IMG/VR virus record: IMGVR_UViG_3300045012_000097
Coordinates: 1-26,221 of that record
DNA: 26,221 bases
Reading direction: 5' to 3' (one strand)
DNA from: a virus
Made by a program: the position numbers and the translations under genes. Shown one piece after another: positions 1 to 26,221 of the stretch. Position 1 is the first letter of the stretch. Every line of letters begins with the position of its first letter. Under the pieces are notes generated by a model that worked only from the letters and a program-made list of their open reading frames with translations, had not been told where the DNA came from and ran no database searches.

Positions 1-1176
1 GAAGACCGAGGCCGCATCATCGAGGCGACCTGTTTTTGCCAATCGGCTCTGGGCTTCGTCGATATTCCGGCGTCCCGCGTTCCCTATTCGGGGTGCGGAA
101 CCGGGTGTCAACGCTCTGCCTTTTCCGGGGACGACCGCTCTGGGTTTTGCCGCCATCAACCGGTCATATCTGCTCGCCTTTCTAAGGACGCTGAGCATTC
201 GCGAATCGTAAACAGTCGCGACCTCTTGCTCCGAGAAACCATGAGCCATCGCGGTTCGCCGCATGGAATTGATTTCTTTCCGGAGAGCAACTTCGTCAGG
301 AATTTTGTTTTCCATGACGAACCTTGCGAATTCGTTTTTCGCATAGGTTTCCGTGGTTCGGGCCTGTTCATTGGCCCTTTCTTGCATCGCCGCCGCTCTT
401 GATTGCCGCAGCGCATTCAGCTTCTGATCAACCGCCTCGTATTGCTTGCGCAGCGAATAGGCTGACTTAGGGTCTCTCTGGAACTCCGCCTCCCAATCAG
501 GCTGTTGCGGCAAGAGCGTCATTATCTCCTGCTCCAATGCCGCGTTCTGATTGATGTAATGATCTCTGACCTGCGCTACCCTCTGCGCCTCGGCCATGAC
601 TGTCTGCGAAGCTTCGTTTACTTTATTCATCCGCTGGTGAAACGTCTCTGTGCGGATGTACCCTTCCAACGCCTGCTTTAGGGTGACCTCCATTGGCCTC
701 CCGTCAACAGTTACCTCATACTTCTGCCCGCCTTCGGCGTCGTCGCCGGGTTCCCCTTCGGCGTCCCCCCGCTCGTCCTCGGCTTGCTCGTCGCCGTCAG
801 AAAGTTCCCTTTGATCTTGTGGCTCGGACTCGTCGTCAGTTTGTTCTTGCCCCCGTTCCTCCCCGAAGGTGTCGTGTTCGTCGTCGCCTTCGGCCCGTAC
901 GGGCTTTTTGGACCGAGACTGCCGCCTGTCGTCGGGCAAGGCATTTTCGAACGGCTCGCCATTTGCTCTCTCCTCTTGGCGGCGTCGACGGGCATCTTCC
1001 CCGCCATCTCTGGTATCGCCAAACTCGTCGCCCTCAATTTGGCGCTCAGCGAACATAGGCTCTGGGCGGGATCGAGTTTCAGCGAATCGGCCAGATTCGT
1101 CACGGGTCTGAACACGCTCCGTGCTCTCTAAAGCATTCCGAAATGCGCCAGCAGCTTGGTCGATTCCCTCAGGCAC
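1..1176 (-). CDS. Scaffold-like head morphogenesis protein, C-terminus cut by window edge
   Basis: The frame is open from a GTG at 1176 to the window edge (392 residues, no stop). The GTG overlaps the stop of the upstream 84-residue gene (GTGCCTGA); no strong Shine-Dalgarno is seen, so the start is uncertain. Residues about 40-150 are very rich in Asp, Glu and Arg and look disordered. Residues about 152-173 (KYEVTVDG, then VTLKQALEGY) resemble the segment common in phage scaffold proteins. A helical, coiled-coil-like stretch follows to about 270. The last visible residues (DEAQSRLAKTGRLDDA) match a conserved C-terminal segment of podovirus scaffolds. Scaffolds guide procapsid assembly; the capsid gene would be expected next, left of the window. 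It has its own promoter at 1248-1276. The role is inferred from sequence pattern and from its place after portal. Confidence 0.7.
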   Translation of the reverse strand, partial: MPEGIDQAAGAFRNALESTERVQTRDESGRFAETRSRPEPMFAERQIEGDEFGDTRDGGEDARRRRQEERANGEPFENALPDDRRQSRSKKPVRAEGDDEHDTFGEERGQEQTDDESEPQDQRELSDGDEQAEDERGDAEGEPGDDAEGGQKYEVTVDGRPMEVTLKQALEGYIRTETFHQRMNKVNEASQTVMAEAQRVAQVRDHYINQNAALEQEIMTLLPQQPDWEAEFQRDPKSAYSLRKQYEAVDQKLNALRQSRAAAMQERANEQARTTETYAKNEFARFVMENKIPDEVALRKEINSMRRTAMAHGFSEQEVATVYDSRMLSVLRKASRYDRLMAAKPRAVVPGKGRALTPGSAPRIGNAGRRNIDEAQSRLAKTGRLDDAASVF

Positions 1177-1423
1177 TTCGTTTCACCGCCATCTTATAAT
1201 CGTTGATTTGAACAGCAAGCTCAGTAGCAAGCGCTTCTAGGGCGCTTATCCTAGCACACAGGCGTGCGCCTGTCAAGTCGCCACCCCCGTTGTCTATGAG
1301 TTCCTGGAACCATCGTTTACGTAGTTCCAGAACCGCATATTTAAATGCTTTATCCTCGAGCAATGCTTTGGCTAAGCGCGCCCGCTCTTTAATCTCTTCC
1401 AAATCAGATTGCGGGGCATCCAT
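1169..1423 (-). CDS. Small conserved-looking phage protein between portal and scaffold
   Basis: The 84-residue protein starts at an ATG overlapping the portal stop (TAATG) and ends overlapping the start of the scaffold-like gene. It is predicted largely helical with heptad-like Leu/Ala spacing (DLEEIKERARLAKALLEDKAF) and a Gly-rich break (NGGGD) near residue 46. There is no signal peptide, membrane segment or Cys. Its position in the head operon suggests a virion or head-assembly role, but no function can be assigned from sequence. Its coding sequence contains a complete promoter (1248-1276) pointing to the scaffold gene. Confidence 0.75.
   Translation of the reverse strand: MDAPQSDLEEIKERARLAKALLEDKAFKYAVLELRKRWFQELIDNGGGDLTGARLCARISALEALATELAVQINDYKMAVKRSA
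1248..1276 (-). promoter_or_regulatory. Sigma70-type promoter inside the 84-residue gene
   Basis: On the minus strand TTGACA (1276-1271), a 17 bp spacer and TAGGAT (1253-1248) with the extended -10 TGC. The spacer carries the inverted repeat CAGGC-GCAC-GCCTG. The expected transcript start is near 1241, about 65 nt before the scaffold-like gene, so it likely boosts scaffold and downstream head genes above portal and terminase. Confidence 0.75.
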
Positions 1424-3621
1424 TATTCGCCTCCGACCGGCCTATTAGCCTCCATCTGAATCTTCTCGCGCTCGACCTGCATCTGCTGCATCGCCTGAGC
1501 GTGTTCCAACGCAATCTTCTCGCGCTCTAACGCTAGCTTCTGATTATCGTAGTCAGACTTCTGCTCAAGCTGCGCGCGCTGAATAAGACCGGTCTGCTGA
1601 ATTTTATCGGCCTCAAGATTGTGCTGGCCAATCTTCGCAGAAGCGTCTGCCTTAACCTTCTCGTACTGAGCCTTGGAAGCAACCGTCATCGGATCAGGCT
1701 CCTTCGGCGCAGATTGCATCGCTTGCAACGTCTGCGGATCAGGCGTCTTGAAATATCGTCCGACGTTTTTAATGTTTAGCATCTCCAGCATATCAGTAAC
1801 AGTATTCAACATCTCTGGAATGCCGCAGATAGGATTATTAAGGCCCATCTGACTAACCAAAGTTTGCTGGTCCTGCTTAATCTGCGTCAGAGCCATCATC
1901 CGCGTAATATCGGTGCCCTTTCCGAGAGTCGGATTTACCTCTACATTCATCGTCGAGTCGAATGTGCTCGGATCGAACTGCTGGAAGCTTCCATTGACTT
2001 GAAGAATACGCGGCGGGTTCGGATTCTCGCAAATTTCGTTGAAGAGACCTTGAAACAAATCCTTGAAACCCGTCTCGGCGAGAACCCTAGCTACCAGTTC
2101 GATACGTTCCTGAGCACCGGAAATGACTGCATCAACACCGATCATGGTCGAAGATTGCAGTGCCTTGGGATCGAGACCCTTCGCTGCATCGGAGAGGCCG
2201 GTTCGGCGTTGCAGCACTTCATTGAGCAGCTGAATGACTGGCAAAGCTGCCTGCCCAACAAATGGTGTAGAAGTATAAGCGATTGCCGTGTTCGGATCGC
2301 CCCGCGTCCGAATGATGGCCCCCAAATCATCATTCATCGCGTCGTCGAGGTTTGTCATCAATTCGTTAACAGCCAGCTTCGGATTAATTGACTCGGCCAG
2401 CGAATCGAGAATGCCACGGAACATATTCGTCTTAATTCGCTGCATATCGAGCGTCAAATCAGCAATACTATCGCCAACGATAGTGTGACTAATAGGATCA
2501 ACGCTAAAGCAGGCGAACTTAGCGCGGTTTGCAGATTCGTCGTTAACGATCGCATGATCTTCCCCCATTGTACAAATATATCTAAGCTGAGTAGCCCCGG
2601 TGCCCTCACGATCAATCCAAATATACCATTCACCATACATCACGCCATCGCCAATACGCGTCGACATTCCGCGACCTTCGTTGCGGAGTTGTGCCTCCAT
2701 TGTAAAGTTATGAATGTCCTGCGTCTGGATGTAATTGGCGCAGAGATCCCGGTCATACCCCATTGCGACGAGTTCATCGATATAGACAATACGTTCATGG
2801 CCGATGATTCGCGAACGAGAAAGGGATCTTGCATAACGATCAAGGCGCATCTCCTCCGGAGGAACTCCGGCAACCTTGATTATCGGTTTGCTGACCGTAT
2901 ACTCGATAACCACTTCAGGAAAGAGACCAGTTTGGCGATCCACCGGGGACGCCTTAACCACCCTCGCTCCCGGCGATTCCTGGAGGAGGAGTTGGATTTG
3001 CATCTGATTGACATTGGCGAATGTCTTGTAAGCTGTCTGAACATTGTCATCTGTCCACCATTTAACGAATCCGGTCTTCACCGTCATCGCATCTTTAAAC
3101 GCGCCGTACAGGATAAGGAATCCCGGATTGTCCTGCCAGAACGTATAGTTCACATAATTCGTCGACTGTTCGGCGATCGGAATCTCTTGCTGAGTGCGCG
3201 GAGTAATATATACAACCTTCTCCGATGCGGCGAATATACGGATAAGAGAAGGGAGCATACTGAGAACAGCGTCGCGCACATCGGTGGACACGAACGTCGA
3301 CTTGTTCTGTGTCTTGCTGTTATAATCGCCGCCCAAAATATCGCCGAATGTAAGAGTGGGGTCAGTAAGAATGCTGGACGTCTCTTCGGAGGGCAGGTTT
3401 CCGTCGATGCTTGGGAGCATCCCGTAATAATACTTCTGCGCCTCGTCGCGGTACTTAGCAAGAACTGAATTCTCATAATCCCGCGTGTCGTTGATCAGCG
3501 ACTGAATAAATTGCTCGTACGACTCCGGATCGGTGGGATCGTATTGAGTGGCGGTTCCGGAATCCTTGAAAGTATAGAACAGACGTTCCATACCGCCGGC
3601 AGCTTGCTGAGTGTAAGACAT
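1423..3621 (-). CDS. Portal protein, P22-like podovirus type
   Basis: The 732-residue protein forms the dodecameric ring at the capsid vertex through which DNA is packaged and to which the tail attaches. The N-terminal third shows the pattern of large podovirus portals: STDVRDAVLSMLPSLIRIF, then AEQSTNYVNY and DNPGFLILYGAFKDAM, followed by KTGFVKWW. The length fits P22-type portals with a C-terminal extension. The last ~90 residues are rich in Gln, Lys and Glu and likely form the helical barrel or a coiled coil (ALEREKIALEHAQAMQQ). It starts 3 nt after the stop of the upstream Pro/Gly-rich gene and its stop overlaps the start of the next gene, so the genes are translationally coupled. Confidence 0.93.
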   Translation of the reverse strand: MSYTQQAAGGMERLFYTFKDSGTATQYDPTDPESYEQFIQSLINDTRDYENSVLAKYRDEAQKYYYGMLPSIDGNLPSEETSSILTDPTLTFGDILGGDYNSKTQNKSTFVSTDVRDAVLSMLPSLIRIFAASEKVVYITPRTQQEIPIAEQSTNYVNYTFWQDNPGFLILYGAFKDAMTVKTGFVKWWTDDNVQTAYKTFANVNQMQIQLLLQESPGARVVKASPVDRQTGLFPEVVIEYTVSKPIIKVAGVPPEEMRLDRYARSLSRSRIIGHERIVYIDELVAMGYDRDLCANYIQTQDIHNFTMEAQLRNEGRGMSTRIGDGVMYGEWYIWIDREGTGATQLRYICTMGEDHAIVNDESANRAKFACFSVDPISHTIVGDSIADLTLDMQRIKTNMFRGILDSLAESINPKLAVNELMTNLDDAMNDDLGAIIRTRGDPNTAIAYTSTPFVGQAALPVIQLLNEVLQRRTGLSDAAKGLDPKALQSSTMIGVDAVISGAQERIELVARVLAETGFKDLFQGLFNEICENPNPPRILQVNGSFQQFDPSTFDSTMNVEVNPTLGKGTDITRMMALTQIKQDQQTLVSQMGLNNPICGIPEMLNTVTDMLEMLNIKNVGRYFKTPDPQTLQAMQSAPKEPDPMTVASKAQYEKVKADASAKIGQHNLEADKIQQTGLIQRAQLEQKSDYDNQKLALEREKIALEHAQAMQQMQVEREKIQMEANRPVGGE

Positions 3622-3624
3622 GGC

Positions 3625-4413
3625 TTAACCGCCTAAGTTTTGTAACCAGGGCTGAGTTCTCATGTAAGCGCTCAGCTGATCCGGGGATGCATTTACATTT
3701 CCAGGAGCAGTCTTCATATAATAATTAACTGCCTCTTGCGGCATGGGCTGTCTGGGGCCATAACCAGCGGGGGCAACACCGGATGTCTCCCTCGCGCCGC
3801 CAAAGAAACCAGCCGGAAGATTATTGAACACATCGGCCATCGATGTGAATGGTCCTCCTGGCCCGCCAGGAGTTGGCGTTCCACCTTGCGGCGCGGCGAG
3901 CGGCCCGCGAGGCGTCGGCGCAGTAGCTTGAGGCCCGCCGAAATTCGCGGCGGTATAAATTGGCGCTCTACCGCCCTGCGAATTGGGGACCTGATACTGA
4001 AACGTGCTGAAATTAGGGTTGTTCGCGGTACGGTTCACGCCCTGGGGGGCCGGAATACCCGGCGAGGGCGCTCCACCAACGTTGCGAGGATCAGGAACGG
4101 GCGGCGCAGCCGGATTGCGCGCACGCGCGGGGGAAGAAGGAATCATAGGCCCGCCGAATGCTCCTGGGGCCATCCCTGTATTCATATTCATTGCAGCGTC
4201 AACCGCGCGCGGATCGGAGCCGTAACCAAACTTCCCTGGGATAGGATAGCCTCCCGCAGTTGGTGCGCGGATCATTCCCAAGTTTTGGCTCATCTGAGCA
4301 TCCGGGCGAGGATCCCCCGGATTGTAGCTAGGGAATTGCGACAAATCATTGGCATTGCCGGGGTAAGCTTGAGCCAACAATGCATCAAGCCACGGAGGAT
4401 TCTTGCTAGCCAT
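3625..4413 (-). CDS. Pro/Gly/Ala-rich protein between terminase and portal
   Basis: The 262-residue protein has a composition dominated by Pro, Gly, Ala and Asn from residue ~30 to ~210, and looks disordered. A more ordered start (PPWLDALLAQAYPGNANDL) and end (SPDQLSAYMRTQPWLQNLGG) flank it. There are no Cys motifs, no signal peptide and no membrane segment. It starts directly after the stop of the 95-residue gene (TAAATG) and ends 3 nt before portal. It may be a packaging or head accessory or virion protein, but I do not recognise a family. The minus frame fits the operon and its start/stop coupling, so the long antisense frames here are discounted. Confidence 0.75.
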   Translation of the reverse strand: MASKNPPWLDALLAQAYPGNANDLSQFPSYNPGDPRPDAQMSQNLGMIRAPTAGGYPIPGKFGYGSDPRAVDAAMNMNTGMAPGAFGGPMIPSSPARARNPAAPPVPDPRNVGGAPSPGIPAPQGVNRTANNPNFSTFQYQVPNSQGGRAPIYTAANFGGPQATAPTPRGPLAAPQGGTPTPGGPGGPFTSMADVFNNLPAGFFGGARETSGVAPAGYGPRQPMPQEAVNYYMKTAPGNVNASPDQLSAYMRTQPWLQNLGG

Positions 4414-4701
4414 TTATCCTCTCCAAGTTATAGCCTTCACCGCCCACATCTGCGCAGTCTGCGCCTCGGTGATAGCGATCGAATACAGACGCTTGTGTTC
4501 GCCATCCGGAACATCTGCACGAGCATCGTTGAGATTGTCGATAATCTCGGCAAATGCACGCTTACACTCGTCGACATCGGAGCTACCCGACGGATTGAAT
4601 GATAGGCCGACTGCTGATGCACCATAGCTCATTTCGTGCCCCTTGTCGGATGCTTTAGCAGCTACTCCGCCATCCTTGCTATAAACCGGCTCACCAGCCA
4701 T
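4414..4701 (-). CDS. Acb2/Tad1-hairpin-like protein, candidate cyclic-nucleotide sponge
   Basis: The 95-residue protein starts at an ATG overlapping the TerL stop (TGATG). The C-terminal ~55 residues form a helical hairpin pattern: DVDECKRAFAEIIDNLNDAR, a short turn (PDGE), then RLYSIAITEAQTAQMWAVKA. The second helix, R-x-x-S-I-A-x-T-x-x-Q-x-A-x-M-W-x-x-(K/R)-A, matches what I know of the Acb2/Tad1 hairpin family. That family includes anti-CBASS Acb2 proteins, which bind cyclic di- and trinucleotide alarmones and so block abortive-infection effectors. The N-terminal ~38 residues are polar and probably flexible. The family call rests on pattern memory, not on a search; many members of this family are untested and some may not bind cyclic nucleotides. 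Being in the late operon, it may also have a structural use. Confidence 0.6.
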   Translation of the reverse strand: MAGEPVYSKDGGVAAKASDKGHEMSYGASAVGLSFNPSGSSDVDECKRAFAEIIDNLNDARADVPDGEHKRLYSIAITEAQTAQMWAVKAITWRG

Positions 4702-6056
4702 CAGATTGTTCCTCTAATGCGTCGACGAAGTGGTCCTTGGTGTCGAGTGGAGCTGGAATACCCCGCGACTAGATGGAAGGAAGTAGCGAGGGTTCTAAAA
4801 GCGTCAGCAGGATGAGACGCCCAATCGTGTATTGGCCTACCCAACCGGCTCCTCTTGTAGGCACGTAGAGCAGACATTCCCTTCTCGGTGGTTGCTTTGT
4901 TGATCCAGGAAATACCGAGAATTCCCCGCACAGCAGCGATTCCGTCCTCTGGGGAGGCAATGGGAGCAACGATAATTGGCTCGTCGAGAAGCTCGCCAAG
5001 TATTTGTCGTCTTGACTGTCCCGTGGCAAGTTCGCGCGCCTCCACGTCATGTGGGAGACAATGCGCCTTATATTGGTATCGAGCACCCCCGCTTGCACCC
5101 ACTTTTCGAGAGTTGATGATTCCAGCGTAATGTGATAGAGGCTGGCCGTAGCTTTGATAGTAATCAATGACATGCACTTCGCGCCCGCAAATTTGAAAGA
5201 ACCAAATGCACATGGCGTCGTGAATGCCCAAATCCCACGCCGTCAGCACCGGCGAATTAAGGTCCCACGGAACGAGGCCGATCCGGCCTTCCGCCATCAT
5301 CTGGTTCAGCGTCTCCGCGTAATAGCTTCCCTCAATAGGAGCCTCGAATGAGCAGAGCATCTCGCGAGCGAATTCCTCCGGCGACATGTCCTTCCGCATC
5401 TCTTCGACCTCGGAAGTAGAAAGAGCGTCGGTGCCCGTAACCGGAATAATGTGAATATCCCAATCCGGATTCGACTCGTTCTTCTTTAATAATGAATGAA
5501 AGTGATCGTCTCCGTTGGACGTTCCGCTGACAATGCCGAATCCCTGATAATCAGCCAGACATGGCCGAACGACAGAGCTGAACACAGCAGGATTAAGAAG
5601 GGGGTACTCGTCCAAAACGATTCCATCAAAATAAACCCCGCGCATCCTTTCGTAAGCAGCCGAGCCGCCATATAGCCGAATACTTGCTCCATTCGGCAGG
5701 ACCGTCATCAAGTCCCCTTCATAAAACCTAACATTCGGAATAGGTTCCGCATAATGCTTGGCGTACCCCCAAACGAGATCTTTGGTTTGGTCGAATGAGG
5801 GACCCACATAAGCGTACCGTGGCGGGGGATCTTTTCGTCGTAGCTTGAGGCTAGCGCGGAGTAGATGGTTGTACTCCGCCACTGTCTTGCCCGCTCGCCG
5901 GTGGGCACAGACGAGCTGGAATCTCTTGGTAGAGGAGTGGAGTGGCCGAAAATGGCTACGCGGAACATACGGTATCTCTACTTTACGCGGCTCTACCTTA
6001 TCGGCGAGTTCAGTATCCATCGCCGATATAGCCGACGCCACCGAATAAGGCGTCAT
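4701..6056 (-). CDS. Terminase large subunit (TerL)
   Basis: The 451-residue motor pumps DNA into the procapsid and cuts concatemers. Numbering from the ATG at 6056: Walker A AHRRAGKT (51-58), Walker B IVLDEY (146-151), coupling motif SGTSNG (177-182). The RNase H-like nuclease has AWDLGIHDA (273-281, Asp275 likely metal-binding), PHDVEA (335-340) and HPADAF near 415-420. All expected motifs are present, so the protein should be active. The start is not certain: the ATG at 6056 overlaps the upstream gene by 47 nt, an ATG at 6020 by 11 nt, and neither has a strong Shine-Dalgarno. The open frame continues upstream to 6191 (see findings). The stop overlaps the start of the next gene. Confidence 0.95.
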   Translation of the reverse strand: MTPYSVASAISAMDTELADKVEPRKVEIPYVPRSHFRPLHSSTKRFQLVCAHRRAGKTVAEYNHLLRASLKLRRKDPPPRYAYVGPSFDQTKDLVWGYAKHYAEPIPNVRFYEGDLMTVLPNGASIRLYGGSAAYERMRGVYFDGIVLDEYPLLNPAVFSSVVRPCLADYQGFGIVSGTSNGDDHFHSLLKKNESNPDWDIHIIPVTGTDALSTSEVEEMRKDMSPEEFAREMLCSFEAPIEGSYYAETLNQMMAEGRIGLVPWDLNSPVLTAWDLGIHDAMCIWFFQICGREVHVIDYYQSYGQPLSHYAGIINSRKVGASGGARYQYKAHCLPHDVEARELATGQSRRQILGELLDEPIIVAPIASPEDGIAAVRGILGISWINKATTEKGMSALRAYKRSRLGRPIHDWASHPADAFRTLATSFHLVAGYSSSTRHQGPLRRRIRGTI

Positions 6057-6546
6057 GCCTGGCGGGGACGCAGGTGCAATGCCTCCATTCCCTGTTTGGG
6101 GACAATGCTTGCGAACCCAATGCTTGCTGCGAATATGCGTTAATCGCGTTCTGTTGGGCAAGCTGCTGGTTTTGATGGCTCTGCTGGGCAAGTTGGCTGA
6201 ATTGCTGCTGCTGCTGCTGCTGCTGCGCGTTGTCGCTATCTATTCTCCACTGCAATACTTTATTGTAGGCGCGCAACTCCTCTATGGTTTCATTCTGGTC
6301 CGATTCGGCGACTCGGAGCCGCTCGTTTACCTCACCGAATAAACGGATCATATGGGAGACGTCGTCGCGAGCCCGCTGCAAAGTATGGCGGATTAGTTTC
6401 AATTCCAGAACCAGCTGTTCCCGCTCCTCCTCAAGGAATTCAATGCGGGATTCCAACGCCTCGTTGTCCTCTTGAAGGACTTTGTTGACCTCCTCCAGCA
6501 ATTCGAAGTCTTTTACCTCGGTGAGTAGGCCCTGTTCATGCTGCAT
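6010..6546 (-). CDS. Coiled-coil protein with poly-Gln tail, upstream of TerL
   Basis: The 178-residue protein has residues ~14-100 as an almost continuous charged coiled coil (EDNEALESRIEFLEEEREQL). These are followed by eight consecutive Gln at 108-115 and a Gln/Asn-rich tail to ~145. The last ~28 residues (from NREWRH) overlap TerL in another frame and look unlike a natural tail. The start ATG overlaps the stop of the TerS-like gene by 11 nt. It sits between small and large terminase, so a role in packaging is possible, but no family is recognised. Confidence 0.7.
   Translation of the reverse strand: MQHEQGLLTEVKDFELLEEVNKVLQEDNEALESRIEFLEEEREQLVLELKLIRHTLQRARDDVSHMIRLFGEVNERLRVAESDQNETIEELRAYNKVLQWRIDSDNAQQQQQQQQFSQLAQQSHQNQQLAQQNAINAYSQQALGSQALSPNREWRHCTCVPARHDALFGGVGYIGDGY
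6202..6225. repeat. Trinucleotide repeat encoding poly-Gln
   Basis: Plus-strand TTG followed by seven CTG units, read on the minus strand as (CAG)7-CAA, encodes the eight-Gln run of the coiled-coil protein. Such tracts are prone to in-frame slippage, so unit number may vary between isolates. Confidence 0.9.
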
Positions 6547-7015
6547 TCTCGTCCTCCACTACTGTGCCCTCGATGATATCGTCGTCATTACTAACGGAAG
6601 TCCCGTCCGCCCACTGAATAAGGATATTTCCGCCCTCGCTATTGATGTTGATTTGTTTTCCGGGGCCGGTGCCATATCCGCGCAACCTGCCCAACGAGGA
6701 CAACACATACTTGCTCATCGAATCACGGCGAGCAGCGTCCTTATCGTCGAATAGGGCCTCCTTTACGTTCTCCTCGGCCTTATCTGCCAATTGCTCCCGA
6801 GCTTCATTCTGCTCAGCTAAGAGACGCGGCGAATTGCTGATAAAACGCCTCAGACGATGGGAAGTGACCTTGAGCCGAATAGCGGCCTTGGGGATGCTGC
6901 CGGACTCAAGCCAGAGAGCGGTGCGAACTTCCTCGATCTGCAGAGGGAGCGAATCGGGGCGCTCATCCCAAGGAGAGGTGGGGAGAGGCTGAAGGTCCTT
7001 AGGGAACTCGACCAA
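6536..7015 (-). CDS. Putative terminase small subunit (DNA recognition)
   Basis: The 159-residue protein starts at TTG (7015) behind AGGTGG with about 6 nt spacing; no ATG is available in the ordered N-terminus. Residues ~25-55 (IEEVRTALWLESGSIPKAAIRLKVTSHRLRRFI) look like a helix-turn-helix with the 'gs...AA..L.vt...l...i' pattern of TerS and homeodomain-like DNA-binding domains. Residues 60-115 are helical (EAREQLADKAEENVKEAL) and could oligomerise. The acidic C-terminal tail would contact TerL. It is the first gene after a dedicated promoter (7043-7071) and lies two genes before TerL. TerS proteins diverge quickly, so the call relies on position and the HTH pattern. Confidence 0.7.
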   Translation of the reverse strand: MVEFPKDLQPLPTSPWDERPDSLPLQIEEVRTALWLESGSIPKAAIRLKVTSHRLRRFISNSPRLLAEQNEAREQLADKAEENVKEALFDDKDAARRDSMSKYVLSSLGRLRGYGTGPGKQININSEGGNILIQWADGTSVSNDDDIIEGTVVEDENAA

Positions 7016-7042
7016 GGGCCACCTAATTTTCAGTGTGCGCTT

Positions 7043-7071
7043 AGTTTAGCACACGCGCACACGCGTGTCAA
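7043..7071 (-). promoter_or_regulatory. Sigma70-type promoter for the packaging/head operon
   Basis: On the minus strand TTGACA (7071-7066), a 17 bp spacer and TAAACT (7048-7043) with the extended -10 TGC. The spacer and flank contain the perfect inverted repeat ACACGCG-TGTG-CGCGTGT, a possible operator. The stop codon of the HNH gene (TGA, 7070-7068) lies inside the -35 box. The expected start near 7036 leaves a ~20 nt leader before TerS. Confidence 0.8.
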
Positions 7072-7442
7072 GTTGCGCCTGCATTCCTAGCGCGATGCCA
7101 ACTCTTTATATTATCGCTCAATGTTCCGTATTCCAAGTTATCCCACCTACAGTTCAACTCGTTCTGGTCCTTATGCATCACTTGCATCCCCTCTGGGCGA
7201 GGCCCAATGAATAATCTAGCCACCACTTGGTGCAATTTCAGAGTCTTCGATCTCCTGTGACCAGAGGCCGTATATCCTTCTACCGGTATATTAAATCCCA
7301 GATACCTAGTGCTCTTTAGTTTTCCCTTCTGTATTAATTTTAATTTCTTGGGTCTCCATTCACCGTCTGCTAAATATTGTACATTCCCATAGTTCGATAC
7401 TCTATGCCATCTATGCTCCGGCAATATTATCCACTCCTCCAT
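7068..7442 (-). CDS. HNH homing-type endonuclease with NUMOD4-like N-terminus
   Basis: In this 124-residue protein, the N-terminus (EEW, then VSNYGNVQYL) matches the NUMOD4 DNA-binding motif found before HNH domains in phage endonucleases. The HNH part is HQVVARLF (71-78), VMHKDQNELNC (88-98) and WDNLEYGT (100-107), giving the His/Asn/His-type pattern of the HNH_3 class with His90 as likely catalytic His. Free-standing HNH genes beside terminase can be selfish homing elements or act in packaging-site cleavage. The gene has its own promoter at 7449-7477, placed so that transcription should begin at or next to the ATG, and no Shine-Dalgarno is seen upstream. Confidence 0.88.
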   Translation of the reverse strand: MEEWIILPEHRWHRVSNYGNVQYLADGEWRPKKLKLIQKGKLKSTRYLGFNIPVEGYTASGHRRSKTLKLHQVVARLFIGPRPEGMQVMHKDQNELNCRWDNLEYGTLSDNIKSWHRARNAGAT

Positions 7443-7448
7443 ACGCGC

Positions 7449-7477
7449 AGTTTAACACACGGGACCACCTGTGTCAA
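7449..7477 (-). promoter_or_regulatory. Sigma70-type promoter for the HNH gene
   Basis: On the minus strand TTGACA (7477-7472), a 17 bp spacer and TAAACT (7454-7449) with the extended -10 TGT. The predicted transcript start, about 7 nt after the -10, falls at ~7442, the A of the HNH start codon. Confidence 0.78.
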
Positions 7478-7589
7478 GTAGTCTTTGTGCGTATAACTAA
7501 ATGCCCCGACACCCATTTCGAGGCTTCTAGGGACCGCAGCTCGGCGACGCGGCAAACGGCGATCAGGGGGGTTCCGAAACATCCTCTAT

Positions 7590-7603
7590 CTATCGATCGA
7601 TAG
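7590..7603. promoter_or_regulatory. Palindrome CTATCGATCGATAG in the divergent control region
   Basis: A perfect 14 bp palindrome sits between the divergent HNH promoter (minus) and the first plus-strand promoter. It could be a dimeric regulator site or chance; no second copy was noticed. Confidence 0.4.
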
Positions 7604-7625
7604 GCGGGTTCTTCTTCTTGGGGTC

Positions 7626-7646
7626 CACTGTTATGTTATAACAGTG
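7626..7646. promoter_or_regulatory. Operator-like inverted repeat CACTGTTAT-GTT-ATAACAGTG
   Basis: Two perfect 9 bp arms separated by 3 bp lie 45 bp upstream of the -35 of the first plus-strand promoter and ~150 bp from the divergent HNH promoter. Size, symmetry and AT-rich core are typical of a repressor/activator dimer site. The ligand is unknown; HTH-like proteins at 13174 and 13484 are candidates (inference). Confidence 0.6.
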
Positions 7647-7690
7647 CATCGCCATGCGTCGAGCGCAGATCGACTCTGTGCACATCGCAC

Positions 7691-7719
7691 TTGACGCGAT
7701 CCGCGCGATGTGGTATAGT
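7691..7719 (+). promoter_or_regulatory. Sigma70-type promoter, first rightward
   Basis: TTGACG, a 17 bp spacer, TATAGT with the extended -10 TGG. It is the closest of the set to the TATAAT consensus at the -10. It starts the rightward programme upstream of the gene at 7757. Confidence 0.78.
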
Positions 7720-7756
7720 GTCTGCGTGGGATTGGCCCACACCAACGGAGAACCAA

Positions 7757-8383
7757 ATGACAAAGCACCGCACACGCAAAAGCCCGACGCATGCCCAACT
7801 CGAGCAGGCGATCGCGCAGGCCGAGGCCGAGGCGCATGGCGAGCCCATGCCCGCAGCCCCCGCAACCGCGCCGGAGACGCAGCCCGCACCAATTACAACC
7901 GTCGATGGCCTCGCGGTTGCACTCGGTGGGCCGGTTGTGCTCGTCGACGCATTCGGCAACGAATACACCGAGGCGGACCTCGCCCCTAAGGCACCGGCCC
8001 CCAAGACGGTGGTGAAGACGGTGTACAAACACCGCTATCAGGACCAGGCGAGGGCGCGCGGCGCGACCGATAAAGTCAGCAAGCGCGGGAACGGCGACTG
8101 GCTGCAGCGCGAGCTGCAGGCGGAGACCGTCGGCAAGGACGGCAAGCTCGACCTGGAAGCGTTCAAGGCGATCCTGGATTGCAACGGCGCAGATTACGGG
8201 CGCTGGAAGCAAGAGGGACACGGCTGGGAAGGCCGGTTCCGAATGAGCGGTTCGCTGGTGCTGCGAGGCATCGTCGGCAAGAGCGGCCTGTTCCGCACGC
8301 CAACCCACACGGTGAACGTGCAGCAACTCGCGGACGAAGGCAACGACGACGCCGCAGCGTTCCTGGCGAAGTGGGCGAACTAG
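7757..8383 (+). CDS. Paralogue family protein A (unknown function)
   Basis: The 208-residue protein has its ATG chosen because CGGAG lies 6 nt upstream; the same CGGAGAACCAAATG string precedes the gene at 12387. Residues ~20-90 are Ala/Pro-rich. From ~95 to the end (KHRYQDQARARGATDK, then FKAILDCNGADYGRW, HGWEGRFRMSGSLVLRG) it aligns by eye with the proteins at 11532 and 16777: a ~100-residue module ending in G-x-x-G-R-x-R-M-(S/T), followed by a short helix. The module looks like a nucleic-acid-binding or protein-interaction domain seen in other phages, but its function is unknown to me. It is the first gene of the rightward programme and is followed by two strong hairpins, so it is probably monocistronic. 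Confidence 0.85.
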   Translation: MTKHRTRKSPTHAQLEQAIAQAEAEAHGEPMPAAPATAPETQPAPITTVDGLAVALGGPVVLVDAFGNEYTEADLAPKAPAPKTVVKTVYKHRYQDQARARGATDKVSKRGNGDWLQRELQAETVGKDGKLDLEAFKAILDCNGADYGRWKQEGHGWEGRFRMSGSLVLRGIVGKSGLFRTPTHTVNVQQLADEGNDDAAAFLAKWAN

Positions 8384-8398
8384 CCCAAGGCGCGGCCT

Positions 8399-8422
8399 GG
8401 GGGGTAGCGAACGCTACCCCCC
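8399..8422 (+). terminator. Perfect hairpin after the 7757 gene
   Basis: GGGGGGTAGC-GAAC-GCTACCCCCC is a 10 bp perfect stem with a tetraloop, 15 nt after the stop codon at 8383. No U-tract follows, so it is terminator-like or a 3' stabiliser rather than a classic intrinsic terminator. Confidence 0.55.
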
Positions 8423-8456
8423 TCGTCGCCCTAGCGAATAGCTGGGTCTAAGCTCA

Positions 8457-8482
8457 ACGCCCGGAACTTACGTTCCGGGCGT
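8457..8482 (+). terminator. Second perfect hairpin in tandem
   Basis: ACGCCCGGAAC-TTAC-GTTCCGGGCGT is an 11 bp perfect stem with a 4 nt loop, 34 nt after the first hairpin. AAACG follows rather than a U-run. The pair probably insulates the 7757 unit from the promoter at 8900. Confidence 0.55.
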
Positions 8483-8899
8483 AAACGTATGTGCGGTGTT
8501 CCCTTCCGCCTGCACCTTTCTACTTATGCCTATCCTTATGCTTCCGCCTGCGCCTCAGTGTACGCCTCGAATCATTGTTCCTGGAACGACGCTTCTACGC
8601 GCCGAACATCACAAAAGGCGCTTAGGGACTAAGGACGATGAGAGGCGGAAATAGAACGACACGCGACGAATAACAACACCTATGCTGTTTTTATTGTATA
8701 CCGCAGCCTCTGCTTACCTGCCCAGCCGCCCCCCCAGCGCCGCGCGCCGCCCCCAAGCGTCGTCCAATGACCGTGTTTCGACATCTACTCTACCCCTCCA
8801 TCCCGCGTACCGACCCCATCCAGAAGAAGTTAAAAAATAAAATAAAAAGCAGTACGTGAACCTCTTGATCTATTCGCTGCTCAACAGCGCAAATGGGGA
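8483..8899. other. Non-coding stretch, candidate control or origin region
   Basis: No frame here has a convincing start, ribosome site and protein-like translation. It contains CTTCCGCCTGC twice (8503-8513 and 8540-8550), the small dyad GTTCC-T-GGAAC (8577-8587), a very C-rich block (~8718-8758) and then an isolated run of A/T (8829-8849) in otherwise GC-rich DNA. Abrupt changes of composition next to tandem hairpins would fit a replication origin or unwinding element, but nothing diagnostic is present. Confidence 0.4.
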
Positions 8900-8928
8900 T
8901 TGACGCCGAGCCCGTCCCGTGGTACAAT
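8900..8928 (+). promoter_or_regulatory. Sigma70-type promoter
   Basis: TTGACG, a 17 bp spacer, TACAAT with the extended -10 TGG. It drives the four small genes 8973-10040. Confidence 0.78.
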
Positions 8929-8972
8929 TCGGTCAGGTCGCAACACCGCGCCCTGATACAAGGACACATTCG

Positions 8973-9155
8973 ATGCAGATAATCACTGAGATAACGGACC
9001 CCGAGCAAATCATCACTTTGCCTTGGTCGGGCAACTTTGCCCACGACAAGGGCATATTCGCTCTGGTCGACGAATACATCGCCAAGGAAAAAGACGAGAG
9101 GCAACGGGCACGGGCAGAGATGCTCGTAAGCTGGTATGGAATGGGAGAAGCATAG
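8973..9155 (+). CDS. Small early protein, unknown
   Basis: This is a 60-residue protein. The ATG at 8973 is chosen because AAGGA lies 9 nt upstream and because an earlier in-frame start would lie inside the promoter -10. The sequence is soluble and helical towards the end (DEYIAKEKDERQRARAEML), with no motifs recognised. It is first of four coupled small genes. Confidence 0.65.
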   Translation: MQIITEITDPEQIITLPWSGNFAHDKGIFALVDEYIAKEKDERQRARAEMLVSWYGMGEA

Positions 9156-9157
9156 CA

Positions 9158-9481
9158 ATGGCAATAACACATCACGAAGACACCGCCCATCACATTCAGC
9201 CAAATGAAGACGGATCTGATGTTTACCGCTGGCGCTATTTCGTCGGAACCATCATATTCGATGGCACGCTGCAAGAAGCAGCGGACGCGATGCACCTTGA
9301 CCCGTCCGAGATTGCTTGGGCCATCGAGGAGTACGGAAGATGCGATGCCCAATTCGCCGACGCGAATAAGACAGAAATCGTCTGTTGGAAGCCGGGCGAG
9401 CCCGAAGGTGAATGGGGCGAGCAAATCAGCGGCGGGTACGAATGGCCCGCCAGCGAAGCCAAATGCAACGGTGAGGAGTGA
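9158..9481 (+). CDS. Small early protein, unknown
   Basis: The 107-residue protein starts 2 nt after the upstream stop, with GGGAGAA ahead of the ATG. Its first half is beta-like (YRWRYFVGTIIFDGTLQEA), then comes a helix-turn pattern AADAMHLDPSEIAWAIEEYG that resembles a short HTH. It has an acidic tail. No family is recognised; a DNA-binding role is only a guess. Confidence 0.7.
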   Translation: MAITHHEDTAHHIQPNEDGSDVYRWRYFVGTIIFDGTLQEAADAMHLDPSEIAWAIEEYGRCDAQFADANKTEIVCWKPGEPEGEWGEQISGGYEWPASEAKCNGEE

Positions 9482-9486
9482 ATTCG

Positions 9487-9780
9487 ATGAAGTTTTATGC
9501 ATGGGACGAGGGCACCGAGCTGGAAGAGCGGAACCCAGCAGAAATGATGCTCCGCAACGCGGAGAACGGGGCCATCACCGAATCGTTCTACACCGAACAG
9601 GGATTCGTTAACGCAGAAGATGGCATCGTCCCCGTCAACCCGAAGTGGGTAGTCGAAATTCGCTCATTCGGAAGGATGATCGGGCTTGAGACATGGGCCG
9701 AGACAAAGGAAGAGGCCCACCGCCGATTCCTGCTTAACAAGGTCTACAAAGACTACATGGAAGAGGATCAAGACCGATGA
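9487..9780 (+). CDS. Small early protein, unknown
   Basis: A 97-residue protein. The ATG at 9487 is preferred over a GTG at 9478 because AGGAG (9474-9478) is correctly spaced for it. It is mixed alpha/beta (VNPKWVVEIRSFGRMIGLETWAETKEEAHRRFL) with an acidic end. It overlaps the next gene by 4 nt (ATGA). Function unknown. Confidence 0.7.
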   Translation: MKFYAWDEGTELEERNPAEMMLRNAENGAITESFYTEQGFVNAEDGIVPVNPKWVVEIRSFGRMIGLETWAETKEEAHRRFLLNKVYKDYMEEDQDR

Positions 9781-10040
9781 GCCGAACATCCCCCGACCAC
9801 CTATTCGACTTTACCCGCGCCGACGAGGCCGCTGAATGCCTTGACCTGCCGCCAGCCATCGTAACCTATCTGTGGAACCACATCGTTCCATTGCAAGGAC
9901 CGCATATAAGCGACCCCGACCATGCCGACTTCCGGGAGGAACCGACATACGAATACCCGCTGCGCAAATACTGGCGACACCTTCCCGAAGAATATAAGCG
10001 CCAACTCAACGCGGCCGCCCGTAAACTCATTATGGGCTGA
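9777..10040 (+). CDS. Small early protein, unknown
   Basis: This 87-residue protein is coupled to the previous gene by ATGA. It is acidic and rich in Asp, Pro and Tyr, with a helical segment AAECLDLPPAIVTYLWNHIV and no Cys or membrane segment. It is the last gene of the 8900 promoter unit; the next promoter begins 9 nt after its stop. Function unknown. Confidence 0.65.
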   Translation: MSRTSPDHLFDFTRADEAAECLDLPPAIVTYLWNHIVPLQGPHISDPDHADFREEPTYEYPLRKYWRHLPEEYKRQLNAAARKLIMG

Positions 10041-10048
10041 AAGAGGAC

Positions 10049-10077
10049 TTGACACCGGCCCTGGGCTGTGCTAAAAT
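10049..10077 (+). promoter_or_regulatory. Sigma70-type promoter
   Basis: TTGACA, a 17 bp spacer, TAAAAT with the extended -10 TGC. It serves the gene at 10105. Confidence 0.8.
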
Positions 10078-10104
10078 AGGCAGGCAAAACCAGGAGCCGG
10101 CGCA

Positions 10105-10632
10105 ATGACTAACAAATTCGCCCCCAAGCTTACATTCGCTCTGCGATGCTTTATCTACGCCTCGCACTGGCACAAAAGTGTGCCTTACCCCACGTTAGCC
10201 CGTGCATTCAACGTGAACATGGAAACCGTAGGCTTGATCTGTCGGAATAGTTCTCGCAGTTATGCCAATGTTCGTGCCGAGGCGAACCGAATGGGGGCAG
10301 ACTTGATGTACAAACATTATTCGACGTTAGATCTGGAGGCGCGGGTAGAAAAAGCGCGATACAACGAGCCTGACTTCCCCATTGATCGAGAAATCACAGG
10401 CACCGGCCCAGGCAAGTATTGGTTGAAGAATCGTTCCCAAGACATAGTAGAAGTCGACATAATGCCTTATGGATTAATTAAAGACCAAACAGATCCAGTC
10501 GCCCCAGAGTTTCAGCGCGGCTTCTATTACAAAGACCCGGAACTGGGCTGGACATTCGACGAAGAACCGTTCTTCTCTGTCGAAGAAGCCCTGCGTTACT
10601 TAGCTGAGTTCCCGCCGCGATGGGAGAAATGA
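10105..10632 (+). CDS. Early protein with N-terminal HTH-like segment
   Basis: In this 175-residue protein, residues ~26-48 (SVPYPTLARAFNVNMETVGLIC) have the spacing of a helix-turn-helix ('tlA.af.v...tV..I'). The rest is mixed, with several aromatic positions and a C-terminal region (FFSVEEALRYLAEF). Its start follows CAGGAG with good spacing. It stands alone between two promoters, so it may be a regulator; the target is unknown. Confidence 0.7.
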   Translation: MTNKFAPKLTFALRCFIYASHWHKSVPYPTLARAFNVNMETVGLICRNSSRSYANVRAEANRMGADLMYKHYSTLDLEARVEKARYNEPDFPIDREITGTGPGKYWLKNRSQDIVEVDIMPYGLIKDQTDPVAPEFQRGFYYKDPELGWTFDEEPFFSVEEALRYLAEFPPRWEK

Positions 10633-10635
10633 ACC

Positions 10636-10664
10636 TTGACAGAGACCGCGCCGCATGCTACAAT
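10636..10664 (+). promoter_or_regulatory. Sigma70-type promoter
   Basis: TTGACA, a 17 bp spacer, TACAAT with the extended -10 TGC. It begins 4 nt after the previous stop and serves 10684-11467. Confidence 0.8.
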
Positions 10665-10683
10665 GGAGTCGCGGAGTTAGCCC

Positions 10684-10875
10684 ATGAAACCGTGCCCTCG
10701 TTGCGGCGCAGACATAAAAGGCAAATATTCTCTGTGCCAGCCATGCGCGACTACAATGGCTAATAAAAAGCGGTTCTCAAAGGGCAAGAATCCGTGGGTC
10801 ACCTGTAGGAAAACTACTAAATGGGATACGCATCCGTACAATAAATCAATCACGCTACCGAAGGTAAAGTTCTAA
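10684..10875 (+). CDS. Small zinc-ribbon protein
   Basis: The 63-residue protein has CPRC at 4-7 and CQPC at 18-21, giving a four-Cys zinc site within a short ribbon. The remainder is basic (NKKRFSKGKNPWVTCRKTTKW), suggesting nucleic-acid contact. It is coupled by overlap (TAATG) to the next gene. The function beyond zinc and nucleic-acid binding is unknown. Confidence 0.75.
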   Translation: MKPCPRCGADIKGKYSLCQPCATTMANKKRFSKGKNPWVTCRKTTKWDTHPYNKSITLPKVKF

Positions 10876-11186
10876 TGGCAAGGAATAACACTTACGCGGT
10901 GAACTATTATGGCAGGAAGCTGCTGGATGAATACCGGGGCGATCGCATTGAAGGCCTCGAATACGTGGTGACCAAATTCGATCAATTTGGTGGTGAGGAG
11001 GATGTTTACCACGTCGTACAATCCACATTCGGCGAGGAATGCACGTGTAAAGCGGCGCACCGGCATACTTGTCGCCATCGCGAGATGGTGAACATCTTCA
11101 AGGCCGCTGAACGAACTGACACCGACTGGCGTTACAACTACGACGAGAAGATAGAGGCAAGGAAATGGCGGAGTATTGCATCATGA
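10875..11186 (+). CDS. SWIM-type zinc-finger-like small protein
   Basis: In this 103-residue protein, the motif C-T-C-K-A-A-H-R-H-T-C-R-H at about residues 56-68 fits the SWIM zinc finger (CxC...CxH), a DNA- or protein-binding module. The N-terminal part is beta-like (YVVTKFDQFGGEEDVYHVV), as usual before a SWIM finger. It overlaps the preceding gene (TAATG) and the following gene (ATGA). The target is unknown. Confidence 0.75.
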   Translation: MARNNTYAVNYYGRKLLDEYRGDRIEGLEYVVTKFDQFGGEEDVYHVVQSTFGEECTCKAAHRHTCRHREMVNIFKAAERTDTDWRYNYDEKIEARKWRSIAS

Positions 11187-11467
11187 ATGTCAACGAATTC
11201 AGCGTCATCCAATACTCCAAGGATGGCTCCTACGAAAGAGTTCGCGAATTCGTCTCAGCGGAAGAGGCGACGACTGCGTTCTGGCATTACACGAACAACG
11301 TAGCAACCAAGATCGGCCTCACCGTTCGCGTCATCATAATTGATGGCGGTGATTGCATCAATATGGAATGGCAGCGAGGCAAGGGCATCACATTTCCGCC
11401 GCCCGAGAACGACCCCGAGCTGCGCAAAATCATCAAAGACTATCACACCGGAACCGAGGGAGAGTAG
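11183..11467 (+). CDS. Small early protein, unknown
   Basis: A 94-residue protein. The ATG at 11183 is chosen because it forms an ATGA overlap with the previous stop and has GGAG 9 nt upstream; an ATG at 11165 is possible but its ribosome site is too close. Mixed alpha/beta (VRVIIIDGGDCINMEW) with a charged tail. Unknown function. Confidence 0.7.
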   Translation: MNVNEFSVIQYSKDGSYERVREFVSAEEATTAFWHYTNNVATKIGLTVRVIIIDGGDCINMEWQRGKGITFPPPENDPELRKIIKDYHTGTEGE

Positions 11468-11476
11468 AAAGAACAC

Positions 11477-11505
11477 TTGACAGGAACCTCCGAGCATGTT
11501 AAACT
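11477..11505 (+). promoter_or_regulatory. Sigma70-type promoter
   Basis: TTGACA, a 17 bp spacer, TAAACT with the extended -10 TGT. It serves the gene at 11532. Confidence 0.8.
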
Positions 11506-11531
11506 AGGGGGTTCACTTAACGGAGGCAGCA

Positions 11532-12326
11532 ATGGGAATTCACTATTCGTACATTAAGCGCGCTGAAAAAATGGGGGTCATCCTCAGCGAGGAAAAGAAT
11601 GAGTCCAATGGATCCTGGAGGGTTAAAGCTTTCTGGCCGGAGCACAACCTCACGCTATTCGGCTCAGATGGCCGCGATGCGATCTTCCAGATGGAGATGG
11701 CTCAAGAGGCCGCCAAGAAGCAGGACGTGGAAGATACAGCCGATCACGCCGCAATGAAACTTCAGGAACAAACGTTATCAAAATTCACTGAGGACCCGCC
11801 TCCCACAGTGAATAACGTTCCTACCAACGGGCGGGCCGCTCATCGCAAGGGCCACTCCATTATGGATTGTCCATTCGATGAGGAGACTCCAGAATGGTAT
11901 CGATGGAACGATGAGTGGGAGCGAAGCGCCGAAGCAGCGGCCACCGGTGAGGACGATGAGGAGGAAAAGAAGCCCGCCAGCGTCGTTAAGCCCAAGTATC
12001 GCGCAATGTATGCCGAAGCTGGGCATCCAACGCATTGCGGCGACGAACTGGCCGAAAAGTTGAACAACCTCGTCCACAACGCCAAGGGAACGAGCATCGA
12101 ATTCTTCGATCGGATCATGGCCGCGAACGAAATCGATATGTCAAAATACAATCGCACCAGCCCAGGCTGGCAAGGGCGGTATCGAATGACCGGCAGGAAC
12201 ATACTCGCCAAGAAGGTTCACGCCAATGGCGGCGTGCTTGTTATCCCTGGAATGACGCAGGACACTGAAACCGGCACTGCTCAGATGAGCGCAGAGTGGA
12301 TGGCGAGTCAAAGATTCCAGAAGTAA
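11532..12326 (+). CDS. Paralogue family protein B (unknown function)
   Basis: The 264-residue protein has residues 1-65 as a compact mixed domain (YIKRAEKMGVILSEEKN; FWPEHNLTLFGSDGRDAIFQM). An acidic linker follows (GEDDEEEKK near 145), and the C-terminal ~110 residues are the same module as in the 7757 and 16777 proteins: KYRAMYAEAGHPTHCGDELA, IEFFDRIMAANEIDMSKYN, GWQGRYRMTGRNILAKK. It is the only gene of its promoter unit and has the best-formed copy of the module. I do not recognise a described function. Confidence 0.85.
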   Translation: MGIHYSYIKRAEKMGVILSEEKNESNGSWRVKAFWPEHNLTLFGSDGRDAIFQMEMAQEAAKKQDVEDTADHAAMKLQEQTLSKFTEDPPPTVNNVPTNGRAAHRKGHSIMDCPFDEETPEWYRWNDEWERSAEAAATGEDDEEEKKPASVVKPKYRAMYAEAGHPTHCGDELAEKLNNLVHNAKGTSIEFFDRIMAANEIDMSKYNRTSPGWQGRYRMTGRNILAKKVHANGGVLVIPGMTQDTETGTAQMSAEWMASQRFQK

Positions 12327-12329
12327 GGA

Positions 12330-12358
12330 TTGACAGCGTGCACGCCCCATGTTAAAGT
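12330..12358 (+). promoter_or_regulatory. Sigma70-type promoter
   Basis: TTGACA, a 17 bp spacer, TAAAGT with the extended -10 TGT. The spacer contains the palindrome GCGTGCACGC. It begins 4 nt after the previous stop. Confidence 0.8.
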
Positions 12359-12386
12359 GGGGCGTGACACCGCATCGGAGAACCAA

Positions 12387-12665
12387 ATGGCTCACATGAC
12401 AATCAAAGAATGGCACCAATTCGCTGCCAGCAAAAATCTCGACCCAGAGACAGGAAAGCGAATCACCGACCAAGAACCGGAGATGCTGCCCACCGACACG
12501 TGGAGCGTCGAAGAGCGATTAGGAATGCACAAGCGCCCACCCGACCCACCGCAAAGTGGGTGGAGCGATGAAGCGCTCACCGCAGTGCTGATTCCTACCG
12601 GTCTCGCCTACATCGCAATGCTGTGCACCGCAGCTTACTTCATCGCCAGATTGTTTGGAGGTTAG
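12387..12665 (+). CDS. Small protein with one C-terminal membrane segment
   Basis: The 92-residue protein starts after CGGAG at the same spacing as the gene at 7757. Residues ~1-60 are hydrophilic and Pro-rich; residues ~64-87 (TAVLIPTGLAYIAMLCTAAYF) form a single hydrophobic helix, so it is likely tail-anchored in the inner membrane with the N-terminus in the cytoplasm. Its position in an early unit argues against a holin. Membrane-directed host takeover or superinfection roles are possible but unproven. Confidence 0.7.
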   Translation: MAHMTIKEWHQFAASKNLDPETGKRITDQEPEMLPTDTWSVEERLGMHKRPPDPPQSGWSDEALTAVLIPTGLAYIAMLCTAAYFIARLFGG

Positions 12666-12666
12666 A

Positions 12667-12876
12667 ATGCCTGAATTGAGCAAACTCGCGATCGAGAACC
12701 TGGAAAAGATTGTCGACCATTACGGCCTCGAAAACATCGTGCGAGCGTTGTCCTTTATCTGCTCCGAAAAATCGGCCCACATCGCCGAGAATTGGCAAGA
12801 TGTGAAGACCGCTAAGGAGTGGATGCGGCATTCGGCGCTGCTCGATGGCATCGTTGCCAAACTGGAGGCTAAGTAA
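12667..12876 (+). CDS. Small helical protein, unknown
   Basis: In this 69-residue protein, the ATG at 12667 follows the strong GGAGG (12657-12661). It is almost entirely helical (LAIENLEKIVDHYGLENIVRAL; AENWQDVKTAKEWMRHSALL). It overlaps the next gene (TAATG). No family is recognised. Confidence 0.7.
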   Translation: MPELSKLAIENLEKIVDHYGLENIVRALSFICSEKSAHIAENWQDVKTAKEWMRHSALLDGIVAKLEAK

Positions 12877-13172
12877 TGCTCTGGATAACAATCGATCAAC
12901 GGGTTAACCTGGGATTCCTACCGAATATCATTGATGATGCAGACCCACGTCCTGTCAAAGAGCAAGTAAATGAGAAATACGCCTACGGGGGCGGTTGGCG
13001 TCCGATGTCTGGGTTCAGGCGGTCTGGCTTTAAGTTAATTTACCCAGGTGATCCGCCAATGACGCCGGTCGCCATGACTCAAATACGCGACGAGATGGTA
13101 ATTCTATATCCACACGATTGGCTGCTAGTCGTCCAGAAAGATGGTTCATTCGAATGCTCGAGGATGGACTGA
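12876..13172 (+). CDS. Small early protein, unknown
   Basis: A 98-residue protein coupled to the previous gene by TAATG. It is beta-rich and aromatic (GFLPNIIDDADPRPVKEQ; EMVILYPHDWLLVVQKDG) with no Cys pair motif or membrane helix. Function unknown. Confidence 0.68.
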   Translation: MLWITIDQRVNLGFLPNIIDDADPRPVKEQVNEKYAYGGGWRPMSGFRRSGFKLIYPGDPPMTPVAMTQIRDEMVILYPHDWLLVVQKDGSFECSRMD

Positions 13173-13173
13173 A

Positions 13174-13497
13174 ATGCCAGGCTTCACGTATAAATCATAT
13201 TCGTTCGTCGACAAAGACCCGATGATAGATCAAGTGCGCACAATCATCCTGGACAGCACTATGACCTACAAAACTCTCGCAGATGCGAGTGGCGTTGCCG
13301 AGGGCACTATACGCAACTGGTTGGATGGCGCGACGCGTAAGCCGCAAGCGGCCACGTTCAATGCCGTGTTGCGCGCGTGCGGCTATAAGCTCACTATCCG
13401 AAAGATAACTGAGCAAGAAACGGTCCTATCGACGACCAGCGTAAGGCACATCGTGCAGATGGCCAAGTACAGGAGAACCCGACATGGTAAAGCTTGA
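13174..13497 (+). CDS. XRE/Cro-like helix-turn-helix protein
   Basis: The 107-residue protein starts at the ATG with GAGGA 9 nt upstream. Residues ~28-70 form a Cro/XRE-type HTH: STMTYKTLADASGVAEGTI (helices 2 and 3, with the 'tlA..sGva.gTI..wl.g' pattern), then KPQAATFNAVLRACGYKL. It could bind the palindromic sites in the control region or promoter spacers (inference). It overlaps the next gene by 14 nt. Confidence 0.8.
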   Translation: MPGFTYKSYSFVDKDPMIDQVRTIILDSTMTYKTLADASGVAEGTIRNWLDGATRKPQAATFNAVLRACGYKLTIRKITEQETVLSTTSVRHIVQMAKYRRTRHGKA

Positions 13498-13945
13498 AGT
13501 AAAGATAAGAATCACATCTGAGGAATTTCTCAAGTTAGCCGCGCGTTATCTCCCGTTTGAGATCATCTCGGCGGGAGAAATAGTTGAAAATCCGCCTAAG
13601 ATGCCAATCGAGGCGATCTCTAAGGCTGTTCAGCACATCACGAAACGTGCTATTGCTAAGCAACGTTCCCGTAAATCCGCCATCAACTTAAATCGCGGCA
13701 TGAACAAAGTCGTAATCGAGGCGTTAACGGGCGGAAAAATGAGAACGCACGACTTGCGCGAAGCTTTGGTGGCCAACGGATTCGCTAATAATTCAATAAC
13801 ATCGCATCTGCAACGTCTAACTAAATACGGCATTATTCGCAGCAGAGACAAAGGAATATGGGAGCTAGTCAATGTACCGAACGCCAAAGAAACCGACGGA
13901 GCCGAGAACAGTTCTGATAGAAGGAATATGCCACAAAGCTCATGA
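13484..13945 (+). CDS. Winged-helix-like DNA-binding protein
   Basis: In this 153-residue protein, residues ~78-130 read as a winged helix: MNKVVIEALTGGKMRTHDL, EALVANGFANNSITSHLQRL, then TKYGIIRSRDKGIWEL (the wing). The N-terminal part is short alpha/beta and the middle is basic (KRAIAKQRSRKSA). Together with the XRE-like protein upstream it makes a likely regulatory pair. It overlaps both neighbours. Confidence 0.72.
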   Translation: MVKLEVKIRITSEEFLKLAARYLPFEIISAGEIVENPPKMPIEAISKAVQHITKRAIAKQRSRKSAINLNRGMNKVVIEALTGGKMRTHDLREALVANGFANNSITSHLQRLTKYGIIRSRDKGIWELVNVPNAKETDGAENSSDRRNMPQSS

Positions 13946-14063
13946 AGCGGGATGGACCCCGTTTGAATTAGCAAACTATTTGATGGCGTATTTCACCAAC
14001 GTTGATTTGAAACTCATCCTGGAATCGATGGATGATGTTCAGCCCCGAAGAAACGGGACTTGA
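13872..14063 (+). CDS. Small helical protein overlapping the winged-helix gene
   Basis: A 63-residue protein. GGGAG lies 10 nt before the ATG. It overlaps the previous gene by 74 nt in another frame, so its N-terminal 25 residues are less certain. The unique part (EAGWTPFELANYLMAYFTNVDLKLILESM) is a convincing amphipathic helical sequence. Its stop TGA lies inside the -35 box of the next promoter. Confidence 0.55.
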   Translation: MYRTPKKPTEPRTVLIEGICHKAHEAGWTPFELANYLMAYFTNVDLKLILESMDDVQPRRNGT

Positions 14064-14088
14064 CAGCACGGCGCAGCTGTGCTACAAT
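14060..14088 (+). promoter_or_regulatory. Sigma70-type promoter for PrimPol-helicase
   Basis: TTGACA, a 17 bp spacer, TACAAT with the extended -10 TGC. The spacer region has the dyad ACAGC...GCTGT. The -35 includes the TGA stop of the previous gene. Confidence 0.82.
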
Positions 14089-14117
14089 GACTGTGCGCTG
14101 TAAGGCGTGCTCTGTGT

Positions 14118-14193
14118 CCTTGGAGCTTGAGGCGGGTTCGGGAGTCACAACCCGACGGGGTTCCTGAACCCGCCTCTCAAGGACCGCCCAAGG
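14118..14193 (+). promoter_or_regulatory. Long structured leader upstream of PrimPol-helicase
   Basis: There are nested inverted repeats: an outer CCTTGG (14118-14123) with CCAAGG (14188-14193), and a main stem GAGGCGGGTTC (14129-14139) with GAACCCGCCTC (14166-14176). The stem is extended below by CTT/AAG and above by GGGA/TTCC, with an inner AACCC-GACG-GGGTT hairpin as an alternative tip. No U-tract follows, and the structure ends 7 nt before the start codon, so it would cover the ribosome site. This suggests translational control rather than termination. Confidence 0.65.
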
Positions 14194-14200
14194 ACCCGAG

Positions 14201-16696
14201 ATGACGGAACTCCCCGTTCAATTGACGCCCGACGAATGGGTGGCAGTCAATACACAACGCGGAATTACGGCTGCAATTAATAGAGACGTTGTGAAAGTCG
14301 GCGCTACTTACTTGCGCACGGGCAGCAAGATTCCAGTCAATGACAATTGGTCGGCGAGCAAGTACCTTGATACGAACTTGCAAGATTGGATCGACAACGA
14401 ACTTTATCGTCATTCTAACGTTGGATTTAACCTGCAACAGGGTTGGGTTGATATTGACGTGGATGGTGACGACACCGAATATAACAAGTGCATTCATGCC
14501 GCGATGCGTCACGTCGGGGTCGATTGTCGCCTAGCATTCGGACGTTTAAGCGCTGGCGTGCCTCGTCACTTTCTAGTCCAGTTGTCGGAAGAAGAATGGA
14601 GATCATTTGATGAATTTAAGCAATTCGAGCCAAAGCCAGTTCGCCTCCGAGGACTCAAGTTCTATACCAACATTCGATCTGGAGATAACCAATCTTCAGA
14701 TGCTAAGCAGACTGTTGTACCAGGTTCTCTCTACGGTGATCGAGATGGAATCGATATATCAGTCTGGTGGAATGACCAGGGACGAGTTGCCAGATCAATC
14801 GACGAAATTGCGCAGACGACTCCACGAACAGTTACTTTTAGCTGGCTTGTTCGAGCAATTGCTTTCGGAACTATCCTTTACCTCATTAGACCAGAATGGG
14901 TCGCAGGAACCAGGCAATCCACAGCCCTCAAATTCAACGGATGGTTAGCTCGCGTCGTTGATGAGAGCTTCGCGATGAACAACAGCGAACAATTATCGCA
15001 GGAGGTTCACTGCCCCATCGATCACGATGACATTGCACAGTCCCTCATTGAATTTATATGTAAAGAGACGGGCGACGAAGAGGCGTTTATGCGCAAGCGC
15101 GTCTACAAAGACGCCCGCGACAAACTGAACCGAAATCCTGACGCGAAAATCCCCGGCTGGCCGTCAATCAAAGCTTGGTTGGGTGAAGAAATCGTCCAGG
15201 CTCTCCGCAATGTATGCATTCCAGGCACCGACACCAACGTACTGATGAAGCTAGTCGAGCAGTACGTTTACAATGATGAGAACGGCAAGTACATCGATCG
15301 CGACAGACACCGCAGCGGCAAGGAAAAATACGAACACGCCGCAGAGGATTTGTACCGCCGCCACAAGCCCGATACAATCATGCTTGGCGGCAAGCCGCGC
15401 GAGGCGTTCAAATCGTTCGAGATGAGCAAGATGCGCATTCGCGTCAGTAGTTCGGACATGTTTCCAGACAGCGAACCGTTCTCCATATTGAGGCTAGCTC
15501 GATCACAGGGATTCGTTGGGGATGAATATGAAGGAGACGACGCCAGCCTCATCTATAATGCATGGCGTGGATGGGACAACAAGCCAACCATCATTCCCGA
15601 TCCAGTTATTCTACGAGAGTGTGAGTTCAAACTCGATCGAGTTCTGGCTTGGCTCACATGCGATCGCGCCGAACAAATGCTATGGATCAAGCAATGGCTG
15701 GCGTGGATTGTTCAACACCCCGGTGATAAGCAGCAAATCGCTTGGGTGGTTGTCGGTGGTCAAGGAGTAGGCAAGTCATTCATAGGCAACGTGTTTTGTG
15801 GCGCGCTATTCGGTAGCCTCCACGGCATGATTAATGGGAAGCAAGTAGGCGAGAAGTTCAGCATTTCACCGTTCCTGGGCCGAATGTTCGTATTCGCTGA
15901 TGAAGTGCGGTTCAAGAGCAGCAATGCAGTGGAGGAAATAAAGCTGCTGGTGCGTAATATGAAGCAACACGGCGAATTGAAGGGGATAGATTCTCGAGAT
16001 TACAACATATTCGCCCGTCTCATGTTTGCGTCCAACAATATGGATGTCCGAATAGGGCAGTCTGACATGGTGGATCGCGCACTGTTCTATACCAAAGCCT
16101 ATACCCCCGAATTTATGAATTGCAACCAATCGGAGTTCAACAATTGGACGCTGCAACACAAGCCATTCTTTGATGAGTTCGCGCAGTTTCTTGGACGCAC
16201 CGATGTTATAGAACACTACATGCATCTGTTCATGAACCTGCCGGTAAACCGCCATCAGATAGAAGATATCAATCTATCGTCGTCTCGCGACAGAGATATT
16301 GTGCGGCACAATCTGGGCGCTCCGCACCGAATCGCTAAGGTAATCATAGAGAGCGGGTGGTTGCTCGAGGATTTGGACATCTCGCATCCATTCACGGAGC
16401 GGCAATTCATCGATAACGTCAGCGAATTAATAAGAAAAACTGGCGAGCGCACCAAGCCAGGGTACGTTCTAGATGCGTTGCACGCGTTGGGGATGCTAGA
16501 AAGAATTAAGGCTAGAGAGGGCGGCAGCAAGTGGCGGTTTAAATGGCACATCGGTACTCTCACCGAGAAATTCGGCGAGGCAATCGGAGTGCCATTGGAG
16601 CCACAGTTCACATTCGGCCCCGGCGACTATGGTAACAATACCAACGACGGTAGTAAGATTATTAATTGGAAAGGAACTAGCCGACATAAATTTTGA
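14201..16696 (+). CDS. PrimPol (AEP)-SF3 helicase fusion, replication initiator
   Basis: The 831-residue protein makes primers and unwinds DNA at the fork. The N-terminal archaeo-eukaryotic primase domain carries GWVDIDVDGDD (81-91, metal-binding Asp pair) and a downstream GRLSAGVPRHF (114-124) fitting the S-x-H-type motif II. A linker segment (GTRQSTALKFNGWLAR) resembles the PriCT region of these fusions. The C-terminal SF3 helicase has Walker A GGQGVGKS (519-526), Walker B MFVFADEV (562-569), motif C RLMFASNN (606-613, sensor Asn) and DRALF (625-629). S-2L, a Z-genome phage, also uses a PrimPol-type protein. It is preceded by its own promoter and a structured leader and appears monocistronic. 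Confidence 0.92.
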   Translation: MTELPVQLTPDEWVAVNTQRGITAAINRDVVKVGATYLRTGSKIPVNDNWSASKYLDTNLQDWIDNELYRHSNVGFNLQQGWVDIDVDGDDTEYNKCIHAAMRHVGVDCRLAFGRLSAGVPRHFLVQLSEEEWRSFDEFKQFEPKPVRLRGLKFYTNIRSGDNQSSDAKQTVVPGSLYGDRDGIDISVWWNDQGRVARSIDEIAQTTPRTVTFSWLVRAIAFGTILYLIRPEWVAGTRQSTALKFNGWLARVVDESFAMNNSEQLSQEVHCPIDHDDIAQSLIEFICKETGDEEAFMRKRVYKDARDKLNRNPDAKIPGWPSIKAWLGEEIVQALRNVCIPGTDTNVLMKLVEQYVYNDENGKYIDRDRHRSGKEKYEHAAEDLYRRHKPDTIMLGGKPREAFKSFEMSKMRIRVSSSDMFPDSEPFSILRLARSQGFVGDEYEGDDASLIYNAWRGWDNKPTIIPDPVILRECEFKLDRVLAWLTCDRAEQMLWIKQWLAWIVQHPGDKQQIAWVVVGGQGVGKSFIGNVFCGALFGSLHGMINGKQVGEKFSISPFLGRMFVFADEVRFKSSNAVEEIKLLVRNMKQHGELKGIDSRDYNIFARLMFASNNMDVRIGQSDMVDRALFYTKAYTPEFMNCNQSEFNNWTLQHKPFFDEFAQFLGRTDVIEHYMHLFMNLPVNRHQIEDINLSSSRDRDIVRHNLGAPHRIAKVIIESGWLLEDLDISHPFTERQFIDNVSELIRKTGERTKPGYVLDALHALGMLERIKAREGGSKWRFKWHIGTLTEKFGEAIGVPLEPQFTFGPGDYGNNTNDGSKIINWKGTSRHKF

Positions 16697-16711
16697 TAGT
16701 GGAAGGGGGAC

Positions 16712-16740
16712 TTGACAGCAACTCTGGGCTGTGGTAGGAT
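16712..16740 (+). promoter_or_regulatory. Sigma70-type promoter
   Basis: TTGACA, a 17 bp spacer, TAGGAT with the extended -10 TGG. Dyad ACAGC...GCTGT across the spacer. It serves 16777 and probably the following cassette. Confidence 0.78.
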
Positions 16741-16776
16741 GGTCCCGACGCTAGTTAAACCAAAGGAGTACGCGTT

Positions 16777-17211
16777 ATGAATGATGCAACAAACACAGCC
16801 GAGGCCCCCGCCAAGACGTCGAAGTCGATCGTCCCGGCTAAGTACGCCGGCAAGTATAAGGATGGCGGCAGCGATGCTCTCGCTGTGTTCTTGAAAGAAC
16901 AGTGCATCACCAAGGAGGGGTTCAGCTATCCGCTTTTCTTCAAGCTGTGCCGAATCAACGGCATTCCTGAGGACAAGGTTGCGATGTACGAAGGTCAGGT
17001 TGAGGCCAAGAAGCTCGGCTCGCAAGGCCGCGCGCGAATGACTCTTCGCAACATGCTCGCCACCCTTGTTCGCAAGGATGGGACAATCAAGGATCTCGAC
17101 GGCGATCTCGTCGAAGTTGAACTGCCGAAGACCGTTCTGACCGGAGCCGCTGCTGCGGCAAAGGCCAAGCAGGAAGCTGCGAACGAGCCGACGGCGGAAA
17201 GGAAGTTCTAA
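16777..17211 (+). CDS. Paralogue family protein C (unknown function)
   Basis: The 144-residue protein starts after AAAGGAG. After a short Ala/Thr/Lys-rich lead it is essentially just the shared module: PAKYAGKYKDGGSDALAVFL, FKLCRINGIPEDKV, GSQGRARMTLRNMLATLV. This is the smallest family member and may define the core. The tail is Ala/Lys/Glu-rich. Strong promoter and ribosome site suggest high expression; a hairpin terminator follows. A nucleic-acid-binding role is plausible given its size and position after the primase-helicase, but this is inference. Confidence 0.85.
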   Translation: MNDATNTAEAPAKTSKSIVPAKYAGKYKDGGSDALAVFLKEQCITKEGFSYPLFFKLCRINGIPEDKVAMYEGQVEAKKLGSQGRARMTLRNMLATLVRKDGTIKDLDGDLVEVELPKTVLTGAAAAAKAKQEAANEPTAERKF

Positions 17212-17229
17212 CCCTAAGAGCTTTCTTGT

Positions 17230-17256
17230 GGGGGAGCGCGTAGAGTTCGCTCCCCC
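17230..17256 (+). terminator. Hairpin after paralogue C
   Basis: GGGGGAGCG and CGCTCCCCC form a 9 bp perfect stem with a 9 nt loop, followed by ATTT. It is a short-tract, probably partial terminator, since the next genes have no promoter of their own that I can see. Confidence 0.6.
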
Positions 17257-17277
17257 ATTTCACACTGGGAGGCACGC

Positions 17278-17445
17278 GTGAATCTTAAAGAATTCAGAGA
17301 CCGGCTAGAAGCCCTCGTCGGCATTGCCGAGGTGGCTATCGAAGCTGACGAGATTGTCTCGGCCCTTGAAGAGGTCCGCGATGATGTAGAAGGTCGAGCC
17401 GAAGAGGCTCGGCGGTTTGAAAATGACGAAAAGGACCCAGACTGA
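17278..17445 (+). CDS. Small acidic helical protein, unknown
   Basis: The 55-residue protein starts at GTG with a strong GGGAGG 5 nt upstream. It is almost all helix and acidic (LEALVGIAEVAIEADEIVSA; EEVRDDVEGRAEEARRFEN). The stop overlaps the next ATG (TGATG), which supports it being a real gene. Function unknown. Confidence 0.7.
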   Translation: MNLKEFRDRLEALVGIAEVAIEADEIVSALEEVRDDVEGRAEEARRFENDEKDPD

Positions 17446-17831
17446 TGGCAAATGCATCCAAGGACGCGACACCTACGGCCCCTCCGCTTCCCACTAGCTC
17501 CCCAAGGGCAGAGGCTGAGCGGCACAGTGACATGGATCTCGAAGCGTTGAGAGCCGAACGTTCTCAACGTCTCTCCGAGGCTGAGCCTTACATCAATGAA
17601 CAGATGCAGCGCTCGCGAGAAATCGAAATGGTCGGCGTCGAGGCGTGGAAAGCCACGCAAGATCAACGTCCGATCGAGGAACAGCCCGTCATCGTAAAGA
17701 ACGCAATCGCCGGCGGCGATGTTCTCAATACGCCCGTAGAGGGCGGCAGGAAAGTGCCGGGAATTTCGCATCCGACAATGCAAACTCCCGAACGGGCTCC
17801 TATTGACCCATCCAAACACCCGGCTCGGTAG
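17445..17831 (+). CDS. Small Pro-rich protein, unknown
   Basis: This 128-residue protein is coupled to the previous gene by TGATG. The start and end are Pro/Thr/Ser-rich and look disordered, with a helical middle (MDLEALRAERSQRLSEAEPY). No membrane or metal motifs. A GC-rich hairpin follows. Function unknown; neighbours look virion-like. Confidence 0.68.
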   Translation: MANASKDATPTAPPLPTSSPRAEAERHSDMDLEALRAERSQRLSEAEPYINEQMQRSREIEMVGVEAWKATQDQRPIEEQPVIVKNAIAGGDVLNTPVEGGRKVPGISHPTMQTPERAPIDPSKHPAR

Positions 17832-17851
17832 CGTAAGCGTACGTGCGTAAA

Positions 17852-17869
17852 GGCGGGCTTCGGCCCGCC
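17852..17869 (+). terminator. GC hairpin with TTCG loop
   Basis: GGCGGGC-TTCG-GCCCGCC is a 7 bp perfect stem with the extra-stable UUCG tetraloop, 21 nt after the stop at 17831 and 27 nt before the next gene. No U-tract, so an RNA-stabilising or weak terminator element. Confidence 0.5.
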
Positions 17870-17895
17870 GCTCCACTCCAGGGACGGAGAGCAAT

Positions 17896-18453
17896 ATGTC
17901 TTACGATGCCACCACGTTTCAGAATAAGGTTAACCAAATCGCCGCTCAGTATTCGAGATACGCGAATTTGGCGACTGAGTTGACGGCGATCGCCACGGCG
18001 TTAGGCTCAGATATAACTACGCGCGATGCAACTTTGCAGACCGCGCCAGTTGCTGGATTAAAACCAGGACAAATCACTAACTCGCATTTCACCAACGATA
18101 TTCTGTTGGTAGTGAATCGGGGCAAGGGCGGAAATCTGAGTAATGCAACGATGGCGACTGCGATAAATGCGGCGCGTCCGCCCGTTCCCCCGGCGAATAC
18201 GGCCGCTCCGGTCATAAGTGGGACCGGGGCAGTTGGCAACGTGCTTACTAGAACCACGGGAACGTGGACAGGAATTCCAGCCCCTACTTTTACCAATCAA
18301 TGGTTGCGGGGTGCGACAAATATAGCAGGCGCGACAGGTGCAAATTATACCCTTGTCGCGGCAGACAGCGGCACTAATTGTTCTTGTCGAGTGACGGGGA
18401 CCAACAGCGCCGGTACAGCAAACGCTACTAGCAACGCGATTGCCTGCGCGTGA
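17896..18453 (+). CDS. Protein with C-terminal Ig-like (phage decoration-type) domain
   Basis: In this 185-residue protein, residues 1-100 begin with helices (FQNKVNQIAAQYSRYANLATEL). Residues ~104-185 follow the Ig-like repeat common in phage virion proteins: AAPVISGTGAVGNVLT, GTWTGIPAPTFTNQWLRG, then ANYTLVAADSGTNCSCRVTG and a closing TATSNAIA-like strand. Such domains often sit on capsids or tails and help binding to surfaces. A surface or head-decoration role is likely but it is encoded apart from the head operon and on the other strand. Good ribosome site (GGAGAG). Confidence 0.75.
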   Translation: MSYDATTFQNKVNQIAAQYSRYANLATELTAIATALGSDITTRDATLQTAPVAGLKPGQITNSHFTNDILLVVNRGKGGNLSNATMATAINAARPPVPPANTAAPVISGTGAVGNVLTRTTGTWTGIPAPTFTNQWLRGATNIAGATGANYTLVAADSGTNCSCRVTGTNSAGTANATSNAIACA

Positions 18454-18776
18454 GCTATATCGTCGAATGCATACAGGAACATTGCAGCGACCCAGGAGTC
18501 TTGCTAATAAGCCGGACCATGGTCGGCCCATTTTCTACATTCGGCGAGGCAACAGAGTGGATTGGGCAATGCGATGTTCAAATGGTGTTCATCCACGCGA
18601 TGATAGGAGCAGATGATGCCCTCCAGCGAGGTAATGCACAAATGGAAAAGTGGAAAACTCCATTCGGGTTCCAAGCGTGGTCCGAAAGTAAAGAGTCAGA
18701 AACAGGCCGTCGCGATCATGCTGAGCGAAAAGCGAACGGAGAAGAAACACGGCGGCAAGTATCCAGAAAAGGGTAG
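18450..18776 (+). CDS. Small protein, C-terminal third overlapped by the 18616 gene
   Basis: A 108-residue protein starting at GTG in a GTGA overlap with the upstream stop. The first ~55 residues look protein-like (YIVECIQEHC; VGPFSTFGEATEWIGQ; VQMVFIHAMIG). The last ~54 are read out of frame over the gene at 18616, which has the stronger coding signal, so that tail may be overprinted. No Shine-Dalgarno is obvious. Function unknown. Confidence 0.5.
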   Translation: MSYIVECIQEHCSDPGVLLISRTMVGPFSTFGEATEWIGQCDVQMVFIHAMIGADDALQRGNAQMEKWKTPFGFQAWSESKESETGRRDHAERKANGEETRRQVSRKG

Positions 18777-18786
18777 CCGCAAGTAA
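18616..18786 (+). CDS. DUF6496-like small basic protein
   Basis: The 56-residue protein has an ATG 6 nt after a strong TAGGAG. It shows the recognisable pattern VMHKWKSGKLHSGSKRGPKV followed by QAVAIMLSE, typical of the DUF6496-type small proteins widespread in bacteria and phages ('GKLHSGS..GP.V..rkQAiAIaLSEa'). Strongly basic. Function is unknown in the family; nucleic-acid binding is plausible from charge. It lies in a different frame inside the end of the 18450 gene. Confidence 0.75.
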   Translation: MPSSEVMHKWKSGKLHSGSKRGPKVKSQKQAVAIMLSEKRTEKKHGGKYPEKGSRK

Positions 18787-18819
18787 TCCGCCATTCGGCG
18801 GTGTCTAGAGGAGAAAGAA

Positions 18820-19335
18820 ATGCCTTTTGCATATATCCACTTTGTTGACAGGCAAGGTCGTCCTGTTGACCCTGGTTGGGGGGTTGAAGGCCCGGAGACT
18901 CAACCTCCCGGCATTTGGCCAGGGCCGGGTTATCCAGATCAAGGTCTTCCTGGAGGGGGTCGGCCTCCGCACGTCGGCAATCGCCCTCCGGGATCTTGGT
19001 TTCCAGGTGGTGGTTGGGGCGAAGAGCACCCGGGAAATCGTCCTCCTGGTTCTTGGGGCGGAGGCGGTCACGCTGGTCAACTTCCAGTTTGGCCAGTTGA
19101 GCCAACGCATCCGATCGCGCCTCCGATTCCCGGAGAGCCGAACCCTCCGGTTGATCCGCCTCCGGGCACGATCTGGCCGCCGCTTCCCCCTGGGACGCCT
19201 ACAGGCAAGGCGCTCGCGATGGTTTGGATTCAGGGCGTCGGCTATCGCTACGTTGTGGTTCAAATCGACGTAAGGCCGGATCAAGGATTACCCGATACCG
19301 GCCAACCTCCAGAGGCGCAGCCGAAGCGTCGCTAA
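18820..19335 (+). CDS. Pro/Gly-rich repeat protein with ordered C-terminal segment
   Basis: The 171-residue protein starts after AGAGGAGA. The middle is made of Pro/Gly/Trp-rich units including GNRPPGSW twice (about residues 53-60 and 71-78). The C-terminal ~45 residues (GKALAMVWIQGVGYRYVVVQ) are a conserved-looking beta segment that I have seen at the end of Pro-rich phage proteins. It may be a fibrous virion accessory protein; no enzymatic motif. A terminator hairpin follows. Confidence 0.72.
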   Translation: MPFAYIHFVDRQGRPVDPGWGVEGPETQPPGIWPGPGYPDQGLPGGGRPPHVGNRPPGSWFPGGGWGEEHPGNRPPGSWGGGGHAGQLPVWPVEPTHPIAPPIPGEPNPPVDPPPGTIWPPLPPGTPTGKALAMVWIQGVGYRYVVVQIDVRPDQGLPDTGQPPEAQPKRR

Positions 19336-19343
19336 TAAAAACG

Positions 19344-19366
19344 CCCCTGCGCATAAAGCGCGGGGG
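19344..19366 (+). terminator. Terminator-like hairpin before the PEP-CTERM cassette
   Basis: CCCCTGCGC-ATAAA-GCGCGGGGG (9 bp with one G-U pair), then TTCC, 8 nt after the stop at 19335. It would end the 16712 unit. Confidence 0.6.
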
Positions 19367-19389
19367 TTCCTAGCAGGAACAAGGCAGAC

Positions 19390-19418
19390 TTGACAGCACA
19401 CCCGCGCCGTGTTAAAAT
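19390..19418 (+). promoter_or_regulatory. Sigma70-type promoter of the PEP-CTERM gene
   Basis: TTGACA, a 17 bp spacer, TAAAAT with the extended -10 TGT; one of the closest matches to consensus in the set. It serves only the gene at 19447. Confidence 0.82.
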
Positions 19419-19446
19419 GGCGTGTAAAATTACACAGGAGAGCCAC

Positions 19447-20100
19447 GTGAATAAATGGTTAATGACTACGGCGCTGTTGTTGGCAATGGGAACCGTGCCT
19501 GCTCACGCGACGTTGCAGATCGAAGTGTTCGACAACGGTTCGCTGATCGACAATGTGACGGGAATCACCACGGGCGCGGCTTCGCTCACCGCCAACGATG
19601 CGAACTTCGCCAACATCACGATCAACGCGCAAGGCTCGCCCATCCTACCCAACGCGGACCTATCAAGCGTCACGCTCGACGCAACTGCGGCGGTTGGATT
19701 CACCGGTTCGCACACGTTGACGGTGGACATTCTGCAAAGCGCTATCTTCGGCACCGGAAACACGCTCTCGACTTTCACCGTCAACGGTCTGACCAATGAT
19801 CCTGGGCCGACCACCGAATCCACCTTCGCCGATGGCGGAGTGCTGGCCTCGCACACCTTCCCGGTGGCGCTGCTCGACGGTTCGTTCGGGCCAGTGTCGG
19901 CAGCGACCGGTGCGTTCACCTCTGACGAGACCCAGTTCGCCGTGGATTTCACCGCGCCACGGCAATCATTCGGCGGTTCTATTCAGTTGACCACTGGCGT
20001 TCCGGAACCGTCAACTTGGGCAATGCTGCTTGCAGGGTTCGGGTTAATTGGCGCGTTCGGCCTGTTTCGCAACCGCAGAGCCAACTTTCGCCTGATTTGA
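19447..20100 (+). CDS. Secreted PEP-CTERM protein (moron-like cargo)
   Basis: A 217-residue protein. The GTG at 19447 is chosen because AGGAG lies 5 nt upstream and because it gives a clean signal peptide (KWLMTTALLLAMGTVPAHA, cleavage after AHA). The mature part is Thr/Ser/Gly/Asn-rich and beta-like (TLQIEVFDNGSLIDNVTG; GSHTLTVDIL). The last 33 residues are a PEP-CTERM signal: VPEPSTWAM, a hydrophobic helix (LLAGFGLIGAFGLF) and an Arg cluster (RNRR). In bacteria this is cut by exosortase/EpsH for export to the envelope or matrix. It has its own promoter and is closed by two hairpins. It reads as host-derived cargo. Confidence 0.88.
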   Translation: MNKWLMTTALLLAMGTVPAHATLQIEVFDNGSLIDNVTGITTGAASLTANDANFANITINAQGSPILPNADLSSVTLDATAAVGFTGSHTLTVDILQSAIFGTGNTLSTFTVNGLTNDPGPTTESTFADGGVLASHTFPVALLDGSFGPVSAATGAFTSDETQFAVDFTAPRQSFGGSIQLTTGVPEPSTWAMLLAGFGLIGAFGLFRNRRANFRLI

Positions 20101-20107
20101 CCCGAAC

Positions 20108-20129
20108 GTCGCGAAAGACCGCTCGCGAC
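20108..20129 (+). terminator. Hairpin after the PEP-CTERM gene
   Basis: GTCGCGA (20108-20114) and TCGCGAC (20123-20129) form a 7 bp perfect stem directly upstream of a second, larger hairpin. Confidence 0.45.
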
Positions 20130-20130
20130 G

Positions 20131-20163
20131 GGGCCGAATCCCGAACCCCCTGGGATTCGGCCC
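20131..20163 (+). terminator. Perfect 12 bp hairpin closing the PEP-CTERM cassette
   Basis: GGGCCGAATCCC and GGGATTCGGCCC with a 9 nt loop, then ACATTCTC. It is a strong stem with a weak tract. It separates the cassette from the polymerase promoter 24 nt later. Confidence 0.6.
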
Positions 20164-20187
20164 ACATTCTCAATGCGGAAGGGGGAC

Positions 20188-20216
20188 TTGACACGAACTC
20201 GACGGCGTGCTAGACT
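20188..20216 (+). promoter_or_regulatory. Sigma70-type promoter for the polymerase operon
   Basis: TTGACA, a 17 bp spacer, TAGACT with the extended -10 TGC. It drives 20257, 20768, the DNA polymerase and the 23468 gene. Confidence 0.8.
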
Positions 20217-20256
20217 GATCGTACGGGCGTGAAAAGCGCTCGGTGCGAGGTGTAAC

Positions 20257-20754
20257 ATGCAAGCAATGACACAATTGGTACTAAGCGAAGCAGTACTCTC
20301 CCTAGAGGAAGCGACAAGGCGAGTCATCACTGATACCCAACATTTCGTTGGGGCGGGTGACTTGATTCCGCTAATCAGACACTATGCCGAATTGCGGGAA
20401 ATCAACGAGACGATCAAGAAAGCACGCAAAGCGCTGGATGATCTAGAAGATCACTTGTCCCACACCGATGTTCCAGATGCATTCAAGCTATCTGGCATCA
20501 AGACAGTTAGCATCGAAGATCTAGGCCGCGTAACAGTAGCGTATAAGTGGAGCTGTTCGGTCATCGATGGCAAAAAACCAGAGAGCTTCGAGTGGCTCCG
20601 AGGCAGTGGGAACGGCGGCATTATCATCGAGACGATAAATGCCCAGACCCTCGCCGCGTTCGCCAAGCACGAAGTCGAGGCAAATGGCAAAGAACTGCCT
20701 ACTGATCTATTCACAACATCCCTCCGCCCGTACACAAGCATTACTAGAACTTGA
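20257..20754 (+). CDS. Conserved phage replication-neighbour protein, unknown
   Basis: In this 165-residue protein, the N-terminal half is a long helical/coiled region (LREINETIKKARKALDDLEDHL). The C-terminal half is alpha/beta (GIKTVSIEDLGRVTVAYKWSC) ending with ELPTDLFTTSLRPYTSITR. The layout, coiled coil followed by a small beta module with a '..lP..l..t..r.ytsi..' tail, is familiar from small proteins near phage replication genes. Biochemical role unknown. Good ribosome site (GAGG). It ends 13 nt before the next gene. Confidence 0.75.
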   Translation: MQAMTQLVLSEAVLSLEEATRRVITDTQHFVGAGDLIPLIRHYAELREINETIKKARKALDDLEDHLSHTDVPDAFKLSGIKTVSIEDLGRVTVAYKWSCSVIDGKKPESFEWLRGSGNGGIIIETINAQTLAAFAKHEVEANGKELPTDLFTTSLRPYTSITRT

Positions 20755-20767
20755 AGGAGACCGAATC

Positions 20768-21613
20768 ATGCCAAACGATATCGCACCGCGAAGAGGTAGC
20801 CTCAATCTTCCAGACTATCTGCGAGGCCAGACTAAGACTGAACGAATCGGGAACTACGACCGTTCCGATCTGGTCATCCCACGAATCAAGCTCCTGGCAA
20901 TGGTGTCGCCAGAAGTTGAGGAATACGAGAACGCCAAAGCCGGAGAATTTTGGCACACGACCCTTAAGGAATCAATGGGCAAGGAGCTGGTCGGAATCCC
21001 GCTGGTTCTGCGTAAGACCCATGTTCTTTGGGCACCAAGAGGCGATGAGCGCGGCATTCTCGCCCGCTCGCGCGATGGCATTCGGTGGGACCCACCTGAG
21101 GGCGAATTCCAGGTGAAGTTCAAGGGAAATCCACGAACATATACTTGGCGATTGAAGCCTACTGTCGCCGAATCGGGGCTGGACCAATTTGGTTCCCAGC
21201 GCGATGATGACCCCAATTCGCCGCCAGCTGCCGCGCTCACATACGAAATCCTCTGGCTGTTTCCGGACCGAATGGATCTCGGCCCATCTATTATCCTCAA
21301 TTCGAGGGGGTCAGCTAAGGCGTGTCAAGACCTGCTGTCGATGGTTGATGCCAAACCAGTCGATCACTTCTTCCAACTGTACCTTATAAGTTCGGTAGTC
21401 GCCAAAGGGCCGGAGGGAACGACCTACCACAACTATCGCTACACGGGGTTGGGCTACGCGGACGAGAGCGACGGCGAAGTCGCCAGATCGATGTTCCTGC
21501 AGTACAAGGACATCGCGTTCCGGGCGAATGACGAACGAACGGGCGACGATGCCCCGTCGAATGGAGGCAGATCGGCAGCGCCGGTTCACCGAGACGAGCA
21601 CACAAAGTTCTGA
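20768..21613 (+). CDS. Conserved phage protein beside DNA polymerase, putative DNA-binding
   Basis: This is a 281-residue protein. The ATG at 20768 follows AAGGAGA (good spacing); in-frame upstream starts would overlap the previous gene. Recognisable blocks: VIPRIKLLAMVSPEVEEYE, GEFWHTTL, HVLWAPRGDERGILARSRDG, PNSPPAAALTYE and YHNYRYTGLGYADE. This block order occurs in a widespread phage family encoded next to recombination or replication genes. I know of no proven activity; single-strand DNA binding or a recombination mediator is a reasonable guess because no other SSB candidate is seen. Confidence 0.78.
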   Translation: MPNDIAPRRGSLNLPDYLRGQTKTERIGNYDRSDLVIPRIKLLAMVSPEVEEYENAKAGEFWHTTLKESMGKELVGIPLVLRKTHVLWAPRGDERGILARSRDGIRWDPPEGEFQVKFKGNPRTYTWRLKPTVAESGLDQFGSQRDDDPNSPPAAALTYEILWLFPDRMDLGPSIILNSRGSAKACQDLLSMVDAKPVDHFFQLYLISSVVAKGPEGTTYHNYRYTGLGYADESDGEVARSMFLQYKDIAFRANDERTGDDAPSNGGRSAAPVHRDEHTKF

Positions 21614-21644
21614 CGCGGACTATCGCACCTTCCTAGCGTCAGAA

Positions 21645-21684
21645 GGGTGGGGAGTTGAGGATTGGTTCTCCGGGCTCCCCACCC
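21645..21684 (+). promoter_or_regulatory. Leader hairpin upstream of the DNA polymerase gene
   Basis: GGGTGGGGAG (21645-21654) and CTCCCCACCC (21675-21684) make a 10 bp perfect stem with a 20 nt loop. It ends 8 nt before GGAG (21693-21696), the ribosome site of the polymerase. There is no U-tract. It is placed like a translational operator, as in T4 gene 43 where the polymerase binds its own leader. Confidence 0.6.
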
Positions 21685-21702
21685 ACTCTCTCGGAGATTT
21701 AC

Positions 21703-23475
21703 ATGTTCCAAGGCATCGACCCACAGCGCGCCATAAATATGGTATCGCAATCTACAGTTATTGCGATTGATACAGAAACAACGGGATTAACAGTCCATGA
21801 TCGAGTATGTGGATGGGTGTTTACCGACGACTATGCAAGCATCTACGTACCCACTCGTCACTTGGGTGGAGGCAATATTCTCAATGCGGACGAATTCGAG
21901 AGAGTACTTGCTTTGTCTTTTCGAGATCGATCCAGGCGCGGATTTCGGACCATCGGGCATAGTCTTGGTTTCGACCTTCGCATGGCGGGAAAACACGGAG
22001 TCTTCCCCGAATTCCCCCTGGAAGACACGATGATCAATGAGGCACTTATCAGTGACATTACTAGGGGATACGGACTCGACGACTGTTGCACTCGTCATGG
22101 CGTTACTGCTAAGCTTGGTGATGCTGTTTACCGTGCCATTGCTAGTAGATTTGGTGGAATGCCCGACCGTAAAGCGATGGCTAATTTTCACCGAATGGCA
22201 GGCGATGATCCTGACGTTGTTGATTATGCTACGGGTGATGGGATATCCACTCTAGAGCTGTGGAAAGCTCAGCAAAAGATGCTCGACGATCACGAATTAC
22301 GGGTTCCCTGGAAGTTGGAGTGCCAACTTATTCACAGGGTGGCGCGTCTTCACCGACGCGGAATGAAAGTGGATGGAGAATATGGAGAGCAACTTCGAGG
22401 ACCGACCGGAATTCTTGAGACGAAAATTGCCACGCTTCAATCGGCCTTTCCATATGGTTTTAACACCAACTCGCCAAAAGACGTTGAAGGTTTATACCGT
22501 CGTGCGGGATTCGGGGACGACGACTTCGCTCGCACCGAGAATGGGGCCGTTTCATTTACCGAAGGGTGGTTAAAGAATAACGAGATTGGCGAGCGAATCA
22601 TAGCGATCCGCCAGCTAAAAAAGGCTCGAGATTCGTTTGTTACGCCGCTCGTGGAGACGCATAATGTTAAGGGACGAGTTCATCCTGTACTCAATCAATC
22701 TAAATCTGACGACTACGGTGCGATCGGAGCGCGATTTAGCTGTTCTGAGCCGAATCTTCAAGCGTTCCCAAAACGAAATAAAGAAGTCGGGAAAGTCGTC
22801 CGACGACTCATCATTGCTGATGACGGTTTCGAGATTCAGGAAGGCGACGCCAAGCAGCAAGAGCCCAGATTGTTTGCATATTTCTCAGACGATGAGCGAT
22901 TACTTCAGGGATACCGCACCGGAACTATGGACATCCACGACATCACTTCCGCTGGTCTGGGATTGCACCGAGATATCGCTAAACGAATGGCCATGGGAAT
23001 CCTGACTGGCATGTCAGCTAAGGCACTGTCGGGGCACATGGGTTGGCCGTACCAACGAGCGCTCGATTACCACAACGCATTTTTAAAACAGCAATTCCCC
23101 GCCATCCGCAAATTTCAGAAGGCTGCGATGGGGGTATTTCTATCAAGCGGATATGTTAAGTCAATCACTGGCAGGAAAGCTCGTCTAGACGATAAGGAAT
23201 ACGCTTATCGCGCGGTGAGCCGAATCATTCAGAACTCTGGCGGCGATCTCATGAAAACTACGCTGCTCAGGGCATGCGAATATGAAGAGGCATACCCACA
23301 AGTTCAGCTGCTAATGACAATTCATGATTCGCTGATATGGCAACGCCAAGTCGGATTCAATACCAGCGAATTGGTGCGAGTGTGCGAGGCAGTTCCGAAT
23401 GAGTTCAAACTCGGTCTACCTATTCCTTATGAGGTCGGAACTGGAACAAACTGGGCAGAGGCATCCTATGGCTAG
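21703..23475 (+). CDS. dpoZ: Family A DNA polymerase with 3'-5' exonuclease, DpoZ candidate
   Basis: A 590-residue protein whose ATG follows GGAGATTTAC. The exonuclease has DTETTG (23-28), HSLGFDLR with Asp91, and YATGD (175-179): all catalytic carboxylates present. The polymerase has motif A GDAKQQEPR (Asp382), motif B RDIAKRMAMGILTG (423-436) and motif C IHDS (His541, Asp542). Unlike E. coli Pol I, the motif B Phe and Tyr positions are Met431 and Thr435, and the motif C Glu is Ser543. There is no 5' nuclease domain. In Z-genome phages, family A polymerases with active exonuclease (DpoZ) favour 2-aminoadenine over adenine. The symbol is proposed from PurZ and MazZ co-occurrence, not from a test. 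It overlaps the next gene by 8 nt. Confidence 0.88.
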   Translation: MFQGIDPQRAINMVSQSTVIAIDTETTGLTVHDRVCGWVFTDDYASIYVPTRHLGGGNILNADEFERVLALSFRDRSRRGFRTIGHSLGFDLRMAGKHGVFPEFPLEDTMINEALISDITRGYGLDDCCTRHGVTAKLGDAVYRAIASRFGGMPDRKAMANFHRMAGDDPDVVDYATGDGISTLELWKAQQKMLDDHELRVPWKLECQLIHRVARLHRRGMKVDGEYGEQLRGPTGILETKIATLQSAFPYGFNTNSPKDVEGLYRRAGFGDDDFARTENGAVSFTEGWLKNNEIGERIIAIRQLKKARDSFVTPLVETHNVKGRVHPVLNQSKSDDYGAIGARFSCSEPNLQAFPKRNKEVGKVVRRLIIADDGFEIQEGDAKQQEPRLFAYFSDDERLLQGYRTGTMDIHDITSAGLGLHRDIAKRMAMGILTGMSAKALSGHMGWPYQRALDYHNAFLKQQFPAIRKFQKAAMGVFLSSGYVKSITGRKARLDDKEYAYRAVSRIIQNSGGDLMKTTLLRACEYEEAYPQVQLLMTIHDSLIWQRQVGFNTSELVRVCEAVPNEFKLGLPIPYEVGTGTNWAEASYG

Positions 23476-23740
23476 ATTAGAAGACCACAAAGTCCCAATA
23501 CATTCCTGCCCCAATTGCAACAAAGAAATGGATGGGGCGATGGATGTAACTAATGCGCAGAGCCGCCCGCCAGAGAATGGGGATGTCGCGATATGCTTCT
23601 ACTGTTCTCACATCGCGATATATGAAGACGGTCAATTGCGAAACCCGAACGACGAAGAAATGAAGGACATTGCCGGAGATATCGATGTTGTTCACGCCAT
23701 AAATGCGATTGCGCACGGCAGGAGCGCAAAGAAGGGTTGA
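23468..23740 (+). CDS. Small four-Cys zinc protein
   Basis: In this 90-residue protein, CPNC (residues 15-18) and CFYC (43-46) form a zinc ribbon separated by 24 residues. The C-terminal half is helical and acidic. The ATG overlaps the polymerase end, so it is translationally coupled. Role unknown; proximity suggests replication or transcription accessory. Its stop TGA is inside the next -35 box. Confidence 0.72.
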   Translation: MARLEDHKVPIHSCPNCNKEMDGAMDVTNAQSRPPENGDVAICFYCSHIAIYEDGQLRNPNDEEMKDIAGDIDVVHAINAIAHGRSAKKG

Positions 23741-23765
23741 CGGTGTGCACGCGCTGTGTTAAAAT
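23737..23765 (+). promoter_or_regulatory. Sigma70-type promoter for the Z-biosynthesis operon
   Basis: TTGACG, a 17 bp spacer, TAAAAT with the extended -10 TGT. The predicted start near 23772 lies 2-5 nt before the first start codon. It would drive 23777 through PurZ, MazZ and beyond. Confidence 0.8.
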
Positions 23766-23776
23766 GGGAGACGATG

Positions 23777-23986
23777 ATGGCGGAGCGAATAGGTGACGAA
23801 TTACATGAGTTCGAGGCTCGAGTGGAACATTCCACACAGAAGGCTTGGCTAGTGATTGACACCATGTCAAATAACCAAGCCTGGCTTCCCAAGTCGATCG
23901 GGCGCATCGTTCGCGACGTCGACCCAGAAGGGTTAACTATATTCGCTGCCCCCGATTGGTGGGTGAAGAAAAATAGGTTCATCTGA
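23777..23986 (+). CDS. Small protein, first gene of the Z operon
   Basis: This is a 69-residue protein. Two tandem ATGs (23774 and 23777); the second is spaced 6 nt from GGGAG. A mixed fold with a beta-like middle (KAWLVIDTMS; IVRDVDPEGLTIFAAPDWW). The stop overlaps the next ATG (TGATG). Function unknown. Confidence 0.65.
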   Translation: MAERIGDELHEFEARVEHSTQKAWLVIDTMSNNQAWLPKSIGRIVRDVDPEGLTIFAAPDWWVKKNRFI

Positions 23987-24180
23987 TGGTATACGATAAT
24001 CCAAACCACGCCCCAAAAGCCTATTCGACGAAATACTACAAATGCGATGCATGTGAACATCTGCACGTTGTACTGGTAGATAAAGACGATAAATACATCG
24101 CAACTGCAGTCATCAGTCGCGACGTGCTAGAACACATGTTCAAGGTGATTGACGATGATCCAACTATTCTGACGCAATGA
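23986..24180 (+). CDS. Small protein with CxxC and His residues
   Basis: The 64-residue protein has CDACEHLH at about residues 20-27, which could bind one metal ion, followed by a strand and a helix (HVVLVDKDDKYIATAVISRD; EHMFKVIDD). It is coupled at both ends (TGATG, ATGA). Function unknown. Confidence 0.68.
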   Translation: MVYDNPNHAPKAYSTKYYKCDACEHLHVVLVDKDDKYIATAVISRDVLEHMFKVIDDDPTILTQ

Positions 24181-24569
24181 CCGAAGAGAGCCAACTCAAG
24201 ACAGAGCTTGTGAAGCAATGTAAGGCTATGGGTTGGTACGCTCGCCGAATAGAGGATAAATTCGCCGTTGGTATTCTGGACATTCACATCGTTCCCACAA
24301 ACTGTCAGACACTATTCGTAGAGGCCAAGGTGACTGATGGGCTGGTATTCCGACCGACCGAGCGGCAATTCATCGAGGGACGACGCATTATCGAGGCAAG
24401 AGGATTCGCGCAGCCGGTACTAATCGGTTGGCGACAAGACATAATGCACATCGCGGATTGGGCCAGGGAAGCGTATATAACGCGCGCGTTCAAACAACCA
24501 TCGAACATGAACTATGCCCAAACAATCGGAGAGTGGCTTCATGGGAAACAATACAATAACCAGTCTTAG
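24177..24569 (+). CDS. VRR-NUC / PD-(D/E)XK-type nuclease
   Basis: The 130-residue protein has an N-terminal helix ESQLKTELVKQCKAMGW, then the catalytic core GILDIHIV (Asp at about residue 35) and LFVEAK (Glu and Lys at about 49-51), followed by a helix with QRF-like TERQFIEGRRI. This is the order of the small VRR-NUC and Holliday-junction-resolvase-like nucleases, usually structure-specific. In a replication operon it probably resolves branched DNA or acts before packaging. Catalytic residues appear intact. It starts with an ATGA overlap and overlaps the next gene by 29 nt. Confidence 0.8.
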   Translation: MTEESQLKTELVKQCKAMGWYARRIEDKFAVGILDIHIVPTNCQTLFVEAKVTDGLVFRPTERQFIEGRRIIEARGFAQPVLIGWRQDIMHIADWAREAYITRAFKQPSNMNYAQTIGEWLHGKQYNNQS

Positions 24570-24831
24570 CAGCATCGAAATGAGCGTAAAAGAATTGGTG
24601 GCGCGCAGAGCCTTGACTCATGGTAGTTGGGCCGAAACGGCAAGAGTAGCTCAGAATATTAAGAATGCGATGGGTAGTTCTCCAAATTGGCCGAACTTAG
24701 CAGACAGCCAGAAAGAAGGGCTAGACATGATTGCGCAAAAGATAGCGCGTATCCTGACTGGGAACATGAATGCTGATGAGCATTGGGAAGACATAGCTGG
24801 TTACATCGAGTTGATAAGGCGGGGACTGTGA
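24541..24831 (+). CDS. DUF6378-like phage protein
   Basis: A 96-residue protein. The ATG at 24541 follows GGAG with 9 nt spacing. The sequence RALTHGSWAETARVAQNIK, NWPNLADSQKEGLDMIAQKI, then ILTGN and EHWEDIAGY match the DUF6378 pattern, a helical phage protein common near nucleotide-metabolism genes such as MazG-type hydrolases. The role is unknown; its all-alpha shape and Asp/Glu placement recall NTP-pyrophosphohydrolase folds, but no full motif is seen. Its stop overlaps the PurZ start (GTGA). Confidence 0.75.
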   Translation: MGNNTITSLSSIEMSVKELVARRALTHGSWAETARVAQNIKNAMGSSPNWPNLADSQKEGLDMIAQKIARILTGNMNADEHWEDIAGYIELIRRGL

Positions 24832-25886
24832 GCAGCCTATTCGCGTCGACTGGCCTCCACGTAATGGCGGGAGGTCAATATGGCTCCGAGGGCAAGGGCC
24901 TGCTCGCCGCTTGGCTCGCAGAACGCGCTATCGAGGAGAACATTCCATTCAACGGCGTCATTACAAGCGCGGGGCCGAATAGCGGACACACCAGCTATTT
25001 CGGCGATCGTAAGATTGTGCTGAAACAGCTGCCTACCTTCGCAGTTCACATGAGCTTACGAGGGTGGCACATTCCAGTCTACTTTTCGGCGGGATCGGTG
25101 ATCAATGCCGAAATACTGGTATCGGAACACAACGCATTCCAGGGCATCCCCATCTATATTCACCCATGCGCGACGGTAGTTCTCGAAAAGGATAGGGTGG
25201 CCGAACATGATGCCTCTAGTAGCATATTCGCTGTTGCTGGAACCCGCAGTGGAACCGGTGCGGCTATTGCTCGCAAAGTCCGTCGGGATATTTCCGCTAT
25301 TTATTACAACTATTCTCAGCGCTTGTTTCCCTATTATGAAAGTATTGTTGATCTGGATTATCATCCGTATTTTATGGAGATATCACAAGGATTTTCACTA
25401 GGATTGAACGAGGCCAAATTCTACCCTAACGTAACCAGCCGCGAATGTACGTTCATGCAGGGAATGGCCGATTCCCGCCTCCCGCCAACGTATTATAAAC
25501 GAGGCTATCTGGCGTTCCGAACTTATCCGATCCGAGTCGGGAATTCCGATGGGTTCAGTAGCGGAGATTGGTATCAGGATCAGCAAGAAACCACCTGGGA
25601 TGCGATAGGCGTTCCCGCCGAATATACGACCGTAACTAAGCGGGTGCGCCGTGTCGCCACGTTCAGCTGGAACCAGTTCAAAGATTCGGTGACAGCGAAT
25701 GCGCCGACGCACGTGTTCCTAAACTATATGAACTACCTCCATATCAAAGAGCAGCTAGAGTTCTACGAGAAACACCGACAGGTAAGGAATGTTTCCCTTG
25801 GAGAAAATTACAAGTTTATCTTCGGGCATGGGCCTCGAGTGGAGCAAGTTAACGATCAGGATTCCCCCGGAATTGAGAGCATATGA
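24828..25886 (+). CDS. purZ: PurZ: N6-succino-2-amino-dAMP synthase (PurA homologue)
   Basis: The 352-residue protein joins dGMP and aspartate (using ATP or dATP) to give the precursor of 2-amino-dAMP (dZMP), then processed by host enzymes. It starts at GTG in a GTGA overlap behind AAGGCGGGG. The loop GGQYGSEGKG (15-24) aligns with PurA's GxQWGDEGKG, with the catalytic Asp replaced by Ser20, the hallmark separating PurZ from PurA. Other PurA-family blocks: GPNSGHT, a reshaped IMP-loop equivalent GTRSGTGAA, RTYPIRVG and TTVTKRVRRVATFS. Length fits phage PurZ (about 340-360) and is shorter than bacterial PurA (about 430). MazG-like gene follows directly. The reaction is known for the family and inferred here. 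Confidence 0.9.
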   Translation: MSSLFASTGLHVMAGGQYGSEGKGLLAAWLAERAIEENIPFNGVITSAGPNSGHTSYFGDRKIVLKQLPTFAVHMSLRGWHIPVYFSAGSVINAEILVSEHNAFQGIPIYIHPCATVVLEKDRVAEHDASSSIFAVAGTRSGTGAAIARKVRRDISAIYYNYSQRLFPYYESIVDLDYHPYFMEISQGFSLGLNEAKFYPNVTSRECTFMQGMADSRLPPTYYKRGYLAFRTYPIRVGNSDGFSSGDWYQDQQETTWDAIGVPAEYTTVTKRVRRVATFSWNQFKDSVTANAPTHVFLNYMNYLHIKEQLEFYEKHRQVRNVSLGENYKFIFGHGPRVEQVNDQDSPGIESI

Positions 25887-26124
25887 ACATGACATGCGGC
25901 GCATGTTCGATGCGATGGTATACAAGCTTCGCAAGAATGCCCATAAAGGAAAGTGGGAACACGGGCGCGTCGTCGAATATATGAACCATCTCCGCGAGGA
26001 AGTAGTGGAACTATCCAACGCCATCGAGGAAGGAAAGAATACCGTGGAGATAATCCTCGAAGCTGCCGACGTGGCGAATATGGCGCTAATTCTGTGCGCA
26101 ATGGCGATCGACGGGAGGGACTAA
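25789..26124 (+). CDS. mazZ: MazG-like dNTP pyrophosphohydrolase, MazZ candidate
   Basis: The 111-residue protein has the all-alpha NTP-pyrophosphohydrolase signature: a KxxK-W lead (KNAHKGKWEH), EEVVE at ~71-75 and EAAD at ~92-95, the metal-binding EExxE...ExxD arrangement. In Z-genome phages MazZ turns dGTP (and GTP) to the monophosphate that PurZ uses, so its place straight after PurZ fits. The start is not certain: the ATG at 25789 has CAGG 6 nt upstream and overlaps PurZ by 98 nt; an ATG at 25828 has no clear ribosome site. The stop overlaps the next start (TAATG). Confidence 0.82.
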   Translation: MFPLEKITSLSSGMGLEWSKLTIRIPPELRAYEHDMRRMFDAMVYKLRKNAHKGKWEHGRVVEYMNHLREEVVELSNAIEEGKNTVEIILEAADVANMALILCAMAIDGRD

Positions 26125-26221
26125 TGGACGATAAACAGATCGTAGATCTCGCCGTGGAAACAGCCAAGATGATGGTTAGAGCAGCGGTGCAAACGATTGG
26201 TGATGTTGATGATGAAACACG
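26124..26221 (+). CDS. Partial gene at right edge, unknown
   Basis: ATG at 26124 overlaps the MazZ stop (TAATG) behind GGGAGGGA. Only 32 codons are visible (MDDKQIVDLAVETAKMMVRA...), predicted helical. It is too short for identification; DatZ would be an attractive candidate by context but there is no HD motif in the visible part. Confidence 0.6.
   Translation, partial: MDDKQIVDLAVETAKMMVRAAVQTIGDVDDET

Follow-up and report, generated by a model that had tools for sequence, protein, structure and literature searches.

The window analysed here is the whole of an IMG/VR record (IMGVR_UViG_3300045012_000097), 26,221 bases long and probably a genome fragment. It encodes an SU10-type portal, a terminase, a primase, a PolA and proteins resembling Pam3 gp33 and gp34, in keeping with the initial annotation of the locus as one carried by a phage. 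Of the named relatives found, Ochrobactrum phage vB_OspP_OH is the nearest, with 56% identity in PolA and 37% in the portal. Among the replication genes, and under a promoter of its own, lies the gene of a PEP-CTERM protein, the features of which are collected in Table 1. The initial annotation let the unit begin at 19390, where the TTG is part of the -35 box; the coding start is the GTG at 19447, behind AGGAG.

Table 1. Features of the PEP-CTERM locus and its immediate neighbours, in window coordinates.
Feature	Position	Strand	Basis or detail
Pro/Gly-rich neighbour protein, unannotated	18820..19335	+	no Pfam or PADLOC match
Hairpin closing the upstream gene	19343..19367	+	10-bp stem; z -3.8 for 19330-19395
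Sigma-70 promoter, TTGACA-17-TAAAAT	19390..19418	+	11/12 matches; TG before the -10 box
Ribosome-binding site, AGGAG	19436..19440	+	sequence
PEP-CTERM protein gene, 217 aa	19447..20100	+	GTG start; stop codon 20098-20100
Predicted signal peptide, VNKWLMTTALLLAMGTVPAHA	19447..19509	+	by inspection; cleavage expected after AHA
Mature (cargo) domain C1, 163 aa	19510..19998	+	predicted 12-strand beta-sandwich
PEPxxWA-CTERM sorting tail: VPEPSTWAM, transmembrane helix, Arg cluster (RNRR)	19999..20100	+	PF07589 and NF035944 above cut-off
Hairpin 1	20107..20130	+	8-bp stem
Hairpin 2	20131..20163	+	13-bp stem
Promoter of the next phage operon, TTGACA-17-TAGACT	20188..20216	+	promoter match

The unit stands between two operons, as had been proposed: a hairpin precedes it and a second promoter follows. 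Its own promoter and the two hairpins behind the gene, also part of the initial annotation, are present and are kept in the window's closest relatives. By a count of consensus matches, two promoter sites this good occur in 1.5 kb, against 0.4 expected. The hairpin pair (20107-20163) has a predicted stability of -40.6 kcal/mol and a z of -5.9, and none of 200 shuffles was equally stable; it lacks the T-run of a textbook intrinsic terminator. The signal peptide that had been noted is likewise recognizable by inspection, with a Lys near the start, a hydrophobic core and A-H-A preceding the mature part, and comparable features are seen in the aligned relatives.

Assignment as a PEP-CTERM protein was confirmed by profile scores above the curated cut-offs. 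The tail reached 32.2 bits against Pfam PF07589 (cut-off 20.7), 42.2 bits against NCBIfam NF035944, PEPxxWA-CTERM (cut-off 35), and 22.1 bits against TIGR02595 (cut-off 16). The mature domain contains no Cys and no Lys, with Thr at 16.0%, Ser at 9.2% and Asn at 6.1%, so that Thr, Ser and Asn together make up 31%. The mature part of PEP-CTERM proteins is poor in Cys and rich in Thr, Ser and Asn (PMC1569441), and the window protein therefore also counts as a member on composition. At the family level the best match was NF038126 (FxDxF family PEP-CTERM protein), over residues 44-204 with an E value of 8e-10; membership was rejected at 39.2 bits, below the curated cut-off of 50. The protein had no match in PHROGs, and none to a known defence family in PADLOC.

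Modelled alone, the mature domain (C1) gave an all-beta structure of 12 strands with a pLDDT of 91.1 and a pTM of 0.89, while the full-length model (pLDDT 58) gave no useful structural match. The best structural neighbour of C1 is an Epf adhesin domain, with a Z of 9.2 over 138 residues at 3.6 A, which is only slightly above common beta-sandwich values. It is followed by surface glycan-binding protein B (SGBP-B, Z 8.8), Bdellovibrio Bd1399 (Z 8.7) and the carbohydrate-binding modules CBM61 (Z 7.8), CBM16 (7.4) and CBM51 (7.2), with other sandwiches such as rotavirus VP6 and cyanobacterial cyclases also among the neighbours. Foldseek, too, ranked carbohydrate-binding modules and phage tailspikes high, and similar folds occur in phage tail fibres. 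Overall, carbohydrate-binding and adhesin domains dominate. CBM61, CBM6/35, SGBP-B and Epf resemble C1 in being beta-sandwiches of similar size, but share only 4-12% identity with it in the rows examined. Since Z values of 7 to 8 are what this common fold usually gives, and since similarity of fold is no demonstration of sugar binding, we treat such binding by C1 as a hint and not as a result.

The initial annotation held that phages rarely carry such proteins, a view that did not survive a scan of IMG/VR with the family alignment. C1 was found in 68 viral loci, a second, unrelated mature domain (C2) in 19, and further types were met as well. Leaving aside three distant members at 55-58%, the C1 proteins are 73-85% identical to that of the window over their full length and 83-96% in the mature domain. 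Nearly all C1 carriers could be assigned by their flanks to six phage groups, A to F. Comparison of 23 carriers with whole or near-whole contigs indicated that phages of the same group often have 10 to 40 genes in common, while phages of different groups usually share 1 to 5, with about 12 in some pairs. The window and contig G006 of group B share the PEP gene and nothing else, at 91% identity; the PEP gene is again the only one in common with contig G003, at 88%. A tyrosine integrase (PF00589) was found in none of 26 phage contigs, several of them fragments, in a test that covered this class of integrase, and a classical prophage moron is for this reason doubtful. The Pro/Gly-rich protein encoded upstream of the PEP gene in the window, with motifs such as PVDPDYGIDEG, HPDQGLPG and PPGTIWPPLPP, recurs in groups A to E, often adjoining the PEP gene.

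Such recurrence, together with a median dN of 0.10 against a median dS of 0.87 in the mature domain, indicates that C1 is not a chance feature. The low dN points to strong purifying selection on the mature domain. Synonymous sites in the signal peptide and tail are near saturation, and the lower dS of the mature part suggests that phages have exchanged this part among themselves. In a tree of the mature-domain DNA, groups A to F interdigitate, with 13 group changes against a minimum of 5, and well-supported branches force at least two changes in A, at least three in B and at least two in C, all counts that intragenic recombination could inflate. These values bear on the idea that the protein is a decoy, a phage-made substrate that floods the host sorting enzyme and so clears the host's own PEP-CTERM proteins off the surface. 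A full PEP-CTERM tail on a short protein would suit this role, as would the fact that, of all the parts, only the tail recurs with every cargo type. We give the idea scarcely any credence, because a decoy would need neither a mature domain conserved at dN 0.10 against dS 0.87 nor one that is up to 91% identical among unrelated phages.

The position of the gene differs between carriers. In two loci (L014 and L024) it lies between terminase and portal homologues, and in group B it is flanked by a portal-like gene and the major head gene, a setting that makes late expression likely. This placement, and the similar folds of phage tail fibres and tailspikes, would agree with a virion-related protein whose sandwich domain is carried on or with the particle, for example after being picked up at the envelope, and aids attachment to polysaccharide. 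The signal peptide and membrane tail, however, direct the product out of the cytoplasm, where particles assemble; the window gene sits among replication genes under its own promoter; and related phages with all core genes lack the gene, which makes a virion role very unlikely. A further observation on gene placement concerns a 45.5-kb contig (IMGVR_UViG_3300021181_000016) whose two ends (L018 and L289) both fall within the PEP gene and which may be a complete, circularly permuted genome.

Relatives of the mature domain were also looked for in bacteria by homology search, as the initial annotation had advised, and none came to light. C1 was not found in a first scan of about 85,000 species genomes nor among the matches listed in a second; the same protein query did recover the gene in the window record. 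Its profile had no match in 397 Hyphomicrobiales, 385 Alphaproteobacteria and 297 Acidobacteriota genomes (1,079 in total, with no positive control among them), and none in bacterial loci chosen by their matching tails. The domain was found neither in plasmids nor in the named phages of INPHARED. A bacterial origin of the mature domain was accordingly set aside, with no source found across the genome, plasmid and tail-matched-locus searches. C2 had no match in 297 Hyphomicrobiales genomes, and a 29-aa tail query, which is short and of little power, had none in INPHARED.

Tails like that of the window are, by contrast with this mature domain, common in Sphingomonadales, Bradyrhizobium, Phenylobacterium and their relatives. 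The initial annotation would have been refuted had every plausible host lacked an exosortase gene, an outcome that did not arise: one is encoded in 22 of the 27 bacterial genomes selected because their PEP-CTERM tails best match the window's. No exosortase was found in 33 phage records; the enzyme would be the host's. The same result would also fit a plain membrane-anchored periplasmic protein, its tail unprocessed, that acts at the inner membrane without any exosortase, for instance by blocking the DNA entry of a second phage. Variation in the tail agrees with this, since PEA, PES, PET or PEL replaces PEP in some members and some score below the Pfam cut-off. Nearly all members nevertheless retain Pro-Glu, Ser/Thr and Trp at their positions as well as the Arg cluster, and closely matching tails occur in exosortase-bearing bacteria, so that we consider an unprocessed anchor decidedly unlikely. 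One C1 member (L059, 1339-1995) has lost the PEP motif, with VVPGPVVGAG for VPEPSTWAM, and retains the membrane helix and basic end.

The organization of the locus became apparent from relatives of the window, which were gathered via PolA. In the closest of them (L292, L293, L294/L295 and L298; PolA 83-86% identical), the mature domain at the PEP slot is a different one, C3 in L293 and C2 in the others, although a promoter and a signal peptide precede it and a PEP-CTERM-type tail, hairpins and the next promoter follow. Promoters equivalent to that of the window, and similar hairpins, were identified in L292, L293 and L295, and in blastn alignments the flanks of the window and its closest relatives are homologous with a gap across the mature domain. 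The clearest example is a pair of group B phages, L025 (C1) and L353 (C2). Their DNA is 90.6% identical as far as the signal peptide extends, unrelated over the stretch that follows, and 87% identical again from the PEP motif on, while the proteins of the nearest flanking genes are 92-99% identical. Profile comparison gave no alignment of C1 with C2 (probability 0.3%). C2 is not confined to groups A and B but occurs in other phages too. Altogether, the viral PEP-CTERM proteins gathered form three multi-member cargo clusters and eight singletons, one of which (V34) may be a false call, and none of these joined any of 96 bacterial PEP-CTERM proteins from the tail-matched loci. Judged from its sequence, the locus is a frame of expression and address signals around a cargo that can be exchanged. 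That the tail follows the phage lineage was not retained as a general rule: the medians do not separate it from a tail that follows the cargo, and the pattern is clear only in close pairs.

The gene is accessory: the more distant relatives of the window have none at this slot. Ochrobactrum phage OH and most large contigs of the more distant relatives have no PEP-CTERM match, a point on which the initial annotation had advised a check. In L303, L308, L316 and others, the homologues of genes 16777 and 20257 lie close together without a PEP gene. Four more distant relatives (L313, L320, L322 and L343) encode other PEP-CTERM proteins, for which the slot is another one, flanked by PolA and the gene 23756 homologue. 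Two PEP-CTERM genes in one phage were also seen: IMGVR_UViG_3300021475_000019 has two C2 copies about 42 kb apart (L361 and L357), and the contigs of L039 and L040 each have two PEP-CTERM matches about 2 kb apart.

A stretch of 2 kb around the window gene was compared with the other loci by blastn. The block of homology that crosses group boundaries starts at about 19498-19507 in most loci, at the signal-peptide cleavage site, and ends at about 20025-20051, inside the tail. Outside the block, promoters, ribosome-binding regions, signal peptides and hairpins differ across groups. A strong promoter (at least 10 of 12 matches) stands upstream in 9 of the 59 loci checked, namely the window, L050, L051 and L053 in group A, L009 and L058 in group C, and three loci of group F. 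Because only the mature domain and part of the tail are homologous in DNA across groups, the whole cassette, from promoter to hairpins, is rejected as the transfer unit. The self-contained moron of the initial annotation is thus upheld in part: the gene is accessory and has its own promoter and hairpins in the window and its close relatives, but these signals do not travel with it across groups.

The main rival to the reading we prefer is a matrix or aggregation factor, in which the phage protein would change how exopolysaccharide is bound and how cells aggregate, so that infected cells stay close to new hosts or spread is aided. There is a bacterial precedent in a PEP-CTERM protein that governs floc formation and the balance of bound and soluble polysaccharide (PMC9850573), and the composition of the mature domain is that of PEP-CTERM proteins. 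The exchange of cargo between near-identical phages is, however, not obviously expected of a bulk matrix protein, and there is no sequence relation to any of the 96 bacterial PEP-CTERM proteins compared. We consider this explanation unlikely.

What we prefer, tentatively and at a little under an even chance, is a phage-encoded display frame for exchangeable cargo, in which the host exosortase sorts a lectin-like domain that masks or remodels surface glycan during lytic infection. By analogy with the PEP-CTERM pathway (PMC1569441), the protein would be exported by Sec and held in the inner membrane by its tail; the host exosortase would then process the tail and sort the protein to the cell surface or the polysaccharide matrix. 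The least certain steps come last. The lectin-like domain might bind a surface glycan common to the hosts of these phages, and masking or remodelling of that glycan in lytic infection might keep off competing phages or re-adsorbing progeny. Different cargo types would suit different host glycans. A role in contests at the cell surface is favoured because unrelated phages retain one and the same domain and because near-identical phages differ in cargo. Early superinfection exclusion fits group B poorly, given the place of the gene between portal-like and major head genes and the late expression that this makes likely. The altered PEP motifs of some members, the loss of the motif in L059, and tails that across the whole family show no clear preference for lineage over cargo also weigh against the display reading. 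The spread and swapping of the domain suggest a common phage way of altering the host surface. In a broader form, unrelated virulent phages would share a polymorphic surface-display system, in which the signal peptide and PEP-CTERM tail stay fixed, the host supplies the exosortase, and phage-specific binding domains are swapped to control access to surface polysaccharide; we offer this as a possibility that leans towards the doubtful.

Neither PEP-CTERM proteins nor phage-encoded envelope proteins are new as kinds. Like the bacterial PEP-CTERM/exosortase proteins, the phage protein has a signal peptide, a PEP motif, a transmembrane helix and a basic end, and a Thr/Ser/Asn-rich, Cys-free mature part with little homology beyond the tail (Haft et al. 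2006, PMC1569441). Unlike them, it is encoded by phages in which no exosortase was found, has one mature domain over six phage groups and no bacterial relative found, and occupies a fixed slot at which different cargo can stand. Phage morons and superinfection-exclusion genes, such as lom and bor of lambda and llp of T5, resemble it as accessory genes between core genes with a predicted exported product aimed at the host envelope and, in the window lineage, with their own expression signals. The PEP-CTERM protein differs from them in being neither a lipoprotein nor an outer-membrane barrel and in its proposed use of a host sorting route; its carriers have no tyrosine integrase match, and the exchanged unit is a domain and not a gene with its promoter. 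Polymorphic systems combine a fixed trafficking part with variable cargo, and the phage locus likewise joins a constant address part to unrelated, interchangeable domains at one locus. Here, unlike in those systems, trafficking depends on a predicted signal peptide and a PEP-CTERM tail as the constant parts, the cargo resembles a binding domain and not a toxin, and no immunity partner was recognized.

In the open-access literature (subscription papers being outside the scope) we found no report of phage-encoded PEP-CTERM proteins or of such a family with exchangeable cargo. To our knowledge, the exosortase route has so far been described only in bacteria and archaea. If the display reading is true, phages use this route to dress the surface of cells about to be lysed, and no earlier case of a phage employing the exosortase pathway would be known. 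The PEP gene is the only gene that the available sequence of the window has in common with one unrelated phage, so that its product should be of importance to phages as a guild. What the domain does could be tested cleanly on the near-isogenic C1/C2 pairs.

The window also contains genes reminiscent of modified-base synthesis. Its PolA (21655-23475, + strand) resembles the aminoadenine polymerase DpoZ at 250 bits (cut-off 500), and an adenylosuccinate synthetase (24783-25886, + strand) resembles PurZ at 198 bits (cut-off 300). The synthetase has the motif GSEGKG at the position where PurA carries GDEGKG. A weak pyrophosphohydrolase match follows at 25789-26124 (+ strand), and Ochrobactrum phage OH is annotated with a comparable set. 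The window phage may carry 2-aminoadenine DNA.

Follow-up and report, generated by a model that had tools for sequence, protein, structure and literature searches.

Background

Phage genomes carrying 2-aminoadenine (Z) have been described from several systems, and in published work DatZ, which is thought to keep ordinary adenine out of phage DNA, is regarded as well conserved alongside PurZ and MazZ. How the polymerase and the removal of dATP share the rejection of adenine is a published question, and resistance to host nucleases, which an earlier note on the present sequence had expected here as well, is established for other Z-DNA. The Z-cluster of cyanophage S-2L (purZ, mazZ, datZ) resembles the locus described below in that PurZ is followed by an overlapping MazG-type hydrolase, but it has MazZ-1, DatZ and a non-selective PrimPol, and no DpoZ. 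Vibrio phage phiVC8 shares PurZ, MazZ-2, a PolA-type polymerase and a nearby nuclease-DUF6378 pair, and differs in having DatZ and a DpoZ that contains insertions 2 and 3 and carries Phe in place of Tyr766; in phiVC8, as in ZP6 and Bm1, the pair lies downstream of DatZ, whereas in the clade studied here it lies upstream of PurZ. The PurZ0 systems (Wayne, Ghobes; DutZ/DmtZ) likewise join an Asp-to-Ser synthase to pool-adjusting enzymes and have no DatZ, but their synthase belongs to another clade, and no dUTPase (DutZ) or DUF5664 was detected in ours.

The nearest named phage or isolate is Ochrobactrum phage vB_OspP_OH (Wolominvirus, NC_070933; 41.2 kb), with which the gene order is shared. Its gp28-gp36 run in the order DpoZ, gp29, nuclease, DUF6378, PurZ, MazZ, small ORF and helicase, as in our clade (48.5% identity for PurZ, 56% for DpoZ and 43% for MazZ), but in OH the small ORF and the helicase are separated by DatZ (gp35). 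In the available part of the OH paper the Z-type genes are labelled as nucleotide salvage, with no base analysis reported there (PMC7139368). The biology of PurZ, MazZ, DatZ and DpoZ is already published; what is new here is the recurrent absence of DatZ within one clade. According to the main text of a 2026 survey, PurZ phages "mostly" encode DatZ, and that main text makes no mention of Ochrobactrum, DUF6378 or VRR nucleases (PMC12884076); recurrent DatZ loss was not found in the literature searched, which for this survey comprises the main text.

The Z operon and its phage

The sequence analysed, hereafter the window, is an IMG/VR virus record of 26,221 bases and represents a genome fragment of a soil phage. 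Virion genes, among them those for an SU10-type portal and a terminase, occupy the minus strand in its first part, and from about 9.5 kb the plus strand carries replication genes, namely a primase, Pam3 gp33/gp34-like proteins and a family A polymerase; the common gene order and this replication module place the phage among the OH-like (Wolominvirus-related) phages. The record end falls inside the Z operon, whose features are listed in Table 1.

Table 1. Features of the Z operon in the window.
Feature	Position	Strand	Remarks
DpoZ-like family A DNA polymerase with 3'-5' exonuclease	21655..23475	+	longest ORF; true start may be further in
Sigma70-type promoter, extended -10 (TG), TTGACG-N17-TAAAAT	23737..23765	+	precedes operon
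gp29-like small protein	23774..23986	+	ORF from 23756; likely ATG 23774 or 23777
64-aa ORF, probably not core	23986..24180	+	no family match
VRR-type PD-(D/E)XK nuclease	24177..24569	+	full G..D..ExK..Q signature
DUF6378-like four-helix protein	24514..24831	+	PF19905 9.3e-5, under Pfam cut-off
PurZ, succino-aminodeoxyadenylate synthase	24828..25886	+	GTG start, 352 aa
MazZ-2-type nucleotide pyrophosphohydrolase (predicted)	25789..26124	+	overlaps PurZ by 98 nt
gp34-like ORF start, ~71 aa	26124..26221	+	cut by record end; complete in L002 6496-6711

PurZ and MazZ

The GGQYGSEGKG loop occupies residues 15-24 of PurZ (a longer ORF, from a TTG start, begins at 24783) and has Ser20 at the position of PurA's catalytic Asp; this residue aligns with S23 of S-2L PurZ, and the serine is invariant in nine PurZ proteins. 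The protein matches PHROG 1211 ("2-aminooxy adenylosuccinate synthetase", 5.5e-48) and Pfam PF00709 (2.2e-17), whose name, adenylosuccinate synthetase, could favour the reading that it is an ordinary PurA for AMP synthesis from IMP, or else a decayed, unused gene. The scores against curated models could be taken in the same sense: the top NCBIfam model is that of PurZ (NF038379, 198.1 bits, the next, a PurA model, reaching 108), but its curated cut-off of 300 bits lies about 100 bits higher. With its best match to the PurZ model, yet so far below the cut-off, the protein is a divergent member. When 30 substrate-pocket positions, taken from the description of S-2L PurZ (PMC8342488), were mapped, most proved identical in the window, including N51, R153, Q187, R236, V237 and T267-T270, the changes including A137, G138, N201 and V202. 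V237 is the equivalent of the ribonucleotide-blocking valine V241 of S-2L, and the TTVT loop is also kept. The solved structures nearest by sequence are the PurZ of phiVC8 (6FM1, 1.8e-36) and of S-2L (7ODX), with PurZ0 and archaeal PurA behind them.

The earlier note had recognised PurZ from the Ser in the loop and had proposed a phylogeny against PurA as a check. In a maximum-likelihood tree of 36 rows the window's protein is nested within the phage PurZ clade (100/98), separate from both PurZ0 and PurA, and the identification is thereby borne out. The Ser at the catalytic Asp position, the PurZ-type pocket, the placement in the tree and the adjoining MazZ and DpoZ-like polymerase all speak against an ordinary PurA, and the frame, which stays open across the divergent clade, speaks against decay; we hold either of these to be highly improbable. 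That the PurZ identified here would make dZ precursors, as had been claimed, is well supported.

In the predicted MazZ, E71, E74, E91 and D94 are invariant in 19 homologues; these four acidic residues equal in number the metal ligands that a MazZ-2 should have. The family profile reaches MazG-like structures (AF_0060, 2p06, E 1.8e-6, and the MazG-related 2yxh), and the same two entries are the top Foldseek matches of the AlphaFold model, with weak E-values. Four acidic ligands, the MazG-HisE superfamily and a gene adjoining purZ were thus all found, in agreement with the MazG-type hydrolase in overlapping genes that the note had seen, here assigned to the MazZ-2 type. One related locus (L089) encodes a single 477-aa protein comprising PurZ and MazZ, a fusion that is a natural link between both activities.

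The polymerase

The polymerase gene belongs to the Z module, yet lies outside the range that the earlier note had covered (23737-26221). The best model for its product is NCBIfam DpoZ_1 (NF038380), with 250 bits against 175 for Pol I and a cut-off of 500; the exonuclease and polymerase motifs are intact, and the protein groups with phiVC8-like DpoZ (86/83) in a tree in which only four non-Z polymerases were sampled. Helix O has Met and Thr (Ser in OH) at the positions of Phe762 and Tyr766 of E. coli Pol I. Three insertions have been described for phiVC8-like DpoZ (PMC8599892), and insertions 2 and 3, in the fingers, are absent in the window, in OH and in the relatives. Neither the missing insertions nor the helix O residues track the presence of DatZ. 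The enzyme would be a divergent DpoZ-like polymerase.

DatZ comes and goes within a conserved operon

A PurZ profile scan of IMG/VR gave 80 loci, and gene order was read by searching all ORFs with a separate profile for each gene of the operon. About 63 related loci form a clade with a fixed operon, in which DpoZ, gp29, the nuclease, DUF6378, PurZ and MazZ-2 are followed by a slot for DatZ and by an SNF2 helicase, sometimes with a small ORF between MazZ-2 and the slot. Among non-redundant loci with enough flank, the polymerase (53/53), the helicase (49/49) and MazZ (46/49, plus the fusion) are constant or nearly so, and DatZ is present in only 28 of 49 loci and missing from 21.

The canonical co-conservation of purZ, mazZ and datZ does not hold in the window's subclade, the window itself ending before the DatZ slot. 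All covered relatives in the subclade are without DatZ, including the nearest, L002 (97% nucleotide identity over 6.6 kb), and so are all relatives placed there in the trees. At the position of OH's DatZ, L002 and relatives have no more than small ORFs or HNH genes, and in others MazZ and the helicase abut, the gaps in several of these being -1 to 62 bases (clean junctions in, for example, L056, L061, L017 and L025). A DatZ elsewhere in the genomes of the relatives was rejected by tblastn, PF12917, PF01966 and a 21-sequence DatZ profile run over whole records; this profile found DatZ in 7 of 7 positive records and in 0 of 23 others, ten of which measure 42-45 kb. Six of these ten (G006, G008, G011, G016, G019 and G020) have exact repeats of 69-127 bases at their termini and so look complete. 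In a DatZ-less relative of 44 kb (G005), the part matching neither the window nor the L002 record is mainly one stretch of about 8 kb, by position within the virion genes.

Searches of the relatives for a substitute (Pfam HD, DUF5664, dUTPase (DutZ) and NUDIX) found none, and gene clusters enriched in DatZ-less genomes, from simple ORF calling that may miss small genes, looked mainly structural, with no clear candidate. A MazZ variant tied to the loss of DatZ was also rejected, as the MazZ type, judged by eye, tracks the tree and not the DatZ state.

The window extends 98 bases beyond MazZ, so that for this exact phage we infer the absence of DatZ, strongly, from L002 and the other relatives; it probably lacks the enzyme that usually excludes adenine. 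The DatZ state changes at least six times, both in the tree of PurZ alone and in that of five concatenated operon proteins, where the starred branches force all six changes. Such counts cannot separate loss from regain; as DatZ occurs both in the outer branches and in other phages with PurZ, the simple reading for the window's subclade is that it was lost there. Altogether it is very probable that the window comes from a phage related to OH which, with host-type promoters, makes 2-aminoadenine deoxynucleotides and belongs to a lineage without DatZ.

How adenine could be kept out without DatZ

By analogy with characterised homologues, MazZ would convert dGTP to dGMP, from which PurZ would form succino-2-amino-dAMP with aspartate and ATP or dATP; host enzymes (PurB, kinases) would carry this product on to dZTP, and the DpoZ-like polymerase would insert Z opposite T. 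In a lineage without DatZ, adenine would then be excluded by the polymerase together with some drain of dATP through PurZ, or would not be fully excluded, so that Z may fully replace A, as the earlier note had proposed, or do so in part. S-2L PurZ accepts dATP in addition to ATP (PMC8342488), and the preference of purified phiVC8 DpoZ for dZTP relative to dATP amounts to one to two orders of magnitude (PMC8599892); a DatZ-free version is therefore allowed by published data.

The same phiVC8 enzyme still inserts some A in vitro at cellular dATP levels (PMC8599892), which makes a live alternative of the reading that the operon makes Z while the genome, without DatZ, is an A/Z mixture. The repeated absence of DatZ with no substitute found, the lack of insertions 2 and 3 and the Thr at the Tyr766 position would fit such a mixture, whereas the large preference for Z that DpoZ alone gives in phiVC8, and the capacity of PurZ itself to drain dATP, argue against it; we regard a mixed genome as possible, though somewhat improbable. 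The removal of dATP might instead have passed to a further protein of the operon, with MazZ and the DUF6378-like protein as the likeliest candidates, given that both genes are near-constant in the operon and that there is a precedent in the DUF550-DUF5664 protein of SH-Ab 15497, which hydrolyses both dATP and dGTP (PMC12884076, PMC8342488). However, MazZ and DUF6378 are equally present in DatZ-positive relatives, and DUF6378 has no fold match in the PDB and is common in phages without PurZ, and such a take-over seems unlikely to us.

The broader proposal is that a widespread clade makes Z-DNA without a dATP-destroying enzyme, either with adenine excluded by the polymerase and PurZ's use of dATP alone or with natural A/Z mixtures, DatZ being an optional part that was lost or regained many times; we consider the chances of this evenly balanced. 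The coming and going of DatZ while the other genes stay offers a direct, natural test of adenine exclusion, and polymerases or sets of genes for making Z-DNA from fewer components may be obtained from the clade.

The promoter and the remaining operon genes

Of 62 related loci, 43 have a promoter of the same type as the one that the note had assigned to the operon, likewise placed between DpoZ and the nuclease; among random intervals the figure is 64 of 365. The pattern has 15 matches in the window against 0.39 expected, and near-complete genomes of the clade have 7-20 strong sigma70 extended -10 promoters each against about 0.5 expected. In L002 a gene just upstream of the promoter is missing, and the alignment with the window picks up again exactly at the promoter.

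Two small ORFs had been suggested as accessories. The first, which is gp29-like, has a homologue at the same place in 59 of 63 related loci; the second was seen only in L002 and is probably not core. The VRR-type nuclease and the DUF6378-like gene, both named in the note, are confirmed as parts of the operon. The nuclease is found in 63/63 non-redundant loci with enough flank, and its E4, G32, D35, E49, K51 and Q64 are invariant in 14 homologues.

The DUF6378-like gene is found in 61/63 loci, and its product is modelled by AlphaFold2 with a pLDDT of 82.7. No PDB match to its fold was obtained either by sequence or with Foldseek, and a known enzyme fold was accordingly rejected; in the BFVD it matches mainly phage proteins that are uncharacterised or belong to DUF6378. 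Homologues occur in 205 phage records, mostly of Salmonella and Klebsiella phages and with few among the PurZ matches, and this frequency in phages without PurZ weakens the idea of a Z-specific accessory.

PurZ-family proteins in Clostridia and Bacilli

A genome scan also brought up about 18 Clostridia and Bacilli assemblies with a PurZ-family protein that has the same Asp-to-Ser change (DGQAGSCGKGK). These proteins group with phage PurZ and not with PurZ0 (99/97). Canonical PurA above cut-off was absent in 9 of the 12 such genomes tested, for which completeness is not given. The three contigs inspected look chromosomal by eye, with neighbours such as recA and nusA, or GAPDH/PGK/TPI, and in several assemblies the gene adjoins, or is fused to, that of a Nudix-like protein.

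Operon variation and related genes

One operon slot is filled in close relatives (the window and locus L003) by either of two very different subfamilies of DUF6378-like proteins, which are 17% identical, a pattern that looks as if one subfamily had been replaced in place by the other. PurZ and MazZ occur as a natural fusion in locus L089, and in loci L028 and L034 DatZ comes after PurZ and MazZ was not found in either locus; apparently DatZ was kept and MazZ lost, the converse of the DatZ-less loci. In some of the latter, HNH-like (homing-type) ORFs, as judged by eye, are inserted between MazZ and the helicase.

Where E. coli Pol I has Phe762/Tyr766, helix O of the polymerase in the window and its clade shows Met/Thr, which is an unusual active-site change. 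The zinc-ribbon-like ORF behind the polymerase is present in three related phage genomes (G004, G005, G006) and missing from the 97% identical L002.

The PEP-CTERM gene of the window sits directly after a strong promoter. Several phages of the clade, G004, G005, G008 and G016 among them, encode PEP-CTERM proteins, whose sorting signal is of the exosortase type (VPEPSTWAM...), or weak homologues of the window's.

PurZ-family genes, apparently chromosomal, were also seen on Clostridia/Bacilli assembly contigs (L151, L160, L166 and about 15 others). Their proteins show the Asp-to-Ser change (loop DGQAGSCGKGK) and phage PurZ is closer to them than PurZ0 is; in several contigs a Nudix-like protein adjoins or is fused to the PurZ-family protein.

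Coordinates of the features discussed
Feature	Source	Position	Remark
HNH_3 gene (PF13392)	window	7068-7442	outside MazZ-helicase gap
PEP-CTERM protein	window	19390-20100	directly after a strong promoter
PEP-CTERM protein or weak homologue	L002	16-726	
Polymerase	window	21655-23475	
Zinc-ribbon-like ORF	window	23399-23740	between polymerase and promoter
DUF6378-like protein	window	24514-24831	
DUF6378-like protein	L003	2291-2743	
PurZ-MazZ fusion	L089	10001-11431	one 477-aa frame
Nudix-PurZ fusion	L160	7548-9077	
HNH-like ORF	L004	4379-4711	MazZ-helicase gap; by eye
HNH-like ORFs	L020, L053, L060		MazZ-helicase gaps; by eye
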